Source: Byssovorax sp.
GTDB lineage: Bacteria > Myxococcota_A > Polyangia > Polyangiales > Polyangiaceae
Direction: 5' to 3'
NCBI GenBank assembly: GCA_025362495.1
Contig: JANYGI010000102.1
Coordinates: forward strand, 62,001 to 126,000
DNA: 64,000 nt
The position numbers and the translations under genes are program-made. This document shows, piece by piece, positions 1 to 64,000 of the stretch; the first letter of the stretch is position 1, and every line of letters begins with the position of its first letter. Below the pieces are notes generated by a model. It was not told the DNA's origin. It searched no databases and saw only the letters and a list, made by a program, of their open reading frames with translations.

Positions 1-31
1 GCGACAGCCGGCGCTCGCATTCGTTCCCGTC

Positions 32-1054
32 TCAACCTCCGCGCGTGTGCATCTCGAGGTGAGGGTCTTTCTTGAGGGCGGACACGGGGATCAAGACCTC
101 GCGATTCGCGGCGTGAAGGCGCTCTTCCGCGCCTCGATCCGCCCGCCCGCGCCACGCCGTCGTCAGGAGCGCCGCGAGCTCGTCGCCGCTCTTTCCGTCG
201 CGGAGCGGGCCGCGCAGATCGAGGCCCGCGCGCGCGTAGAGGCACTGGAGCCACATGCCGTCGGCGGTGATCCGCCCGCGATCACACGCCCCGCAGAAGG
301 GCTCGGTGGTCGAGGCGATGATCCCGAACGTCGTCCCGTCGGCCAGCTCCCAGCGCTCGGCCGGGGCCGATCCGCGCCCGCCGAGCGGCTTCACCTCGCC
401 GAAGCGCGCCGCGATCGCCGCGAGGATCGCCGCGCGCGAGGTGACCTTCTCCTCCGACCAGCGGGTCGCGCCGCCGACGTCCATGTACTCGATGAAGCGC
501 ACTTCCGCCTTCATTTCGCGGCCAAACGCGACGAGATCGCCGATCTCGTCGTCGTTGTCGCCGCGGAGCACGACAGTGTCGATCTTGATCCCGACGAAGC
601 CGACGCTCCGCGCGGCCTCGATCCCCGCGAGCACCTGCGGGAGGGCGTCGCGCCCCGCGAGCGCGCGGAAGCGATCGGCCTTGAGCGTGTCGAGGCTGAC
701 GGTGAGCCGCCCGAGCCCGGCGGCGTGGAGATCGGCCGCGCGATCGGCGAGGAGCACGCCGTTGGTGGTGAGCGCGAGCTCGCGGATCCCGGCGACGCCG
801 GCGAGCATCTCGACGAGCACCGGCAGCTCGGCGCGCTGCAAAGGCTCGCCCCCGGTGAGCCGGACCTTCTCGACGCCGAGGCCCGCGAACACCCGCGCCA
901 GCGCGACGATCTCCTCGAACGAGAGCAGCGAGGCCCGCGGGAGCCACACGTACTCTTTCTCGGGCATGCAGTAGGTGCAGCGGAGATTGCAGCGATCCGT
1001 GACGGAGATGCGCAGGCTCCCGAGCGGGCGGCCGAGGCGATCGACGAGCGTCAC
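32..1054 (-). CDS. moaA: GTP 3',8-cyclase MoaA (radical SAM)
   Basis: MoaA carries out the first step of molybdenum cofactor synthesis in the cytoplasm, turning GTP into 3',8-cyclo-7,8-dihydro-GTP, which MoaC then uses. The 340-residue protein has the radical-SAM CxxxCxxC cluster at C22, C26 and C29, a second iron-sulfur site at C254, C257 and C271, and the conserved C-terminal Gly-Gly that completes the active site. Length is normal for the family. The start is GTG at 1054, with GAAGAGG just upstream. It lies 21 bases downstream of the carboxymuconolactone-decarboxylase-like gene, so the two are probably co-transcribed. The other Moco genes lie at 1677 and 23.6-25.3 kb. Confidence 0.97.
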   Translation of the reverse strand: MTLVDRLGRPLGSLRISVTDRCNLRCTYCMPEKEYVWLPRASLLSFEEIVALARVFAGLGVEKVRLTGGEPLQRAELPVLVEMLAGVAGIRELALTTNGVLLADRAADLHAAGLGRLTVSLDTLKADRFRALAGRDALPQVLAGIEAARSVGFVGIKIDTVVLRGDNDDEIGDLVAFGREMKAEVRFIEYMDVGGATRWSEEKVTSRAAILAAIAARFGEVKPLGGRGSAPAERWELADGTTFGIIASTTEPFCGACDRGRITADGMWLQCLYARAGLDLRGPLRDGKSGDELAALLTTAWRGRADRGAEERLHAANREVLIPVSALKKDPHLEMHTRGG

Positions 1055-1075
1055 GGGTACCTCTTCGTCATGCGA

Positions 1076-1408
1076 TCACGGCTGCTCGGGCGGCGGGCCG
1101 AGCAGCTCGCGCAGCCACGAGTGAATGGCGACCGTGGAGGGAAATCCGAGCGTCCCCGCCGCGAGCGAGACGACCTGGGCGAGCTCGGCCGTGGTGATCC
1201 CCATCGCCAGCGCCTTGCGCGCGCCGCTGCGGATCGCGCCCTCGCGCATCGCGCCGATGGCGATCCCGATCTTGATCAAGCGGACCGTCTTCGCGTCGAG
1301 CGGGCCCTCGCTGCCCGCGGCGTTGACCGCGTCCCAGGCCTTGCCCAGGGCGGGATAGCGCTCGATGAAATCTTCGTACCCCTTCGGCGGTTTCGGCGTC
1401 GCGGACAT
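1076..1408 (-). CDS. Carboxymuconolactone decarboxylase-like protein without catalytic Cys/His
   Basis: This 110-residue all-helical protein resembles the small CMD/AhpD-like fold. The segment GAMREGAIRSGARKALAMG aligns with the family signature, where relatives usually carry Cys residues or an HSH motif followed by A..AG. Here the HSH position reads RSG, and the whole protein has no cysteine, so AhpD-type peroxidase chemistry is not possible. It may be a structural or binding relative. The ATG at 1408 is preferred over a frame open to 1525, because the upstream 39 residues look non-coding. It precedes moaA by 21 bases, probably in one transcript, though no link to Moco synthesis is known. 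Confidence 0.8.
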   Translation of the reverse strand: MSATPKPPKGYEDFIERYPALGKAWDAVNAAGSEGPLDAKTVRLIKIGIAIGAMREGAIRSGARKALAMGITTAELAQVVSLAAGTLGFPSTVAIHSWLRELLGPPPEQP

Positions 1409-1545
1409 CGCTCCCTCGGTCTCGAGATCGACGCCGACCTTAGCACGTCGAGGCGTCGCGGCGCCGCATGGGTCCGCTCGCTCCCGGTCGGCGGTGCTAG
1501 GGCGCCGATCAGCTTGAAATGCCAAAAAAAAGACCGGAAATTTAA

Positions 1546-1627
1546 CAGGGGGGCGAGGAGACGGCGAGGTGAGAGGAAGATTGGGAAGGATTTTCCCTCG
1601 GGTCTCCCGGTCCTCCTCGCCTCCCTG
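1546..1627. repeat. Long imperfect hairpin in the moaD leader
   Basis: Positions 1546-1560 and 1613-1627 are inverted copies matching at 14 of 15 bases, and the pairing extends outward over AATT/AATT with one bulge. A smaller stem, GGGAA/TTCCC, lies between them. The structure sits about 50 bases before the moaD start and could be a structured leader, an attenuator or a decayed repeat. I could not match it to the Moco riboswitch consensus by eye. Confidence 0.5.
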
Positions 1628-1676
1628 TGAATTCTCCGACTCTTCAACCTGTTCGGTGCTCTAGGCTCGCGCGGCC

Positions 1677-1928
1677 ATGGAGCACACCGTGAAGATGCTG
1701 GCCTTCGCCGGGGCGCGCGACGTGCTCGGCGCCGGCGAGATCGCCTTTCCGCTCGCCGCGCCGTGCACGGCCGCCGAGCTGCTCGCCGCCGTCTGCGCGC
1801 GGTGGCCAGCCCTCGAGCCGTACCGTCGCTCGATCCGCGTCGCCGTCAACGGCACCTACGCCGCGTGGGAAGATCCGGTGGCCTGGGGCGACGAGGTCGC
1901 GTTGATCCCGCCCGTCGCCGGCGGCTGA
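1677..1928 (+). CDS. moaD: Molybdopterin synthase small subunit MoaD
   Basis: MoaD is the ubiquitin-like sulfur carrier of molybdopterin synthase. Its C-terminal glycine is thiocarboxylated, and MoaE uses that sulfur to build the dithiolene of molybdopterin. The 83-residue product has the beta-grasp pattern, including the AVNGTYAAWEDPVAWGDEVA segment and the IPPVAGG end typical of the family. Length is normal. It stands apart from its partner moaE, which is 23 kb away, and is preceded by a hairpin-forming leader. The SatP-like gene starts 42 bases downstream, so they may share a transcript. Confidence 0.93.
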   Translation: MEHTVKMLAFAGARDVLGAGEIAFPLAAPCTAAELLAAVCARWPALEPYRRSIRVAVNGTYAAWEDPVAWGDEVALIPPVAGG

Positions 1929-1970
1929 CTATCGCGTTTACGGGCCGGATCTGCGAATCTCGCCGGTTCG

Positions 1971-2912
1971 ATGATCAAGAAGCTCGACCTCGCCCCCAAG
2001 CACGAAGCCTTTGCCGAGGCCACGCCGCTCGGCCTCATCGGCCTCGCCATCGGCTGCGCCGCCCTCACCCCGATCGCCTTCGGCTACGGGCTCACCCCCG
2101 CGGGCCTGAAGACGGCGGCGATGTTCTGTCTCCTCTTCGGCGGAGGCTGCCAGCTCCTCGCCGGGCTGATGAACTTCGCCAACAAGAACCTCTTCGGCGG
2201 CACGGTGCTCACGGCGTTCTCGTTCAACTGGATCATGAACTGGTGGGCCCTGCACTCGACGGCAGAGGCCTTGATCGTCATGCACGCCACGCCGGGCGGC
2301 CCGGCCCCAGACATGTGGCTGGCCGGCACGATGATGCCTGATCACACCATCTTGCTCGCGACCGACGTCGTCTCGCTGGTGCTGTTCCTGGTCATCACCT
2401 ACGGATTCGGCTTCTTCAGCAAGCTCCTCGCGCTGTTCCTCCTCGACATCGATCTTCTCTACGCGTGCAAGGTCTACAGAGGCTTCGTCCCGACCCACGC
2501 GCTCGACATTCCCATCGCGGTCCTCACGGTGATCCTGGGCCTGATCGCCCTCTGGATCGCCTTCGCGACGCTGATCAACCCCACGGCCGGCCGCGCCGTC
2601 TTCCCGATCCCCGGGCCGATGTTCCACGCTCCGAAGAAGGCCGCCTTCGACTGGTCGCTCCGCAACGCGATGTTCACCGTGCTCTTCGAGCACTGGTCCG
2701 TCTACGCGTTCAAGACGATGTCGTTCGAGGACCTCAAGCTCAGGGTGCAGGCCAAGGTCGGCGACAAGAGCATCCTGCCGGATCTGGCGTACCTGATGGA
2801 GCTCGGCGCCGTGGTCGTGACGACCGAGGAAGAGAAGGTCGTCAACATCCGTCTCAGCGCGTCGGGAATCGACCTCTACGAGCAGCTCATCCTGAAGAAA
2901 TACGAGTTCTGA
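1971..2912 (+). CDS. SatP/YaaH (GPR1/FUN34) family transporter with C-terminal extension
   Basis: The first about 200 residues form six hydrophobic segments typical of the acetate/succinate transporters SatP and Gpr1. Near the N-terminus the sequence TPLGLIGLA corresponds to the NPxPLGL signature. Ordinary SatP proteins are about 190-200 residues long; this one has 313. The extra C-terminal part, about residues 222-313, is soluble, mixed alpha/beta and ends KKYEF; its ILPDLAYLMELGAVVV segment and the basic pattern suggest a winged-helix-like or regulatory domain. The substrate is probably a small carboxylate such as acetate. The role of the tail is inferred only. The gene converges with the methyltransferase gene, 39 bases away. 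Confidence 0.8.
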   Translation: MIKKLDLAPKHEAFAEATPLGLIGLAIGCAALTPIAFGYGLTPAGLKTAAMFCLLFGGGCQLLAGLMNFANKNLFGGTVLTAFSFNWIMNWWALHSTAEALIVMHATPGGPAPDMWLAGTMMPDHTILLATDVVSLVLFLVITYGFGFFSKLLALFLLDIDLLYACKVYRGFVPTHALDIPIAVLTVILGLIALWIAFATLINPTAGRAVFPIPGPMFHAPKKAAFDWSLRNAMFTVLFEHWSVYAFKTMSFEDLKLRVQAKVGDKSILPDLAYLMELGAVVVTTEEEKVVNIRLSASGIDLYEQLILKKYEF

Positions 2913-2951
2913 CCCGGGCCTGGCGCGTTCGTCCCTCCCCGGCCGAGGTCA

Positions 2952-3740
2952 TCAGTGCTCCGCGAACGCTCCCACGAGCGTGAGCTGCTGGAGCGGGTCT
3001 TCCACGCCGGCGACGGGGGGCGCCGCCACGGGCGTTTCCTGTCCGAGCCAGTCCTGGATGGGTCGGTGCTCGGTGAGGCGCCAGGGCCGGATCAGCTCGG
3101 ACATCCGCTCCGGCGTGCGAAGGTAGAAGTTGATTTGAGCGCGCTTCTGGCCCTCGGCGATGACGCGGTCGATCGCCGCCGTGTCGCACCCGGGCGGCAT
3201 GTAATGGAAGCTGAGCGCCAGCTTCGTCCCCGGCGACGAGAAGGCGTGGAGTCCCTGCATCAGCCGCTGTAGCTCGGCGTCGTCGAGGAAATAAACGACG
3301 CCGATCGCGCCGACGGCGATCGGCCGCTCGGCCCCGAAGTACGCGGCCGCCTGCGCGATCAGCGCGTCAGGCTCCTTCAGATCGATGTTGGCATAGGCCA
3401 TCTCCGGTGAGTACGCGAGGAGCTGCTGGGCCTGGGCGACGGTGAGAGGATCGAAGTCCGTGAACAGGATCTTGGCGTCGGGCAAGTGCTCGTTGAAATG
3501 CCCCTGCGTGGGCAGGCCCGAGCCGAGATCGAGCATCCGGGTCACCCCCTCTTTCGCCCAGCGCTTCCCCACGTGGTCGAGGAAGGAGCGGTTGACCCGC
3601 GCCCACCGCGGGTAGGAGGGCATGAGCGCGACCATGGCGTCGGCGGCACGGCGATCCGACTCGTAGTTCTGCGTCCCGCCGAGCACATAGTCGTAGATCC
3701 GCCCGATGTGCGGGCGGGTGATGTCGATGGTCAGCGGCAC
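2952..3740 (-). CDS. SAM-dependent methyltransferase, Methyltransf_19 (DUF574) type
   Basis: The 262-residue protein matches the family best known from actinomycetes. It has RPHIGRIYDYVLGGTQNY at the start, the SAM-binding segment MLDLGSGLPTQG, then FTDFDPLTVAQA and an ALSFHYM strand. The substrate of this family is largely unknown. I chose GTG 3740 because GAGG lies a few bases upstream and overlaps the stop codon of the preceding kinase gene (3748-3750). A longer frame open to 4706 is antisense-like readthrough within the kinase. The tight spacing means the kinase and methyltransferase are very likely co-transcribed and perhaps translationally coupled. Confidence 0.88.
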   Translation of the reverse strand: MPLTIDITRPHIGRIYDYVLGGTQNYESDRRAADAMVALMPSYPRWARVNRSFLDHVGKRWAKEGVTRMLDLGSGLPTQGHFNEHLPDAKILFTDFDPLTVAQAQQLLAYSPEMAYANIDLKEPDALIAQAAAYFGAERPIAVGAIGVVYFLDDAELQRLMQGLHAFSSPGTKLALSFHYMPPGCDTAAIDRVIAEGQKRAQINFYLRTPERMSELIRPWRLTEHRPIQDWLGQETPVAAPPVAGVEDPLQQLTLVGAFAEH

Positions 3741-3747
3741 GGGGACC

Positions 3748-6700
3748 TCAGAGGGTGACTCGGGGGAGAGCGGTTGGTGCGGGCGTTTCGGCGTCGAGGC
3801 GCCACGCGGAGGCGAGCGAGAGGATACGCGCGTGCGACGTGACGCGCGCGAGGAAGCTCCGCCGCAGCGCCGCGGCGCCGATCCGGTCGGCGTCGGCGAG
3901 GAGGGCGCGGTGCGCTTCGGCGAGCATCGCGCGCGCGCGGTCGTGGGCGCCGACGGCGTGGAGAGCCTCGGCGTGCACGAGGCGCGCGCCGAGCTCGTCG
4001 ATGCCGCGCGCCGTGGCGTCGATCTGCGCGGCTTCGGCGAGGCGCTGAGCGTCCTCGGCGCGGCCCTGAGCGAGGCGGATCGACGCCAGCAGCGAGCGCG
4101 CGGGGACGCGGTGCGCGAGGGTCGCGGGCATCTGCTCGAGGGCGATTCCGATCTCGCGATCGGCGGCGGCGAGGTCCGACGCGCGCGCGTGGATCTGCGC
4201 CAGCAGCCAGTGGCCCCGGCCCTCGTGGCGCGGGATCGCCAGCTCGCGCGAGCGATCGACGAGCGCGCGCGCGGTGGCCGTCGCGGCCGCGACAGCGCCC
4301 TGATCGAGCTGCGACTGCGCGAGGAAGTAGTCGCCGAGCAGCGAGAAATCGATCGGCGCCCAGCTGACGATCGCGCTCCGCAGCGCGCGCTCGGCCTCCT
4401 CGAACGCGCCGAGCAGGCCGAGGCACATCCCCGCGCAGAAGCGCGCCGCAGGCAGGCCGCGCGAGTAGTCCGCGTCCTGGAAGGCGGCGGCCACGCCGCG
4501 CGCGAGGACGAGCCCGCGCCAGGGATCGTTCCTCGCCGTGGCCGCGACGTGCGAGCGCCCGAGATCGATCCAGCCGCGCGCGATCGCCTCGTCCGGCGCG
4601 AGGCGCGCGACGATCGACTCGAGCTTGCCGAGCGTGGCGCTCGCGGTCTCGAAGCGGCCGGCGAGGCCGAGCGCGAACACGCTGGCGCAGACCGAGAGGG
4701 CGACAAGGGTCACGGCCTCGGGCTCTACCGGGATCACGAGGAGGCTCTCGAGCTCCTCTGGCCTCGTCGCGGACACATCGTTGACGACCGACAACGCGAA
4801 GCGCGCCGTCACCGCGTGGACCCACGGGGTGCTGCCTGGCCGCGCGAGCCGCAGCGCCTCGTCGAGCACCGAGGCCGCGGCGCCCTCCTCGCAGCGCCAC
4901 AGGTACGCGTGGCAGAGCACGCCGAGCAGCTCGCCCCGGATCGTCGTCGGCGGCTCGAGCCCGAGCCCGCGGCGCGCGTGAAGGATCGCCGCGTCCGAAT
5001 CGCCGACGCCGTACGCCTGCTCGGCCACGCGGGCGTAGAGCTCGGCCGCGCGCGGGACGGCGCCGGCGCGCTCGAAGTGCTCAGCCAGCGCGAGCGTGTC
5101 GGTCTCGCCGTGGAGCTCGAGCCACTCGCCCGCGAGCCGGTGCCCGAGGGCGCGATCGCCGTCGGTGAGCATCGCGTAGGCGCCCTCGCGCAGGAGCGCG
5201 TGGCGGAACGCGTACTCGGTCTGACCGGGAAATCGGCTCGATCCGCGGTGGACGAGCACCTCGCTCGCCACGAGCTCGTCGAGGTACCGCGCGACGTCGG
5301 CCTCGCCCGCGTCGGTGACGAGCGCGGCGACGGCGCCCGACCAGGCCACGTCGCCGAACACGCTGGCGGCGCGCAGCACGCGGCGCGCCTCCGCCGGGTG
5401 CTGCGCGAGGCGCGCGCCGATCAGCGCCAGCGCCGTCTCGGGCGAGGGATCCGCCTGGCCCGCGGCGACCGCGCGGATCAGCTCTTCGAGGTAGAGCACG
5501 TGACCGTCGGCCTGCGTGAGCAGGCGATCGATGAGCGAGGGCGTCGCCCGCGCGCCGAGCGCGTGGACCACCAGCTCGGCGCCGGCCTTGCGCGCGAGCT
5601 CCTTCAGCGGGAGGTGGAGCGCGCCCTGATCGTCCCAGAGCTTCGGGTAGGCGCGCGACACCTCGGGGCGCGCGAGCCCGAGCACGAAGAAGCGAACGTC
5701 TTTCAGGCTCGTGAGCGCCGCGCTCAGCGTGCGCACCGTCGCGGCGTCGGCCCACTGCAGATCGTCGAGCACGAGCACGACCGGGCCGCGGGCGCACTCG
5801 GCGCGCACCAGCTCGGCCCACGCGCGCACCAGCTGCTCGCGCATCAGCCGCGCGTCGAGGCGCGCCGACCAGAGCGCGGGGCTCGCGTCGTCGGGGAAGG
5901 GGACGCCGACGAGCTCGCCGAGGAACTCGGTCACGCGGTCCCGCGCCGCCGGCGGCACGCGCTCGCTCACGTACGCGCGAAGGCGCGCGCGGCTCGGCTC
6001 GATCGGCGCGCCCCGACGCAGCCCGACCGCGCCGCGGAGCGCCTGCGCCAGCACCCCGAACACCGCGCCGGTGGAGAGCGCCGCGCCCTGCGCGGTCCAC
6101 ACCGTGACCGACGGCGACTCGCGCCGCACGACGCCGAGGAACTCCTGCGCGAAGCGTGATTTGCCGGATCCGCTCGGTCCGGTCACCAGCGCGGCGCGCG
6201 TCACCGAGTCGTCGACGCACGACGTGAACAGCGCCGCGAGCACGCCGAGCTCGGCCTTGCGCCCCACGAACGGGCTCGATCGCCCGAGCAGCGTCGACGC
6301 TGTCGCGCCCGGATCGCGCTCGCCCAGGATGGCGAAGCCGGGGCGCTCGGCGCGCAGCTCGAAGCGCTTCTCGAGCAGGCGCGCGCTGGCCTCGTCGACG
6401 AGCACCGCGCCCGGGGATCCGCCTGCGCGCGCGCAGGCGTCGAGGAGGTGCACGGCGCGGTTGATCGCGTCGCCGACGGTGCGCTTGAAGAGCCCGCCGC
6501 TCCGCCCCGTCGCCATCACGATCAGGCGATGAGGCACGATCGCGTGCAGATCGAGCGCGAGCCGCGCGGCCTCTTCGGCCTCTTCGAGGGGCGTCCGCGC
6601 GTCGAGCAGGACGGCGGCCATCGATCCGTCGGCCATCGGCTCGAGCCGCGCGCCGCGCGCCCGCGCCGCGCGTCGCAGGTGATCCGTCGCGCCCTCGGCG

Positions 6701-7647
6701 TCGCGCGTGGGCTCGGCGCGCGGGGCGCCGAGCATGATCACCGAGAGCACGCGCTGCTCGTCGCTCGTGAGCGAGGGCAAGACCGGCGGCGGCAGCGACG
6801 ACCTTCCCCGCGCGCCGAGCTCGTCGCCGGCGAGCCGCTCGAGCGAGGCGAGCGCCTCCGCGGCGTGAGCGCTGCTCGGGCGTTGCGCCGGCTCCTTCGA
6901 CAGCATCTGGGTGATCAGCTCGTCGAGGACCGGGGGCACGTCGGGCCAGAGGGCGCGCGCGCTCGGCGCGGGCTCGAAGAGGATCTTGGCGAGGATCGCC
7001 GCGAGGTGCTGCCCCGCGAAGGCCGGCGCGCCGGTGACGCATTCGAACAGCACGCACCCGAGCGAGAACACGTCGGCGCACGGATCGAGCTTGCTCTCGC
7101 CGCGCACTTGCTCGGGCGGCAGATACCCCGGCGTCCCCAGGACCGCACCGGTCTGCGTCGCCCGCGTCACGCCGGAGATCCGCGCGATGCCGAAGTCGAG
7201 CACCTTGACCCGCGCGACCTCGCCGCCGGGGAGGAACAGGTTGCTCGGCTTGATGTCGCGATGAATCACCCCGTGCGCGTGGGCCTCGGCGAGCGCCGAA
7301 GCGACGCGCGCCCCGAGCGCCACGCACGCGTCGACGCGCAGCCGGCCGCGCTGGAGACGCCGCCCGAGATCCTCGCCGTCGATCCATTCCATCACGAGGT
7401 AGGCCTCGCCGAGCACCGTCGTGCCGTGGGCGATGTACCGGACGATGTGCGGGTGATGGAGCCCCGCGAGCACCTGGGCTTCGCGCTCCAGCCGCGCTTC
7501 GTAGCGCACGTCGGGATCGCGCAGCACCTTGACGGCGACGTCCGCGCCCGTCGCATGATCGACGGCGCGAAAGACGACGCCCATCGCGCCCGTCCCGAGG
7601 ACCGCGCCCAGCTCGAATCGATCGGCGATGACGTAGCCGGTTTGCAT
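3748..7647 (-). CDS. Ser/Thr kinase with cyclase-like, AAA ATPase and TPR regions
   Basis: This is a very large cytoplasmic signalling protein of 1299 residues. The kinase domain (about 10-275) has the Gly loop GTGAMG, Lys40 in VAVK, HRDIKPSN with Asp131, DFG and a PPEQ activation-segment end, so it looks active. About residues 310-450 resemble a degenerate class III nucleotidyl cyclase domain, including GDAINRAVHLLDACARAGG. A STAND-like ATPase follows, with Walker A GPSGSGKS near residue 490 and LVLDDLQWAD as Walker B. The rest is helical TPR-like repeats. The start at 7647 has GAGG five bases upstream; the frame is open to 7692. It is followed at once by the methyltransferase gene, a possible output partner. 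Confidence 0.92.
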   Translation of the reverse strand: MQTGYVIADRFELGAVLGTGAMGVVFRAVDHATGADVAVKVLRDPDVRYEARLEREAQVLAGLHHPHIVRYIAHGTTVLGEAYLVMEWIDGEDLGRRLQRGRLRVDACVALGARVASALAEAHAHGVIHRDIKPSNLFLPGGEVARVKVLDFGIARISGVTRATQTGAVLGTPGYLPPEQVRGESKLDPCADVFSLGCVLFECVTGAPAFAGQHLAAILAKILFEPAPSARALWPDVPPVLDELITQMLSKEPAQRPSSAHAAEALASLERLAGDELGARGRSSLPPPVLPSLTSDEQRVLSVIMLGAPRAEPTRDAEGATDHLRRAARARGARLEPMADGSMAAVLLDARTPLEEAEEAARLALDLHAIVPHRLIVMATGRSGGLFKRTVGDAINRAVHLLDACARAGGSPGAVLVDEASARLLEKRFELRAERPGFAILGERDPGATASTLLGRSSPFVGRKAELGVLAALFTSCVDDSVTRAALVTGPSGSGKSRFAQEFLGVVRRESPSVTVWTAQGAALSTGAVFGVLAQALRGAVGLRRGAPIEPSRARLRAYVSERVPPAARDRVTEFLGELVGVPFPDDASPALWSARLDARLMREQLVRAWAELVRAECARGPVVLVLDDLQWADAATVRTLSAALTSLKDVRFFVLGLARPEVSRAYPKLWDDQGALHLPLKELARKAGAELVVHALGARATPSLIDRLLTQADGHVLYLEELIRAVAAGQADPSPETALALIGARLAQHPAEARRVLRAASVFGDVAWSGAVAALVTDAGEADVARYLDELVASEVLVHRGSSRFPGQTEYAFRHALLREGAYAMLTDGDRALGHRLAGEWLELHGETDTLALAEHFERAGAVPRAAELYARVAEQAYGVGDSDAAILHARRGLGLEPPTTIRGELLGVLCHAYLWRCEEGAAASVLDEALRLARPGSTPWVHAVTARFALSVVNDVSATRPEELESLLVIPVEPEAVTLVALSVCASVFALGLAGRFETASATLGKLESIVARLAPDEAIARGWIDLGRSHVAATARNDPWRGLVLARGVAAAFQDADYSRGLPAARFCAGMCLGLLGAFEEAERALRSAIVSWAPIDFSLLGDYFLAQSQLDQGAVAAATATARALVDRSRELAIPRHEGRGHWLLAQIHARASDLAAADREIGIALEQMPATLAHRVPARSLLASIRLAQGRAEDAQRLAEAAQIDATARGIDELGARLVHAEALHAVGAHDRARAMLAEAHRALLADADRIGAAALRRSFLARVTSHARILSLASAWRLDAETPAPTALPRVTL

Positions 7648-7686
7648 AGGCCTCGGACAGATCGACGCTACAGCTTTCTCGCAACA

Positions 7687-7711
7687 CGTCACAAGCGCGG
7701 ATCATGTGACG
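7687..7711. promoter_or_regulatory. Dyad between divergent genes
   Basis: CGTCACA and TGTGACG form a perfect 7-bp inverted repeat separated by 11 bases. It lies in the 127-bp space between the start of the kinase gene (minus strand) and the hypothetical gene at 7775 (plus strand). The position suits an operator acting on one or both promoters; the regulator is unknown. Confidence 0.35.
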
Positions 7712-7774
7712 AGCGCGGAAGGACGGCGTGGGTGTTGCGCGGTTTTCCGCCGTGAACCTGGGTAGATCGACGAC

Positions 7775-8599
7775 GTGTCGACCCATGTAAGGGCTGCGCT
7801 TCGTTCCGTAGCATCACGTCGCGCCGAGGAGGTGATTGGCCCCACGTCGCGGCAGACAGGCACTCTCGACCGTCGTTCGCTGCGGTCCGCGGCCTTGGCG
7901 CACCCTCTGGTCGAGCGGCGTTGCGGCTTGTGGCTAGGCGCTCCGCGGGAGCGGTGGTACGAGGCCGAGGTGGTCTATCCCGTGAACTCGGAGCAGCTCG
8001 TCGCTTGCGGATACCAGGCGCCCGGTCACTACGACGACGCCGGGGAGCGCTCCCCGCTCGCGTTCGCCGCGCTGATGAACCAGGTGTTTGCGCGCGTGCT
8101 CGCCTTGCCGGGCGAGCCGCTGTGGCTCGGCATCGTCGAGGTCATGGAGCCGGGGAGCAGCTCCTGGCTCGATGCTTTTGGAGACGCGGTGATCTGCCTG
8201 GAAGAGGGCGCGAACTGGTGGCCCGGGACAGTGCGCCTCTCGCTCGGCGACGTGCGGGTGCGGGCCCTCCCCGCAGAGGCGTTCGGCAGCGACTGGTCGC
8301 GGATCCAGGCCCTCGTCGGCGAGGGGTTCTATCCGGCCTTCGATCCGTTCCTCTTCAGCCGCCATCCCGCGGGTGATCACTGCTGGCTGGAGACGGTCGG
8401 GCACGAGGAGATCGCCTGCTGCTTCCTGCCCGAGGGCGACTCTGCGACCGCGCAATGGCTCGAATCGGTGGGGTTTTCCCCTCCGGAGCCGCTCGAGCCC
8501 GCCGCCGGACCGAGCGTGGTTTGCGGCGTGCTATCCCGCCTCGAGCTACTGGAGAGCTTCGGTGAAGAGAGCGTCGCGTGGCTGGAACGGCGAAGGTAG
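7775..8599 (+). CDS. Hypothetical protein (274 residues)
   Basis: I do not recognise this protein. It has no signal peptide or membrane segment and is rich in Trp, Gly and acidic residues. Segments such as EEGANWWPGTVRLSLGD and DPFLFSRHPAGDHCWLETVG suggest a compact mixed alpha/beta domain, possibly an immunity- or SMI1-like fold, but that is only an impression. The start is GTG 7775. The first 45 residues look less conserved in character, so a later start is possible. It is transcribed away from the kinase gene and has codon use like its neighbours. Confidence 0.65.
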   Translation: MSTHVRAALRSVASRRAEEVIGPTSRQTGTLDRRSLRSAALAHPLVERRCGLWLGAPRERWYEAEVVYPVNSEQLVACGYQAPGHYDDAGERSPLAFAALMNQVFARVLALPGEPLWLGIVEVMEPGSSSWLDAFGDAVICLEEGANWWPGTVRLSLGDVRVRALPAEAFGSDWSRIQALVGEGFYPAFDPFLFSRHPAGDHCWLETVGHEEIACCFLPEGDSATAQWLESVGFSPPEPLEPAAGPSVVCGVLSRLELLESFGEESVAWLERRR

Positions 8600-8638
8600 C
8601 GCCGCGGCGGGCGCCACCGGGGATAGTCGCTCACCCGA

Positions 8639-9328
8639 TCACCCGAGCGCAAAGAGCGCTTCGGTCACGCCCTCGACGCTGCCGGCGATTCCATCGATCA
8701 GCTCGGCCACCTCGGCGTCGGGCCTGCCGGCGAACTTCAAGAGCAGCATCTGCGAGGTGATCTCTTCCATCTTGCAGAGCGAGCGCTCGAGGTCGTCGGC
8801 GGTGCGGGCGCGCAGGGCGCCGAGCCTCTCCACGTTGCGCAGGCGGGCGCGCAGGCTCCGAGCGCGAGGATCGGACTCGGCTCCTCCGCGCGCGGCGACG
8901 TCGGCGAGCTGAGCCTCTATCGCCGCGGGATCGAGGCCAGGCGCGCGGAGCGCCTCACTAATCTCGGCGATCCGCGCGGCCATCGAGCGAAGCCCGGTCG
9001 CGAGGTCCCGCACCTTGGCCGCCTCGGGCGCCATGGCCTCTCCGGCGACTCCGCCCTTGACCTTGGCGAGGGCCGCGAGCATGTCAGTCTCGGCCGAGCG
9101 GATCCGAGCGTCGCCGGCCTCGTTGCCTCCGCGGTTTTCCCCGTGGCCCGCCCCGGTAGCTGCCTTGGTGCCGAACAGCATCGGCGCGAACAGCGGCCAG
9201 AACAGCGCGCCGACGGTGAACAGAAAAGCGAGCCGCGCGGCGCTTCGCCTCGCTTCGCCGAGGGCCGTCGCCGCCGCGACGACGAGGCCCAGCACGAGAT
9301 AGATGATGGCCGTTCCTGCGAGTCCCAT
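8639..9328 (-). CDS. Membrane-anchored coiled-coil protein, unknown function
   Basis: The 229-residue protein starts with two hydrophobic segments (about residues 5-22 and 30-50). A Gly/Asn-rich linker follows, then a long Ala/Arg/Glu-rich helical region (about 75-205) that should form a coiled coil in the cytoplasm or periplasm. ATG 9328 is preceded by GGAGG at good spacing. It lies 55 bases downstream of two related multi-membrane genes and probably belongs to their transcript. I recognise no family. Confidence 0.7.
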   Translation of the reverse strand: MGLAGTAIIYLVLGLVVAAATALGEARRSAARLAFLFTVGALFWPLFAPMLFGTKAATGAGHGENRGGNEAGDARIRSAETDMLAALAKVKGGVAGEAMAPEAAKVRDLATGLRSMAARIAEISEALRAPGLDPAAIEAQLADVAARGGAESDPRARSLRARLRNVERLGALRARTADDLERSLCKMEEITSQMLLLKFAGRPDAEVAELIDGIAGSVEGVTEALFALG

Positions 9329-9383
9329 GATGGCCTCCGAGCGTGTCCCAGCGTGTCCTGAGGTGATCCAGCGTGGCCCAGCG

Positions 9384-10208
9384 TCACCCGGTGTGACCGC
9401 TCAGCGCCTCGGCGATGCGGTAGAGCGCCACCGGCGCGACCGCGCTGTAAACGACAGCCCAGCAGAGCACCATCCGCCGCAGGAAGTCGCCGCGCCGCTG
9501 GTGGGTGATGGGCAGCACCAGGGCGAGATCGCAGAAGCCTTTGTAGAGCGCGCGCATCCCGAAGAGGCCCACCACGAACGGGATCACCAGCCCGGCGACG
9601 ATGATCCGATCCGTGCTGTCGACGAGGCCGAGCGCCCCCGCGAGCACGAGGGCGGCATAGAACGGCGTGACGCCGAGGAGCAGCACCGCGGTCGTGGCCT
9701 GGGCGCGGAGGGCCTGCGCCGTCACCAGGCGAAACGAGGCGTCGAGCCCCGCGAGCTGGGTGTAGAAGTAGAAGCTCGGCAGGCAGACGCAGAGCGCGCC
9801 GACGAACGAGAGCATGAAGGCGACTGGCATCCACAGCGTCGGGTGCCCGTGCGCGCCTTCAAACAGGCTAGCTCCCAGCGCCTCGGCCGCGAAGCCGACG
9901 ACGAGCCCGTGGATCCCGAGCCCGAGCAGCGCGAGCACGAGGAGCTTCTGCATCGTGGCCGGGAGCGTCTCCTCGCGGCGGAGCACCGAGGTCAGGTGGG
10001 CTTGCCCGCGGAGGATCAGATCGAACATGCCGGGCTCGTCCGCGGTGATCGCCGCCGGCGGCGCGGCTGCGGCGCTCTTCGGCGCGAGCGGAGCCTGGGT
10101 ATCGGGGAGAGCGCTGACAGCCTCCCTCGACGTCGGTACGTCGCGATCGGGGGGCGAGGCCGCGGGGAAAACGTGGACGACGTCGGGGAGGGCGGTGACG
10201 GATTCCAT
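9384..10208 (-). CDS. Multi-pass membrane protein, paralogue of its upstream neighbour
   Basis: After a Pro/Ala-rich cytoplasmic N-terminus of about 75 residues, this 274-residue protein has five or six membrane helices. The pattern LGLGIHGLVVGF, GAHG and a PSFYFYTQLAG helix is matched by the next gene upstream (LGLAAYGLTMGL, GAHG, PALYIINTVLG), so the two look like diverged tandem duplicates, perhaps with a Yip1-like arrangement. The start at 10208 is chosen because GGAG lies six bases before it; an ATG at 10220 has no such site. It follows the upstream gene with about 13 bases between, so they are co-transcribed. Confidence 0.75.
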   Translation of the reverse strand: MESVTALPDVVHVFPAASPPDRDVPTSREAVSALPDTQAPLAPKSAAAAPPAAITADEPGMFDLILRGQAHLTSVLRREETLPATMQKLLVLALLGLGIHGLVVGFAAEALGASLFEGAHGHPTLWMPVAFMLSFVGALCVCLPSFYFYTQLAGLDASFRLVTAQALRAQATTAVLLLGVTPFYAALVLAGALGLVDSTDRIIVAGLVIPFVVGLFGMRALYKGFCDLALVLPITHQRRGDFLRRMVLCWAVVYSAVAPVALYRIAEALSGHTG

Positions 10209-10221
10209 GGCATGCTCCATT

Positions 10222-10824
10222 TCAGACCGAGAAGACCTTGAGGAGGACCATCAGCTCTCCGCCGATGACGGCGACGAGGCCGAGCCAGATCAGCGCGAAC
10301 AGGCGGCTGCGCGTGGGCTCGAGCGCCTTCATGATCCGCAGGAACACGTCGACCATCGAGATGCTGACGCCCGTGAACACCACGAGATTGACAATCATCC
10401 GCGTGGCCTCGTGGGGCAGCGTGATCCCGAAGAACCAGTTGATGGGCACGCTGGCGAGCATGGCGAGCGAGCCGAAGCTTACCGTGGTCAGGGCGGCGAG
10501 CGTCGTCGTGCGGGCGTCGAGCCGCGAGCCGAGGACGGTGTTGATGATGTAGAGCGCGGGGAGGGCGATGGTCCACCCGGCGCCGGCGGCGATCGGGGCG
10601 CGCAGGGCCGCCTGGAGCATGCCGTGGGCGCCGCGGTGCAGGCCCATGGTGAGGCCGTAGGCGGCGAGCCCGAGGACGGCGTTGGCGAAGAGGATGGGAA
10701 AGAGAGAGAGGCTCTTCCTGGCCTTGTCGTCGCTGTCGCGAAAGCGAAGGACGAACTCTTCAGGGCGGCGGAGGGCGGTTCCGATTTCTCGAATACCGCT
10801 CGTGAGGTCGAGGGCGAGGTTCAC
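10222..10824 (-). CDS. Multi-pass membrane protein, first of a paralogous pair
   Basis: This 200-residue protein has about five hydrophobic helices after a short cytoplasmic N-terminus (MNLALDLTSGIREIGTALRR). Its central membrane part resembles that of the gene directly downstream, but it lacks that protein's 75-residue Pro/Ala-rich head. The function is unknown; the pair may form a hetero-oligomer in the inner membrane. It leads a likely three-gene transcript with the two genes to its left on the minus strand. Confidence 0.75.
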   Translation of the reverse strand: MNLALDLTSGIREIGTALRRPEEFVLRFRDSDDKARKSLSLFPILFANAVLGLAAYGLTMGLHRGAHGMLQAALRAPIAAGAGWTIALPALYIINTVLGSRLDARTTTLAALTTVSFGSLAMLASVPINWFFGITLPHEATRMIVNLVVFTGVSISMVDVFLRIMKALEPTRSRLFALIWLGLVAVIGGELMVLLKVFSV

Positions 10825-10960
10825 GTGGGCTCCTTTTGCGAGGGGGTGAAGCCTCGTTGAGCACCGACCGTGCCGCGCTGGATTCAGCGGTATTTCAAGG
10901 GGTCTGTGGGGCCTGCTGTCCTCCGCGTGGACAGCAGGGCGGAAAGCTCGTGGGCAGGCG

Positions 10961-12991
10961 TCACTCCGGATCGCACACGCCCGCGCAGAAGGCCTTCACC
11001 TCGCCGTGGCGGAAGAACCAGTCGCTCTGATCGTAGGCGGCGTTGAGCTTGCGGACCTTGTCGTGCGGATCGTCGCTGTCGGGGTACATCGCGCCGGTGG
11101 GCGGCGTGTTCGTCTTGGGCGACTCGGGCAGCATGAAGCTGAACTCGACGTAGCCCGAGCCCAGGAACGGACCATCGGTGTCGGGGATACCGTAGATCGA
11201 TCGGTTGACGGGCTTGAGGTTCTTCGCGTGCATGGAGCGGGCGACCATCTGGGCGCCGAGCGGGGTGACCTGCTGATCGCCGATGGCGGCGTGGATCAGG
11301 ATCTCGTGCTTGGGCGTGCCGGGGAGCATGTTCTCCACGACGTAGGGCGCGTAGCCCGTCGGCTCGGTGCGATCCCAGAGCATCTGCACGAGGCCGAGCG
11401 CGATCTGGATGTCTCGGCCGCTCGAATAGACGATCTGGAGCGCCTGGAAGAAAGGATCGAAGTCCTTGCTGCGGTTGAGCAGGAGGTTGTACGGCATCCC
11501 CGGCTCGCCGAGGAGGCCGCGGGTCACGTCGGTGCTGAGCGCCATGTACGTGCTGCCGAAGATGCCTCCCTGGCTGTCGCCGCGGTAGAAGCCCACCGTG
11601 GTGTCGATCACGCTCTTGCCGTTGAAGGTGACCTGGGGGTCCTTGGCGAAGTCGCCGCGCATCATCCGCATGGCCAGGAGGCTGTTGATCATGCCCTGGT
11701 GCTGGCGATCGACGCACTGGCGGAAGGAGCCGATATCGCCGCTGATGGCGTCGGTCACGGTCTGGAGGTCTTCCTCGGCCATGCCGATGAAGTCGACGGC
11801 GAAGCCCACGTAGCCGTGCTTGTTCGACATCTCGGCGAGATAGCCATCCTGGCCTTCGGTCTTGTCGCCGAGGAGACCATGGCCGTTCTCGAGCGGGGCG
11901 CCGGTCGTGCCATTGTCGACGAGGCTGTTGGGGATGTGGACGAGCACCTCGTAGTCGGCCGTGCCGTTCTGCTTCGGGAGGCCGTCCGCGCCAAGGACGA
12001 GCTTGCCGCCGGGGCCCGGTTTATCGAGGTAGAGCGGCACCGTCATCATCACGTGGAGGCGCCGCCGGATCATCGGGTTCGGGTTCTCCTCGACCGACAT
12101 CACCTTGTATTTGGGGCCCGCCGTGCCGACCAGGGCCAGGGCGTCGTCGCGCATGTGGACCATCGCGGCGGTGTTGCTCTCGCGGCTCGCGGTCGAGTAG
12201 TCCCAGGCGATCTGGAGATCGTCCTTCTTGACGCCGGCCTTCTCGAGCTGGGCGAAGATGTCCTTGTAGAGCGCGCGCCGGCTCGCGACCGAGGCCTCAT
12301 CGCTCTTGCCGCCGTCGCGCAGCGCCTGGAACACCGGGGAAGGTGAGAGGGCTTTGCCGTCCTTGTCGACGACGTGGCGGATGGCGACGATGTAGCGAGT
12401 CGCGTCCTTCAAGCGGACGACCGGACGGATGATGAAGGCGCGATCGGTGCCGCTGCTGGCGGCGGAGACGTCGAGCTCGGCGAAGTGCGGGACGAGCTCG
12501 CCCGTGCTGGTGTCGAGGAGGATCGTCGGTGAATCCTTGGTGATGGAGGCCTCGATCGTGTCTTGCGTCGGCAAGCCGGTCACCGTCGCGCCGGGCAGAT
12601 CGGTGACGGGGCCCTGGCCCGGCGAGAAGCCATCGGAGTCGTTCCACGGCGTCGGGTTCATGTGCCCGAGCCCGGCGACGGCCGGCATCATGTTCTTGCG
12701 GAAGGCGACGCGCTTGCCACTCTTCGTCTTCACGTCGTCTTCCAGGTACACGTTCGACGGGAAGGGGAACCCGCAGTGGCTCGGCACCAGCGGATCGCAG
12801 TCCTTGTCGTCGAGGAGGCGCCCGCCTCCGCTGCCTCCGCTGCCGCCGCTGCCTCCGCTGCCGCCGCCCCCCGACGTGCTCGACGCGGTGGTGGTCGTGA
12901 TCGCCGAGATCGTCTCGTCGCCGCAGCTCGCGGCGGTGACGGCTATGGAGAGCGTGAGGGCAGCGACGCTGAAGAGGGCGAGGGAGCGCAT
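10961..12991 (-). CDS. Secreted lipoprotein with alpha/beta-hydrolase-like core
   Basis: The 676-residue precursor starts with a lipoprotein signal peptide ending in AASC, followed by a Thr/Ser and Gly-Gly-Ser linker that would hold the enzyme away from the membrane. The mature part includes GFYRGDSQGGIFGS, which looks like a G-x-S-x-G nucleophile elbow (GDSQGG), and a later IHAAIGDQQVTPLGAQM stretch that could supply the acid residue. It is therefore probably a surface esterase, lipase or peptidase of the alpha/beta-hydrolase fold. The ATG at 12991 is chosen because it gives the signal peptide directly; 26 upstream in-frame residues look non-coding. Confidence 0.75.
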   Translation of the reverse strand: MRSLALFSVAALTLSIAVTAASCGDETISAITTTTASSTSGGGGSGGSGGSGGSGGGRLLDDKDCDPLVPSHCGFPFPSNVYLEDDVKTKSGKRVAFRKNMMPAVAGLGHMNPTPWNDSDGFSPGQGPVTDLPGATVTGLPTQDTIEASITKDSPTILLDTSTGELVPHFAELDVSAASSGTDRAFIIRPVVRLKDATRYIVAIRHVVDKDGKALSPSPVFQALRDGGKSDEASVASRRALYKDIFAQLEKAGVKKDDLQIAWDYSTASRESNTAAMVHMRDDALALVGTAGPKYKVMSVEENPNPMIRRRLHVMMTVPLYLDKPGPGGKLVLGADGLPKQNGTADYEVLVHIPNSLVDNGTTGAPLENGHGLLGDKTEGQDGYLAEMSNKHGYVGFAVDFIGMAEEDLQTVTDAISGDIGSFRQCVDRQHQGMINSLLAMRMMRGDFAKDPQVTFNGKSVIDTTVGFYRGDSQGGIFGSTYMALSTDVTRGLLGEPGMPYNLLLNRSKDFDPFFQALQIVYSSGRDIQIALGLVQMLWDRTEPTGYAPYVVENMLPGTPKHEILIHAAIGDQQVTPLGAQMVARSMHAKNLKPVNRSIYGIPDTDGPFLGSGYVEFSFMLPESPKTNTPPTGAMYPDSDDPHDKVRKLNAAYDQSDWFFRHGEVKAFCAGVCDPE

Positions 12992-13093
12992 GCTCGGAAG
13001 AATATCAGAGCCGCAGCCGGGCGAGCTCGCCTTGATGGGGCCCGGTCGACGGGAACGGGCACAAGCCACAAAACGTGATTAGCTAGGGCGACC

Positions 13094-14596
13094 GTGGCTG
13101 CCAACGCACCCCTTCAGATGGACCCGCAAGGGGCCGCAAAAGCCCTGGAAAAGAGCCTCGGCGGCGCTGGCCGCAAGGAGCGGATCGACCTCACGATCGC
13201 CGACGCCGCCGCGAAGAGCGGCCTCGCCCTCCGCGACGCCGAGCGCGGCCTGCACGCCCTGCTGAGCGAGTATCGCGGGCACCTCCGCGTCACCGCGGAC
13301 GGCGATCTCCTGTTCCGATTTCCGAACGGCCTGACCAAGCCCTGGGAGACGCGCAGCAAGCTCGAAGCGCTGGCCTCGCGCGCCGGCAAGGCCCTCGTCG
13401 GCGTCGGGCGCTTCGTGGTGCGCGCGTGGATCGCGGTCGTGCTCATCGGCTACGCGGCGCTGTTCCTGGCGCTGATCATCGGCCTCACGCTGGCGCGATC
13501 GGGCGACTCGAAGAGCAGCCGCGGCGGCGGCATGGGGCTCGAGCTCGGGGCGGTGCTCTTCCGCATCATCGGCGAGGCCCTCTTCTGGACGTTCCACCCG
13601 TTCTCGCCCTTCGCCGTCGGCTACTACGGCTACGGCTACGGCTACAACGATCCGGGCTACGCGCGCGCCCGCGAGCCGGTGCGCGCGCGCGAGAACAAGG
13701 AGCCGTTCTACAACAAGGTCAACCGCTTCTTCTTCGGGCCCGACGCGCCGCCGGAAGATCCGCGGGCGATGGAGAAGACGATCCTCGCCGAGATCCGCGG
13801 GCAAAAAGGGCGGATCGGGCTCGCCGACGTCATGCGCGTGACCGGGCTGCCGCGCGACGAGGCCGACCCGTTGATGTCGCGCTTGATGCTCGACTACGAC
13901 GGCTCGGTCGAGGTCTCGGACGAGGGCGGCATCTTCTACCGCTTCGAATCGATCCGGAAGACGGTGGCGCAGTCGACCGAGCCGCGGCCCGCGCCGGCCT
14001 GGGCGCGCCTCGAGAAGCTCGCGCCGCTCACCGGCAACGAGGCCGGGACGAACCTGCTCATCGTCGCGCTCAACGGCTTCAACATGATCATGAGCCTCTA
14101 CGCGATCGCCAACGGGATGACGTTCGAGCGGATCGCCATGCTCCTCCGTGGCGTGCGCTTCGACGCGCTCCACCCGCTCCCCGACACGGGGACGGCGATC
14201 GCGCTCGGCGTCGTGCCGCTGGTGTTCTCGATCGCGCTCTTCACGCTGCCGGTGTTCCGCGCGCTGTACCGGCCGATCAAGGAGAAGCGCATCGCCCGCG
14301 CCAACGGCCGTCGCGGCCTCCTGCGCGAGGTGCTCACGGGGATCGACAAGCGCCCGATCACCGACGCGTCGCTGCAGAGCGCGTGGAAGAGCGCCGCGGG
14401 CGAGGCGCCGGACACCAAGGAGATCACGCGCGAGGTCGTCGCCCTCGGCGGCGACGTCGAGATCCAGGACGACGGCCGCGTGCGCTACCGCTTCCCGGAT
14501 CTCGAGGCCGAGGCCGCGGCGCTCAAGGCCGAGCGCGAGGCCGCCTCCGAGGAAGAGGCCCGCGTCGGCAAGATCGTGTTTTCGTCGGAAAACTGA
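13094..14596 (+). CDS. Membrane protein with three repeated winged-helix-like modules
   Basis: The 500-residue protein has a small domain occurring three times. The repeats end HLRVTADGDLLFRFP (about residue 77), SVEVSDEGGIFYRFE (about 285) and DVEIQDDGRVRYRFP (about 475), each preceded by helices with D/E and R patterns. Between them are membrane segments near residues 110-135, 150-175 and two around 315-390, and a Gly-Tyr-rich stretch (GYYGYGYGYN). The repeat shape, helices then a beta hairpin, suggests winged-helix folds on the cytoplasmic side. The start is GTG 13094 with AGGG upstream. The function is unknown. Confidence 0.75.
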   Translation: MAANAPLQMDPQGAAKALEKSLGGAGRKERIDLTIADAAAKSGLALRDAERGLHALLSEYRGHLRVTADGDLLFRFPNGLTKPWETRSKLEALASRAGKALVGVGRFVVRAWIAVVLIGYAALFLALIIGLTLARSGDSKSSRGGGMGLELGAVLFRIIGEALFWTFHPFSPFAVGYYGYGYGYNDPGYARAREPVRARENKEPFYNKVNRFFFGPDAPPEDPRAMEKTILAEIRGQKGRIGLADVMRVTGLPRDEADPLMSRLMLDYDGSVEVSDEGGIFYRFESIRKTVAQSTEPRPAPAWARLEKLAPLTGNEAGTNLLIVALNGFNMIMSLYAIANGMTFERIAMLLRGVRFDALHPLPDTGTAIALGVVPLVFSIALFTLPVFRALYRPIKEKRIARANGRRGLLREVLTGIDKRPITDASLQSAWKSAAGEAPDTKEITREVVALGGDVEIQDDGRVRYRFPDLEAEAAALKAEREAASEEEARVGKIVFSSEN

Positions 14597-14648
14597 TCGG
14601 GCGCGCGGACGACACGCATCGTCGCGTCGTCCACGCTCGCGCGATCGA

Positions 14649-15083
14649 TCAGTCCTGCACGCGCTGCTGGATCACGATGTCGCCCGAGGGCGACTCGGGG
14701 GCGGCCTGCTTCTCGATGCTGACCACGAGGTCGAACGCGACGAGCGGCACGCTCGCGGCCTTGAGCGAGCCCTTACGATCGCTGTCGTTGTACTCGAGCG
14801 CGCCGATCCGCTGCCACGCGCCGCCGTCGTTCTTGCGCGTCCACACCACGTAGGTCGTCCCGCCGTCCTGGAGGCGGCCGGGGGGCGCGAGGTGCTCGGC
14901 GGAGATCGTCAGGTGCGTCATGCTCGCGCTCGAGTCGACGTCGGCCGTGATGTGCGCGTCGGCCTCGGGGGCCTTCGGCGTGCCCTTGGGGGCATACTGG
15001 AGCGGGCCGCCACAGGCGGTGAGCACGGCGCTCGCGAGCACCGCCAGGACACTCGAACGTAGGATTGAAATCGACCGTACCAT
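14649..15083 (-). CDS. Small lipoprotein, unknown function
   Basis: This 144-residue product has a clear lipoprotein signal ending LTAC, then a soluble domain with mainly beta character. It contains THLTISAEHLAPPG and TTYVVWTRKNDGG, which look like an immunoglobulin-like or anti-sigma-factor-tail-like sandwich. AGGAGG directly before ATG 15083 fixes the start. It is divergent from the beta-barrel gene at 15463, across a 379-bp intergenic region, and converges with the gene at 13094. Confidence 0.78.
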   Translation of the reverse strand: MVRSISILRSSVLAVLASAVLTACGGPLQYAPKGTPKAPEADAHITADVDSSASMTHLTISAEHLAPPGRLQDGGTTYVVWTRKNDGGAWQRIGALEYNDSDRKGSLKAASVPLVAFDLVVSIEKQAAPESPSGDIVIQQRVQD

Positions 15084-15462
15084 CGCTCCTCCTGAGAACT
15101 TGAAATCGCTCCGCGCGGGGCGCGGCTCGTCGAACCGTTGCCACGCGTCTACAGCAGTGGCCATGCCACCTCAATGCCCATGCGGGGCGCGGCCCGGAAT
15201 ATCGCTCCAGCACACGTACGTCCCGACTTCGAAGTCGCGTCATGCGGTGTCGGGACCTCAGCGTGCGGCCCAGACGCATCGACGCTGGAAGGCCGCGAGC
15301 GCGGCGCGGGAGTCGCACACGCTACGTCGGATCGACCGGTGAGAGCACGGTTCGAGCAAAATATACTGGGAAATTCGGTCGAGAATGCTGGACAGTGGGC
15401 GGCATGTGCATTGCTGAGCGTGGGCGCCGCGCTCCTCAGCGAGCTCACCAGGAGGACATTTC
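15084..15462. other. 379-bp divergent intergenic region
   Basis: This is the space between two divergent envelope genes. It holds a perfect 14-bp palindrome (15224-15237) and a TATACT hexamer at 15362-15367 that could be a -10 element for the gene at 15463, though I see no good -35 match 17 bases before it. I see no coding frame that looks real and no RNA gene. Confidence 0.5.
15224..15237. promoter_or_regulatory. Perfect palindrome, possible operator
   Basis: CGACTTCGAAGTCG reads the same on both strands and lies in the middle of the divergent region upstream of two envelope genes. Palindromes of this size often bind dimeric regulators; no regulator is known here. Confidence 0.3.
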
Positions 15463-16521
15463 GTGATTCGACCCGTTTCCATCGCCGCGCTCGCGGGGCT
15501 CACCGCGTTCGCGCTGCTCCCGCGGAGCGCCGCCGCCGACGACGTCCTGAAGCAGACCGACAAGGCCGATTTTGTCGTCCCCGGCGCCGGCGCCGCCGAC
15601 AAGAAGGAGCCGACAAAAGAGCCCGAAGGGTGGCGCCCGCGGCTCGCCCTCGGCCTCACGGTGTCGTTCGGCGACAACCGCAGCGTCGTGGGCCAGACCG
15701 ACGGCGCGACGGTGGCGTTCGGACTCAAATTCGACGCGGGGGTCGACTTCCGGCGAGGCGGCCACGAGTGGCGAAACTCGCTCAACCTGGCAGAGGGGTT
15801 GACCCGGACGCCGACGCTGCCGGTGTTCGTCAAGTCGGTCGATCTGCTCGCGCTCGAGTCCATCTATCTCTACCACGTGACACCGTGGTTCGGCCCCTTC
15901 GCGCGGGCAACGATGCTGACCTCGATGTTCCGCGGCGCCGACGTCCGCCCCGCGCCGGTGACCTACCAGATAACGCACGTCGACGGGACGGTCGAGACCG
16001 AGACGCAGAGTCGACTCGCCCTCTCCGATCCCTTCCTCCCGATGACGCTGAAGCAGTCGGTCGGGCCCTTCTTGCGGCCGGTCGAGCGCGAGGCCATCAA
16101 CGTCGAGATCCGCGCAGGCGTCGGAGCTCAGGAGACGATCGCCCGGAAGCAGCTCGCGAGCACCGACGACGAGAAGACGCCGGTGATCGAGATCAAGGAG
16201 CTCGCCAACGTCAACCAGATCGGCGTCGAGGCGGCGGCCGATCTCTGGGGCATGGTCTCCGACAAGCGGGTCACTTACCGCATCGGCGCCGACTTCATGA
16301 TCCCGCTCGCGCACACCACGCTCGTCGCCGGCGACACCCGCTCTTCCGTCGACCTGATGAACATCGAGCTGAGCGGGCAGCTCTCGTTCAAGCTGGTCGA
16401 CTGGGCGTCGCTCGATTACCAGGTCAAGGCCATCCGCGAGCCCCAGGTGCTCGACGCGTTCCAGGTCCGCAACAGCCTCCTTCTGACGCTGGGCCTCGCC
16501 TACAACGGCGAGAAGAAGTGA
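15463..16521 (+). CDS. Outer-membrane beta-barrel-like protein (DUF481-like)
   Basis: The 352-residue precursor has a Sec signal peptide ending near SAAADD. Alternating hydrophobic strands follow, such as RPRLALGLTVSFGDNR, VAFGLKFDAGVDF, VEIRAGVGAQ and LSFKLVDWASLDYQVKA, and the end LLLTLGLAYNGEKK fits a barrel. The layout resembles DUF481-type outer-membrane proteins, whose roles are poorly known. GTG 15463 is preceded by GGAGG with a seven-base spacer, so the start is firm. It is transcribed alone and converges with the EF-hand membrane protein gene. Confidence 0.78.
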   Translation: MIRPVSIAALAGLTAFALLPRSAAADDVLKQTDKADFVVPGAGAADKKEPTKEPEGWRPRLALGLTVSFGDNRSVVGQTDGATVAFGLKFDAGVDFRRGGHEWRNSLNLAEGLTRTPTLPVFVKSVDLLALESIYLYHVTPWFGPFARATMLTSMFRGADVRPAPVTYQITHVDGTVETETQSRLALSDPFLPMTLKQSVGPFLRPVEREAINVEIRAGVGAQETIARKQLASTDDEKTPVIEIKELANVNQIGVEAAADLWGMVSDKRVTYRIGADFMIPLAHTTLVAGDTRSSVDLMNIELSGQLSFKLVDWASLDYQVKAIREPQVLDAFQVRNSLLLTLGLAYNGEKK

Positions 16522-16586
16522 CTGTGTTCCTGCGATGACGGGCGCCCGGAGGAGGACTCTTCCCGGCCCGTCATCGGGGAGACTCG

Positions 16587-18806
16587 CTATTTCGCCGGGG
16601 CGGCGGAGGGCGCCGGGACGACGACGGCGGGCGAAGAAGCGCTCTTCAGCTCGGCCGTCCAGGTCGCGACGTACCCGAGCTTCCACGCCGCGGCGCCGGC
16701 GGCGACGAGGAAGAGCAGCGCGTAGACGCCCCAGGGGCGCGTCTTCTCGGCGAACGGATCATCCATCGATCGCTCCGAGCCGTCGGGGAGCGTGGCGACG
16801 GCGGTGAGCGAGCGGCCGAAGGGCACATTGAGCTTGGCGCGCGCGTTCACCGCCCAGCCGTTGCCATTGAGGATCGGACCGATGTTGCGGGTGCGGAGCC
16901 GGAGGTAGGCGAGGAACATCGAAGGCGCGGAGATCAGGAGCACGACGGCCAGCATCGCCATCGGCATCTGCCACGCCTTGAGCGAGAGGAAGCCGCTGGC
17001 GATCGCCAGCAGGACGGAGCCAATCGCCCCGATGGCGATGCCGATCCCGGCGAATATCCCGACGAATCGGGCGATGTCGAACGGCGCGGGCGCGGGCGCG
17101 GCGACCGCGGTGTGGGCGGCTTCGGCGACCTTGGTCCCGTCGGCGACCCCGGCCGACGTGCGCTCCTGAGCTGCCTTGTCGCGCGATGCGGCGAACTTGT
17201 TGATCTGCTCGCCGATGAGCTTGCCAATCCGCTTGTACGGCAGCCAGAACGCCTGTCCGACGCTGATCGGGTGCTCGACCAGCCGGGTGATGGTCGCGTC
17301 CCAGTCGTGGCCCCGACGGTCGTAGAAGATACCGTTCCTGCCGATCGCGAGCTCGTCGGAGTCCCCGCCGGTGAACGCGGCGGCGATCGCCATCTTCTCG
17401 CCGGTGGCCTTGCGGGTGAGATCGCAATAGGCGAGGTACGTCCCGCTGCTGGCGGCGGCCGCCGAGTGGGCCGCCGCGTCGGCCACCTTGACGCAGAAGT
17501 CGCAGCTCCGGCCGTCGAGGTAGAGAGTGCCACTCTGGAAGACGGCCTTCTTTCGCCCGTAGAACGCGCTGAACGAGACGAAGTTGGTGAGCAGCGTGTA
17601 GAGATCGCGGTTGTAGCGGATGAGCTTGTCGACCGAGAGGATGGCGCTGGCCTCGGGCTCGAGCGCGCTGTCCCGGGCCACGAGATCGGTGATTGTCGTC
17701 CTGGCCTCGGTCGCGAGGATCTCGCGCAGGCGGGTGATTCCGAGCGCCTCCACCGTCGTCACCGGCTTTGCCGCCGTCCACGCCTCGAAGGGGGCGAGCC
17801 TGGCAGCTACGGTGTCCCACTGGCCCTCGGTGAGCGCGCTCAGGTCGCCGAGCAACGGAGTGACGACCTCGACGCGGAGCCTGGTGATGGCGGCGGCCCA
17901 GGCCGGGTTCACGCCCACGTCGAGCGGGAGAGCCTTGCCCGCCTCGACCTTCGCGAGCGGAAAGGCCTTCACCTCCTCGGCGCCGGTGCTGAGCACCCTG
18001 GTCGCGAGGGCGGTGTACTCGGCCTCTTCGCGGTTGAGCGGACCGGCGGCGCGCGGATCGAAGGCCGCGAGTCGACAGCGAGCGAAGTAGTCGCCGACCT
18101 TGGCCTTGACGGCCCCGAAGGCCTCGGCCGCCGCGCCGGTGGCGTCGCCGAGAGGAGCCAGGGTGGTCGCGTCGGGCTCCGCGGCCTTCGACCAGTCGGC
18201 CAGCGCTGCGGCCTCGGTGAAGAACAGATCGACCTTCTCCTGCGTCACGCCGACGAGGCCGCTCCGGTCCGGCGCGCTGCCGAGGCAAGCGATGATGTCT
18301 TCAATCACCTTCGTGGTGGCCTCGTCGTCGGCCGAAGCGGCCGGGAGCACGCCGTCGCCGTTGAACCTCGTCTTGCTGAAGATCTTCGCGGTGTCGGCCG
18401 TGTCGTCGATCGTGATCTCCTTCGCGTCCTTCTTGCCCAGATCCTTCAAGATCTGCCTGGCGGACTTCAGGAGCTGCTTGCCCTCGTCGCTGTCGGCGTT
18501 GATGGCCGAGAGCGCGAGCCCTGACGAGCCCTTGATGATCGTGCCAGCGTCCTTGAGCATTGCGCCGGCCCATTTCACGGCGGCGAGGAGCTCGGGGGCA
18601 CGGATTCGACCGTCGCTGTCGGAGTCGATGAGATCCAGTGTCTTCTTGTCGAACTCGAGGCCGTCGGTCGGGCACGCGAGGGCGACCCAGAGCTTCTGAT
18701 CGAGCTCCGCGAGCGCGAGCAAGTCGGCTCCGCTGTCGAGGCGCACCTGGTCGAAGCCACCGGCTCGAAAGAATCGCCACCGGTGATCACGCGTTGCGCT
18801 CGACAT
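16587..18806 (-). CDS. EF-hand-like membrane protein, unknown function
   Basis: This 739-residue protein has an EF-hand-like calcium loop near its N-terminus (DSDSDGRIRAPEL), with two further acidic loops (NADSDEGKQL, FNGDGVLP) that look like weaker copies. A long helical cytoplasmic region follows, including a CDFC pair. Three hydrophobic segments lie near the C-terminus, about residues 580-605, 615-640 and 695-715, and the tail is Ala/Pro-rich. It may sense calcium, but this has not been shown. ATG 18806 is the first residue of recognisable sequence; the much longer frame open to 21809 is antisense-like reading through the next gene. Confidence 0.8.
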   Translation of the reverse strand: MSSATRDHRWRFFRAGGFDQVRLDSGADLLALAELDQKLWVALACPTDGLEFDKKTLDLIDSDSDGRIRAPELLAAVKWAGAMLKDAGTIIKGSSGLALSAINADSDEGKQLLKSARQILKDLGKKDAKEITIDDTADTAKIFSKTRFNGDGVLPAASADDEATTKVIEDIIACLGSAPDRSGLVGVTQEKVDLFFTEAAALADWSKAAEPDATTLAPLGDATGAAAEAFGAVKAKVGDYFARCRLAAFDPRAAGPLNREEAEYTALATRVLSTGAEEVKAFPLAKVEAGKALPLDVGVNPAWAAAITRLRVEVVTPLLGDLSALTEGQWDTVAARLAPFEAWTAAKPVTTVEALGITRLREILATEARTTITDLVARDSALEPEASAILSVDKLIRYNRDLYTLLTNFVSFSAFYGRKKAVFQSGTLYLDGRSCDFCVKVADAAAHSAAAASSGTYLAYCDLTRKATGEKMAIAAAFTGGDSDELAIGRNGIFYDRRGHDWDATITRLVEHPISVGQAFWLPYKRIGKLIGEQINKFAASRDKAAQERTSAGVADGTKVAEAAHTAVAAPAPAPFDIARFVGIFAGIGIAIGAIGSVLLAIASGFLSLKAWQMPMAMLAVVLLISAPSMFLAYLRLRTRNIGPILNGNGWAVNARAKLNVPFGRSLTAVATLPDGSERSMDDPFAEKTRPWGVYALLFLVAAGAAAWKLGYVATWTAELKSASSPAVVVPAPSAAPAK

Positions 18807-18859
18807 ATCGTGAAGGGTTCCTGTGCTGGACGCCGGCCGCGCGGCCGCGTCGCGATGAT

Positions 18860-21800
18860 TCAGACGATGGCGCCGATCGCCTTGCGCCAGGCCGCTATCC
18901 GCGTCGAAGCAGGCTTGGGCCAGCCCATCTTGGCGAAGCGCTCGAGGAGCTGCGGCGTGTGATCGCCGGTGCGGCCGGAGTCCTTGAACGTGGCGCGCGC
19001 GAGATCGAGATCGCGCGCGGCGTCGACGAAGCGGCCCTCGTGGTAGGCGAGCCAGGCCAGCGTCAGGTAGCGATGCTGCTTGGGCTCGGCCTCGACGAGG
19101 GCGAAGGCCTCGCAGGCGATGAGGTGATCGAGCGCGGCCTCGGGGCGGCCGCGTTCGAGGGCGATCTGCGCGTGCAGGAGCCGCGTCTCGACCTCGCCCC
19201 AGGGATCGGCGAGGCGCGCGAAGATGGCCCCCGCGGCGCGGGCGTGGGTCTCGGCGAGATCGACCGCGCCGCCGTCGAGGGACGTCATCGAGAGCAGGCG
19301 CTCGCTCGCGGCCTCGCCCCGCGGGTTGGCGAGATCGCGGAAGCTCTGGCGCGCGATGAGCCCCGTCGCGCGCGCGGCGTCGAGGTTGCCCTCGCGGTGA
19401 TCGGCGTGCGCGAGCGTGATGTCGCACTGGGCCAGGCCGAGGCGATACCCGATGGCGTCGAAGTCGGCGCGCGCCGTGCGGAGCAGCTCGCGAGCGAACG
19501 CGGGCGAGCCGCCCGACTGCTCGACCCAGCCCTGGAGGACGAGGCACTGCGCGCGGCCGAGCCAGTCGCCGGCCTTGAGAAAGCGCTCCGACGCGCCCGC
19601 GAGGACGCCGCGCGCGCGGCCGTGATCGCCGAGGTAGTAGTCGATCTCGCCGAGCACGACCTCGCACTGCGCGCGGCCGTGATCGCGGCCGAGCTCCTCG
19701 AACATGCCGAGCGCGCGGGCCACGAGGCGCCGCCCGTGGCCGGGCGCGGCGAGGTCCGACGCGATGTGGCCGAGCAGGCGGAGGCAGTGCGCCTCGGACT
19801 CGCGATCGCCGGTCTCCTCGAAGATGCGACGCGCCTCTTCGGCCTCGCGGCGCGAGTCTTCGAGGCGGCCGGCGTGCCGCAGCGCCTCGGCGCGCCACCG
19901 CAGGTGCGTCGCCAGCATCTCGCCCTCGAGCTTGCCGTCGAGCAGCGCGAGATCGCGCAGCGTGGCCGTGAAATCGCGGGTCTTGCCCCAGAGCAGCGCC
20001 GTCTGCCCGTGGAGCAGCGCCGCGGCCTCGGCGATGTCGCCGGCGCGGAGCAAGTTGACGACGCGGTGGCGGACGATGCGGCGGCTCGCGGCGCCGGGGT
20101 GATGCGCAAGGGCCGCGGCGGCGGCGCGGAAGATCGTCGCGGCCTCGGGCTGCAGGTAGAGCTGGCTCAGCAGGTGCTCTTGCAGGAGCGCGTGCGGCCA
20201 GCGCAGGCGATCGCCCGACACGAGGAGGATCTGCGCGCGCTTCATCGCGAAGATCGCCGCGTGCGGATCGACGCCGACGAGCTTGAGCTCGGCCTCGAGC
20301 ACGTCGTGGCGGATGTCGCCGCCGAGCGCCGCGGCCGCGAGCGCCCCGCGGCGGAGCTCGACCGGGAGCGCGAGGAGGCGTTCTTCCCAGAGCTCGCCCG
20401 TCGTGTCGGCGCGCACCTCGAGCGACGCCTTGGGCACCGAGTAGCGGCCGCCCTTCAGCTCCATGTGACCGCCGCCGGCCCACGCGTGGAGGAGCTGCAG
20501 CGCGAAGAGCGGGTTGCCCTTGCTGCGCGCCGCGGCCTCGGTGACGGCGGTGTCGTCGAGCGGCAGGGCCTCGCGCAGGAGCGCGTGGGTCTGCGCGGGG
20601 CTGAGCGGCGCGACCTCGAGGCGCTCGCCGCGCAGCTCGGCCAGGGTGCGATCGAGCAGCGCCGCCGCGGCAGGATCGGCGAGCACGGCCTCGGCGCGCG
20701 CCGTCGCGACGAAGAGGATCCCGAGCTGCGGCGCGTCGCGGTTGAGCGCCAGGAGCCCTTCGAATGTCGTCGGCGACGCGTGGTGGAGATCGTCCATCCA
20801 CAGCAGGATCGGGCGCTGCTTGCCGATGCGCTCGAGCGCGCGGCGGATGATCAGCCAGCGCAGCTCGGGGCGATCGAGGGCGAAGCGCTTGCCCGACGGG
20901 CCCATCGTCTCGCCGCCCAGCGCCGCGGGGCGGATCCACTCCGACGTCGCCGCGACCCAGGTCTTCTCTTCCTCGTCGTCGGTGGGGACTTCCCACACGT
21001 TCATCAGCACCTTCTCGACGATGTCGCGCTCGGCGCGCTCGAGGCGGTAGTGCTGGGTGATCGATCCGACGATGCCGTCGAGCGGCGCGGCGATCTTCCG
21101 GTAGCGCGCGCGGAGCGGCACCATCAGCGCGCGCTCGTGGACCTCTTCGCAGAGCCACTCGGCGAGGCGGCTCTTGCCGACGCCGGCGTCGCCGGTGAGC
21201 AGCACGAAGCGGTGGCCGCCGTTGTCGGCGACGTCGGTCGCGATCTCGAGCAGGCGGCTGCGCTCGGCGTTGCGCGCGACGAACGGGCTCGGACGCAGGC
21301 CGAGGAGGCCGGTGGTCGACACCTGCGGTACGTCGGCGCCGAACGCGTCGGCCGACGACGACGCCGCGTCGACGGGGACGATCGGCCGCGGCCCACCGAG
21401 CGGCAGCGGCGTGCTCGTGGCGCTGCCCGACGGCGCGAACTTGCGCCACGCGCGGCGCGCCTCGGCGGCGAACTCGTAGCGATGCCAGGGCCGCTTGGCC
21501 ATGAGGCGCATCACGAACTGCGCGACCTCGGGCGGCACCCCCGGCGCGAGGTTGGGCTCGGGCACCGGCGCGCTCTTGTGCTGCTGCAAGAGCTCTTCGT
21601 TGGTGCCGACGTACGGCTCGCGATCGGCGAGCATCGCGAAGAGGATGCAGCCGAGCGAGTAGATGTCGGTCGCGGGCCCGATGTGCGGCGCGGCGAAGCG
21701 GATCTGCTCCGGCGCCATCCACCCGGGCGTTCCCGCGCCCCAGCGCATCGTCGGCTCGGCGACCTGCGATCCGTCGAGGCGATGATCGACGCGATCCTGC

Positions 21801-22324
21801 ATCAGCCACGCGAGGCCGAGATCGAGCACGTGCACCGTGGGCTCGTCGCCGCCCTCGGGCTGGATGTCGACGAGCACGTTGGAAGGCTTGAGATCACCGT
21901 GGATCACGCCGCGCGCGTGCGCGTGCGCCAGCGCGCCGAGGACCTGATCGACCGTCGTCCACACGATCGGCCACGGGATCAACCCGTCGGTGTGCGCGAG
22001 GTAAATCCACTCGTGCAGCGATCGACCGGGGACGGCGTCCATCGCCAGGTACGGCGTGCCGTCGTCGAGCGCGCCGAAGTCGCGAGCGCGAACGATCGCC
22101 GGGTGCGAGAGGCCGGCGAGCGCGCGCGCCTCTTCCTGAAACCACCACGCGTCCTCGGGGCGAACCTTGGTACCGGGGCGGATCAAGAGCTTGAGGGCGA
22201 CGCGCTCGTCGACCACGAGATCGCGGCAGAGATAGACGATCCCCATCCCTCCGCGCCCGAGCTCGCGTCGCACCTGGTAGCGGCCCGCGAGGATTGTCCT
22301 CGGCTTGAACGTCTCCTCCGCCAT
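18860..22324 (-). CDS. Ser/Thr kinase with AAA ATPase and TPR repeats
   Basis: This 1154-residue regulator begins with a kinase domain (about 15-285) having GRGGMG and VALKLL. The catalytic loop is HGDLKPSN instead of HRD, and the metal site is DLG instead of DFG. The APE segment is intact (WMAPEQI), so weak or altered activity is likely but not certain. After a linker comes an AAA/STAND ATPase with Walker A GDAGVGKS and Walker B LLWMDDLHH. About 500 residues of TPR-like helical pairs follow. It is not the same as the kinase at 3748, but the plan is alike. The EF-hand membrane protein gene follows after 53 bases, probably in the same transcript. Confidence 0.9.
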   Translation of the reverse strand: MAEETFKPRTILAGRYQVRRELGRGGMGIVYLCRDLVVDERVALKLLIRPGTKVRPEDAWWFQEEARALAGLSHPAIVRARDFGALDDGTPYLAMDAVPGRSLHEWIYLAHTDGLIPWPIVWTTVDQVLGALAHAHARGVIHGDLKPSNVLVDIQPEGGDEPTVHVLDLGLAWLMQDRVDHRLDGSQVAEPTMRWGAGTPGWMAPEQIRFAAPHIGPATDIYSLGCILFAMLADREPYVGTNEELLQQHKSAPVPEPNLAPGVPPEVAQFVMRLMAKRPWHRYEFAAEARRAWRKFAPSGSATSTPLPLGGPRPIVPVDAASSSADAFGADVPQVSTTGLLGLRPSPFVARNAERSRLLEIATDVADNGGHRFVLLTGDAGVGKSRLAEWLCEEVHERALMVPLRARYRKIAAPLDGIVGSITQHYRLERAERDIVEKVLMNVWEVPTDDEEEKTWVAATSEWIRPAALGGETMGPSGKRFALDRPELRWLIIRRALERIGKQRPILLWMDDLHHASPTTFEGLLALNRDAPQLGILFVATARAEAVLADPAAAALLDRTLAELRGERLEVAPLSPAQTHALLREALPLDDTAVTEAAARSKGNPLFALQLLHAWAGGGHMELKGGRYSVPKASLEVRADTTGELWEERLLALPVELRRGALAAAALGGDIRHDVLEAELKLVGVDPHAAIFAMKRAQILLVSGDRLRWPHALLQEHLLSQLYLQPEAATIFRAAAAALAHHPGAASRRIVRHRVVNLLRAGDIAEAAALLHGQTALLWGKTRDFTATLRDLALLDGKLEGEMLATHLRWRAEALRHAGRLEDSRREAEEARRIFEETGDRESEAHCLRLLGHIASDLAAPGHGRRLVARALGMFEELGRDHGRAQCEVVLGEIDYYLGDHGRARGVLAGASERFLKAGDWLGRAQCLVLQGWVEQSGGSPAFARELLRTARADFDAIGYRLGLAQCDITLAHADHREGNLDAARATGLIARQSFRDLANPRGEAASERLLSMTSLDGGAVDLAETHARAAGAIFARLADPWGEVETRLLHAQIALERGRPEAALDHLIACEAFALVEAEPKQHRYLTLAWLAYHEGRFVDAARDLDLARATFKDSGRTGDHTPQLLERFAKMGWPKPASTRIAAWRKAIGAIV

Positions 22325-22605
22325 CTGAGGGCGCGATGATAGCGCGCAACCGGAGCACGGCTGGAAGACCTCATTGTCACGACGTGTCGAGAGGACGAAA
22401 GTCCCTGCAATCGCGGCGTTTCAGCCCGGTTTCGACGCATTTCGCTTGCGCGTCGGGCGGGTTCGGCCTTAGCCGGCGCGCGGTAACGGAACAATCCGGA
22501 CGGGCTGCACGGGGCGCGGCCCCGGCGGTCGGCGACGCGGTTCATCGATCGATCCCGGTCGCTCCGGATTGACGTGGTGATGGTGCGTCGGATACTCCGC
22601 CGGAC

Positions 22606-23535
22606 ATGATCCACCGCGCATCGCTGCTCCCGCTCGTCGCTGCGCTGGCCCTTTCGGGCGCTGCTGGCTGCGCCGATCAAGTCCCCGAGCCCGTGATCGC
22701 GTCGTCGGCGTCGCAGGAGACGTACGCGGTGGGCTACCCGCAGGCGCTCACCGAGGCGACGACGAGCTTCTCGCAAGTGCAGACCGAGATCAGGAAAGAG
22801 CTCGGCCAGATGCCGATGTACCCGAGCAAGTACAAGGATCCCGGCTGGGCTCGCGTCCGCGACGTCCTCGCGCACGCCGACGACGCGGGCAAGAGCACGG
22901 CGTACGTCGAGCGCATGCGGCGGATCGAGGGCGCGTTCGAGTTCTTCGCCAGCGAGAAGGACGAGATCACCCGCAAGGCCTCGGGCTCCGCGCAGTTCCT
23001 CGTGAAGAAGAAGGGCTGCGACGTCGAGATCAGCGGCGCCGTCTCCGGCTCGCTCAAGGACACCGTCGACAAGCAGCTCGAGAAAGAGCTGCGCGACGCC
23101 AACGAGGCGCAGCACCTCGTCGATCGGTATCGCACGGCCCTCGGCAAGGACAACGCCGCCGCGCTCGAGCAGCAGGCCGACACGCTCAGCCGCACGAGCT
23201 ACCTCGTCCACATCCAGCTCGTCGAGGACAAGCTCCGCGTCGAGCGCATGCTCGCCGAGTCGAGCGACGTGCAGCGCACGTTCGACTCCGCGGTGGCGTC
23301 CGAGCGGGCGTTCCAGGCCGAGAAGCGCACCACGGCGCCCGAGAAGAAGGCCTCGGAGGATCGCGTCGCCGACCTCGAGAAGGCCCGCGCGAGCTTCGAC
23401 GCCGCGGTGAAGCAAGGCCAGGCGCTCCAGCCGAAGCTCGACGAGCAGGTTCAAGCGATGACGCGCGAGTACGACGACGCGCTCGCGAAGCTGCTCGCCG
23501 CCATCGACGAGAAGGCGAAGTCCGACCCTCACTGA
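22606..23535 (+). CDS. Coiled-coil lipoprotein, unknown function
   Basis: The 309-residue precursor has a lipoprotein signal ending AAGC. The mature part is almost entirely charged helix rich in Glu, Lys, Ala and Gln, so an elongated coiled coil is expected. One segment, AQFLVKKKGCDVEISGAVSGSLKDTV, breaks the helix. It sits 111 bases upstream of the NRAP-MoaC fusion gene and could be co-transcribed with it, although nothing connects a lipoprotein with Moco synthesis. Confidence 0.78.
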   Translation: MIHRASLLPLVAALALSGAAGCADQVPEPVIASSASQETYAVGYPQALTEATTSFSQVQTEIRKELGQMPMYPSKYKDPGWARVRDVLAHADDAGKSTAYVERMRRIEGAFEFFASEKDEITRKASGSAQFLVKKKGCDVEISGAVSGSLKDTVDKQLEKELRDANEAQHLVDRYRTALGKDNAAALEQQADTLSRTSYLVHIQLVEDKLRVERMLAESSDVQRTFDSAVASERAFQAEKRTTAPEKKASEDRVADLEKARASFDAAVKQGQALQPKLDEQVQAMTREYDDALAKLLAAIDEKAKSDPH

Positions 23536-23646
23536 CGGGCCGCGTTCGTGAGGCGACCGACGAGCCCGCGCCGCCGGTCTTCGCCGGTCCGGCGAGGGCG
23601 TCTCGGGGTCGCTCCACTCACTGTTTCGTGCGAGAGTCCCGCCCCC

Positions 23647-24819
23647 ATGGCCGGAAGCGCGATCGAGTCTGCCGTCTACGCCTTCGAGGGTCTCCTGCCG
23701 GAGATCGAGTCGCCGCCGATCGCCGCGCGCCGCGCGCTCGATCACGCGGGCCTGCGGATCTCGATCGAAGCGTGGCGATCGCTCTCGCTCGACGAGCGAT
23801 CGCGCCTCACGGTCGCCGGCGCGTCCGAGCGCGTCGACACCGACGTCGTGAGCGGGATCGCGCGCCTCGCGAGCCCGCCGCCGCAGCGCGTGCCGACCGG
23901 CGCCGATCCCGATCCGGGGACGCCGCCCGAGGCCCTCGCGCGCGCGCTCGAGCCGACGCGATCGATCGAGCCGCGGCGCTGGGGTCGCCTCCGCGCGCTC
24001 GATCGCTACGCGCTCGTGCACACCTACCGCCGCGCCATGGCGCGGAGCTCGTTCCTGATCCTCGGCGAGGCGTACGACTCGGTCATGGCCACGGTCCCCG
24101 TCGGCGCGGGCGACGTCGAGCGGCGGCTGGAGCGGGCGCCTGTCGCGCGCGGCCTGTCGTCGCCGGCGCCGGCGTCCGGCGGCTACCAGGCGCCGGGCGC
24201 GTACTCCAGCTTCGACGATCCGCCGCCGCGCGAGCGCCACGAGGTCGTCATGAAGGACCGCGGCGAGGCGCGCACGCCGGCGCCGCCCTCGGTGCGCTCC
24301 GCACCCGCGCGCGCGCCCTCGCCCGCTCCTTCGGTCTCCACGCACCTCAACGACGCCGGCGCGGTCCACATGGTCGCCGTCGGCGAGAAGGCGGCCACCG
24401 CGCGGCGCGCCGTGGCCTCGGGGATCGTGAAGATGCGCGCGGACACGGCGGCGCGGCTCCTCCATCGCGACACGCCCAAGGGCGAGGTCCTCGCGACGGC
24501 GCGCGTCGCCGGGATCATGGCCGCGAAGCGCACGCCCGATCTCATCCCGCTCTGCCACGGCGTCGCGCTCACCGGCGTGACGATCGACCTCGAGATCGAC
24601 GCCCCCGGCGCGCGGGTGATCGTGACGGCGACGGCCGACGCCCACGATCGCACCGGCGTCGAAATGGAAGCTCTCGTCGCCGTGTCGGTCGCGTGCCTGA
24701 CCATCTACGACATGCTCAAGGGGATCGATCGCGAGCTGGTGATCGGCGAGGTGAAGCTCCTCGAGAAGAGCGGCGGGCGCACCGGCCACTACGTGCGCGC
24801 GGGCGAGGGGCGAGCGTGA
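23647..24819 (+). CDS. moaC: NRAP-domain / MoaC fusion (cyclic pyranopterin monophosphate synthase)
   Basis: The C-terminal part (about 232-385) is MoaC, which turns MoaA's product into cyclic pyranopterin monophosphate. All six residues matching E. coli K51, H77, E112, E114, D128 and K131 are present as K278, H304, E339, E341, D355 and K358, so it should be active. The first about 150 residues resemble the nitrate reductase associated protein family (YAFEGLLPEIESPPIAARRA, then RYALVHTYRR), normally a separate protein near nitrate reductase genes. A Pro/Ala-rich linker joins the two. ATG 23647 begins the recognisable N-domain. The stop overlaps the moaE start, so coupling is likely. Confidence 0.88.
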   Translation: MAGSAIESAVYAFEGLLPEIESPPIAARRALDHAGLRISIEAWRSLSLDERSRLTVAGASERVDTDVVSGIARLASPPPQRVPTGADPDPGTPPEALARALEPTRSIEPRRWGRLRALDRYALVHTYRRAMARSSFLILGEAYDSVMATVPVGAGDVERRLERAPVARGLSSPAPASGGYQAPGAYSSFDDPPPRERHEVVMKDRGEARTPAPPSVRSAPARAPSPAPSVSTHLNDAGAVHMVAVGEKAATARRAVASGIVKMRADTAARLLHRDTPKGEVLATARVAGIMAAKRTPDLIPLCHGVALTGVTIDLEIDAPGARVIVTATADAHDRTGVEMEALVAVSVACLTIYDMLKGIDRELVIGEVKLLEKSGGRTGHYVRAGEGRA

Positions 24820-25316
24820 GCGCCGGCGTGACCACGAAGCGCATCCGCACCGAGCCGCTCTCGCTCGACGAGGTCATCGCCGAGGTGAGCCACCCGGGCG
24901 CGGGCGGCGTCGCCACGTTCCTCGGCGTCGTGCGCGATTTCAACGACGGCCGCGCCGTCACGCTGCTCGAGTACGAGGCCTACGGCGCGATGGCCGAGGC
25001 CGAGATCGCGCGCATCCACGCCGAGCTCGCGGCCGAGATGCCAGGCGTGCGCGTGGCGGCCACCCACCGCGTCGGCACGCTCCACATCGGCGACGCCGCG
25101 GTGGTCTGCGCCGCGAGCGCGCCGCACCGCGCCGAGGCCTTCCAGGCGTGCCGGGTGCTCATCGATCGCATCAAGGCCCGCCTGCCGATCTGGAAGCGCG
25201 AGCACGGCCCCGACGGCCCCTACTGGGTCGGCTGGGAAGACGCGCGCTGCGGCGACGAGCACGCCGCGGGCGACCACGCGGGCCACGCGCACGGCCACCG
25301 CCACGATCACGAATGA
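24816..25316 (+). CDS. moaE: Molybdopterin synthase large subunit MoaE with His-rich tail
   Basis: MoaE inserts the dithiolene sulfurs into precursor Z, using the thiocarboxylate carried by MoaD. The sequence has GVVRDFNDGRAVTLLEYEAY, HRVGTLHIGD and IKARLPIWKRE, with K120 and K127 spaced as the catalytic lysines of the E. coli enzyme (K119, K126). The last about 20 residues are very rich in His, Asp, Ala and Gly, an unusual addition that could bind metal. The start is GTG 24816, which shares GTGA with the stop of moaC, and GAGGGG lies just before it. Confidence 0.95.
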   Translation: MSAGVTTKRIRTEPLSLDEVIAEVSHPGAGGVATFLGVVRDFNDGRAVTLLEYEAYGAMAEAEIARIHAELAAEMPGVRVAATHRVGTLHIGDAAVVCAASAPHRAEAFQACRVLIDRIKARLPIWKREHGPDGPYWVGWEDARCGDEHAAGDHAGHAHGHRHDHE

Positions 25317-25335
25317 GGCGCTCCAAGCTTTCGTT

Positions 25336-26250
25336 TCAGGGCTCGAACAGCATCTTGAGGCAGCAGCGCGGCTTCGCCTGCGCGAGCGGCAGCAACGCTT
25401 CGTCGGCCGTCACGAACGCGCCGACGGCGCCGACGCGTGAGCCCAGCGTGAACAGGCGGAGCGCGATCCGGAGCTCTTCGCCCGCGAAGCTCGGCTTGCG
25501 GTAGCCGACCTCGAGGAAGCGCGCGAGCACCGCCGGGCTCTTTCCCAGCGCCGCGAGCCGACGCACCACCGACTCCTCGAACATGCGCGGATAGATCAGC
25601 GAGTTCACGTGCTGGTTCGAATCGGTGTGGGCGACGCCGAACACCACGGGCTGCGGATCGACCGAGAAATCAGGCTCGATCGCCGCGGCGCCGTCGGGCA
25701 GCGCGAGGATCGCGGAGGGCGCGCGCCACGGCACGGCCTGGGCCGGGATGGGATCGACGCCGGGGAGGTCGAGGCGCGTGACCTTGCGATCGGCCGTCGG
25801 CGCGAAGAGTCGCGTGAGCACGTGCTCGGCGAAGACGCGACCGGCGATGACGAGCGGCGCGCCCTCGGGAGGACGAGGCCCGAACGTGCTGCCGTGGGGG
25901 GCTTCGAGCTGCGCCCACATGTTGACGATGATCTTGTCGACGCTGCCGTCCTTCAGCGCGTGCGCCATCTGGAACGCGCCGGTGACCGAGGCGGTGGTGT
26001 TGACGGAGAACGGGCCCGGCATCCCCTCCGCGACGAGGCGAGTCAAGATCGGGACGACGCCGCCGCGGCTCATCCCCTTCGCGGCCGGGTGCTGCGCGAG
26101 GAGCTTGCCCCAGATCACGGCGCCGAGAGCCGGCGAGAGGGCGCCGAGCATCATCCGGCCGTCCTGCGCGATGTCTTCGTAGCGAAAGGGGAGGGGCGCG
26201 GAGGCGCGCTGATCGGCGGGGAGATCCGGCAGGCTCGGGACGGTGATCAT
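25336..26250 (-). CDS. Double-hotdog thioesterase-like protein
   Basis: The 304-residue protein has a C-terminal hotdog signature, HTDSNQHVNSLIYPRMFEES, like that of 4-hydroxybenzoyl-CoA- and acyl-ACP-thioesterase-type enzymes (D..N.HVNN..Y). The first half has matching length and beta pattern, which suggests two hotdog domains in one chain. A thioester or related substrate is likely but unspecified. The start at 26250 (MITVPSLPDLPADQ) is chosen over an upstream frame that runs into a CACGTG repeat and codes for a His/Arg-rich shadow. It is convergent with moaE, with 19 bases between. Confidence 0.78.
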   Translation of the reverse strand: MITVPSLPDLPADQRASAPLPFRYEDIAQDGRMMLGALSPALGAVIWGKLLAQHPAAKGMSRGGVVPILTRLVAEGMPGPFSVNTTASVTGAFQMAHALKDGSVDKIIVNMWAQLEAPHGSTFGPRPPEGAPLVIAGRVFAEHVLTRLFAPTADRKVTRLDLPGVDPIPAQAVPWRAPSAILALPDGAAAIEPDFSVDPQPVVFGVAHTDSNQHVNSLIYPRMFEESVVRRLAALGKSPAVLARFLEVGYRKPSFAGEELRIALRLFTLGSRVGAVGAFVTADEALLPLAQAKPRCCLKMLFEP

Positions 26251-26289
26251 CGGCGGGCACAGTAGCGCCGGAACGAGCGCGGGGAAGGG

Positions 26290-26399
26290 CCGTCGTCTGC
26301 TGTCCGTCGTCCGCCGTCCGCCGTCTCCCGTCCTCGTCCGGCGTCTTCCGTCTTCGTCCCCGTGCACCTCCTCGTGCACGTGCACGTCCACGCTCTCAG
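26290..26399. repeat. Left arm of inverted repeat flanking the four-helix-bundle gene
   Basis: The arm is a degenerate CCGTCGTC-type tract followed by a CACGTG/GTGCAC tract. Its core 26311-26345 pairs with 26731-26765 at 31 of 35 bases, and its inner edge CACGCTCT (26389-26396) pairs exactly with 26686-26693. Together with the right arm it brackets the gene at 26464, as in a small mobile or hairpin-based element. Confidence 0.6.
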
Positions 26400-26463
26400 T
26401 CCGATTTCACCTCCCTTCTGTCCCCCGTCACTTTCCACGCAACCGCGCCCCTCCCGATGAGCC

Positions 26464-26679
26464 ATGTCGGTTCCGCTGAACATTGCAGAGGGAGTGGGGA
26501 AGCCGACCGCGCCGGATCGGGCGCGCTTTCACGGTATTGCGCGGGGATCGGCGATGGAGTGCGCGGCTCTGGTGGATGTGTGTCGGGTGGCAGGGTTCCT
26601 GGCGGAGGAAGAGGCGGGAGAGGCGAAGGCTTTGCTTGGGAGGATCGTGGCGATGCTCACGAGGATGTGTCGCGTCTGA
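26464..26679 (+). CDS. Four-helix-bundle (S23/IVR-type) protein, N-terminally truncated
   Basis: The 71-residue frame matches the back two thirds of the four helix bundle family, once known as 23S rRNA intervening-sequence proteins and related to the Avd accessory protein of diversity-generating retroelements. SVPLNIAEGVGKPTAPDRAR, FHGIARGSAMECAALVDV and LLGRIVAMLTRM are typical. Usual members start with about 45 more residues forming helix 1, and no frame upstream supplies them: a stop codon lies two codons before the ATG and there is no ribosome binding site. It is probably a decayed copy. Inverted repeats flank it. Confidence 0.6.
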   Translation: MSVPLNIAEGVGKPTAPDRARFHGIARGSAMECAALVDVCRVAGFLAEEEAGEAKALLGRIVAMLTRMCRV

Positions 26680-26685
26680 GAAGCC

Positions 26686-26770
26686 AGAGCGTGCACGTGC
26701 AGGTGCACGTGCACGTGGACGTGCACGTGAGACGACGGACGAGGACGGGAGACGACGGACGGGAGATAAA
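26686..26770. repeat. Right arm of inverted repeat flanking the four-helix-bundle gene
   Basis: This arm begins seven bases after the stop codon of the truncated gene. It holds six GTGCAC/CACGTG-type units and then a GACGACGGAC-rich tract; 26731-26765 is the inverted partner of 26311-26345 (31 of 35 bases). The CACGTG units make local palindromes. Confidence 0.6.
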
Positions 26771-26799
26771 GGACGATTTGGACAGGAGTATTCGTGGCG

Positions 26800-27131
26800 A
26801 TCGTCGGCCGAGGCGATCACCTCCTCGGCGGAAGCCGCGGTCGCGGCGCGAGTGATCCACAGGTCAAGGGTAGCGGCGTCGTTGCACGCCTCGATGCGAG
26901 CCAGGACCGCGTTGCTCACCGCGATCCCGCAGGCTGCGAGGAACGCCAGGATAGCTGCGACTTTGCCCCTGGCTTCACGGGAAGGAGCTCGCTCGGCAGG
27001 TACTCGAGGGCGACGATGGTCTCGTCATCGCGGCGATCGAGCAGATCGTTGAGGAGACCGCGGAGAATGTCCGGGTGGGTCGCGAAGATCCGCCGGAAGA
27101 CGAAGTCGTCCTTCAGATCGGCGAACGCCAC
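26800..27131 (-). pseudogene. Rpn-family PD-(D/E)XK nuclease/transposase remnant, core deleted
   Basis: Reading leftward, the start VAFADLKDDFVFRRIFATHP and LRGLLNDLLDRRDDETI match the N-terminus of Rpn recombination-promoting nuclease/putative transposase proteins. Then, in another frame, AILAFLAACGIAVSNAVLAR and the DAATLDLWITRAATAASAEE segment match their C-terminus. The central nuclease core with the catalytic D, E and K is missing, and the two pieces are out of frame. So this is a deletion relic, not a gene. A frame open to 27329 adds about 66 residues that do not look like the family. The ends are approximate. Confidence 0.65.
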
Positions 27132-27387
27132 GTCGAACGCCAGATCCCTCCCTTTGGAGGACCCGTTCCTCTGCCCGGAAGGCCGCCTCCACACTCCGGT
27201 GACGTGCTTCCGTTGCGCCGAACGCCGCCTCCACCGCCCAGGAGGCGCCATCCGGCTCCTCGGAATGGCACCTCCACCGTCCGGATTCGCGAATCCCGGC
27301 CGCGACTGCCGTCCTTTTCGCTTGCCCATCGCCTCCTGCCCGCGTGAACATCGTCCTCGCCTGGGGGCTCGTCAGGGAGGTTCATCA

Positions 27388-28068
27388 ATGACCATGATCA
27401 GCATCACCGAGTATCGCGCCCATGGCGCAATCATCCTGGAGCGCCTGGCCGGGACGACGATTCCTGTCGTGCTCAAGCCCCATGTCGTCGCGTTCACGAA
27501 GGCTCATGACGTCTACGAGGCGGCCGCCGTGGTCGCCGATACGGCGCGTGGGAAGCGCGATCTCGCGCTCGGCGCGGTCGGGGAGGCGGATGACACCTTC
27601 GATACCGGCGTCGACGTGCTCGCCGACAAGGTGGTGGGCGCCGGCCTCGGGGCGCGGAAGAACCCTTTCGCCGCCTACTCGAAGCACACTCCGAGCAAGC
27701 TGACCGAGCTGCCGTATGCCGAGGAGCCGAAGGCGATCCGCGCGCTCGGCGTCGCGCTCGGCAAGAAGAAGCCGCCGGCCGAGGTGGCCAAGGCGCTGGC
27801 GAAGAGCCTGAAGGACGCGACGGCTCTGGAGGTGGAGTTGAGCAAGCTCATCAAGCCACAAGCGGCCTATTCGAAGGCGCTGGGCGATCGGGACGCGCTG
27901 CTCCCGGCGTGGAACAAGGCGCTCGGCAAGCTGAAGAAGCACGCGAGCGCCGCCTGGGACGAGGATGTCGCGACCTACAAGTCGGTCTTTGCGCCGCCCG
28001 GGGCCATCCACGCCCCGAAGAAGGCGCGCGCGAAGAAGGCGCCGGCAACGCCCGTCACGCCCACCTGA
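27388..28068 (+). CDS. Hypothetical protein (226 residues), Lys/Ala-rich tail
   Basis: I do not recognise a family. The protein is helical, with regions such as KPHVVAFTKAHDVYEAAAVV and a middle section rich in Ala, Lys and Asp. It ends with a basic Lys/Ala/Pro tail that might contact nucleic acid. AGGGAGG seven bases before ATG 27388 fixes the start; the upstream frame to 26794 is antisense to the Rpn remnant. It converges with the cysteine desulfurase gene, only seven bases between stops. Confidence 0.78.
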   Translation: MTMISITEYRAHGAIILERLAGTTIPVVLKPHVVAFTKAHDVYEAAAVVADTARGKRDLALGAVGEADDTFDTGVDVLADKVVGAGLGARKNPFAAYSKHTPSKLTELPYAEEPKAIRALGVALGKKKPPAEVAKALAKSLKDATALEVELSKLIKPQAAYSKALGDRDALLPAWNKALGKLKKHASAAWDEDVATYKSVFAPPGAIHAPKKARAKKAPATPVTPT

Positions 28069-28075
28069 ATCGCGA

Positions 28076-29203
28076 TCAGCCCCGCGCCGCGGCGAGCAAC
28101 TGAGCCGCGGCGCTCTCGATCTCCTCTTCCGTCGTCAGCCGCCCCAGCGTCAACCGGATCGCCCCGAGCGCGTCTTTCGCGGCGATCCCCATCGCCGTGA
28201 GGGCGCGCGAGGGCGTCATCTCTCCGGCGTGACAGGCACTCCCGGTCGTGAACGCGATCCCGGGGACACGCGCCAGCAACGCATCTCCGCGCAGGCCGGG
28301 GAAGCGGCCATTCACCGTGTTGGGCAGCCGCGCCGCGCCCGCGCCGTGCACGACGAACCCGCCGGTGGCCAGCCGCTGCTCCAGCCGATCACGGAGGCTG
28401 CGTTGCCGCGCGCCCTCGTCGGCGACGTCCTCGCGCGCCATCGCGCAGGCTTCGCCGAGCGCGGCTATCCCGGCGACGTTCTCGGTGCCAGGCCGGATCC
28501 CGCGCTCGTGCCCCGCGCCGAGCAACAGCGGCCCGAGCGCGAGCCCACGCCTCGCAAACAGGGCTCCAACGCCCTTGGGCGCATAGAGCTTGTGCCCCGC
28601 GACGCTCAGCAGATCCACGCCGAGCGCGCGCACGTCGACGGCGATCTTGCCGACGGCCTGCGCGGCGTCGGCGTGGACGATCGCCCCGTGCTCCTTCGCG
28701 ATCCGCGCCACCTCGGCGATCGGCTGGATAACGCCGGTCTCGTTCTGCGCGAGGATCACGCTCAGGATCGTCGGCCCGTCGCTCGCCGCGCGCCACAGGG
28801 CCCGCTTCACGCCCTCGAGATCGATCAGGCCGTCGCGATCGACGTCGACCGTGATCACCGTCGCTCCGTGGCGGCCGAGCAACGCGGCGGGCTCGATCGT
28901 CGCGGGGTGCTCCACGGCGGACGTGATGATTCGCCGCGGCGACGACGCGGGCGCCCAGCCGCGCAGAGCCAGGTTGTTCGACTCGGTGCCGCTGCCGGTG
29001 AAGATGATCTCGTCGGCATCGCAGCCCAGGAGCGCGGCGACCTCGGTGCGCGCGGTGTCGACGAAGGCCCTCGCGCGCCGCCCGTGTACATGATCCGCGC
29101 TCGGGTTGCCGAACCCTTCGGCGAGGGCCCGCATCATCGCGTCGCGGACGCGCGGCAGGACGGGCGTGGACGCGTTGCAGTCGAGATAAACAGGATCGCT
29201 CAC
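28076..29203 (-). CDS. Cysteine desulfurase, NifS/IscS family
   Basis: This PLP-dependent enzyme takes sulfur from cysteine to supply iron-sulfur clusters, thiolated tRNA or cofactors. The 375-residue sequence shows YLDCNASTPVLP, the PLP Schiff-base lysine K205 in AGHKLYAPKG, RPGTENVAGI and the catalytic persulfide cysteine C324 in TTGSACHAGEMTPS. No scaffold genes such as iscU lie near, so it is probably a stand-alone desulfurase. It could supply sulfur to MoaD through a MoeB-like enzyme not seen here; that is inference. It is divergent from the PHP-domain gene, 109 bases away. Confidence 0.95.
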   Translation of the reverse strand: MSDPVYLDCNASTPVLPRVRDAMMRALAEGFGNPSADHVHGRRARAFVDTARTEVAALLGCDADEIIFTGSGTESNNLALRGWAPASSPRRIITSAVEHPATIEPAALLGRHGATVITVDVDRDGLIDLEGVKRALWRAASDGPTILSVILAQNETGVIQPIAEVARIAKEHGAIVHADAAQAVGKIAVDVRALGVDLLSVAGHKLYAPKGVGALFARRGLALGPLLLGAGHERGIRPGTENVAGIAALGEACAMAREDVADEGARQRSLRDRLEQRLATGGFVVHGAGAARLPNTVNGRFPGLRGDALLARVPGIAFTTGSACHAGEMTPSRALTAMGIAAKDALGAIRLTLGRLTTEEEIESAAAQLLAAARG

Positions 29204-29312
29204 GAGGGTCGTTTCCCCTTCATTTCCAGGTCTTCATAGCACGACTCGCCCGCGCCTCGACGCGTGGGGTGGTGTACGATCGTGCCCGTCCGGTCGTCCG
29301 ACGTCGCCACCC

Positions 29313-30575
29313 ATGAGCCAATCGAAGCCTTCTCGCCGCCGCCCCGCGCTCTGGATCGCCGCCGGATCCCTGGGGATCGCCTTCGCGGCCTGCGCGTGCT
29401 CGCCGATGACGGTGGGCCGCACGGTCGTCGACATGTCGATGAGCAGCGCCTACCGCGCCCCGGCGGTGCTGCCCGGCCTCGACGCATTGCCGCCCACGTC
29501 GCCGCCGGATCCGCCGCCCTACCAGCTCCTCGCGGGGGATCTGCACTGCCACGTCTCACCGCCCGATTCGTCTTCGGAGGCCACGCGCGGCGTCGCCGAG
29601 ACGGTGGCCCTCGCGCGATCGGAGCGGCTCGATTTCGTGATCCTCACGCCCCACGTCGGCGCGCGCTTCTTCGAGGACGACGGCGATCGGCGCTGGGTGC
29701 TCGACGCGCGCGAGACCCTGCGCGCGGCGCTCGCGCGCGAGGACACGAGCCGCACCGTGTTCATCCTCGGCATGGAGTACACCGATCATCGCTTCGGCCA
29801 CGTCGGGGCCTCGTTCGCCGATCTCGAACAGGTCTTCGCCGATGTCCCGACCGCGGTCGCGGCGGCGCATCCCGAGCGCTTCTTCGAGGCCTTCGCGGCG
29901 CGCGGCGGGCTGCTCGTCGTCAATCATCCGTTCGTGATCCCGCTCGACTCGATCATCGCGATGGCGCGCGCCGATCTCTCGTGGCGGCCCTTCACCGCGG
30001 CGGGGCCGTTCCCGCCGGAAATCCTCGCGCTCAACCGCCTCGCGCCCGCCTTCGAGGCTTACAACCTCATGGCGACGCACCTCCGCGATCGGCTGCTCCT
30101 CCGCGATCCCGATCACACCCTGCTCGCGACGCTGAGCCGGCTCGATCACGAGATCGTCGCGCAGCAGCGGCCGATGATGCCGGTCGGCGGGAGCGACTCG
30201 CACACGCATCACCTCCGCGCGACGACGTTCATTCTCGCGCGCGGTCGCGCCGAGGCCGACATCCACGAGGCGCTGCTCGCCGGCCGTGCGTGTGTTCGCG
30301 CGCCCGAGGCCTGCTCGTTCGAGGCGCGATCCCCCGGCGGCGCGTGGACCACCATCGGCGGCGCGGTCCGCGGTGAGGCCGTCGAGGTGCGCGCGGCCGG
30401 CGATGACATCGAGGTCTTCGTCGACGGCGTCCGCTTGCAGAAGCCCGCGAGCGGCGTCGCGACGCGGCTCGCGATCGACGCGACGAAATGCTCTGTTCTG
30501 CGGGCTCGCGTGGGCGAAGGGTACTCGGCGCCGATCTACGCCAACTGCGCTTTTGCTTCGCCGACGGTGCCCTGA
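29313..30575 (+). CDS. PHP-domain metal-dependent phosphoesterase-like lipoprotein
   Basis: The 420-residue protein carries a PHP-type metal site: DLHCHVSP near residue 75, TPHVGARF, VNHPF and a final SDSHTHH. The N-terminus has a hydrophobic stretch with Cys residues, so it is probably exported and possibly lipid-anchored (FAACACS). PHP enzymes hydrolyse phosphoesters or related bonds; the substrate is unknown. ATG 29313 is used. Its last 40 bases overlap, in antisense, the end of the DJ-1/PfpI gene, so the two stops cross. Confidence 0.85.
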   Translation: MSQSKPSRRRPALWIAAGSLGIAFAACACSPMTVGRTVVDMSMSSAYRAPAVLPGLDALPPTSPPDPPPYQLLAGDLHCHVSPPDSSSEATRGVAETVALARSERLDFVILTPHVGARFFEDDGDRRWVLDARETLRAALAREDTSRTVFILGMEYTDHRFGHVGASFADLEQVFADVPTAVAAAHPERFFEAFAARGGLLVVNHPFVIPLDSIIAMARADLSWRPFTAAGPFPPEILALNRLAPAFEAYNLMATHLRDRLLLRDPDHTLLATLSRLDHEIVAQQRPMMPVGGSDSHTHHLRATTFILARGRAEADIHEALLAGRACVRAPEACSFEARSPGGAWTTIGGAVRGEAVEVRAAGDDIEVFVDGVRLQKPASGVATRLAIDATKCSVLRARVGEGYSAPIYANCAFASPTVP

Positions 30576-31345
30576 TCGGCGATCGCGGGCGCGGCCTCGA
30601 GCAGCTCGCGGAACTTCCGCGCGAGGAGGTACGCGTCGCCGGGCCAGCGCGCCGAGAGGTAGCGACCGTCCTCGACCACCATGGCGGGGCGATCGTCTTT
30701 CTCGGTACCGCGCGCGACGAGCGTGCGCTTGCCGCGGACGAACTGCGCCGCGGGATCGCGCAGCGCCGCCTTGACCTCGGCCTCCACGTACGCGGGGTAG
30801 GTGCGGTAGTAGTCGCCGAGCTTCCACGCCGTGAGCAGGTACGCCGTGCGCTCCATGTAGCCGGGGAGGCACGTCGTCTTCGACCGGGCGATCACGCTCT
30901 CGCCGGTGGCCTCGTCCCTGGTGCGCGCGAGGACGAGCACGCCGTGGCAGATCGCGGCGACGGGCCGCGAGAGCTTCCAGAACGCGGCGACCTTGCGCTG
31001 GAGCGCGGCCGAGCCGAGGTACTGCCGCATGCCCGGCGCGTGGCCGCCCGCGAGATAGAGGCCGTCGAACGTCGCGGGATCGATCCCGTCCCAGGCCATC
31101 GGCGTGGCGAATTCCGGCGAGCGTTCGAGCTCGGCGTAGAAGGCCCTGGGCTCGGGATCGGCGCCGAGCTGGCCGAGGATCACACCTGTGAGCAGCTTCG
31201 GATCCGCCGCGGGGCGCGCGCCGCGCTCGGTGGCGATCACCACCTCGTGGCCGGCCCGCGTCAGCAGGCGCCATGGGACGGCGACCTCGGTCACGTCGAA
31301 ATCGTGATCGGGGAGCGGCATCAGGATCCGGCGCGCCGAGGCCAT
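30536..31345 (-). CDS. DJ-1/PfpI family protein
   Basis: The 269-residue product has the fold's typical GGHAPGMRQYL and AICHGVLVLA with nucleophile C133. Relatives include chaperones, glyoxalases and amidotransferase-like enzymes; this one is a large member with a C-terminal extension, function unspecified. ATG 31345 overlaps the stop of the upstream gene (TGATG), which indicates translational coupling. At the other end it crosses the PHP gene by 40 bases in antisense. Confidence 0.88.
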   Translation of the reverse strand: MASARRILMPLPDHDFDVTEVAVPWRLLTRAGHEVVIATERGARPAADPKLLTGVILGQLGADPEPRAFYAELERSPEFATPMAWDGIDPATFDGLYLAGGHAPGMRQYLGSAALQRKVAAFWKLSRPVAAICHGVLVLARTRDEATGESVIARSKTTCLPGYMERTAYLLTAWKLGDYYRTYPAYVEAEVKAALRDPAAQFVRGKRTLVARGTEKDDRPAMVVEDGRYLSARWPGDAYLLARKFRELLEAAPAIADQGTVGEAKAQLA

Positions 31346-32028
31346 CAGTCGTCGTCTTTCCCGGCGCCGGCGAAGCCTTCCTCGCGCTTGGCGAAGAGGG
31401 CGTTGAACGTCGTGAGCGATCCGTAGCAGCCCGTCACGTAGCTCTGGAGCTGCACCTTGTCGGCGTCGGAGAGGCCGGGGTGCGAGTTGACCTTCTGCTC
31501 GAGCAAGCGGAGCTTGTCGCGGATCATCACGATCTTGTGGAAGAGCGCGTCGAGCGGGATCCGCTTCTCCTGCGTGCCGACCTTGCCGGGCTTGAGGACC
31601 ATCTCGCCGCCCTCCCAGCGCCCGCCGATCTCCGCGTCGCCGATGCCGAGCTCGTCGACCAGCACCTCGCGCAGCACGCGCCTGAACTCGCCAATATCCA
31701 TGTCGATGTCGATCTCCTGGAGAAGAAGGGGGATCCGTCGCTGCGGGGGCGCTCCGGGGCGAAGCGGGTGACCGACCTGGCCCGGGGCAGACACCCGGCG
31801 AACGGGCGAGGGCGAGCTCGCTCCGCGTCCACGCGGCTCGCCCGCGACGCGAGCGGGCGGCGGAGGCGCGGCGCCCCCCTTCGGTCGGTAGCGCGAGCAG
31901 GTGGAGGCCGCCTTGACTGGAGGGGCGATCACTTGCAGGGCGCACTCGCCCACGCGCCCGAGGACGGCATCCGTGCGCACCCGGGTGTAGGCGCCGCAGC
32001 TGCCGCACCGGCCTTCGTACTCGCTCAC
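31345..32028 (-). CDS. Hypothetical protein with N-terminal Cys cluster
   Basis: The 227-residue protein begins with CGSCG and later Cys residues that resemble a zinc ribbon, then a Pro/Arg/Ala-rich stretch. A helical C-terminal domain (about 105-220) with KRIPLDALFHKIVMIRDKLR follows. I do not recognise a family; it might be a DNA- or RNA-related adaptor. It is translationally coupled to the DJ-1/PfpI gene and divergent from the thioredoxin-TPR gene, 59 bases away. Confidence 0.75.
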   Translation of the reverse strand: MSEYEGRCGSCGAYTRVRTDAVLGRVGECALQVIAPPVKAASTCSRYRPKGGAAPPPPARVAGEPRGRGASSPSPVRRVSAPGQVGHPLRPGAPPQRRIPLLLQEIDIDMDIGEFRRVLREVLVDELGIGDAEIGGRWEGGEMVLKPGKVGTQEKRIPLDALFHKIVMIRDKLRLLEQKVNSHPGLSDADKVQLQSYVTGCYGSLTTFNALFAKREEGFAGAGKDDD

Positions 32029-32087
32029 GGGGGAAACCTTAGCCGCGAAACGGGCGGCGGGGGAAGGGCGCGGACGCGGGATCGACT

Positions 32088-33488
32088 ATGCTCGCGCGCG
32101 TGACCCGTCGCCTCGTCCTGCTCGCTGCGCTCCTCGTTCCTGGCTGCGCAGAGGTCTCCACGCCGGCCGCGTCGTCGGTGCCCGCATCGAGCCCGCCCGC
32201 CGTCGCTGCTGCGGCGGTGCGTCCGCCGATCGTCTTCATCGAGGATGATCTGCCGGCCGCCACCGCGCGCGCGCGCGCCGAGGGCAAGGCGCTCTTCGTC
32301 GATACGTGGGCGCCGTGGTGCCACAGCTGCTTGAGCATGCAGGAGTACGTGCTCCGCGATCCGTCGCTGCGACCGCTCGCCGATCACGTCGTCTTCGCGG
32401 CGATCGACACCGATCAGCCGTCGAGCGCCGCCTTCCTCGAGAAGCACGCGGTCAAGGCGTGGCCGACGTTCTTCGTGCTCGATCCGGCGAAGGATCAGGT
32501 GCTCGGCTACTGGTCGGGCTCGGGATCGGTGGAAGAGATCCGCGACTTGATCGTCGAGAGCCTGGCGCTGCTCTCCGACAGCGCGCCGAAGGACGCGGCA
32601 GAGGCGGCGTTCGCGACGGCGCGGCGGGCGCATGCGGCCGGCGATCTCGCGGGCGCCGCGCGATCGTACGAGGCCGCCGTGACGGCGAGCGCCGCGGCGT
32701 GGCGGACGAGGAGCGCGGCGATCCTCGGCTGGATCCAGGCGCTCCACGGCGGCAAGGCGTGGGACGCGTGCGCGCGCGCGGGCACGGCGCACCTCGGCGA
32801 GATCACCGGCGCGGCGATGCCGGCGGACGCGTCGTCGTACGTGCTCGACTGCGCCGAGCACCTCCCGGAAGGCCCGGATCGCAAGGCCGCGCAGGCCGCG
32901 GCGATAGCTCGGCTGCGCGCCGTCACCACGCACCCGGGCGAGGGCTCGACCATCGACGATCGCGCCGACGCTCTGGGGACGTTCGCCGAGGGCCTCGAAG
33001 CGATGGGCGACGCCGCGGGCGCGAAGAAGGGCCAGGAAGATCGCCTCGCGCTGCTCGAGGCCGCCGCGCGCGCCGCGAAGACGCCCGACGAAGCGCACAC
33101 CTTCGATTATCTCCGCGCCAACACCTACGTCGCGCTCGGCCGCGCCGGCGAGGCGGTGCAGATGCTGGAGCAGCGCGAGCGCGAGCTGCCGACATCGTAC
33201 GAGCCGCCCGCGCGCCTCGCCGGCGTGCTCTTCAAGATCGGCAAGCTCCCCGAGGCCGAGGCCGCGATCGATCGCGCGATCGCGCGCGCGTACGGGCCGC
33301 GGCGGCTGCGCTACCTCAAGCTCCGCGCCGACATCCAGAAGAAGCGGGGCGACGCGGCGGGCGAGCTCGCGACGCTGCGCGACGAGGTGAAGGGCTACGC
33401 CGCGCTGCCGCCCGGCCAGGCGAGCCCCGAGGCGCTCGCCGACGCCCGCGCCCGCTTGGCGGAAGCGGAGACGCGCTCCGCGAAATGA
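32088..33488 (+). CDS. Thioredoxin-fold lipoprotein with TPR-like repeats
   Basis: The 466-residue precursor has a lipoprotein signal ending VPGC and an Ala/Pro/Ser linker. A thioredoxin-like domain follows, with WAPWCHSC (C78, C81) and a cis-proline region AWPTFFV. The C-terminal half is helical TPR-like pairs. It probably works in the periplasm or outer envelope as a disulfide reductase or sensor. Its stop overlaps the start of the next gene (ATGA at 33485-33488), so the two lipoproteins are made together. Confidence 0.85.
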   Translation: MLARVTRRLVLLAALLVPGCAEVSTPAASSVPASSPPAVAAAAVRPPIVFIEDDLPAATARARAEGKALFVDTWAPWCHSCLSMQEYVLRDPSLRPLADHVVFAAIDTDQPSSAAFLEKHAVKAWPTFFVLDPAKDQVLGYWSGSGSVEEIRDLIVESLALLSDSAPKDAAEAAFATARRAHAAGDLAGAARSYEAAVTASAAAWRTRSAAILGWIQALHGGKAWDACARAGTAHLGEITGAAMPADASSYVLDCAEHLPEGPDRKAAQAAAIARLRAVTTHPGEGSTIDDRADALGTFAEGLEAMGDAAGAKKGQEDRLALLEAAARAAKTPDEAHTFDYLRANTYVALGRAGEAVQMLEQRERELPTSYEPPARLAGVLFKIGKLPEAEAAIDRAIARAYGPRRLRYLKLRADIQKKRGDAAGELATLRDEVKGYAALPPGQASPEALADARARLAEAETRSAK

Positions 33489-34462
33489 AGCTCTGGACCA
33501 GGATCGCGCCCGCGCTCGGGGTGGGCGCGCTCGCTCTCGCAGGCTGCCTGTCGAGCGAGCCGAGCCACGCTGGATCGTCGGATCCGCCGCCCGCGAGCGC
33601 ATCGATCGTCGCCAGCGCGGCGATCACGCCGGCTCCAGCGGCCCCGCCGGCCTCGGGATCGGCGGCGATCCCCCCGGTGTCGACGTCGATCGAGGGCATG
33701 GCGCTCGTGCCCGCCGGCCCGTTCACCATGGGCGCCGACGCGGGCGGCGAGCCCGACGAGCACCCCGCACATACAGTCACGCTCGCGGCGTTCTATCTCG
33801 ATCTCACCGAGGTGACCAACGAGGCTTATCAGGCCTGCGTCGTCAAAGGCCTCTGCCCACCGACGGATCCGAAGAGCGCCGCCCAGAACCGCTTCGGCCC
33901 CGACGCGCGCTTTCGCGGCCCGCGACAGCCGGTGAGCAGCCTCGGCTGGGACAGCGCGCGCGCCTACTGCGCCTGGATGGGTAAGCGCCTGCCGACCGAG
34001 GCCGAGTGGGAGAAGGCCGCTCGCGGCGCCGACGCCCGCAGATACCCCTGGGGAAACGACGAGCCGACGCCCGCGCGCGGGGTGTTCGCGGGGTTCGTGA
34101 CGGGCGACGTCGGCGGGCACCCGAGCGGGGCCGGCCCGTATGGCCACCTCGATCTCGCGGGCAACGTCTGGGAGTGGGTCGAGGACATCTACGATCCCTA
34201 TGCCTACCAGCGCGCCGGGGCGGCCGAGGGCAAGGGCGGGACGTGCGAAGAGGCCCTGTCGGCGCTCGCCGAGCTACGGAGCGCGGGCAAGAAGGGCTTC
34301 ACCGGATCGAACCCGATCCCCACCGAGTGCGAGCACGTCCTGCGCGGCGGGGCCTTCAATTACCCTGCTCCGGGGCTGCGATCGAGCAATCGAGTCCACC
34401 ACCCGGGGCGCTTCCACCTGGTGATGAGCGGGTTCCGCTGCGCGCGCGACGGCGGCCCCTGA
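33485..34462 (+). CDS. SUMF1/FGE-fold lipoprotein without FGE active-site Cys
   Basis: The 325-residue precursor has a lipoprotein signal ending LAGC and a Ser/Ala/Pro linker. The SUMF1-type domain has TMGADAGGEPDEHP, KRLPTEAEWEKAARG, LAGNVWEWVED and RGGAFNYPAPG. The cysteines of true formylglycine-generating enzymes, expected in the region after RGG, are missing, so it should not make formylglycine and is more likely a binding or scaffold member of the fold. ATG overlaps the stop of the thioredoxin-TPR gene, so the two probably act together. Confidence 0.88.
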   Translation: MKLWTRIAPALGVGALALAGCLSSEPSHAGSSDPPPASASIVASAAITPAPAAPPASGSAAIPPVSTSIEGMALVPAGPFTMGADAGGEPDEHPAHTVTLAAFYLDLTEVTNEAYQACVVKGLCPPTDPKSAAQNRFGPDARFRGPRQPVSSLGWDSARAYCAWMGKRLPTEAEWEKAARGADARRYPWGNDEPTPARGVFAGFVTGDVGGHPSGAGPYGHLDLAGNVWEWVEDIYDPYAYQRAGAAEGKGGTCEEALSALAELRSAGKKGFTGSNPIPTECEHVLRGGAFNYPAPGLRSSNRVHHPGRFHLVMSGFRCARDGGP

Positions 34463-34501
34463 GGCGGGCCGTCACATGAGGCGGGCTGGCGCGACGGGTC
34501 G

Positions 34502-34690
34502 CTACGAAGCGCTGAGCCTGACGCGGCCTGGGTCCCCGGGGCGCGTCTGTTCTTTCTCGAGATCGATCATCGATCGGCGCACGGCCTCCTCGAGCTTGCG
34601 GTCGGACTCTGGCTTCGCGGAGCTCACCACGCCCGCTTCGTCGTTCGCTGTCGCGTCCTCGTTCAGCGGTGCTCGCGTACCAGCCACCAT
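34502..34690 (-). CDS. Small hypothetical protein (62 residues)
   Basis: A short acidic/basic protein with no membrane segment: MVAGTRAPLNEDATANDEAG, then a helical KLEEAVRRSMIDLEKEQ stretch. ATG 34690 has GAGGAG with a six-base spacer, which makes a real gene likely despite the short length; the frame is open upstream to 35086 but that part has no coding character. It lies 39 bases after the SUMF1-fold gene, on the other strand. The function is unknown. Confidence 0.6.
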   Translation of the reverse strand: MVAGTRAPLNEDATANDEAGVVSSAKPESDRKLEEAVRRSMIDLEKEQTRPGDPGRVRLSAS

Positions 34691-34879
34691 GGCGTCTCCT
34701 CTGCGGTTGTCGCGCGCTCGCGCCGTGCGCCCGGCGTCCTCGACGAAGTCTCGCGGGCCGACGCGGCGCATCGACGTCACGGCGCAGCGGGTTAGCAAGC
34801 GTCGAGCCAGCCCTCCGCCGCGCGGCGCGGCCGGGGCTGCGCGCGTGGTGCGCAGGTCGCGCCTCGCGGGGCTCCGCGC

Positions 34880-34902
34880 CCGTGCGGCAAAGTACCGCAC
34901 GG
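34880..34902. promoter_or_regulatory. Dyad, possible operator
   Basis: CCGTGCGG and CCGCACGG form a perfect 8-bp inverted repeat around a seven-base centre. It lies in the divergent region between the 62-residue gene and the lipoprotein gene at 34966, within 90 bases of the latter's start. The regulator is unknown. Confidence 0.35.
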
Positions 34903-34907
34903 CGATC

Positions 34908-34921
34908 CTGCGCATGCGCAG
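34908..34921. promoter_or_regulatory. Perfect palindrome, possible operator
   Basis: CTGCGCATGCGCAG is a 14-bp perfect palindrome, six bases from the dyad at 34880. Two symmetric sites in such a short divergent region suggest regulation of the lipoprotein gene. Confidence 0.3.
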
Positions 34922-34965
34922 TGTGCACCGAATCGCCGCGTTGCTACGCTCGCTGCCCGTTGCCC

Positions 34966-35451
34966 ATGATCTCTCTTCGCATCGTCTTGCTCGCGGTCGC
35001 GACGGCTCTCCTTGGCTGCGCTGCGTCACCCGCGCCCGTCGTCCCGCCGGCGGCTCCACGTGCGCCGGCTGCGCCTTCGTCCGCACCGGCTGCGCCTCCT
35101 GAATTCACCGGCGTCGGGGCGGCCAAGGTCGACACCGAGGGCGTGCCGGGGCAGCTCCCTTCCCGGGCGGATCGCACCGGCGGCGCTGGCCCCGATCAAG
35201 CGACGATCGTCGCTGAAACGAAACGTTTACGCGATCGCTCGCGCTCGTGCGTCACGGTCGCGGGCGAGCTGCGCACGGGCCGCGTCTTCGTGACGATCGC
35301 GTCGACCGGCTACCCCGATCGCGTCGTCGTGAAGGGGCACCTCGAGGGCACGCCGGAGGGCACGTGCGTGGCCTCCAAGTTTCGGGACTTTCACATCCGG
35401 CCCTTCGTCGGCGCGCCGGTGACCATCAGGATGTCGATCTCGATCCCCTGA
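34966..35451 (+). CDS. Small lipoprotein, unknown function
   Basis: The 161-residue precursor has a lipoprotein signal ending LLGC and an Ala/Pro-rich linker. A C-terminal domain follows (about 75-160) with LRDRSRSCVTVAGELRTGRV and KFRDFHIRPFVG. This layout resembles TonB-C-like or AgmX/PglI-like C-terminal domains of myxobacterial proteins, in which a pair of Cys closes the fold, but I cannot place it firmly. ATG 34966 begins the signal peptide directly. The metallopeptidase gene follows after 44 bases. Confidence 0.72.
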   Translation: MISLRIVLLAVATALLGCAASPAPVVPPAAPRAPAAPSSAPAAPPEFTGVGAAKVDTEGVPGQLPSRADRTGGAGPDQATIVAETKRLRDRSRSCVTVAGELRTGRVFVTIASTGYPDRVVVKGHLEGTPEGTCVASKFRDFHIRPFVGAPVTIRMSISIP

Positions 35452-35495
35452 ACGCCATGGGTCGGCGCGGGCGGCGATGCTAGAGTCCGGCCGCT

Positions 35496-38348
35496 TTGCT
35501 GAGAACCAACCTGTCGAGGCTCGCTTCTCTCGTCGTCCTCGCGGGCGCGGCGCTCCCGGCGCCCAGCGCGCTCGCCGTCCAGGCGCCGGTGCTGGCCGGG
35601 CGCGGGCTCGCCTCGACCGGGCCCGCGGTGTCGAGCGGCGGGCTCGAGGCCGCACCGGGACAGCCGCCGATCCCGCAGGAAATCAGGGCGACCTGGGGCT
35701 CGCCGCCGGCGTCGCGCACCGCGGCCTGGGCCCGCTTCCAGGCCGCGCGCGGGGGCGGCTGGCAGGCGCTCTGGGACCGCGACACCGAGGCGCCGCTGCG
35801 GGTGTTCGGTCGCGGGATCCCGGCGCCGGACGCCGTCGCGAGCGCGCCCGCAGCGGAGGCGCACGCCCGCGCGTTCCTCGCCGCGCACCTCGATCTGCTC
35901 GCGCCCGGCGTGGCGACGGATCGCTTCGTCGTCGTCTCGAACGATCTCGACGCGGGCCTTCGCACCGTGGGGTTCGAGCAGCGCGCGGCGGTGATCGGTG
36001 GGCCTTCGGTGCCCGTCGTCGGCGGCCGCTTCAGCGTCCGCTTCAAGAACGATCGCCTCTTCGTGTTCGCCTCCGAAGCCATCGCGGTCTCCGCCGCGCT
36101 GTCGCCGCCGCGCGTCGCGCCTGCCGCGGCCGAGGCCGCCGCGCGCGCGTGGATCAGCGAACTCCACGGCGTCGTCGCGCTCGGCGAGGCCACCTCGCTC
36201 GCCGCGCTCCCGCTCGCGCATGAGGGCCACCTCGAGCTGCGCCTCGTCCACCGCGTGATCATCGACGCCGACGCACCGCGCGGCCGCTACGTCGTGTACG
36301 TCGACGCGGCGCGCGGCGTCCCGCTCGCGCGCGAGCAGCTCCTCCGCTTCTCGGGCGCGCAGGTGCAGTTCGACGCGCCGATCCGTGCCCCGCAGCTCGG
36401 TCGTCAGAGCTACCCGGCGCACTTGCTCACGCTCCAGCTCGACGGGGCGCCGGGAGCGAGCGACTCCTCGGGCGCGGTGACGTGGAGCGCGGGCGCTCCC
36501 GCCTCGCTCACGGTGAGCCCCACCGGCTCGCGGGCCGAGGTCACCAACGTGACTGGCACTCTCGCCGTCGCCACGTTCGCCGGGGTGGATGGCCAGCCGG
36601 TGCTCTGGTCGCTCGCCGACGACGAGATGGGCGACGCGCAGCTCTCGAGCTACATCCACGCGAACCTCGTGAAGGAGCACGCTGCGACGATCGCGCCCGC
36701 CATGCCCTTCCTCGGCGCCGATCTCCCCGTCCTCGTCAACGAGGACGATCCCATGGGCTGCAACGCCTTCTGGAACGGGAGCTCGCTCAACTTCCTGCAG
36801 GCGCGGGGGAACTGCAACAACACCGCTCGCCTCGCCGACGTGGTCTATCACGAGTTCGGTCATGGTTTTCACCAGCACGCGATCCTCGCCGGCGTGGGGG
36901 CGCTCGACGGCGCCCTCGGCGAGGGCACCGGCGACATCATGTCGACCAGCATGACCCACGACTCCCACCTCTCGCCGGGCTTCTTCGCGGGCGGCGACGG
37001 CGATCTCCGCGAGATGGACTCTGGCCGACGCTGGCCCGAAGACATCAGCTGGGACATCCACGAGACGGGCCTGATCTGGGCGGGCGCGATGTGGGATCTC
37101 CGCACCTATCTCGTGAAGGATCTCGGCGACGCGGCCGGCCACGCGCTGACCGATCAGCTCTATTACCAGGCGATTCGCCGCGCTTCGAGCATCCCGTCCA
37201 CCTACCCGGAGGTGCTCGCGGCCGACGACGACGACGGGGATCTCTCCAACGGGACACCCCACGTCTGCGCGATCAACCGGGCCTTCGTCGCCCACGGCCT
37301 CGCGCCGGTGCTCGACGAGTCGGGGCGCGTGCTCCACCACACGCCGCTCTCGATCGTCCCCGGCGGCGCCTCGTCGTACCCGATCGACGTCGCCACCGAG
37401 GTGCTCTATCCGCAGTGCGCGACGGGCACCGTCGACAGCGTCATCGCCCTCGTCGCCACGGCCTCCGGCGCCGAGACGGTGCCTCTCGCGCTCGACACCG
37501 ACGGTCATTATCGTGGCTCGATCCCCCGGCACGCGGCGGGGACGCAGCTCCAGTATCAGGTGGTGGCGAAGGCGGGCGACGCTTCGCTCACGCTGCCGCA
37601 GAACCGCGCCGACGACGAGTATCGCGTCTTCGTCGGCGACACGCGGGTCCTCTACGAGAACGATTTCGAGACCGAGATCGACGGGTGGACGTTCGCCGAC
37701 GCCAAGGGGGGCAAGGGCGACTTCGAGTGGGGCGCGCCGCAGGGCCTCGGCGGCGATCCCGCGGCCGCGTTCTCGGGCGCCAAGGTGCTGGGCAATCGCC
37801 TGACGGGGACCGGCGTGTACCGGGCGGGGCGAACCGTGACGGCCGACAGCCCGGTCATCGATCTGAAGGGCGAAGAGCGGGTGCGCCTCCAGGTGCGCCG
37901 CTGGCTCACCGTCCAGGATGGCTATCACGATCAGGCCACGATCTACGTCAACGGTACGGCGATCTGGGGCAACGCGTCGACGGACGAGAACGACGGCTCG
38001 CTCGAGCATCGCGATCTCGAGTGGCGCTTCGAGGACATCGATCTCGCGCAGTACCTGCACGGCGCCACCACGGTGCAGATCCGCTTCGAGCTCGTCGCCG
38101 ACGGAGCGAGGCAGCTTGGCGGCTGGAACCTCGATGATTTCCGGATCGTGGCGTTTCACCCGCCGCGCGCTCCACTGCCCGTCGGCGCGCTGCCGAGCTC
38201 GCCCGTCGCGGCGACTCCCGATCTCGAGCTCGCGGGCGGCTGCGCGTGCGGGATGGCGTCGTCGCCCGGGAGCCGGGGAGCGGCGCTCGGAGCGCTCGCT
38301 CTGCTGGCGATGGCCGCGCTGCGCCGCCGACGCCGTCAGGCCGCCTGA
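35496..38348 (+). CDS. Secreted zinc metallopeptidase, M36-like, with MYXO-CTERM tag
   Basis: The 950-residue precursor has a signal peptide, a long propeptide-like N-terminal region, and a catalytic domain with HEFGHGFH (H452, E453, H456) and EGTGD with E476 as a likely third zinc ligand. This places it near the fungalysin-type M36 peptidases. A C-terminal beta-rich region could bind protein or sugar. The end, GGCACGMASSPGS, a membrane stretch and RRRRR, is a MYXO-CTERM-like sorting signal for surface display. No ATG fits the signal peptide, so the start is probably TTG 35496; this is the least certain point. Confidence 0.85.
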   Translation: MLRTNLSRLASLVVLAGAALPAPSALAVQAPVLAGRGLASTGPAVSSGGLEAAPGQPPIPQEIRATWGSPPASRTAAWARFQAARGGGWQALWDRDTEAPLRVFGRGIPAPDAVASAPAAEAHARAFLAAHLDLLAPGVATDRFVVVSNDLDAGLRTVGFEQRAAVIGGPSVPVVGGRFSVRFKNDRLFVFASEAIAVSAALSPPRVAPAAAEAAARAWISELHGVVALGEATSLAALPLAHEGHLELRLVHRVIIDADAPRGRYVVYVDAARGVPLAREQLLRFSGAQVQFDAPIRAPQLGRQSYPAHLLTLQLDGAPGASDSSGAVTWSAGAPASLTVSPTGSRAEVTNVTGTLAVATFAGVDGQPVLWSLADDEMGDAQLSSYIHANLVKEHAATIAPAMPFLGADLPVLVNEDDPMGCNAFWNGSSLNFLQARGNCNNTARLADVVYHEFGHGFHQHAILAGVGALDGALGEGTGDIMSTSMTHDSHLSPGFFAGGDGDLREMDSGRRWPEDISWDIHETGLIWAGAMWDLRTYLVKDLGDAAGHALTDQLYYQAIRRASSIPSTYPEVLAADDDDGDLSNGTPHVCAINRAFVAHGLAPVLDESGRVLHHTPLSIVPGGASSYPIDVATEVLYPQCATGTVDSVIALVATASGAETVPLALDTDGHYRGSIPRHAAGTQLQYQVVAKAGDASLTLPQNRADDEYRVFVGDTRVLYENDFETEIDGWTFADAKGGKGDFEWGAPQGLGGDPAAAFSGAKVLGNRLTGTGVYRAGRTVTADSPVIDLKGEERVRLQVRRWLTVQDGYHDQATIYVNGTAIWGNASTDENDGSLEHRDLEWRFEDIDLAQYLHGATTVQIRFELVADGARQLGGWNLDDFRIVAFHPPRAPLPVGALPSSPVAATPDLELAGGCACGMASSPGSRGAALGALALLAMAALRRRRRQAA

Positions 38349-38375
38349 GCGACGCGGCGGCCCGCTGAAGCCGCT

Positions 38376-40238
38376 TCAGCGCCTGCGGCGGCGGAGGGCG
38401 CCCGCGAGGGCGAAGGCCGCGGAGAGACTGCCAATCATCGACAGGCCTCCTGCGCCGGGATCGCCGGCCACGCGGCAACCACATTTCGAGTCGGCCCCGC
38501 CGCTGGTCGAGGCTCCGCCGCCGGTCCCGCCCGCGCCGCCGCTGCCGCTCGTCGCGCCGACTCCATTGCTGCCGACGTCGGGGCCGCTCGTCACGCCGGG
38601 GCCGCCCGCCGCGCTCGTCGCGCCCCCCGCGTCCGGGAGCATGTTGGGGTTCTTGCCGTCGATGACGACCATGGTGATCGATTTGCCCGGCAGCGTCACC
38701 GTGACCTGCCCGCTCGCCACCGGGGCCGTGGCCTGCTTCTCGACGGCGCTGCCGTTGCCGCGGAAAACCAGGGCGTTCGTGCCCGGCTCGAAGCTCCCGA
38801 GCGTGACTGTCGCGGCCGTCGGGCCGTCGTTCTCGTTGACGAGCGCGACCGTGGCCCGGATCGCGGATACAGCCGAATAGGCCTCGACGCCGGCCCCGCC
38901 GCTCACCGTCGTCTTGACGCTCACCGACTCGAACTGGCCGCCGTTGCCGTCGAAGTTGCGGAAGAGCCGGTACGCCGAGAAGGCGGCTTCGTCGGCGCCG
39001 GGGGCGCCCCAGGCCGTGGCCATGTCGAGCCCTTCACGGCCGAAAATTCCGAGGATCTCCGCGTAGGCGACGGCGCCGTCGGCCGAGCCGTGGTCGCCGA
39101 AGTCGAACTCGCTCACGGCGAGCTCGGTGCCCGGATAGTGCTTGTCGACCCAGTCGTGCATCCGGGGGACGAGATAGATGGTGTCGTCGATCCAGGAAGG
39201 ATCCTTGTAGGTCTTGTCCCAGAGCGAGCGGGTGCGGGCGGGGTTACCGCCTCCCTGCGGGTAATAGTGCAGATCGAGGTAATGAAGTATGCGCTTCCCG
39301 TTCTTCTGCTCGTAGTCCTTGAACTGATCGAGCAGCCAGGCGTTGAGCTCGACTCCGCCGTGGGCCGCGCGATCGGGCGAGGCCGCCGAGCACCCTTTGG
39401 AGATGTCGTCGGCGTCGGAGCAGAAGTAGTTGGGCCAGCCCCACTCGGCCGGACCGGCGATCTTCGCGGTGGGATCGGCCTCGAGGATGGCGACGGCGTA
39501 GTCGCGCATGCGCTGCCACAGCTCGTCGTAGCCGAGCTTCGTCTTGCGGATGTCGCGGTGGGTCGAGCTCCAGAGCGCAGGCTCGTTGTCGAGCGCGTAG
39601 ACGCGCTGGCCGTTCGCCGGCCCGAGCCGGGCGACGATGTACTGCACCCAGGCCTTGGCCCACGCGGGATCGACGGCCTTGCTGGTGTTCGTCGGCGGGC
39701 CACAGTCGCTGTTCTGCCCGCCTTTCTGGCCGTTTCCGCAGGCGCTGTCGTACGGATCGTAGCTGTCTTGCCCGGCTTGCTTGCAACCGCAATCGAAGGG
39801 ATGACCGTACTTCGCAGGAGACTTCGCGACCCAGCCGATCGTGGGAACGGTGAAGAGGGCGACCATTCCCTTCTTCTTCATGTGGTCGAAGAAGGCGTTG
39901 GCGCCGCTCGTCTCCTTCGGATCGGCCGGCGGCGTGGCGCAGTAGCCTTGCGCCGGGCCGAAGCAACCGGGGATGTTCTCGAAGAAGTAGTCGCCGGCGG
40001 TGTTGCCGGTGTCGATCTCGTAGTTGTACCGGGTCACCGAGTTGCCGCCCCAGCGGCCGACCGTGAGGCGCCCGGCGTCGATCTGCGCGTCCGACGGGAA
40101 ATTCACGCCGTAGATCAGCGGCGAGATCGGGTGAGCGTTCGCCGCGGGATCGACGGCCACGGTGACGTCGGCGCGGGCGAGTGGCGCGGACGCGGAGAGC
40201 GCCAGCGCGGCGGAGAACGCGGAAGCAAGTCGGCGCAT
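38376..40238 (-). CDS. Glycoside hydrolase family 44 endoglucanase-like, MYXO-CTERM end
   Basis: The 620-residue precursor has a signal peptide and the GH44 TIM-barrel pattern: NPISPLIYGVNFPSD-like strand, RWGGNSVTRYNYEIDTGN, the acid/base E219 in ALDNEPALW and the nucleophile E377 in AVSEFDFG. The C-terminal beta-sandwich is followed by a Gly/Ser/Thr linker, CGCRVAGDPG, a hydrophobic stretch and RRRRR, a MYXO-CTERM-like sorting signal. It should cut beta-1,4-glucans or xyloglucan on the cell surface. ATG 40238 is preferred over GTG 40244. Confidence 0.88.
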   Translation of the reverse strand: MRRLASAFSAALALSASAPLARADVTVAVDPAANAHPISPLIYGVNFPSDAQIDAGRLTVGRWGGNSVTRYNYEIDTGNTAGDYFFENIPGCFGPAQGYCATPPADPKETSGANAFFDHMKKKGMVALFTVPTIGWVAKSPAKYGHPFDCGCKQAGQDSYDPYDSACGNGQKGGQNSDCGPPTNTSKAVDPAWAKAWVQYIVARLGPANGQRVYALDNEPALWSSTHRDIRKTKLGYDELWQRMRDYAVAILEADPTAKIAGPAEWGWPNYFCSDADDISKGCSAASPDRAAHGGVELNAWLLDQFKDYEQKNGKRILHYLDLHYYPQGGGNPARTRSLWDKTYKDPSWIDDTIYLVPRMHDWVDKHYPGTELAVSEFDFGDHGSADGAVAYAEILGIFGREGLDMATAWGAPGADEAAFSAYRLFRNFDGNGGQFESVSVKTTVSGGAGVEAYSAVSAIRATVALVNENDGPTAATVTLGSFEPGTNALVFRGNGSAVEKQATAPVASGQVTVTLPGKSITMVVIDGKNPNMLPDAGGATSAAGGPGVTSGPDVGSNGVGATSGSGGAGGTGGGASTSGGADSKCGCRVAGDPGAGGLSMIGSLSAAFALAGALRRRRR

Positions 40239-40493
40239 ACCCACTTGTCGCGCCGTCGCGGCAGCGTGTCAACGGGTGGAACTTTCGGCTGGAAGCGGAC
40301 TCCTGTGGAGCTCGCTCGCGCGACCGGACAAGCCCCCTCGCTCGCGCCGAGCCGGGCGAGCCTGCTCTCGTGCTCTCCGTGCCGCCGAGGCGGGTTGTCC
40401 GGCGGCTCGCCGGGCCGACTCACCTACGGTCTTCGCCTCGCGCGGCGGCGAGCCTCACGGGCCCGCCATCCTGGATGGCCGCCGGCGCGCGCC

Positions 40494-41408
40494 TCAGGGA
40501 GCGAGCTTCTTCACCGGCGGGAAGAGCTTGCGGAGCGCGCCCGGCGAGGCGGCGCGGTAAATGGTGCTGTGGTGCTGGTCGGGCCGGGGCTCGTAATACC
40601 AGACGAGCCCTCTTGGCGCTCCGGCGCGGAACACGTCGGCCAGGGCAGGGCCGGAGTGATCGTCGTCGTCGTCGCCGGCGGTGGCGAAATAGAGCGTCGC
40701 GGTCGACTGCGCCTGGGCCTTCAAGCGCTCGGGCGCGGCGAGCAGAAGGGCCCTGTCGTTCCACCACAGGCTCGGGCTCAGGGCGATGTACGTATCGAAC
40801 ATCCGGGGCTCCAGGAAGAACGTCTCGGCGACGAACAGGCCCGCGAGCGACTCGCCGACGATGCCAGTCTGACCGTTGCCGCGGAGGCGTTTCTGGATCA
40901 GCGGTATCAGCTCGTCGCGGAGGAAGGCGCGAAAGCTCGCGGATCCGCCCACGTGCGGCGCGATCTTGCGGTCCTCGTCGACCTGGGTGGGGCCGGTCAT
41001 GTCCCGGCGTCGCTCGGTGTTCTCTATCCCGATCACGACCACGGGCCGCATCTCGTCGGCGCGAATGGCCGCATCAACGTCGGTGGTCACGTGGGGAAAG
41101 TCTTCCTCGACGCCGCCGTCGGGCATGTAAAGGAAGGGATATCGCGCCCCGGGCTCCGTGTCGTAGCCCGGCGGCGTGTAGACGTTGATTCGCCTCGTTT
41201 CCCCGAGGATCTTCGAGTCCACCGTGAACATCTGGTGCGGCAACACCGGCTCCGGCGGGGGCACCGACCGGGCGGCCGACGCCGAGATCGCGGGCACGGG
41301 CACGGGCACCTGCGAGGGCGGAGCGGGCTTTGCGGAGGGCGGCGCGACGCAGCCCGCGATCACGAGGGTGCCGAGGGAGAGGAGGGCGCTCAGCTTCAAT
41401 CGTGTCAT
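40494..41408 (-). CDS. Lipoprotein esterase of the Fes/esterase D type
   Basis: The 304-residue precursor has a lipoprotein signal ending IAGC, an Ala/Pro-rich linker and an alpha/beta-hydrolase domain. YTPPGYDTEPGARYPFLYMP and GIVGESLAGLF with S187 as nucleophile match the Fes/IroE/esterase D group; QHHSTIYR probably carries the catalytic His. The substrate is unknown. The gene ends a minus-strand run starting at 46133 and lies 40 bases after the zinc-ribbon membrane gene, so it may share a transcript with it. Confidence 0.82.
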   Translation of the reverse strand: MTRLKLSALLSLGTLVIAGCVAPPSAKPAPPSQVPVPVPAISASAARSVPPPEPVLPHQMFTVDSKILGETRRINVYTPPGYDTEPGARYPFLYMPDGGVEEDFPHVTTDVDAAIRADEMRPVVVIGIENTERRRDMTGPTQVDEDRKIAPHVGGSASFRAFLRDELIPLIQKRLRGNGQTGIVGESLAGLFVAETFFLEPRMFDTYIALSPSLWWNDRALLLAAPERLKAQAQSTATLYFATAGDDDDDHSGPALADVFRAGAPRGLVWYYEPRPDQHHSTIYRAASPGALRKLFPPVKKLAP

Positions 41409-41448
41409 CCGTGGTTATCCCTGGGATCCTGGTAGCGAAGAGAAGAGC

Positions 41449-42117
41449 TCACCCGCCGGGCGGCCCCGAGGTGAGCTCGTCGAGATACCGCGCGTCGACG
41501 CCCGACAACCACACTTGGTTGTCGTCGATCCTCGACGGGCGCACCATGCGCGCGACCACGATCCCGCCGACGGTGCCAGTGAGCAGCATCGCTGCGCCGA
41601 CCAGCGCGATCCATCCCGACTCGTAAGCGATGGCCAGCCCGGGCATCACGATCGCGCCCACGAGGCCGAGGGTCCAGCCGCCGATGATCGCCTGGAGCCG
41701 GCGTCGGCGGTGCTCCGGGCAGAGCCCGATCTGGACCTCGGCGCTCTTGCCCGCCACCCTCGCCGCGATCACGTAGAAGATGAGCCCCGCGAACAGGAGC
41801 AGCAGATACGCGGGGTGAACCCAGGTGAGCTGTCTCCGCAGGCGATACCCCTCCGCGGGAGCGTTGCACTTCACGCAGCGATTGGGGAGCTGGGCGCCGT
41901 GGGGGACGACGAGCTTGTTGCCGTCGCGCGCCGCCATCGGCGCCGTCAACATGCCCGGGGGCGCATACGGTTGCATGCCCCACTGCGGGGGCGAGCCGGG
42001 CGCCGCCCAGCCCATCATCGGCGCGCCGGGCGCGCTGGCCACGAGGACCTGCGCGCAGTACGAGCACTTCGCGGAGCCCTCGGCGTTCTCCGTCGTGCAT
42101 CGCGGGCAAACGAGCAT
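41449..42117 (-). CDS. Zinc-ribbon membrane protein, unknown function
   Basis: The 222-residue protein starts with a zinc ribbon (CPRCTTENAEGSAKCSYC), then a Pro/Gly/Met-rich stretch and a second Cys pair (RCVKC), then three or four membrane helices. A short soluble C-terminal tail follows, with DDNQVWLSGVDARYLDELT. Such proteins are common in myxobacteria without a known role. It starts two bases after the stop of the upstream gene, so they are co-transcribed. Confidence 0.8.
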   Translation of the reverse strand: MLVCPRCTTENAEGSAKCSYCAQVLVASAPGAPMMGWAAPGSPPQWGMQPYAPPGMLTAPMAARDGNKLVVPHGAQLPNRCVKCNAPAEGYRLRRQLTWVHPAYLLLLFAGLIFYVIAARVAGKSAEVQIGLCPEHRRRRLQAIIGGWTLGLVGAIVMPGLAIAYESGWIALVGAAMLLTGTVGGIVVARMVRPSRIDDNQVWLSGVDARYLDELTSGPPGG

Positions 42118-42119
42118 GC

Positions 42120-44543
42120 TCAGAAGCCGCCTGACGCGCTGACGCTGCCCTTGGCGCTGCCCGAGAGCGAGGGGTTGGCCTGCCCCACCTGGACGACGAC
42201 GCCGAGGAACGCCGCGGGCTTCAACCCTTCGTCCGGGCCGATGTCGTTGGTGATGTACTCGACCCCGACCCCGCCGAGGAAGCCAAACGAGGTGGTGTTG
42301 CCGCCGCTGCCGAGGACGGGTAACGTCGGCGCGATACCCACGTAGCCGAGCATGCCAATCCGCCCGTCGCCGAGCGACTCGATGAAGCCGCCGACCTGCC
42401 CCGCGATGGGGAAGGCGCGGCGCTCGACCGGGTTGTAGCTGTCGATGGCGAGGGCCACGCCGACGGCCGAGAGCACGCTGCGGGTGACCAGCGGCTTCTC
42501 GACCCAGGGAGCGCGGGTGATCTGGATCGTCGCCAGCATCGCCGGGATGGTGATGTAGGCGCGAATGCAGCTCCCGACCGACTCGACCGTCTCGAAGTTC
42601 GACGAGCCGCAGAGGGGAACGGAGTGGATGACGACCGACCCGATGATCCGGCGCGCCCGCTCTTCTTCGCCGCCGTCGACGGTGCGGAGCGAGCTGGCGA
42701 CGCGGCCAGCGTCGGAGAGCAGCACGACCTTGCCATTGGCGCTGAGCGGATCGCTCGAGACCACGAGGCGAAGGCGCGAGTCACCGTCGAAGTTCTCGGC
42801 CAGGGCCGGGAGCTGGAACTCGGCGGCGCTGGGCGTCACGATCCATTTGCCGTCGGTCAGCATCTCGATCGGAGCGCCGTTGATGGTGCGATCGGTCCGC
42901 GTGAACGAGACGAAGAGCGCCAGGGGAGCGACGAGCCGCCGCTTGGCCTGCCCGGTGAGGCGAAGGCGGCAGTTGCCCTGGCGGAGCGGCTCGGGCGCGA
43001 TCACCACCGACTGGTGGGCCAGGGCCTGGGCGCCGGGGCCCTTGAGATCGAGGTCGAACGCGCGCTTCGGCATCTGCGGCGGCGGCCCCGAGGGCGGGGT
43101 CGCGACGGGCGCGAGCGGCGGAGGTGCCTTTGCCGGAGCGTCCTTGCCCGGGGGCCCTGCCGCCGGAGGGGCCTTGTCGCCGGGTTGAGGGGGCTTTGCC
43201 CCGGGATCGGGCTTGTCGGCGAGATCCTCGCTCTCGGGGCCGTCGCCCTTCGCAGGCCCGCCCTTTGGCGCGTCGGGCTTCGCGGCGTCGGCCTTCGGCG
43301 GCGGGGGCGGCGGCGGTGTCTGCGTCGGGCCAGGCATCGAGGCGCCCGGAGGCGGCCCATCGTCGCCGCGGACCTGACGCGCCGTGGGCCCGCAGTCCAC
43401 CTTGATGTCGTCGAGCAGCGGATCGGGGAAGAGCAGCCGCGCCGGGCTCGACTCCACGCCGTTCTCGAGCGGAGGGACGCTGACCCGGTAGGTGGCGTTG
43501 ACGACGTTGGCCGTCGCCGGCGCGTCGAGGTTGAAGGCCGTCACCCGGATCCAGCCGCCCTGCGGGAACACCCGCAGCACCTTGCCATCGGCCTGCCCGC
43601 AGCCGCCCGTGGCGACCTCGAACACCGGCACCGTGAAGGTGCGTTGAAAGGGCTGGACGCGCGCGTTACCGCAGCTGTCGACGATGGCGAGATAGCGGAA
43701 ATCGGCGAGCTCCGACTGGCGCGGCCACTCGAGGCCGAGGGTGAGCTCACCTGCGTTGGGGGTCGGCATCGCCGCCGGCCCATCGTGGCAGACGAGCACC
43801 TTCTCGGGCTTCTTCGGAGCGGCCTTGGGCGCCGCTGGATCCGTCGCCGAAGGGGGATCGGGGAGGGGCCGATACGCGCAAATGTGCCCGTACGAGCGCC
43901 GATCGAGGAGCACAGGATCGAAGTCGAGGACGCGGCGGCCATTCTCGCCGAGGCGCCCCCAGATCGTCAGTGGCAGCGGGAGCGTGGGAGTCTGGAGCTT
44001 GATCGATCGGAGCATCCCGTCGCCGACCGCCGTCTGCCCGGGATCGCCGTTCTGCGCGGTGCACTGGCCACCGGCGCACAGCCATGGTCCGCCCTGACGC
44101 GCCGTCTCGAGCGGGATCGGATCGGTGTCGCGCACGCTCATCCACACCCGGCTGGCGTCGGGGAAGATCTCCGGGCCACGGTTGGCGCCGCCCGGCGCCG
44201 AGCCCGCGGGGGCGCGGAGCGTCTGCAGCGCGCCGGGAAAATCGGCCGACGAGCCGCTGCTGCGGTTGTTGATGATCACGCGCGGCGGATCGATCTCCAC
44301 CGTCGGCGGCTCGGCGCTCGGCGGCTCTTCGTCGCTGGCGGCCGCCGGCGAGGGGAGCTGCGCTTGCGGCCTCGGGCGCGGGATCGGCCGCGGCGGCGGG
44401 GCCCCGGGGCGAGCGCCGCGCGGGCCGGGCTGCGCCGACGCGAGCGTGGGCGAGAGCAGCCCGGCCACCACGCCGAGGAGGCCGAGGAGGCCGAGGAAGC
44501 GGACGGCGCGAGGAGCGCCGGAGCGTCGTTGCGTTCGGATCAT
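42120..44543 (-). CDS. Large Pro-rich exported protein, unknown function
   Basis: The 807-residue precursor has a signal peptide ending LASAQ, a Pro/Ala/Arg-rich segment and a Cys-containing domain (about 130-400). A central Pro/Lys/Ala linker (about 410-500) is followed by a C-terminal region with alternating hydrophobic residues ending SASGGF, which could insert as a barrel in the outer membrane. I recognise no family. It stands between the lipoprotein gene at 44572 and the zinc-ribbon gene, which begins two bases after its stop. Confidence 0.75.
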   Translation of the reverse strand: MIRTQRRSGAPRAVRFLGLLGLLGVVAGLLSPTLASAQPGPRGARPGAPPPRPIPRPRPQAQLPSPAAASDEEPPSAEPPTVEIDPPRVIINNRSSGSSADFPGALQTLRAPAGSAPGGANRGPEIFPDASRVWMSVRDTDPIPLETARQGGPWLCAGGQCTAQNGDPGQTAVGDGMLRSIKLQTPTLPLPLTIWGRLGENGRRVLDFDPVLLDRRSYGHICAYRPLPDPPSATDPAAPKAAPKKPEKVLVCHDGPAAMPTPNAGELTLGLEWPRQSELADFRYLAIVDSCGNARVQPFQRTFTVPVFEVATGGCGQADGKVLRVFPQGGWIRVTAFNLDAPATANVVNATYRVSVPPLENGVESSPARLLFPDPLLDDIKVDCGPTARQVRGDDGPPPGASMPGPTQTPPPPPPPKADAAKPDAPKGGPAKGDGPESEDLADKPDPGAKPPQPGDKAPPAAGPPGKDAPAKAPPPLAPVATPPSGPPPQMPKRAFDLDLKGPGAQALAHQSVVIAPEPLRQGNCRLRLTGQAKRRLVAPLALFVSFTRTDRTINGAPIEMLTDGKWIVTPSAAEFQLPALAENFDGDSRLRLVVSSDPLSANGKVVLLSDAGRVASSLRTVDGGEEERARRIIGSVVIHSVPLCGSSNFETVESVGSCIRAYITIPAMLATIQITRAPWVEKPLVTRSVLSAVGVALAIDSYNPVERRAFPIAGQVGGFIESLGDGRIGMLGYVGIAPTLPVLGSGGNTTSFGFLGGVGVEYITNDIGPDEGLKPAAFLGVVVQVGQANPSLSGSAKGSVSASGGF

Positions 44544-44571
44544 GGCCTGCCTGCGCGCGGGAGGTTTGCGA

Positions 44572-45828
44572 TCAAGGGAGCGGCGCGACGACCGTGACCG
44601 CGGGAGATACGCAGTCGGGCATCGCGAGGAGACGCGGAGAGACGTGGAGCTCGGTGACGCCGGGCTTGAGCGCGCCGGCCTGGATCACCGTCGCGATGTT
44701 CGCCTCGTCGGAGAGGGTGAGCGACGCGGCGTCGACGTTGAGCACCTGATCGTCGCCGATGTGGAGATCGACCGGCATGGCGATGCGGACGCGGTTGGCG
44801 TTGTAGGCGCTGATCTCGAACAGATCGACGGGGAAGCCCACGGTCACCTGGCTCGTCAGCGTGCGGACGCGAAGTAGCCGCGGCTCGGCGTCGACCACGA
44901 TCGCTCGGTTGGGCTCGATCGCCTTCTCGCCCGAGGTGACGCTGAAGGGGATCGTCCCGCCGATGTCGCTGAAGCAGATGTAGAATGGGCTCGACTGGCC
45001 CGTGGAATCGAGGCGCACGCGTAGCCGCGTCTCGCGCTTGTCGCAGCCCTCTTCGAGCGAGAGCGCGGCCTCGCTGCCGAGCGACTCGACGATCACCGGC
45101 GCGTTCTCGACGACGCTCGGCGCGGCCGAGGGCGGCGTCGCGCGGACGTAGGTCTCGCGCGATCGGATCTGCCCTTTACGCCACTTCGATCCGAGATCGT
45201 CGGGGAGCGGACCGATGGTGCACTGGAGCGGCAGGAAGGTCGCGAGGACGTGATCGACGTCGTCGACTCCGCCGACGATCATCGAGAAGTTGGTCGCGGT
45301 CGAGGGTAGGCCGGCGGGGTTGACGTGGATCACCTGCTCCTTGGTTTGATCGGCCCACGAGACGATGAGCTTGGCGTCGCCCGACCAGTCGCTCTCCGAC
45401 GCCAGCGTGAACCGCGTCGTGCCCTGTCCGGTCGCCATGCAGCGGAACGAACCGTCGGTGAACGCGCAGGTGGGCAGGCCGTTGTCGGTCGTCTCGCCTG
45501 TCGCGCTGATCAGGCTCAATGCCTCGCTCGGCTCGACGCGGACCTCGACGAAGGCGCCGAACGCGGCCTGCGAGCCCTCGGTCATTGCCAGCGTCACGCC
45601 GGTGGAATTGGGGCTCTGGCGCGGGCCGAGCGGCTTGCCGGTGCCGTCGAGGGTGTCGGTCGCGAACAGCACGCCCGCGATGTCGGTGCGGATCTCGACG
45701 TTGCCGCTGCGCCCGAGCGGATAGCCCCGCCTGATGCATGACGCGGCGCCCGTCGCTGCCGCCGTCACGACCACGAGCTGCAATGCGGCGAGCCGCGCGC
45801 GCCCCCAGCGCGATTGCAGCGCGCTCAT
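44572..45828 (-). CDS. Exported lipoprotein with immunoglobulin-like repeats
   Basis: The 418-residue precursor has a signal with GAASC as a likely lipobox. The mature part is a series of beta-sandwich-like stretches of similar shape, for example TDNGLPTCAFTDGSFRCMAT, FYICFSDIGGTIPFSV and EPNRAIVVDAEPRLLRVRTL, suggesting Ig-like or cadherin-like domains. ATG 45828 shares ATGA with the stop of the small upstream gene (45825-45828), so translation is coupled. The next gene in the group begins 28 bases downstream. Confidence 0.75.
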   Translation of the reverse strand: MSALQSRWGRARLAALQLVVVTAAATGAASCIRRGYPLGRSGNVEIRTDIAGVLFATDTLDGTGKPLGPRQSPNSTGVTLAMTEGSQAAFGAFVEVRVEPSEALSLISATGETTDNGLPTCAFTDGSFRCMATGQGTTRFTLASESDWSGDAKLIVSWADQTKEQVIHVNPAGLPSTATNFSMIVGGVDDVDHVLATFLPLQCTIGPLPDDLGSKWRKGQIRSRETYVRATPPSAAPSVVENAPVIVESLGSEAALSLEEGCDKRETRLRVRLDSTGQSSPFYICFSDIGGTIPFSVTSGEKAIEPNRAIVVDAEPRLLRVRTLTSQVTVGFPVDLFEISAYNANRVRIAMPVDLHIGDDQVLNVDAASLTLSDEANIATVIQAGALKPGVTELHVSPRLLAMPDCVSPAVTVVAPLP

Positions 45829-46133
45829 TTCTGGTAAATCTCGGTGTATTCGGTGCCGAGCGGGTGGCGGTGCCAGGCGTAGGCGTTCCGCGGGAAGCCG
45901 CTCTCGTCGGTGTAGTCGCACTGCCCGAGCTCCCACTCGGTGTGCCAGACGCTGGCGCCGGTGGCCGCGTCGATGGTCATCGAGTGAGCGACGACATCGT
46001 CCGCGTGCTCTTCCGGGCCGTGCTGGAGCTTGGCCTCGGGATCGGCGTAGCGTTCGAGCACGGCGATCGGGACGCGGGCCACGCGACCGCCGGGGAGGAG
46101 GATGAGAAAACAGTCCGGTGACGTCTCGGCCAT
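45825..46133 (-). CDS. Small conserved hypothetical protein (102 residues)
   Basis: A small soluble protein beginning MAETSPDCFLILLPGGRVAR, with the ending HRHPLGTEYTEIYQK. It has a compact beta-rich pattern and no signal. I do not know the family, although similar proteins seem to be present in related myxobacteria. ATG 46133 is preferred; residues upstream in the frame look non-coding. It opens a five-gene minus-strand group of envelope proteins and is divergent from the kinase gene, 200 bases away. Confidence 0.72.
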   Translation of the reverse strand: MAETSPDCFLILLPGGRVARVPIAVLERYADPEAKLQHGPEEHADDVVAHSMTIDAATGASVWHTEWELGQCDYTDESGFPRNAYAWHRHPLGTEYTEIYQK

Positions 46134-46333
46134 GTCGGTTCCTGAAAGAGGGGGCGCCACGAAGCAGCCCGAGCGCATCCTATCGGACAACGGCGGCGAG
46201 CTGGGGCGGGTTATTCGACGTTCGAGCCGCCGATTCATGCACCACGATCGACACGAGGCGGTTCAGCGTTGACCCGGGCGCCGGTCGGTGGCCCGATGGA
46301 GGCGGATTGCATGACGGTGATGGGCAGGGCGGC

Positions 46334-49300
46334 GTGACGAGCAACGCGGGCGATGACGGCGCGGATTCCCGGATCGGGACGATAGCGGCCGGTAAATACA
46401 AGGTGCTCCGGCTCCTGGGGCGCGGCGGGATGGGCGCGGTCTACGAGGCCCAGAACGTCTCGATCGGCAAGCGCGTCGCGCTGAAGTTCGTGGTCGTCGA
46501 TCGGCGCACCGATCCCTCGGCGCTGGCGCGGTTCCATCGCGAGGCGCGCGCCGTCTCGGCGGTCGAGAGCGCGCACATCGTCCAGATCTTCGACACCGGC
46601 GAGACCGACGCGGGCGAGCCCTTCCTGGTGATGGAGCTCCTCCACGGGGAAGACCTCGGGACCCGGCTCTCGCGCGGTCGCCTCTCGGTGATCGACGCGC
46701 TCGATCTGGTCGCGCAGGCCCTCCGCGGCCTCCGTCGCGCCCACGCCGCCGGCATCGTTCACCGCGATCTGAAGCCTCAGAACGTTTTTCTCGCCGAGGG
46801 CGACGACGAGCGCACCCACGTGAAGATCGTCGACTTCGGCCTCTCGAAGATCCTCGGCGACAACCTCCCGGGGCAGATCGGTAACAGCTCGATCACCCAG
46901 GCGGGCACCATGCTCGGGACGCCGCTTTACATGTCGCCCGAGCAGATCGAGGCCGCGCCCGACGTCGACCATCGCACCGATCTCTGGTCGATGGGCGCCA
47001 TCCTCTACGAGGCGATCGCCGGGGCGCCGCCGTTCCCCTCGACCACCTACGCGCAGCTCGTGATGAGCATCTGCCAGCGCGATCCGCGCCCCGTGGGCGA
47101 CCTCGCGCCCGGCGTCCCGCCCGCCGTGGCGAAGGCGATCGGGCGCGCCCTCGAGCGCGATCGCGCCCGCCGCTTCGAGAGCGCCGACGCCTTCCTCGCG
47201 GCCATCCTCGAGACGATGCCTCCGTCGGATCGCGTCCGCGCTGCGGCCCCTTCGCTGGCCTCGGCGGCCCCGTTCGACGCGGCGCGAGCCCCGGATCCGG
47301 TGAGCAGCGATCACGACTCGGCTCAGCGCCTGAAATCGATCGCGCAGCCCCTCGATACGCCGATCCCCAGGGCGCCTCCGCCCGAGCCGGCCGCGCCCTC
47401 CGACAAGGGCGGGCCGCCTCCCGGGGCCGAGCTCCGCACGTACACCACCAGCGCGGCGACCTTGTGGCTGAGCCAGGCGCCCTCGTACTCGGTGTGGCGC
47501 GGCGAGGTCGCGGCGCCGGATCGCCTGCGGATCGAGGGCCGCGACGGCAGCGTCCACGAGCTCCGGCTCGAGCCCAAAGGCAAGCTCAACCTCGGCCGCA
47601 CCGAGCGCGTCGGCGAGGAGCGCAACGAGCTCGTCTACGCCGACGTCGCCTCGCGCCTCGCGGCGATCTTCCGTCACGATGGCGTCCGCTGGTGGCTCAA
47701 GCGCCGCGAAGAATGCAGCGTCCCCGTGCAGGTCGGCGCCCGCGCGCTCAACCGCGGCGACGAGGCGCCCCTCGTTCATGGCACCTTCCTCTCGGTCGGC
47801 GGCATGCGCGCCACCCTGGTCGATCGCCGCTACGTCACGCCCAGCGTCGCCGCTGACACCGTCGATGCGGCGACTGGCCTCCTCGGCCGCGCCGGCCTCG
47901 AGCAGGAGATCGCCTCGTTTCTCCAGCGCCAGCGCCCCGGCGGGCTCGTGCTGCTCCGCCCGCGCCCCGGCTCCGTCAACAGCGTCAACAGTGTCAACAG
48001 CGTCAACGCCGTCGCCCACGGGACCACGCAGGTCGCCGGAGCGCCTCCGGGCGATCTCGGCGAGCACCCGCCCGCGGTCGCCGCCACCGTCGCGCTGCAC
48101 CGCGCCTCGCCGAGCCTCGTCCTCGGCATCGCCGACGGATCGACGCTGCTCCTCGTCGCGGGCGACGCGAGGGCCGTGGCCGAAGCCGCGCAGCAGGCCG
48201 CCGACACCGCGCGCGCGGCTGGCCTCGACGCCTTTGCTTGTGGCCACTGGCTCCTCGTCGGCGACGGGCTCGACGCCGGCCGCGAGATCGAGCTCGCCCT
48301 CCACGCCATCGTCTCGCTCGCCAGCGAAGAGCCGAAGCCGGGACAGAAGGCCACCACCTCGCTCCGCGAGCTCTCGCAGGGCGCTCGCCTCGCCAGCTCG
48401 ACCGAGCTGCTCAACGCCTCCACCGACGCTCGCCGCGCCACGCTGCTCTTCGCGATCGAGGAGCAGAACGCCCTCAACAGCGTCGGCCCCCAGATCATCT
48501 CCGCCCTCGAAAAAGAGCTCGCGGCCGTCGTCGCCAGTCACGCCGGGCAAGGCGCTCTCGTGGCGCCCCTCGCCCCCGGCGTCGTCGTCGCGTGCATCTC
48601 GCGCAAGAACGATCCCGCGGCGACGGGCAGCCAGGTCCAGTGCGACTGGCACGCTCGCTCTCCCATCATGGATGGCAAGGCCGAGCTCCCGCGCACCCTC
48701 TCCTGGGAGATCCTCCACGGCGAGAGCGCCGCCGTGCGCGCGGCCGAGCTCTCGCGCGAGTGCGCCGATCCCCACGGCGTCCTCTCGGCGCTGAGCGGCG
48801 GGCTGCCTTATCCCATCGCGGGGCGGGTCCACGACGCCATCGCCTCGTCGAGCGCGATCGAGCGCGTCAAGATGCTCTTCGACGTCCTCGAAGGCACCTG
48901 GCGCTTCATCGCTGGAGTCCTCGTCTCGGCCTGGTTCGCGCGCCGCCCGCCGGCCCCGGGCGAGCCGATACCGGGCCTCGACGCCATGACCGAGTTCAAC
49001 CGTCGTCACGGAACGAGGGAAGGCTACGCCCTCGGCACCTGGCGCGAGCTCGCGCGCACCGCGGCCAAGGCCTTTGAAGACAAGGGCGATCCGATCGGCG
49101 CCGTCGCCCGCGACGTCCTCGGCGTCAAGCTCGGCTCCAACCAGACCTTCGAGACGCTCTCCAACCTCATGCAGGTCGAGCGGAACGGCTTCGCCCACGG
49201 CCACTACAACGAGGCTCGCGCCGCGGCCGATCTGCCCGAATTCGAGCAGATGACCCGCACGCTGCTCCGCGCGCTGCGCCCCCTCGCGGCCTGGACGCTG

Positions 49301-49651
49301 GTGACGGTCGAGAAGACGGAGCCCGATCTCTACGGCGAGCTCCAGATGGTCGAGTTCATCGATCACACCGGCCCTTTCAACACCGGTACGCGCCGCCGCA
49401 TCGGCCTCAACAGCCCGGTTCGCCTCGCCAACGTCGTTTACCTCGCGCGCTGGCGCGAAGGCCTCGTCCTGCCCCTGGACCCGATGGTCCGGCGCATCGC
49501 CCACGAGGACAAGTTCGATCTGTACTGGATGGACCACCTCCCGCGCGTCGGCCCCTGCCAGATGAGCTCCGCGGTCGGATCCTCGTCGCTCAAGGTGACG
49601 CTGGACGCGAGGCGCCTCCCGCCCGTCCTCCGCGCCTTCATGGGCTCCTGA
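46334..49651 (+). CDS. Ser/Thr kinase with FHA-like, degenerate GGDEF-like and HEPN-like regions
   Basis: The 1105-residue protein has an intact kinase domain (about 22-295) with GRGGMG, ALKF, HRDLKPQN with D145, DFG and MSPEQ. After a Pro-rich linker, about residues 373-505 resemble an FHA domain (LNLGRTERVGEERNELVYAD, FLSVGGMRATL). Residue 511 on reads DAATGLLGRAGLEQEI, like the DxLTGLxNR entry of a GGDEF domain, but no GGDEF motif follows; a second such region comes later. The last 250 residues are helical with R950-N-G-F-A-H955, which fits the Rx4H of HEPN proteins. GTG 46334 is the likely start; a frame open to 46118 looks like non-coding leader. Confidence 0.88.
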   Translation: MTSNAGDDGADSRIGTIAAGKYKVLRLLGRGGMGAVYEAQNVSIGKRVALKFVVVDRRTDPSALARFHREARAVSAVESAHIVQIFDTGETDAGEPFLVMELLHGEDLGTRLSRGRLSVIDALDLVAQALRGLRRAHAAGIVHRDLKPQNVFLAEGDDERTHVKIVDFGLSKILGDNLPGQIGNSSITQAGTMLGTPLYMSPEQIEAAPDVDHRTDLWSMGAILYEAIAGAPPFPSTTYAQLVMSICQRDPRPVGDLAPGVPPAVAKAIGRALERDRARRFESADAFLAAILETMPPSDRVRAAAPSLASAAPFDAARAPDPVSSDHDSAQRLKSIAQPLDTPIPRAPPPEPAAPSDKGGPPPGAELRTYTTSAATLWLSQAPSYSVWRGEVAAPDRLRIEGRDGSVHELRLEPKGKLNLGRTERVGEERNELVYADVASRLAAIFRHDGVRWWLKRREECSVPVQVGARALNRGDEAPLVHGTFLSVGGMRATLVDRRYVTPSVAADTVDAATGLLGRAGLEQEIASFLQRQRPGGLVLLRPRPGSVNSVNSVNSVNAVAHGTTQVAGAPPGDLGEHPPAVAATVALHRASPSLVLGIADGSTLLLVAGDARAVAEAAQQAADTARAAGLDAFACGHWLLVGDGLDAGREIELALHAIVSLASEEPKPGQKATTSLRELSQGARLASSTELLNASTDARRATLLFAIEEQNALNSVGPQIISALEKELAAVVASHAGQGALVAPLAPGVVVACISRKNDPAATGSQVQCDWHARSPIMDGKAELPRTLSWEILHGESAAVRAAELSRECADPHGVLSALSGGLPYPIAGRVHDAIASSSAIERVKMLFDVLEGTWRFIAGVLVSAWFARRPPAPGEPIPGLDAMTEFNRRHGTREGYALGTWRELARTAAKAFEDKGDPIGAVARDVLGVKLGSNQTFETLSNLMQVERNGFAHGHYNEARAAADLPEFEQMTRTLLRALRPLAAWTLVTVEKTEPDLYGELQMVEFIDHTGPFNTGTRRRIGLNSPVRLANVVYLARWREGLVLPLDPMVRRIAHEDKFDLYWMDHLPRVGPCQMSSAVGSSSLKVTLDARRLPPVLRAFMGS
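47972..48007 (+). repeat. Four 9-bp tandem repeats inside the kinase gene
   Basis: Four copies of a nine-base unit ending GTCAAC encode Ser-Val-Asn three or four times. The tract keeps the frame and lies in the linker of the degenerate GGDEF-like region, so unit number could change without loss of frame. Confidence 0.7.
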
Positions 49652-49787
49652 AGCCCCGGCCGCCGACGCCCGCGCGGGCATCGGCGATGCCGGATCTCGC
49701 GGCATACGGGGCGCGGCTTCCGTGCGCCCGCAATGTTACGTCCTTCGCATCGCGATGAAATTTGATTGTACCAAGGATCTCGATCCT

Positions 49788-49798
49788 GATACCGTATC
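49788..49798. promoter_or_regulatory. GATACCGTATC motif, copy 1
   Basis: An 11-base dyad, GATAC-C-GTATC, 94 bases before the cytochrome c peroxidase start and within a locally A/T-rich tract. An identical copy followed by nearly the same CCAGG lies at 52769. The pair could be an operator for one regulator. Confidence 0.4.
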
Positions 49799-49891
49799 CA
49801 GGTTTTACAGTTGCTCCATTTTCGCTCTCCCCTCCTGCGCGGGAGGCGGGGAACGGAGCAATCCATGGCGTCAGATATCGAGGAGGAAGCG

Positions 49892-51043
49892 ATGATCCGG
49901 AAGAGTGCTTGGGTGGGTGGGGTGGTGCTGGCCTGGACGGCGATCGGCTGCGGAAGCGAGGTCGAGCCCGGTGAAATTCTGGCTCCGGCGGCCCCGCCGC
50001 TCACGGCGAAGGTCCGGGTCACGGCAAAGCAGAGCATCGGTCTCGCGCTGTTCTCGGACACCAACCTGTCGAGTCCGGCGGGGCAAGCCTGCGCCTCGTG
50101 CCACACGCTCTCGCACGGCGCCGCGGATCCCGACTCCGGCATTCCCACGTCCGAGGGCGCCGTCGCTGGCCGCTTCGGCAACCGCAACACGCCGACGGCC
50201 TTCTACGCCCGGTACAGCCCGCCGTTCCACTACGACGCCGACGGCGAGACCTACGTGGGCGGCCAGTTCTGGGACGGCCGCGCCAGCAGCCTCGAGGATC
50301 AGGCCAAGGGCCCCTTCCTCAACCCGATCGAGATGAACAACGCCAGCAAGGCCGCCGTCGTCGCCAAGGTGAAGAGCTCGAGCTACGCGCCGACGTTCAA
50401 GCAGGTCTACGGCGGGAACGTGTTCGCGGACGTCAACGCCGCCTACGACGACATCGCCGACGCCATCGCCACCTTCGAGCGCATGCCGAGCTTCGCGCCG
50501 TTCAACTCGCGCTACGACGCCTACCTCGCCGGGACTGGCACCCTCACCGCGCAGGAGATGAGCGGACTCGCCCTCTTCGAGGATCCGGCCAAGGGCAACT
50601 GCTCGGCCTGCCACCCGAGCCGCGCGAGCACCGACGGGACGCCGCCCCTCTTCACTGACTTCACCTACGACAACCTCGGTATCCCGAAGAACCCCAATAA
50701 CCCGTTCTACACCATGCCGGCGCAGTTCAACCCGGCCGGGGCGGGCTTCGTCGATCACGGCCTCGCCGGGGCCCTCGGCGATCCGGCTCAGGACGGGCGA
50801 TTCAAGGTCTCGACGCTGCGCAACCTCGGGAAGACGGGGCCCTACGGGCACAATGGCTATTTCCAGGACCTCCACACCGTCGTCGATTTCTACAACACGC
50901 GCGACGTGTCGGCGTGGCCCGCCGCGGAGATCCCCGCCACCGTGAACCACGACGAGCTCGGGAATCTCGGCCTCACCGCGCAAGAGGTCGACGACATCGT
51001 CGCGTTCCTCGGCACGCTCGACGACCGCACGTCGGACCCGTGA
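49892..51043 (+). CDS. Di-haem cytochrome c peroxidase (MauG/CcpA family) lipoprotein
   Basis: The 383-residue precursor has a signal with IGC as a likely lipobox and two haem c motifs, CASCH (C67, C70, H71) and CSACH (C237, C240, H241). FGNRNTPTAFY and FKVSTLRNLGKTGPYGHNG are typical of bacterial cytochrome c peroxidases and MauG relatives. It should reduce hydrogen peroxide, or oxidise another substrate, outside the inner membrane using electrons from a cytochrome or other donor. AGGAGG five bases before ATG 49892 fixes the start; upstream in-frame residues to 49811 are unlikely. Confidence 0.92.
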   Translation: MIRKSAWVGGVVLAWTAIGCGSEVEPGEILAPAAPPLTAKVRVTAKQSIGLALFSDTNLSSPAGQACASCHTLSHGAADPDSGIPTSEGAVAGRFGNRNTPTAFYARYSPPFHYDADGETYVGGQFWDGRASSLEDQAKGPFLNPIEMNNASKAAVVAKVKSSSYAPTFKQVYGGNVFADVNAAYDDIADAIATFERMPSFAPFNSRYDAYLAGTGTLTAQEMSGLALFEDPAKGNCSACHPSRASTDGTPPLFTDFTYDNLGIPKNPNNPFYTMPAQFNPAGAGFVDHGLAGALGDPAQDGRFKVSTLRNLGKTGPYGHNGYFQDLHTVVDFYNTRDVSAWPAAEIPATVNHDELGNLGLTAQEVDDIVAFLGTLDDRTSDP

Positions 51044-51138
51044 AGTCGGGGCGGAGCGCGCTCGCCAGGGTGCTTTGAGGCCGGGCGGAGCGCGCTCGGC
51101 CGGCCCGCCCGGGGCGGCGCCGTCATCCAACAGGGGTG

Positions 51139-52770
51139 ATGCGCGACGTCCATGTCTTCCGGGATACTCGCCGTGAAATCTCCGGGGCCCGCCTGCTCTC
51201 CGAGCTCCGCGAGTCCCTCGGCGATCTCGCCTCCTCCAGCAACTCCCATCCTCCCCGCTCGCTCGTTCGCGACGCTCTCCTCCGGGCGGGCGAGCTCGAG
51301 TCCATCCTCACCGATCGTGGTCTGGACGGCGCGATCGAGATCGCCCGCCTCGCCGACGCGCTCGCCGACGCGCTGCTCGCGCCCGACTGCCCCCTTCCGG
51401 GCGACCTCGGCACAGCCACTCTCCCCATCGACGTCCCCGCCCGGGTGCTGGCGTCGCCGCCCGAGGGCTTCACGCACTACGCCGTTCATCCGCTCGATTT
51501 CGCGGAGCTCGTGGGGCGGATCGCGATCCGCGCGGCCCCTGCCGTGGTGGTCGGTATCCGCACCATCGGCGCCACGCTGAGCGCCGTCGTCGCCGCGGCG
51601 CTGCGGGCGCGCGGGATCCCGGCGCCGCGCTTCACCGTGCGACCCGAGGGCCACCCCTACGATCGGCGCGTGCGCCTCGGCGAGCCCGCGCAGCGGTGGC
51701 TCCGCGCGCAGATCGCCCGCGGCGCCTCGTTCTTCGTCGTCGATGAGGGGCCGGGGCAGAGCGGCTCTTCGCTCCTCGCCGCCGCCGAGGCCCTTGTCGC
51801 CATCGGGGCTCCGCGCGCGCGGATAGCGCTCCTCTGCACCCGCGCGGTCGATCCAGCCACGCTGATCGCGCCCGACGCCGCGCGCCGATTCCGCGCCTTC
51901 GCCCTCCACGCCACCGGCCCTTCGCAGGTCGCGCCAGACGAGGCCGTGATCCCGCTCCCCCCGGGCGCGTGGAGGAAGGTTTGCTTCCGGGATCGCCGCT
52001 TTTTCCCGCCGATCTGGGCCCAGTTCGAGCGCCGCAAGCTGCTCTCGATCGACGGCGGTCGGCTCTTCAAGTATGCGGGGCTCGGCCGCCCCGGGGCCGA
52101 GATCCTCGAGCGCGCAGGCGCGTTGCACGAGGCGGGCTACGGGCCAGCCGTCGAGGACGCGGGCGAAGGCTACCTCGTCATGCCGTGGCTCGCGGGCAGC
52201 GCGCCTCTCCGCCCCGAGGCGCTCACCACGGCGCTCCTTCATCGCCTCTCGGCGTACTGCGCCTTCCGCGCCTCGGCCTTCCCCTCGGCGGGGCAACGCC
52301 CGGGAGATCTCGAGTCCATGATCCGCAAGAACGCCCTCGTCGCGCTCGGCCGCGAGCTCGGCCCGCGGGTCGAGCTGCCCCTCGGCCGTCCGGTCATCGC
52401 CGACGCGCGGATGATGCCTCACGAGTGGATCGCCGCCCCCGGGGCGCCGCCGCTCAAGATGGATGCGACCGATCACGGCGATGATCACCTGTTCCCCGGC
52501 CCCGTCGACGTGGCCTGGGACCTCGCCGGCGTCATCGTCGAATGGAGGATGAGCGCCTCGGCCCGCCGCGTTTTCCTCGACGGGTACCGTCACGCTTCCG
52601 GCGATCGCTTCGAGTCCCGACTACCGGCCTACCTGTACGCGTATACCCTCTTCCGCCTGGCGTGGAGCATCGCCGCCGCCGCGACGAGCCCGCCCGAGGA
52701 AGCAGCGCGGCTCCGCGTCGCCGAGCAGCGGTATCGCGCCGTGCTGGCCAGCCTTCCGTCCCCGTGGTGA
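51139..52770 (+). CDS. Phosphoribosyltransferase-like / kinase-like fusion
   Basis: The 543-residue protein has a first half like a type I phosphoribosyltransferase: VVGIRTIGATLSAVV and the PRPP loop FVVDEGPGQSGSS near residue 200. The second half resembles aminoglycoside-phosphotransferase folds, with FKYAGLGRPGAEILERAG, YLVMPWLAG and DATDHGDDHLFPGPVDVAWD for metal and nucleotide. The reactions are unknown; a nucleotide or sugar product is likely from context. It may begin the glycan gene cluster that continues to 59161. ATG 51139 is used; GTG 51136 is also possible. No good ribosome binding site is visible. Confidence 0.75.
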   Translation: MRDVHVFRDTRREISGARLLSELRESLGDLASSSNSHPPRSLVRDALLRAGELESILTDRGLDGAIEIARLADALADALLAPDCPLPGDLGTATLPIDVPARVLASPPEGFTHYAVHPLDFAELVGRIAIRAAPAVVVGIRTIGATLSAVVAAALRARGIPAPRFTVRPEGHPYDRRVRLGEPAQRWLRAQIARGASFFVVDEGPGQSGSSLLAAAEALVAIGAPRARIALLCTRAVDPATLIAPDAARRFRAFALHATGPSQVAPDEAVIPLPPGAWRKVCFRDRRFFPPIWAQFERRKLLSIDGGRLFKYAGLGRPGAEILERAGALHEAGYGPAVEDAGEGYLVMPWLAGSAPLRPEALTTALLHRLSAYCAFRASAFPSAGQRPGDLESMIRKNALVALGRELGPRVELPLGRPVIADARMMPHEWIAAPGAPPLKMDATDHGDDHLFPGPVDVAWDLAGVIVEWRMSASARRVFLDGYRHASGDRFESRLPAYLYAYTLFRLAWSIAAAATSPPEEAARLRVAEQRYRAVLASLPSPW

Positions 52771-52779
52771 TACCGTATC
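52769..52779. promoter_or_regulatory. GATACCGTATC motif, copy 2
   Basis: The same 11-base dyad as at 49788, here overlapping the stop codon of the PRTase-like gene and about 140 bases before the HD-type gene. It is followed by TCCAGG, versus CAGG in copy 1. Confidence 0.4.
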
Positions 52780-52918
52780 TCCAGGCCGCGATGACTGGCC
52801 CGCTCCCGGGGCGACGATGCAGGGAATTCCCCACGATCCCGCGGAGCGCGCGCCCCCGCGAGGCGGGTATTCGAGCATGGCGCCTGCGATTCGATGGGTC
52901 ATAGCCTCTCCCGTGCCC

Positions 52919-53557
52919 ATGCTGGAGCGCGGCGCCACGAGCACGGATTCCAGGTTCCCCGGCCGGAGGAACACCCGGTCGGCGGGCCCGCTCTTCGAGC
53001 GGATCCTCGCCGACCATCGAGCCCTTCACGACCTCGAAAAGCCCCTCGTCAAGGCCGATCACGATCACGCCCTCGACACCTGGCAATGGGTGCTCGAGCT
53101 CGATCCCGACGCCGGGCTGGCGCTCCAGGCGGCGGCGCTGTATCACGACGTCGAGCGCCTCGACTCCGAAGCCGAAGAGCGCGTCGAGCACCGCGCGCCC
53201 GATTACCAGGCCTTCAAGGACGAGCACGCCCGGAGAGGCGCTCTCGTCGCCGCCCGCGCGCTCGCGGCCGCCGGGCTGCCCTCCAGCGAGACTGCCCACG
53301 TCATCGATCTCGTGTCCGGGCACGAGCGGCCTTTTGCCCTGGGCGAGGCCGCGCTCCTCGCCGACGCCGACGTGCTCTCGTTCTTCTCGTGCAACCTCGA
53401 AGGATTCCTGCGCTGCTATGGCCCCTCGCACACCCAGCTCAAGATCGCCTGGTCGTGGCGGCGGCTCCGCCCCGAGGCGCGGCGCATGATCGAGCGGATC
53501 CGCTGGAGCCGTGACGCGGCGCTCCTCGTCGCCGCGGCGGTAGGGGGCCCGCGATGA
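52919..53557 (+). CDS. HD-type phosphohydrolase-like protein
   Basis: The 212-residue protein has the spacing of an HD domain: His in KADHDHALDTWQWVL, the HD pair in ALYHDVERL, and Asp in LADADVLSFF. Such proteins hydrolyse phosphate esters of nucleotides or related molecules. Its stop overlaps the ATG of the CgeB-type glycosyltransferase, so it is part of the glycan operon. The start is unsure: ATG 52919 has no clear ribosome binding site, and in-frame ATGs at 52877 and 52817 are possible. Confidence 0.7.
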   Translation: MLERGATSTDSRFPGRRNTRSAGPLFERILADHRALHDLEKPLVKADHDHALDTWQWVLELDPDAGLALQAAALYHDVERLDSEAEERVEHRAPDYQAFKDEHARRGALVAARALAAAGLPSSETAHVIDLVSGHERPFALGEAALLADADVLSFFSCNLEGFLRCYGPSHTQLKIAWSWRRLRPEARRMIERIRWSRDAALLVAAAVGGPR

Positions 53558-54627
53558 GGATCGTCGTCTTCGGTCTCACCGTGAGCTCGTCGTGGGGCAA
53601 CGGGCACGCCACGCTGTGGAGGAGCCTTTGCGGCGCCCTCGGCCGCCTCGGCCATCACGTCACCTTCTTCGAGCGCGACGTCCCGTACTACGCCGCCGCG
53701 CGCGATCTCACCGCGCTCCCGGGCCACGATCTCCGGATCTACCCGAGCTGGGAGTCGGCGCGCGACGAGGCCCGGAGCGCCGTCGACGGCGCTGACGCCG
53801 CGATCGTGACCTCGTATTGCCCCGACGGCCTCGCCGCGGCCGAGCTCGTCCTCGACTCCCGCGCTCGGGTCCGCGCCTTCTACGATCTCGACACGCCGGT
53901 CACCCTGGCTCAGCTGCGCGCGGGGCGTCCGGTCGAGTACCTCGGCGCCCGGGGACTGTCACGCTTCGACGTCGTGCTGAGCTTCGCCGGCGGCCCCGCG
54001 CTCCGCGAGCTCGAGACGCGCCTCGGCGCGCGGCGCACCGCGGCGCTCCATGGCAGCGTCGATCCCGAGGTCTACCATGCTGCGCCTCCGCGCGCGCTGT
54101 TTCGAGCCGATCTCTCGTACCTGGGCACCTATGCCGCCGATCGACAGGTCGCGCTTCATCGCCTCTTCCTCGAGCCCGCGCGGCGCTCTCCGCGTCGGCG
54201 CTTCGTCCTCGGCGGCTCGCTCTATCCCCACGATTTTCCCTGGCTCCGCAACGTTCATCACGTCGGCCACGTCGCGCCGCAGGACCACCCCTCGTTCTAC
54301 GGCTCCTCGTCCGCGACGCTCAACCTCACCCGAGGACCGATGGCAGAGATGGGCCATTGCCCCTCCGGTCGCCTCTTCGAAGCGGCGGCGTCGGGCGTGG
54401 CGCTGCTCACCGACGCCTGGGAAGGACTGGAGCGCTTCTTCACACCAGGCCTGGAAATCCTCGTCGTCCGCAGCACGGAGGACGTCCTCGCGGCCCTCGC
54501 GCGTCCGCGGGAAGAGCTCGCCGCGGTGGCGAGCGCCGCGCGGGATCGGGCGCTCCGCGAGCACACGGCCGACCGCCGCGCCGCCGAGCTGATTGACATC
54601 CTCACGACCACCACGGGAGCCCGATAA
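53554..54627 (+). CDS. CgeB-family glycosyltransferase
   Basis: The 357-residue protein opens with [18 protein letters not shown] and has LFEAAASGVALLTDAWEGLE near its C-terminus, the pattern of the CgeB/GT4-like family that takes its name from a Bacillus spore gene. It should transfer a sugar from a nucleotide donor. ATG overlaps the stop of the HD-type gene (53554-53557). Two paralogues lie on the minus-strand arm at 62493-64000, with SSWGNGHAT conserved. The next gene begins after three bases. Confidence 0.88.
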   Translation: MRIVVFGLTVSSSWGNGHATLWRSLCGALGRLGHHVTFFERDVPYYAAARDLTALPGHDLRIYPSWESARDEARSAVDGADAAIVTSYCPDGLAAAELVLDSRARVRAFYDLDTPVTLAQLRAGRPVEYLGARGLSRFDVVLSFAGGPALRELETRLGARRTAALHGSVDPEVYHAAPPRALFRADLSYLGTYAADRQVALHRLFLEPARRSPRRRFVLGGSLYPHDFPWLRNVHHVGHVAPQDHPSFYGSSSATLNLTRGPMAEMGHCPSGRLFEAAASGVALLTDAWEGLERFFTPGLEILVVRSTEDVLAALARPREELAAVASAARDRALREHTADRRAAELIDILTTTTGAR

Positions 54628-54630
54628 ACC

Positions 54631-55359
54631 ATGTGGGGAATCATTCCCGCGGCAGGCGTCGGCAGCCGGATCCAGCCGCTCGCCTTCTCGAAAGAGCTGC
54701 TCCCCGTCGGGAGCCGCCTCGATCACGGCCGCGAGAGCCCGCGCGCCGTGAGCGAGTACCTCATCGATCGCATGTTGACGGCCGGCGTCACCCACCTCTG
54801 CATGGTGATCTCCCCGGGCAAATCCGATCTCGTGGCCTATTACGGCGCCGGCGTGCGCGGCGTCCCGGTGTGCTACGTCGTGCAGCCCGAGCCTCTGGGC
54901 CTGTGCGACGCCATCTTTCGCGCGCTCCCGTTCATCGGACCGGAAGAGCGGGTGATCATCGGCCTCCCGGACACCATCTGGTTCCCCGAAGATGGCCTGA
55001 CGCGCCTCGGGGATCAGGGCCTCTCGTTCCTGCTCTTCCCGGTCGCGCACCCCGAGCGCTTCGACGCCGTCGTCCTCGACGAAGGCGGCCGCGTGCTGGA
55101 GATCCAGGTCAAGCGCGACGGCGCCACCACCCCCTGGGTGTGGGGCGCGCTCACGCTCCGCGGCGCCGAGCTCGCCGCGCTCCACCGGCTCCACGTCGAG
55201 CGCGATCGTCAGGATGCCTATCTCGGCACGCTGGTCAACGCGCACCTCGAGCGCGGCGGCGTGGCCTGGGGCGTGCGAGCGGGGGAGTCGTACGTCGATG
55301 TCGGCACGTTCGACGGCTACCGCGAGGCGCTCCGGCTCCTCCAGGGAAAGGCGGCCTGA
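54631..55359 (+). CDS. Sugar nucleotidyltransferase
   Basis: The 242-residue enzyme starts GIIPAAGVGSRIQPLAF followed by SKELLPVG, the nucleotide- and metal-binding signature of glucose-1-phosphate thymidylyl- and uridylyltransferases. GLPDTIWFPEDG and YVDVGTFDGYREAL are also typical. It would activate a sugar-1-phosphate as an NDP-sugar for the glycosyltransferases on both sides. It lies three bases after the CgeB gene and three before the methyltransferase gene, so it is certainly in the operon. Confidence 0.92.
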   Translation: MWGIIPAAGVGSRIQPLAFSKELLPVGSRLDHGRESPRAVSEYLIDRMLTAGVTHLCMVISPGKSDLVAYYGAGVRGVPVCYVVQPEPLGLCDAIFRALPFIGPEERVIIGLPDTIWFPEDGLTRLGDQGLSFLLFPVAHPERFDAVVLDEGGRVLEIQVKRDGATTPWVWGALTLRGAELAALHRLHVERDRQDAYLGTLVNAHLERGGVAWGVRAGESYVDVGTFDGYREALRLLQGKAA

Positions 55360-55362
55360 CCC

Positions 55363-56130
55363 GTGGCGAAGCAGCCTTTGCGCCCCGCGCCCGCCGCGGC
55401 GGCGCCGCTCGCGCGAGACGCCATCTCCGCCGAGGTGCGGCGGCTCGGCCCGTGGTTCCACAACCTCGATCTCGGCGGCGTCGCCACCGCGCCCGACCAT
55501 TTCCTCGGCGACTATCCACGGAGCAAATGGAAGGCGTTCTCGGGGTCGATCCCGGCCGACCTCACCGGCAAGACGGTGCTCGATCTCGGCTGCAACGCTG
55601 GCTTTCACGCCATCGAGATGAAGCGGCGCGGCGCGGCGCGCGTCGTCGGCGTCGACAGCGACGACGACTATCTGGCCCAGGCGCGCTTCGCCGCGGCGGT
55701 GTCCGGCGTCGAGCTCGAGCTCGTCAACCTCTCGGTCTACGACGTGGCCAGGCTCGGCGAGCGCTTCGATCTCGTCCTCTTCCTCGGCGTCCTCTACCAC
55801 CTTCGTCACCCGCTCCTCGCGCTCGATCTCCTGCGCGAGCACGTCGTCGGAGGCACCCTCGTGGTGCAGAGCCTGCTCCGCGGCGACGACTGCACGCCGC
55901 GTCTCGCCGACGATTACCCCTTCTCCGAGCGGCAGATCTTCGAGGAGCCGGGCTATCCGCGGATGTGCTTCGTCGAGGATCGCTACGCCGGTGATCCGAC
56001 CAACTGGTGGATCCCCAACCGCGCTTGCCTCGCCGCCATGATCCGCAGCGCGGGCTTCACGATCACGGCCCACCCCGAGGCCGAGGTCTTCGTCTGCGAG
56101 CTCGCGCAGCGGGCAGGGGAGGGCGCGTGA
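55363..56130 (+). CDS. TIGR04290-family methyltransferase
   Basis: The 255-residue protein follows the TIGR04290 (Rta_06860) pattern closely: LGPWFHNLDL, TAPDHFLGDYPRSKWK, VLDLGCNAGFHAIEMKRRG for SAM, and GDPTNWWIPN. The family is known mostly from gene neighbourhoods with glycosyltransferases, and its substrate is unknown; a sugar or lipid-linked sugar is likely. GTG 55363 is the start. The stop shares GTGA with the glycosidase start. Confidence 0.92.
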   Translation: MAKQPLRPAPAAAAPLARDAISAEVRRLGPWFHNLDLGGVATAPDHFLGDYPRSKWKAFSGSIPADLTGKTVLDLGCNAGFHAIEMKRRGAARVVGVDSDDDYLAQARFAAAVSGVELELVNLSVYDVARLGERFDLVLFLGVLYHLRHPLLALDLLREHVVGGTLVVQSLLRGDDCTPRLADDYPFSERQIFEEPGYPRMCFVEDRYAGDPTNWWIPNRACLAAMIRSAGFTITAHPEAEVFVCELAQRAGEGA

Positions 56131-57014
56131 TCGAGGCCGTGATGCTCTGGAACGAGCCCAACAACGCTTCGCACTGGGATTTCGCGCTCGATCCCGGGTG
56201 GGCGCTCTACGCCGCGATGGTCGCGCGCGCGTCCGCCGCCGTCCACGCCGAGTCCCCCGGGCTGACCCGTATTCTCGGCGGGATCTCGCCCATCGATCCG
56301 GAGTTCCTGCTCAACATGGAGCGACGAGGAGCCCTGGCGGCGGTCGACGTGATCGCCGTCCATGGCTTCCCCTTCGACTGGAATCACTGGCCGATCGACG
56401 CCTGGCCCGCCCAGCTCGCCTCGGTGCGCGCCGTGACGACCAAACCCATCTGGGTCACCGAGGTCGGCGCCGGGAGCTTCGGTTGCGAAGAGGTGCAAGA
56501 GCTCGGGCTGCGCCTCACGGCGAGCCTCCTCCGCGGCCTCGTCCCGCGGATCCACTGGTACAGCCTCCTCGATCTCCCGCGGGCCTGGCCGGCCACCACC
56601 CGTCATCGCGAGGCGGAAGGGTCCTCGTATTATCGCCATTTCTACCTGGGCCTCGTGCGCGAGGACGGCACTCCGAAGCGGGCGTTGCGGCTCTTCCAGG
56701 AGCTCACGCCCGAGCTCGGCATCTGCCAGTGGTTTCACTTCGAAGATCCGCGGCTCGATCTCGCCGTCTCGTGGCTGGAGCGCCTCGGCGTCACCCACCT
56801 GCGCACCGGCCTGAGCTGGGCGGACAGCCTGCGTCCCGGCGCTCTCGCCTGGTTCGATCGGCAGATGAAGGCGCTGGAACGATTCGAGGTCACCCTCACC
56901 TTCGGGTACACGCCGGAGTCGCGCGGCCTCGCGCCCCACCACACCAGCCCTCCCGTCCACCTCGACGAGTACGCCGACTTCTGCGCGGCGATGGTCCGAC
57001 GTTACGCCCGCTGA
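56127..57014 (+). CDS. GH39/beta-xylosidase-like glycosidase
   Basis: The 295-residue TIM-barrel-like protein has the acid/base Glu in MLWNEPNNASHWDF and the nucleophile-like Glu in PIWVTEVGAGSFG, as in GH39/GH5 clan enzymes. It has no signal peptide, so it works in the cytoplasm, unusual for a glycosidase, and might be a transglycosylase or trimming enzyme of the pathway. GTG 56127 overlaps the upstream stop, with GGGGAGGG just before it. An upstream frame to 56007 is shadow. Confidence 0.8.
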   Translation: MIEAVMLWNEPNNASHWDFALDPGWALYAAMVARASAAVHAESPGLTRILGGISPIDPEFLLNMERRGALAAVDVIAVHGFPFDWNHWPIDAWPAQLASVRAVTTKPIWVTEVGAGSFGCEEVQELGLRLTASLLRGLVPRIHWYSLLDLPRAWPATTRHREAEGSSYYRHFYLGLVREDGTPKRALRLFQELTPELGICQWFHFEDPRLDLAVSWLERLGVTHLRTGLSWADSLRPGALAWFDRQMKALERFEVTLTFGYTPESRGLAPHHTSPPVHLDEYADFCAAMVRRYAR

Positions 57015-57026
57015 GTGGAAGGAACC

Positions 57027-58172
57027 ATGGAATTGAAGAGGCCATCGATCCAGGAGCACGCGCCGCGGCTGACCGTCCTCGAGGTAGCCTATCCGCTCGC
57101 CCCCGTCGGCCCCGATGCGGTGGGCGGCGCGGAGCAGATGGTCTCTCTGATCGATGACGGCCTGGTCCGGCGAGGTCACCGCTCGATCGTGGTGGCCCAG
57201 GAAGGCTCGATCTGCCGGGGCACCTTGATCGCCACGCCGGCGATCCACGAAGGACGCGCCCTCGACGGCGCCGCGCGCGCCCGCGCCCGGGAGGCGCAGC
57301 GCCGCGCCATCGACGAGGCCTGCCAGCGGTATCCCGTCGATCTCGTTCACTTCCACGGGGTCGACTTCCACCACTATCTGCCCGAGTCCGGCCCTCCGGC
57401 GCTGGTGACTCTTCATCTCCCGTTTTCGAGCTACGAAGAGGGGGCCCTCGATCCCTCGCGCCCCGACGTGTTCTTCCACTGCGTCTCCGCCTCGCAGCGG
57501 CGCACGGCCCCGGAGACAGCGTACCTGCTCGACGACGTGCCCAACGGCATCCACATAGAGCGTCAGCGCCTCTCGGCCCACAAGCGGGGCTTCTGCCTCG
57601 CGCTCGGCCGCATCTGCCCGGAGAAGGGGTATGCGCGCGCGCTCCTCGCGGCGTCCCGGGCGCGGACTCCGCTGCTCCTCGCCGGGCGCGTCTTCGGCTA
57701 CGAAGACCACCTGCGGCACTTCCGCGAGGTGATCGAGCCGCTGCTCGCCACGCCGTCCCGCGCGCGTTTTCTCGGCCCGATCGGCGGCGGACGAAAGCGC
57801 CGCTTACTCGCCGCCGCGCGGTGTCTCCTCGTGCCGAGTCGCTGCGAGGAGACCAGCTCGCTCGTGGTGATGGAGGCGCTGGCCTCGGGGACTCCGGTCA
57901 TCGCCTTTCGCGTGGGGGCCTTGCCGGAGCTGGTCGAGCACGGCGTGACTGGCTTCCTCGTCGACGACGTGGAGGGGATGGCCGAGGCGATCCTCGCGGC
58001 CCACACCATCGATCCCCGCGCGTGCCGGCGCGCCGCCGAGCTTCATTTCTCGTCCGATCGCGTCATCACAGGCTACCTCGCCACCTTCGATCGCGTCGTC
58101 CGCGCGGCCCGCTGCGCCTCGCTGCTCGACTCGGTGTTCTCGGCGCTCGCGACGCCGGGCGCGCGCGAATGA
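57027..58172 (+). CDS. GT4-family glycosyltransferase
   Basis: The 381-residue enzyme has VAYPLAPVGPDAVGGAEQMV, the donor-site GRICPEKGYARAL and the EX7E pattern in EETSSLVVMEALASGTPVIA. This is the GT4 partner typical of TIGR04290 neighbourhoods. It transfers a sugar from an NDP donor with retention. ATG 57027 is preceded by AAGGAACC; the GTG at 57015 is less likely. Its stop overlaps the next start by four bases. Confidence 0.93.
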   Translation: MELKRPSIQEHAPRLTVLEVAYPLAPVGPDAVGGAEQMVSLIDDGLVRRGHRSIVVAQEGSICRGTLIATPAIHEGRALDGAARARAREAQRRAIDEACQRYPVDLVHFHGVDFHHYLPESGPPALVTLHLPFSSYEEGALDPSRPDVFFHCVSASQRRTAPETAYLLDDVPNGIHIERQRLSAHKRGFCLALGRICPEKGYARALLAASRARTPLLLAGRVFGYEDHLRHFREVIEPLLATPSRARFLGPIGGGRKRRLLAAARCLLVPSRCEETSSLVVMEALASGTPVIAFRVGALPELVEHGVTGFLVDDVEGMAEAILAAHTIDPRACRRAAELHFSSDRVITGYLATFDRVVRAARCASLLDSVFSALATPGARE

Positions 58173-59161
58173 TCACCCCGGGCGAGCTTCATGATCTCGA
58201 GTCTCTCGCGGCGCTCGAGCCGGAGTGGAGGCTCCTGTGGGACAGCTGCCCCGACGCGACTCCCTTCCAGCACCCGGCGTGGCTCCTCCCCTGGTGTCGC
58301 CACTTCGCGCCTCACCGCCTGTCGGTGATCACGCTCCGTCGCGGCGGTCGGCTGGTCGGCCTGCTCCCGGCCTTCGAGCGCCGCGAGAGCCCGGTCTCGA
58401 CCCGGGCGCTGGCGCTGCTGGGCGAGGGGATCACCGACTACCTGGACGCGCTCTTCGATCCTGCGCACCTCGAAGAGGCGATTGCCACTCTCGGCGCCCA
58501 CCTCGCCGAGCGGGGCGAGGCCTGCGACTTCGAGGCGCTGCGCGAGGGCTCGGCGCTCCTCCGCGTCCCTGCGCCGCGCGGCTCGGCCGACGTGATCAAG
58601 CCCTCTGCGATCTGCCCGGCGCTGGTCTTGCCGGCGCGCGACCTGGGCCTCGAGTCCGTCGTCCCGAGAGAGACGCTCCGCAACGTGCGCCGCGCCCGCG
58701 TCCGGGCCGCCGCGCTCGGGCACCTCACGAATCGGCTCGCCGACACCGTATCGCGCGGCGCGATGATCGAGGCCCTGTTCGCGCTCCACAGCGCGCGCTG
58801 GAGCGACGTGGGCGAGACCGGCGTGCTCGGCGGGGGCGCCATCCGCGCCTTCCACGACGAGGCCTCGACAGCGCTGCTCGACGCCGGCCTGCTCCGCCTG
58901 TTCGGCGTCTACCTCGACGAGGCCCCGATCGCCTCGCTGATTGCCCTCTTCGCCCGCGGCCGCGCCTATCTCTATCTCCAGGGCTTCGATCCCGCGTTCG
59001 AGCGCCTGAGCCCGGGCCTGCTCGCGACCGCCTGCGCCATCGATCAGGCCTTCGTCGAGGGCACCATCGTGGTCGACTTTCTCCGCGGGCAGGAGCGCTA
59101 CAAGTACCTCTGGGGCGCTCGCGACGAGCTCACGTACCGACGGATCCTCACGCCGATCTGA
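58169..59161 (+). CDS. FemAB/CelD-like GNAT acyltransferase
   Basis: The 330-residue protein resembles the CelD/BcsL group of the GNAT fold (Acetyltransf_6). PFQHPAWLLPWCRHFAPHRL, GLLPAFERRESP, ALFALHSARW and YLYLQGFDPAFERLSPG are characteristic. These proteins acylate sugars or peptides; here the likely target is the glycan. ATG overlaps the GT4 stop by four bases, and it is the last gene of the tight operon; the exported protein gene follows after 123 bases. Confidence 0.88.
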   Translation: MITPGELHDLESLAALEPEWRLLWDSCPDATPFQHPAWLLPWCRHFAPHRLSVITLRRGGRLVGLLPAFERRESPVSTRALALLGEGITDYLDALFDPAHLEEAIATLGAHLAERGEACDFEALREGSALLRVPAPRGSADVIKPSAICPALVLPARDLGLESVVPRETLRNVRRARVRAAALGHLTNRLADTVSRGAMIEALFALHSARWSDVGETGVLGGGAIRAFHDEASTALLDAGLLRLFGVYLDEAPIASLIALFARGRAYLYLQGFDPAFERLSPGLLATACAIDQAFVEGTIVVDFLRGQERYKYLWGARDELTYRRILTPI

Positions 59162-59284
59162 CCGCGACAGCGCACCTCGATGCGCGGAGTCGAAGGTGCC
59201 TCTCGCGGGCTTGCAGCGCCGCGGCGATGGGTCAACGTGTCGCCCCGAGCCGGACCGAGCGGCCGGCCAGGAGGAGGTTCGACC

Positions 59285-60331
59285 ATGCTGCGATCGCGTC
59301 CGCGTCGGTTGGTGTCGCTGCTCGCGCTGGCGCTCGCGTCGGCGGGCGCCGCGGCCGAGGCCTCGACTCCTGCGTATCACTATGTCGCGCTCGATCAGGG
59401 GCCGTTGCCGGCCGGCGCCGACTCCTTCTCTCCCGTGAGCATCAGCGACGGTGGCCGGATCTACGGCGAGCTCTACGGCGCCCCCAGCCGCGCTGGCCTG
59501 TACCAGAACGGGGCCTTCACCGTCATCGCCCCGGGCTCGGTCTTCGTCGGCAACAAGGCCGGTACGGGCGGCGGCAGCGTGCCTCTCGACGCCGTGCGCA
59601 CCGACGAGCACGCCGCCCTCTTTCACGGCGCCCATGTCGAGCTCATCCCGCCGCAGCCCGGCGAGCTGTCGAGCGTCGTCGAGTCGGTGAGCGACTCGGG
59701 CACGGCGCTCGTGACATCGGTGGACGCGGCCGGTGCCCGGCACCTCTTCCTTTACAAGGACGGCACCTCGACGCCGGTCACTCTCCCGGCGTGGCTCGGC
59801 GTGGCCTCGTTCCTCGACCTCGACAACCAGGGTATCGTCACCGGGACAGTGCTCCAGGAGGCCTCGGCCGTTTACCGCGGCTTCCGCTTCGATCCGCAGA
59901 CCAGCGCGCTCACCATCCTCTCGCCGACTCCGCCGGATCCCCACTCGTTCGCCCTCGCCGCCGGCAATCACGAGGCCGTGCTCGGCTACTCGTTCGACTT
60001 CGGAGGCAAGGAGACCGTGGGCCTCTGGAGCAAGAGCGGGATATTCACCCCCTGGTTCACCGAGGGAACCCCGCAGATCCCGACGACGAGCAACGCGCTG
60101 CTCATGAACGATGGAAACCTCGTCGTCATCACCGCCACCAGCGATCACGCGAGCTACCTGGTGCCGCGTCCGAACCAGCGGATCAACCTCGCGGCCCTGG
60201 TCGATCACCTCCCGTCGGTGGCCGATCCGCTCTATTTCGTCCGCGCGATCAACAACCACGGTGATCTCGTGGGCTCCGGCTTCGAGGGCAACGTCTTCCT
60301 GCTCGAGCGCGCCGGCGGAAGCTGCCTTTAG
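59285..60331 (+). CDS. Exported HAF-repeat-like protein, unknown function
   Basis: The 348-residue precursor has a signal peptide (LVSLLALALASAGAAAEA). It contains repeats of the kind seen in HAF-type extracellular proteins, a mainly beta propeller-like pattern: FSPVSISDGGRIYGELYG, TVLQEASAVYRGFRFD, FALAAGNHEAVLGYSF and VRAINNHGDLVGSGF. ATG 59285 is preceded by AGGAGG at about nine bases. It is next to the glycan operon and may be made with it, but its role is not known. It converges with the SUMF1-fold gene, with an inverted repeat between them. Confidence 0.8.
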   Translation: MLRSRPRRLVSLLALALASAGAAAEASTPAYHYVALDQGPLPAGADSFSPVSISDGGRIYGELYGAPSRAGLYQNGAFTVIAPGSVFVGNKAGTGGGSVPLDAVRTDEHAALFHGAHVELIPPQPGELSSVVESVSDSGTALVTSVDAAGARHLFLYKDGTSTPVTLPAWLGVASFLDLDNQGIVTGTVLQEASAVYRGFRFDPQTSALTILSPTPPDPHSFALAAGNHEAVLGYSFDFGGKETVGLWSKSGIFTPWFTEGTPQIPTTSNALLMNDGNLVVITATSDHASYLVPRPNQRINLAALVDHLPSVADPLYFVRAINNHGDLVGSGFEGNVFLLERAGGSCL

Positions 60332-60425
60332 AGCGCCTGACAAAAGCGGACCGAGCCCATCAAGGAGACGCAGGCGAGCGCCGCGGATCCGCAGGTGGGC
60401 GACGGGAGCTTTTGTCAGGCGCTCT
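60330..60425. repeat. 18-bp perfect inverted repeat between converging genes
   Basis: Positions 60330-60347 and 60408-60425 are exact reverse complements (AGAGCGCCTGACAAAAGC), separated by 60 bases that hold a further GCGGATCCGC palindrome. The left copy starts inside the stop codon of the upstream gene. It could be a bidirectional terminator or a small insertion; a T-run for a classical terminator is absent. Confidence 0.6.
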
Positions 60426-60464
60426 TCGTCCCGCGCGAGGAGGCTGGCAGGCGCGGAGCCGGGA

Positions 60465-61433
60465 TCAGCGCGCGCAGCGCAGGCCCACGCCGTCGCTGAT
60501 CGCCGTCGTCGCCAGGCGGTCGCGCGTGGTCACCTCGGGGCTCATCAGGTAGCGGTGGGTCCACCCTCCGCCGCGGATCACCCGCTCTCCGGGATCGGCG
60601 CACTCGTGCGCTGGATAGGTGCAAGGGAGGCTGGACGTCCACTCCCAGACGTTGCCCGCGAGATCCGAGATCCCTTCGGGCGTGTTCCCCGCCGGGAACG
60701 AGGCCACCGGCGCCGTCTCCGGGAAGCCGTCGGAGAAATCGAAGAGTGGCTGTCTGCAAACCCCGTCGCGCGAGCAGATGGTGCCGCGGAGCAGCGCCGG
60801 AGGCGGGTGGGCGCCCGCCGTGCACTCCGCCCCGCAGATGTTGGCGTCGCCGGCGTCGGCAAAGCGATCTCCCCAGGGGAAGGTGCGCTTGGGCCCGGCT
60901 CCGCCGGCGGCGTACTCCCACTCTACCTCGGTCGGGAGCCGCTTGCCCGCCCAGCGACAGAAGGCCTCGGCCTGCGCGAAGGAGACGCAGTTGAGCGGGT
61001 GATTCTGGCGATCGTAGCGGCCCCAGTTGCAGCGCACGCCGAGCGCCGGCGCGGTGCAGCCGCCGCTCTCGACGCACGCGCCGTAGGACTCGACGGTGAC
61101 CTCGGTGGTGTCGAGTCGAAAGGCCAGGACCTCCACCGCGTGCGCGGGGCGCTCCTCGATGCCGCCGGCCACCGGATCTTCCCGGCCGCGAGAGCTGTTG
61201 CCGATCATCACCGATCGCCCTGGAAACGCGATCATCGGCGCGGCCTTCACGGAGCGCGCTCGCCAGGCCTTGCGCCCGGAGTAGACGCCCGCGCCGAGGG
61301 CGCCGAGCGCCAACGTGACGACGAGCAGGCGCAGGAGCAGCCGCCCTCCGCTGGCCTGGCGCAGGATTTCGTGCGGATCGGCGGAAGGAGGCGGCTCTTC
61401 GTGCTGCTCGGCGGGGATCGGCTGCTCGGACAT
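60465..61433 (-). CDS. SUMF1-fold membrane protein without FGE active-site Cys
   Basis: The 322-residue protein has one membrane helix (about residues 33-52) and then a SUMF1-type domain: KRLPTEVEWEYAAGG, LAGNVWEWTSS and RGGGWTHRYLMSPEVTTR. Formylglycine-generating enzymes need Cys in the last segment, and none is present, so it is not one. Several other cysteines are probably in disulfides outside the membrane. ATG 61433 is preceded by GAGAGG; 61484 is an alternative. It is the last gene of the minus-strand glycan arm, 91 bases after the epimerase gene. Confidence 0.85.
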   Translation of the reverse strand: MSEQPIPAEQHEEPPPSADPHEILRQASGGRLLLRLLVVTLALGALGAGVYSGRKAWRARSVKAAPMIAFPGRSVMIGNSSRGREDPVAGGIEERPAHAVEVLAFRLDTTEVTVESYGACVESGGCTAPALGVRCNWGRYDRQNHPLNCVSFAQAEAFCRWAGKRLPTEVEWEYAAGGAGPKRTFPWGDRFADAGDANICGAECTAGAHPPPALLRGTICSRDGVCRQPLFDFSDGFPETAPVASFPAGNTPEGISDLAGNVWEWTSSLPCTYPAHECADPGERVIRGGGWTHRYLMSPEVTTRDRLATTAISDGVGLRCAR

Positions 61434-61524
61434 GGGCGCCGCCTCTCGCGCGGGGGCCCAGAAAGCGGCCATTTCGGATCGCATGTCAAGGCCGGCCCCG
61501 GAGCGTGGCGAGCGCGGGCGATCG

Positions 61525-62496
61525 TCAGGCCGTCGCGAGCCGCGAGCCGCGCGCCGGGCGCTTGCCGACCGCGTGCGCGGCGAAGCTCTCGATCGTCCGC
61601 CGCAAGCCCTTCTGCAGCGGCACGCGCGGCTCGAACCCCAGCGTCGCTCGCGCCTTGTCGATCACCGGGCGCCGCTGCTTCGGATCGCCCTCGGGCAGCG
61701 GGTGAAACAGGATCTGACTCTGGCTCTTCGTCAGCTTGCGGATCTCCTCGGCGAGCTCGAGGACGGTCATCTCGGCGGGGTTACCGAGGTTCATCGGCCC
61801 GGGATCCTCGGCGTGCTCCATCAGACGCACCAGGCCGTCGATGAGATCGTCGACGTAGCAGAAGCTCCGGGTCTGCGAGCCGTCGCCGTACACCGTGAGA
61901 TCCTCGCCGCCGAGCGCCTGGACGATGAAGTTGCTGACGACGCGGCCGTCCTCGGGATCCATGCGCGGGCCGTAGGTGTTGAAGATCCGCGGCAGCCGCA
62001 CGTCGACGAAGCACTTGCGCTTGTAGTCCATCACCAGCGACTCCGCGCAGCGCTTGCCCTCGTCGTAGCAGGCGCGGAGGCCGGTCGAGTCGACCGAGCC
62101 GCGGTAGCTCTCGGGCTGCGGGTGGACCTCGGGATCGCCGTAGACCTCGCTCGTGGACGCCTGGAGGACGCGCGCGCGGTGGCGCCGGCCGAGGTCGAGC
62201 GCGTTGCGCGTGCCGATGACGTTGATCATCGTGGTGCGCACCGGATCGCGCTGGTACTGCGGCGGGCTCGCGGGCGAGGCCAGGTTGTAGATGCGCTGGA
62301 CCGCGAAATCGTAGGGGTTGGTGACGTCGTGCTCCACGAGCGAGAAGCGCCGACTGCGGAGCAGATGGGCGACGTTCGCGCGGGATCCGGTGGAGAGATC
62401 GTCGAGCGCGATCACCTCGTGCCCTTCGTGGAGGAGGCGCTCGCAGAGGTGCGAGCCGAGGAATCCAGCGCCGCCGGTCACCAGGATACGCATCAT
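61525..62496 (-). CDS. UDP-glucuronate decarboxylase-like NAD-dependent epimerase
   Basis: The 323-residue enzyme starts [20 protein letters not shown] for NAD and has [17 protein letters not shown]144 and K148 as YxxxK in [12 protein letters not shown], and [20 protein letters not shown]. These fit UXS, which makes UDP-xylose from UDP-glucuronate; other SDR sugar enzymes are possible. The product could feed the three CgeB-type enzymes. ATG 62496 overlaps the upstream stop; ATG 62493 is equally possible. Confidence 0.92.
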
Positions 62497-63614
62497 GGGT
62501 CGATGATCTCCGGAGCGCTTGCGCTCACCTCTTCGATGCTCGGAGCCTGCGTGATCTCGCGCACGCCGCGATCCAGCGCCTCGGCGCGGTGAGCGCCGGT
62601 GTGCTCCGCGAGGACGCGGGCGCGGGCGCGGGCGCCGATGGCGTCGCGCTCGCGATCGGTCGTCGTCGCGAGGAGGCGGAGCACGTCTTCCGCGGTGGAG
62701 GCGACGAGGATCTCGCGGCCCGGCACGAAGAACTCGTCGAGCCCCGGCCAGGCGTCGCTGATCACCGGGACGCCGCACGCCGCGGCCTCGAAGAGGCGCA
62801 CGCTGGGCGAGAAGCCGGCCTCCGCCATCTTCGGGCGCGTGACGTTGAGGGTGAAGCGCTGGGCGGCGTAGAACGCGCGGTGCGCGCCCGGCGACACGTG
62901 CTCGATGCGCTCGACGTTCGCCGGCCAGGCGATCGACGCGGGGTACTGCGGCCCGGCGACGACGAAGCGGCCCGCGCCGAGGCGCCGCGCCGGATCGAGG
63001 AGGAGCCGCGCCAGCCCGGGCTGCCGCGCGTCGTCGTGGGTGCCGAGGTAGCCGAGGTCCCAGCGCCGCGGCACGGCGACGGGGCGGTACTCGCGCGCGT
63101 CCACCGAGCAGCAGAGAGCGCGCGCGCGCCGCGCCCCGAAGCGCCGCTCGAGGCGATCGAGCGTCGGGCCCGCCGTGAACGAGAGGTAGAGATCGAAGCG
63201 CGGCACCTGATCGGCCGCGAGGTACGGCGCGCCGCCCTGCTCCAGCGCGGCCAGCGTGATCGGGGTGTCGATGTCGTAGAACGCCTTGATTCCACGCGCA
63301 TTCGCGAGCACCCAGGCGACGACGCGCGCCCCCTCGGGGACGAACGAGCCGACGATCACCACGTCGGCGCCGGCGATCGCGGAGGCGAAGCGCCGGGCCA
63401 GATCGGGGAGGTCGGCGTAGAGCTCGGTGCGCGCATAGGGCGGGCTCGGCAGATCGCGGTTCTGCGCGTAGTACTCGAGATCCCGCTCCAGGAAGAGGAT
63501 CCGGTGGCCGCGCGCCGCCAGGGCCTCGAGGAGCCCGCGGTACGTCGTCGCGTGGCCGTTGCCCCACGACGAGGTGATCGAGAGGCCGAGCACGACGTAC
63601 GACAGACGCTTCAT
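62493..63614 (-). CDS. CgeB-family glycosyltransferase, paralogue 2
   Basis: The 373-residue protein starts [20 protein letters not shown] and has [20 protein letters not shown], so it is close to the enzyme at 53554. It should be a sugar transferase of the glycan pathway. ATG 63614 shares ATGA with the stop of the incoming gene, and its own stop overlaps the epimerase start, so three genes are translationally linked. The antisense frame to 63665 is not real. Confidence 0.9.
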
Positions 63615-64000
63615 CCCGTCCTCCCGTCGAGCAGCGCCAGCACCGTCGCCGCTCGCTGCGTGTAGGTGTGATCCGCGAGCGCTCGCCGCCGCGCGGCCGC
63701 GCCGATCGCGCGCGCCGACGCTTCGTCGAGCGAGCCGACGAGCCCCGCGACCTCGGCGCCGCTCGACGCGACGAGGATCTCGCGGCCCGGTTCGAAGAAG
63801 CGATCGACGCCCTCCCAGGCGTCGGTGATCACGCACGCCGCGGCGCCCGCGGCCTCGAAGATCCGCGTCGCGGGCGAGAAGCCCGAGGCGGCCATGCTGT
63901 CGCGCGCGACGTTGAGGACCGCGCGCGCGCCGGCGTTGAACCCGTTGTGGAGCCCGGTCGGGACGTGACCGATGGCCGCCACGTTCGCGGGCATCGAGCG
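63611..64000 (-). CDS. CgeB-family glycosyltransferase, C-terminal part (cut by window end)
   Basis: About 129 residues are visible, with [20 protein letters not shown] matching the C-terminal half of the other two CgeB-type enzymes. The gene enters from beyond 64000, so start and N-terminus are not seen. It is the third paralogue in the locus, and overlaps the next gene by four bases. Confidence 0.82.

Follow-up and report, generated by a model that had tools for sequence, protein, structure and literature searches.

MoaC proteins with an N-terminal NRAP domain in the order Polyangiales

A gene in the stretch of Byssovorax sp. DNA analysed here (64,000 nucleotides, hereafter the window) encodes an NRAP domain joined to a complete MoaC. 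A single protein with NRAP and a full-scoring MoaC is found in 32 of the 144 genomes of the order Polyangiales that we sampled, across 16 genera and two family groups. NRAP-MoaC combines two known families (NRAP/NarM and MoaC). The window gene is predicted to encode the cell's own MoaC, an active cyclic pyranopterin monophosphate synthase. Because related domains are also fused to MoaE and MobA, NRAP probably has a role in the assembly of molybdenum enzymes at large, one not confined to nitrate reductase. The gene and its parts are as follows:

23647..24819, + strand: NRAP-MoaC fusion gene, 390 aa plus stop, a single unbroken frame
23710..24042, + strand: NRAP / Nitr_red_assoc domain (PF09655), residues 22-132, all-helical in the structure model with core pLDDT about 95
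24097..24336, + strand: Pro/Ala-rich linker, residues 151-230, longer by far than in most relatives
24370..24777, + strand: MoaC domain (PF01967), residues 242-377, carrying K278, H304, E339, E341, D355 and K358

The original prediction had placed a fusion at 23647-24819, and the open reading frame on the + strand proved to be uninterrupted. Codon statistics support this frame in all three segments (3/3), with the weakest support in the linker. Whole-genome searches of the source assembly (240 contigs, 96.6% complete) returned one PF09655 match (33.1 bits) and one MoaC match, both in the fusion gene. Draft assemblies or MAGs make up most of the sampled genomes, which favours an assembly or frame artefact; against this, one open frame spans both domains, and the identical fusion recurs across the 32 genomes and 16 genera, including cultured strains (Polyangium fumosum DSM 14668 and three other Polyangium strains). 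Since the fusion is conserved across genomes, we reject the artefact explanation, which we regard as practically excluded.

The six catalytic residues of MoaC are, in E. coli numbering, K51, H77, E112, E114, D128 and K131. In a gapless alignment to E. coli MoaC (4pyd), window residues K278, H304, E339, E341, D355 and K358 fall on positions 51, 77, 112, 114, 128 and 131, in agreement with the complete MoaC read from the sequence at the outset. All six are kept in each of the 29 NRAP-MoaC proteins (of 32) that were aligned. The window protein scores 169.9 bits with PF01967 (cut-off 27, residues 242-377) and 179.1 bits with TIGR00581 (cut-off 141.5), which makes it a member of the MoaC family, and a profile built from relatives gives 216 bits for the MoaC domain and 128 bits for the NRAP domain. 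Like the known MoaC proteins (TIGR00581, PF01967; structures 4pyd, 1ekr, 4fdf), it has the full domain and the six catalytic residues, and it is the only MoaC found in its genome; unlike them, it has an additional domain of some 150 aa at its N-terminus, followed by an 80-residue linker. It resembles the bifunctional MoaC/MoaB (NF002947), MoaC/MOSC (NF011069) and MoaC/MobA (NF011070) proteins in joining MoaC to a Moco-related domain, but the fusion partner is another domain, and its scores with these models lie far below their cut-offs (169.1 vs 285, 160 vs 457 and 127.9 vs 606). MoaX, the fused MoaD-MoaE of Mycobacterium tuberculosis, is likewise a Moco-synthesis fusion protein, and it needs cleavage to work (PMC4326299).

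The N-terminal part matches PF09655 over residues 22-132 with 31.1 bits (E 3.5e-7), above the gathering cut-off of 25, so the NRAP identification also holds. With the NCBIfam model TIGR02664, named 'nitrate reductase maturation protein NarM', it reaches 35 bits, well short of the 110 set as cut-off, and falls outside NarM proper. Homology to NarM (TIGR02664, PF09655) is recognisable over most of the profile (window residues 18-131), and the window NRAP is, like NarM, a small helical domain; it differs in its sub-threshold score, its separate clade, its fusion to MoaC and the lack of an adjoining nitrate reductase gene. The description of NRAP as a helper of unknown role did not wholly hold, as the family has a named role in NCBIfam. 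To our knowledge, the mechanism by which NarM-type proteins help molybdoenzymes mature is not settled. A literature search with the NRAP/NarM family accessions and names found nothing, and the consulted passages of a published survey of molybdoprotein domain fusions make no mention of NRAP (PMC6147048). An archaeal membrane anchor called 'NarM' (PMC4683180) appears to be a different protein that shares only the name.

We modelled the protein with AlphaFold2, using relatives as the alignment. The NRAP domain is helical (mean pLDDT 88) and the MoaC part is modelled confidently; linker residues 163-226 are predicted to be disordered (pLDDT under 50), and the model does not fix the mutual placement of NRAP and MoaC (pTM 0.47). 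Fold searches with the NRAP model yielded nothing confident in either Foldseek (E of 2.8 or more) or VIA (Z up to 3.4, mostly to C-terminal helices), and the NRAP profile matched no PDB sequence. This does not prove that the modelled fold is new. Within the linker, an internal ATG at 24250 (M202, + strand) has a GAGG five bases upstream (24241-24252) and could yield MoaC without NRAP; the site is not conserved, because the linker is missing in most relatives.

In a phylum-wide sample of 377 genomes, PF09655 matches were confined to the order Polyangiales, where the domain is present in 65 of the 144 genomes with exactly one detectable copy each, fused or separate. NRAP had been thought of as normally a separate protein; within the order, MoaC-fused NRAP is the commoner form. 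We sorted the proteins into four classes. Class A consists of standalone NarM-like proteins with high PF09655 scores, which often adjoin mobA-like genes and in some loci a NapA-like gene. The NRAP-MoaC fusions form class B, and among its 27 mapped loci moaE is directly next in 22 and fused in 3. In class C the partner of NRAP is a MoaC-like domain from which some or most of the catalytic residues are gone. Class D holds the divergent NRAPs, which are found in MobA-NRAP fusions, are encoded convergently with mobA or, in one group, adjoin cbb3-oxidase-like genes. In four loci of this last kind (L047, L050, L051, L085), all from one family group, the NRAP gene adjoins cbb3 oxidase-like and CcoG-like genes and then response regulators. 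At L081:3518-4239 - and L089:8335-9030 -, NRAP adjoins or is fused to a MazG-like domain, as judged from sequence.

Pfam confirmed fusions of NRAP to MoaE (L164:3830-4897 +) and to MobA in both orders: NRAP-MobA, with MobA C-terminal (L042:7469-8491 +, a class A member), and MobA-NRAP, with MobA N-terminal (L088:7613-8563 +). The two MobA fusions sit in separate NRAP clades. One genome, MAG-87, carries both NRAP-MoaC (L151) and NRAP-MoaE (L164), and triple NRAP-MoaC-MoaE fusions occur at L061, L071 and L072, with Pfam confirmation for L061. A protein encoded beside the NRAP-MobA gene (P0003) was considered as a nitrate reductase, for which NCBIfam gives no support. In the NRAP tree the fused domains cluster with classes B and C, most of class D and the MoaE fusion (support 95/89), while NarM-like and alphaproteobacterial NRAPs fall outside; finer branches are weakly supported because the alignment has few columns. 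The MoaC label requires six changes, with a forced minimum of one change in the NRAP tree and three in the MoaC tree. These trees fit more than one number of independent fusion events, and some of the changes may be losses. One possible loss is G133, where a separate NarM accompanies an unfused MoaC that lies, in the MoaC tree, with those nearest the window MoaC.

The nearest neighbours of the window fusion gene are a kinase, a Pfam-less protein, moaE and a second Pfam-less protein. Three further Moco genes lie in the window:

24816..25316, + strand: moaE, MPT synthase large subunit (PF02391), with a GTG start that overlaps the fusion stop (GTGA)
35..1054, - strand: moaA (Radical_SAM plus Mob_synth_C), about 22 kb from the fusion gene
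1677..1925, + strand: ThiS-family small protein, probable moaD, about 22 kb from the fusion gene

The overlap between the fusion gene and moaE is 4 bp, and the physical link to Moco synthesis that had been proposed is present, NRAP being joined to MoaC in a single chain. No nitrate reductase gene adjoins the fusion, a neighbourhood that does not fit NarM. The kinase (18863-22324, - strand, upstream of moaC) is a Ser/Thr kinase with AAA and TPR domains, and genes for similar kinases occur close to moa genes at 11 of the loci retrieved. A class-V aminotransferase (28079-29203, - strand), 3 kb from moaE, is possibly a cysteine desulfurase; that it is linked to MoaD sulfuration is only a guess. 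An Rfam scan of the window found no family, hence no match to a Moco riboswitch.

We considered whether NRAP could be a nitrate-reductase-specific maturation factor carried on MoaC, through which the supply of Moco would be tied to nitrate assimilation. In favour of this, the family bears the name NarM in NCBIfam, the source genome has a NasC-like protein (788 bits, under its cut-off of 1100), and NapA, a NasC-like protein or NarG was recognised in 19 of the 32 NRAP-MoaC genomes, by our criteria of at least 65% identity to P0004 for NapA, at least 650 bits for NasC-like proteins, or NarG (G084 was scored NarG-positive on hit size and position alone). Across the order, nitrate reductase is found in 32/60 genomes with an NRAP of classes A, B or D vs 14/84 others (odds ratio 5.7, p = 4.5e-6), a statistic that ignores kinship and for which NarG was sought in part of the genomes. 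However, NRAP is kept in nine NRAP-MoaC genomes in which we recognised no nitrate reductase (G022, G072, G074, G080, G086, G092, G104, G114, G136), having classified part of their oxidoreductases and judged NarG by frame length in the PF00384 table. Four more are ambiguous, with proteins not classable as nitrate reductase (G088, G096, G107, G123; G088 was judged by its likeness to G107). None of the 27 mapped fusion loci has a neighbouring gene tagged as NapA-like, and the window NRAP scores far below the NarM cut-off. On Acetobacteraceae plasmids, NRAP directly precedes an FdhF/YdeP-family oxidoreductase in 4/4 regions read (H1, H2, H5, H6). The Komagataeibacter xylinus NRAP region holds moaA, moaD, moaE, fdhD and a MobA-like gene, and an Agrobacterium region has no oxidoreductase or Moco-gene neighbours of the Acetobacteraceae kind. 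We therefore find the nitrate-specific explanation unlikely. The NRAP-MoaC observation of the original prediction stands and its interpretation is supported in part; a role of NRAP specific to nitrate reductase is unsupported, given the nine genomes and the Acetobacteraceae gene order.

A bis-MGD-type oxidoreductase other than NuoG is present in the source genome and in 16/16 further NRAP-MoaC genomes checked. Many genomes with bis-MGD enzymes have no NRAP, and thus NRAP is not generally required.

The explanation we favour, with belief about evenly divided for and against, is that the fusion is the cell's MoaC, flexibly tethered at its N-terminus to an adaptor domain from the NRAP/NarM superfamily, which would link Moco-synthesis enzymes to one another or to apo-molybdoenzymes. 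If MoaC assembles into the hexamer typical of it, as many as six NRAP domains would be displayed on the outside. The partner bound by NRAP would be one shared among Moco-dependent systems, with another enzyme of Moco synthesis or an apo bis-MGD oxidoreductase the likeliest candidates, so that pterin intermediates would be passed on locally; standalone NarM would do the equivalent job in trans for nitrate reductase. In favour of an adaptor stand the fusions of NRAP to MoaE, to MoaC-MoaE and to MobA in both orders, the moaE gene that is next to or part of the fusion in 25 of the 27 mapped loci, the mobA-like and NapA-like neighbours of standalone NRAPs, the Acetobacteraceae gene order, the bis-MGD oxidoreductases of the NRAP-MoaC genomes, the single NRAP copy per genome and the separate NarM of G133. 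Against it count the genomes that have bis-MGD enzymes and no NRAP, and the want of a confident fold match for the NRAP model. The MoaC step precedes the involvement of any target enzyme, and tethering MoaC to an apo-enzyme therefore meets no obvious need. In addition, in most pairs the evolution of NRAP outpaces that of MoaC: dN/dS-type ratios (Nei-Gojobori, rough because of high GC content and saturated synonymous sites) are lower for MoaC than for NRAP in all pairs but one. Class-B NRAP ratios are below 0.6 in 8/8 comparisons and 0.29 in a further, Polyangium pair. Three of the eight, within a genus where no nitrate reductase was recognised, have values of 0.12-0.37, which show that NRAP stays under purifying selection there.

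Instead of serving as a protein adaptor, NRAP might act within the pathway on a pterin or nucleotide intermediate, such that cPMP or its precursor is bound or shielded by the domain itself. The residues invariant among NRAPs (P24, R28, R29, D32, W43, R51 and R120 in window numbering) include four arginines and a tryptophan (R28, R29, R51, R120, W43) that fit a small-molecule site, and NRAP is fused to enzymes of several steps (MoaC, MoaE, MobA). Those three enzymes have differing substrates, however, no ligand-binding fold was recognised in the NRAP model, and oxidoreductase genes adjoin standalone NRAPs; we doubt this explanation and would assign it a small chance. Smaller still is the chance that NRAP mainly stabilises or regulates the MoaC oligomer with no outside partner. 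In its favour, the fusion is conserved, and the pairing persists where MoaC catalytic residues are lost. Against it, NRAP also exists as a separate protein and in fusions with MoaE and MobA, MoaC comes without NRAP in other genomes of the order, and in the window protein a fixed contact between MoaC and NRAP is hard to reconcile with so long a disordered linker.

The class C proteins (n=13; L084, L086, L090, L091, L087 and L122-L129) form one group in both the NRAP and MoaC trees. Catalytic loss was seen in 5/5 that were aligned, and the eight further cases are low-scoring. In G137 (93% complete), which carries two class-C genes, we detected no MoaA, MoaE, canonical MoaC or PF20256 protein; its PF00384 matches are limited to a NuoG-like fragment. 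MoaA and MoaE were not found in G032, which has one strong PF00384 protein. G069, G128 and G132 have MoaA and MoaE with only weak or partial PF00384 matches, and PF20256 proteins are present in G128 and G132. Genome incompleteness could account for part of these missing Moco genes. Class-C genes adjoin unrelated genes, such as aroA-like and chorismate-mutase-like genes in G014/G102 (named by eye from sequence starts). Ratios are 0.09 and 0.06 for the pair G032/G069 and 0.44 and 0.26 for G014/G102, but about 0.9-1.0 for two copies within G022, and constraint on class C is therefore shown for some members only. That NRAP is a general Moco-assembly adaptor and not a nitrate reductase factor, with the class-C lineage now in a Moco-independent function, is a combined proposal that we consider possible but somewhat doubtful.

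Class C may be a pseudoenzyme family. For NarM-type proteins more widely, the fusions of NRAP to several defined steps of Moco synthesis would offer concrete predictions of their partners.
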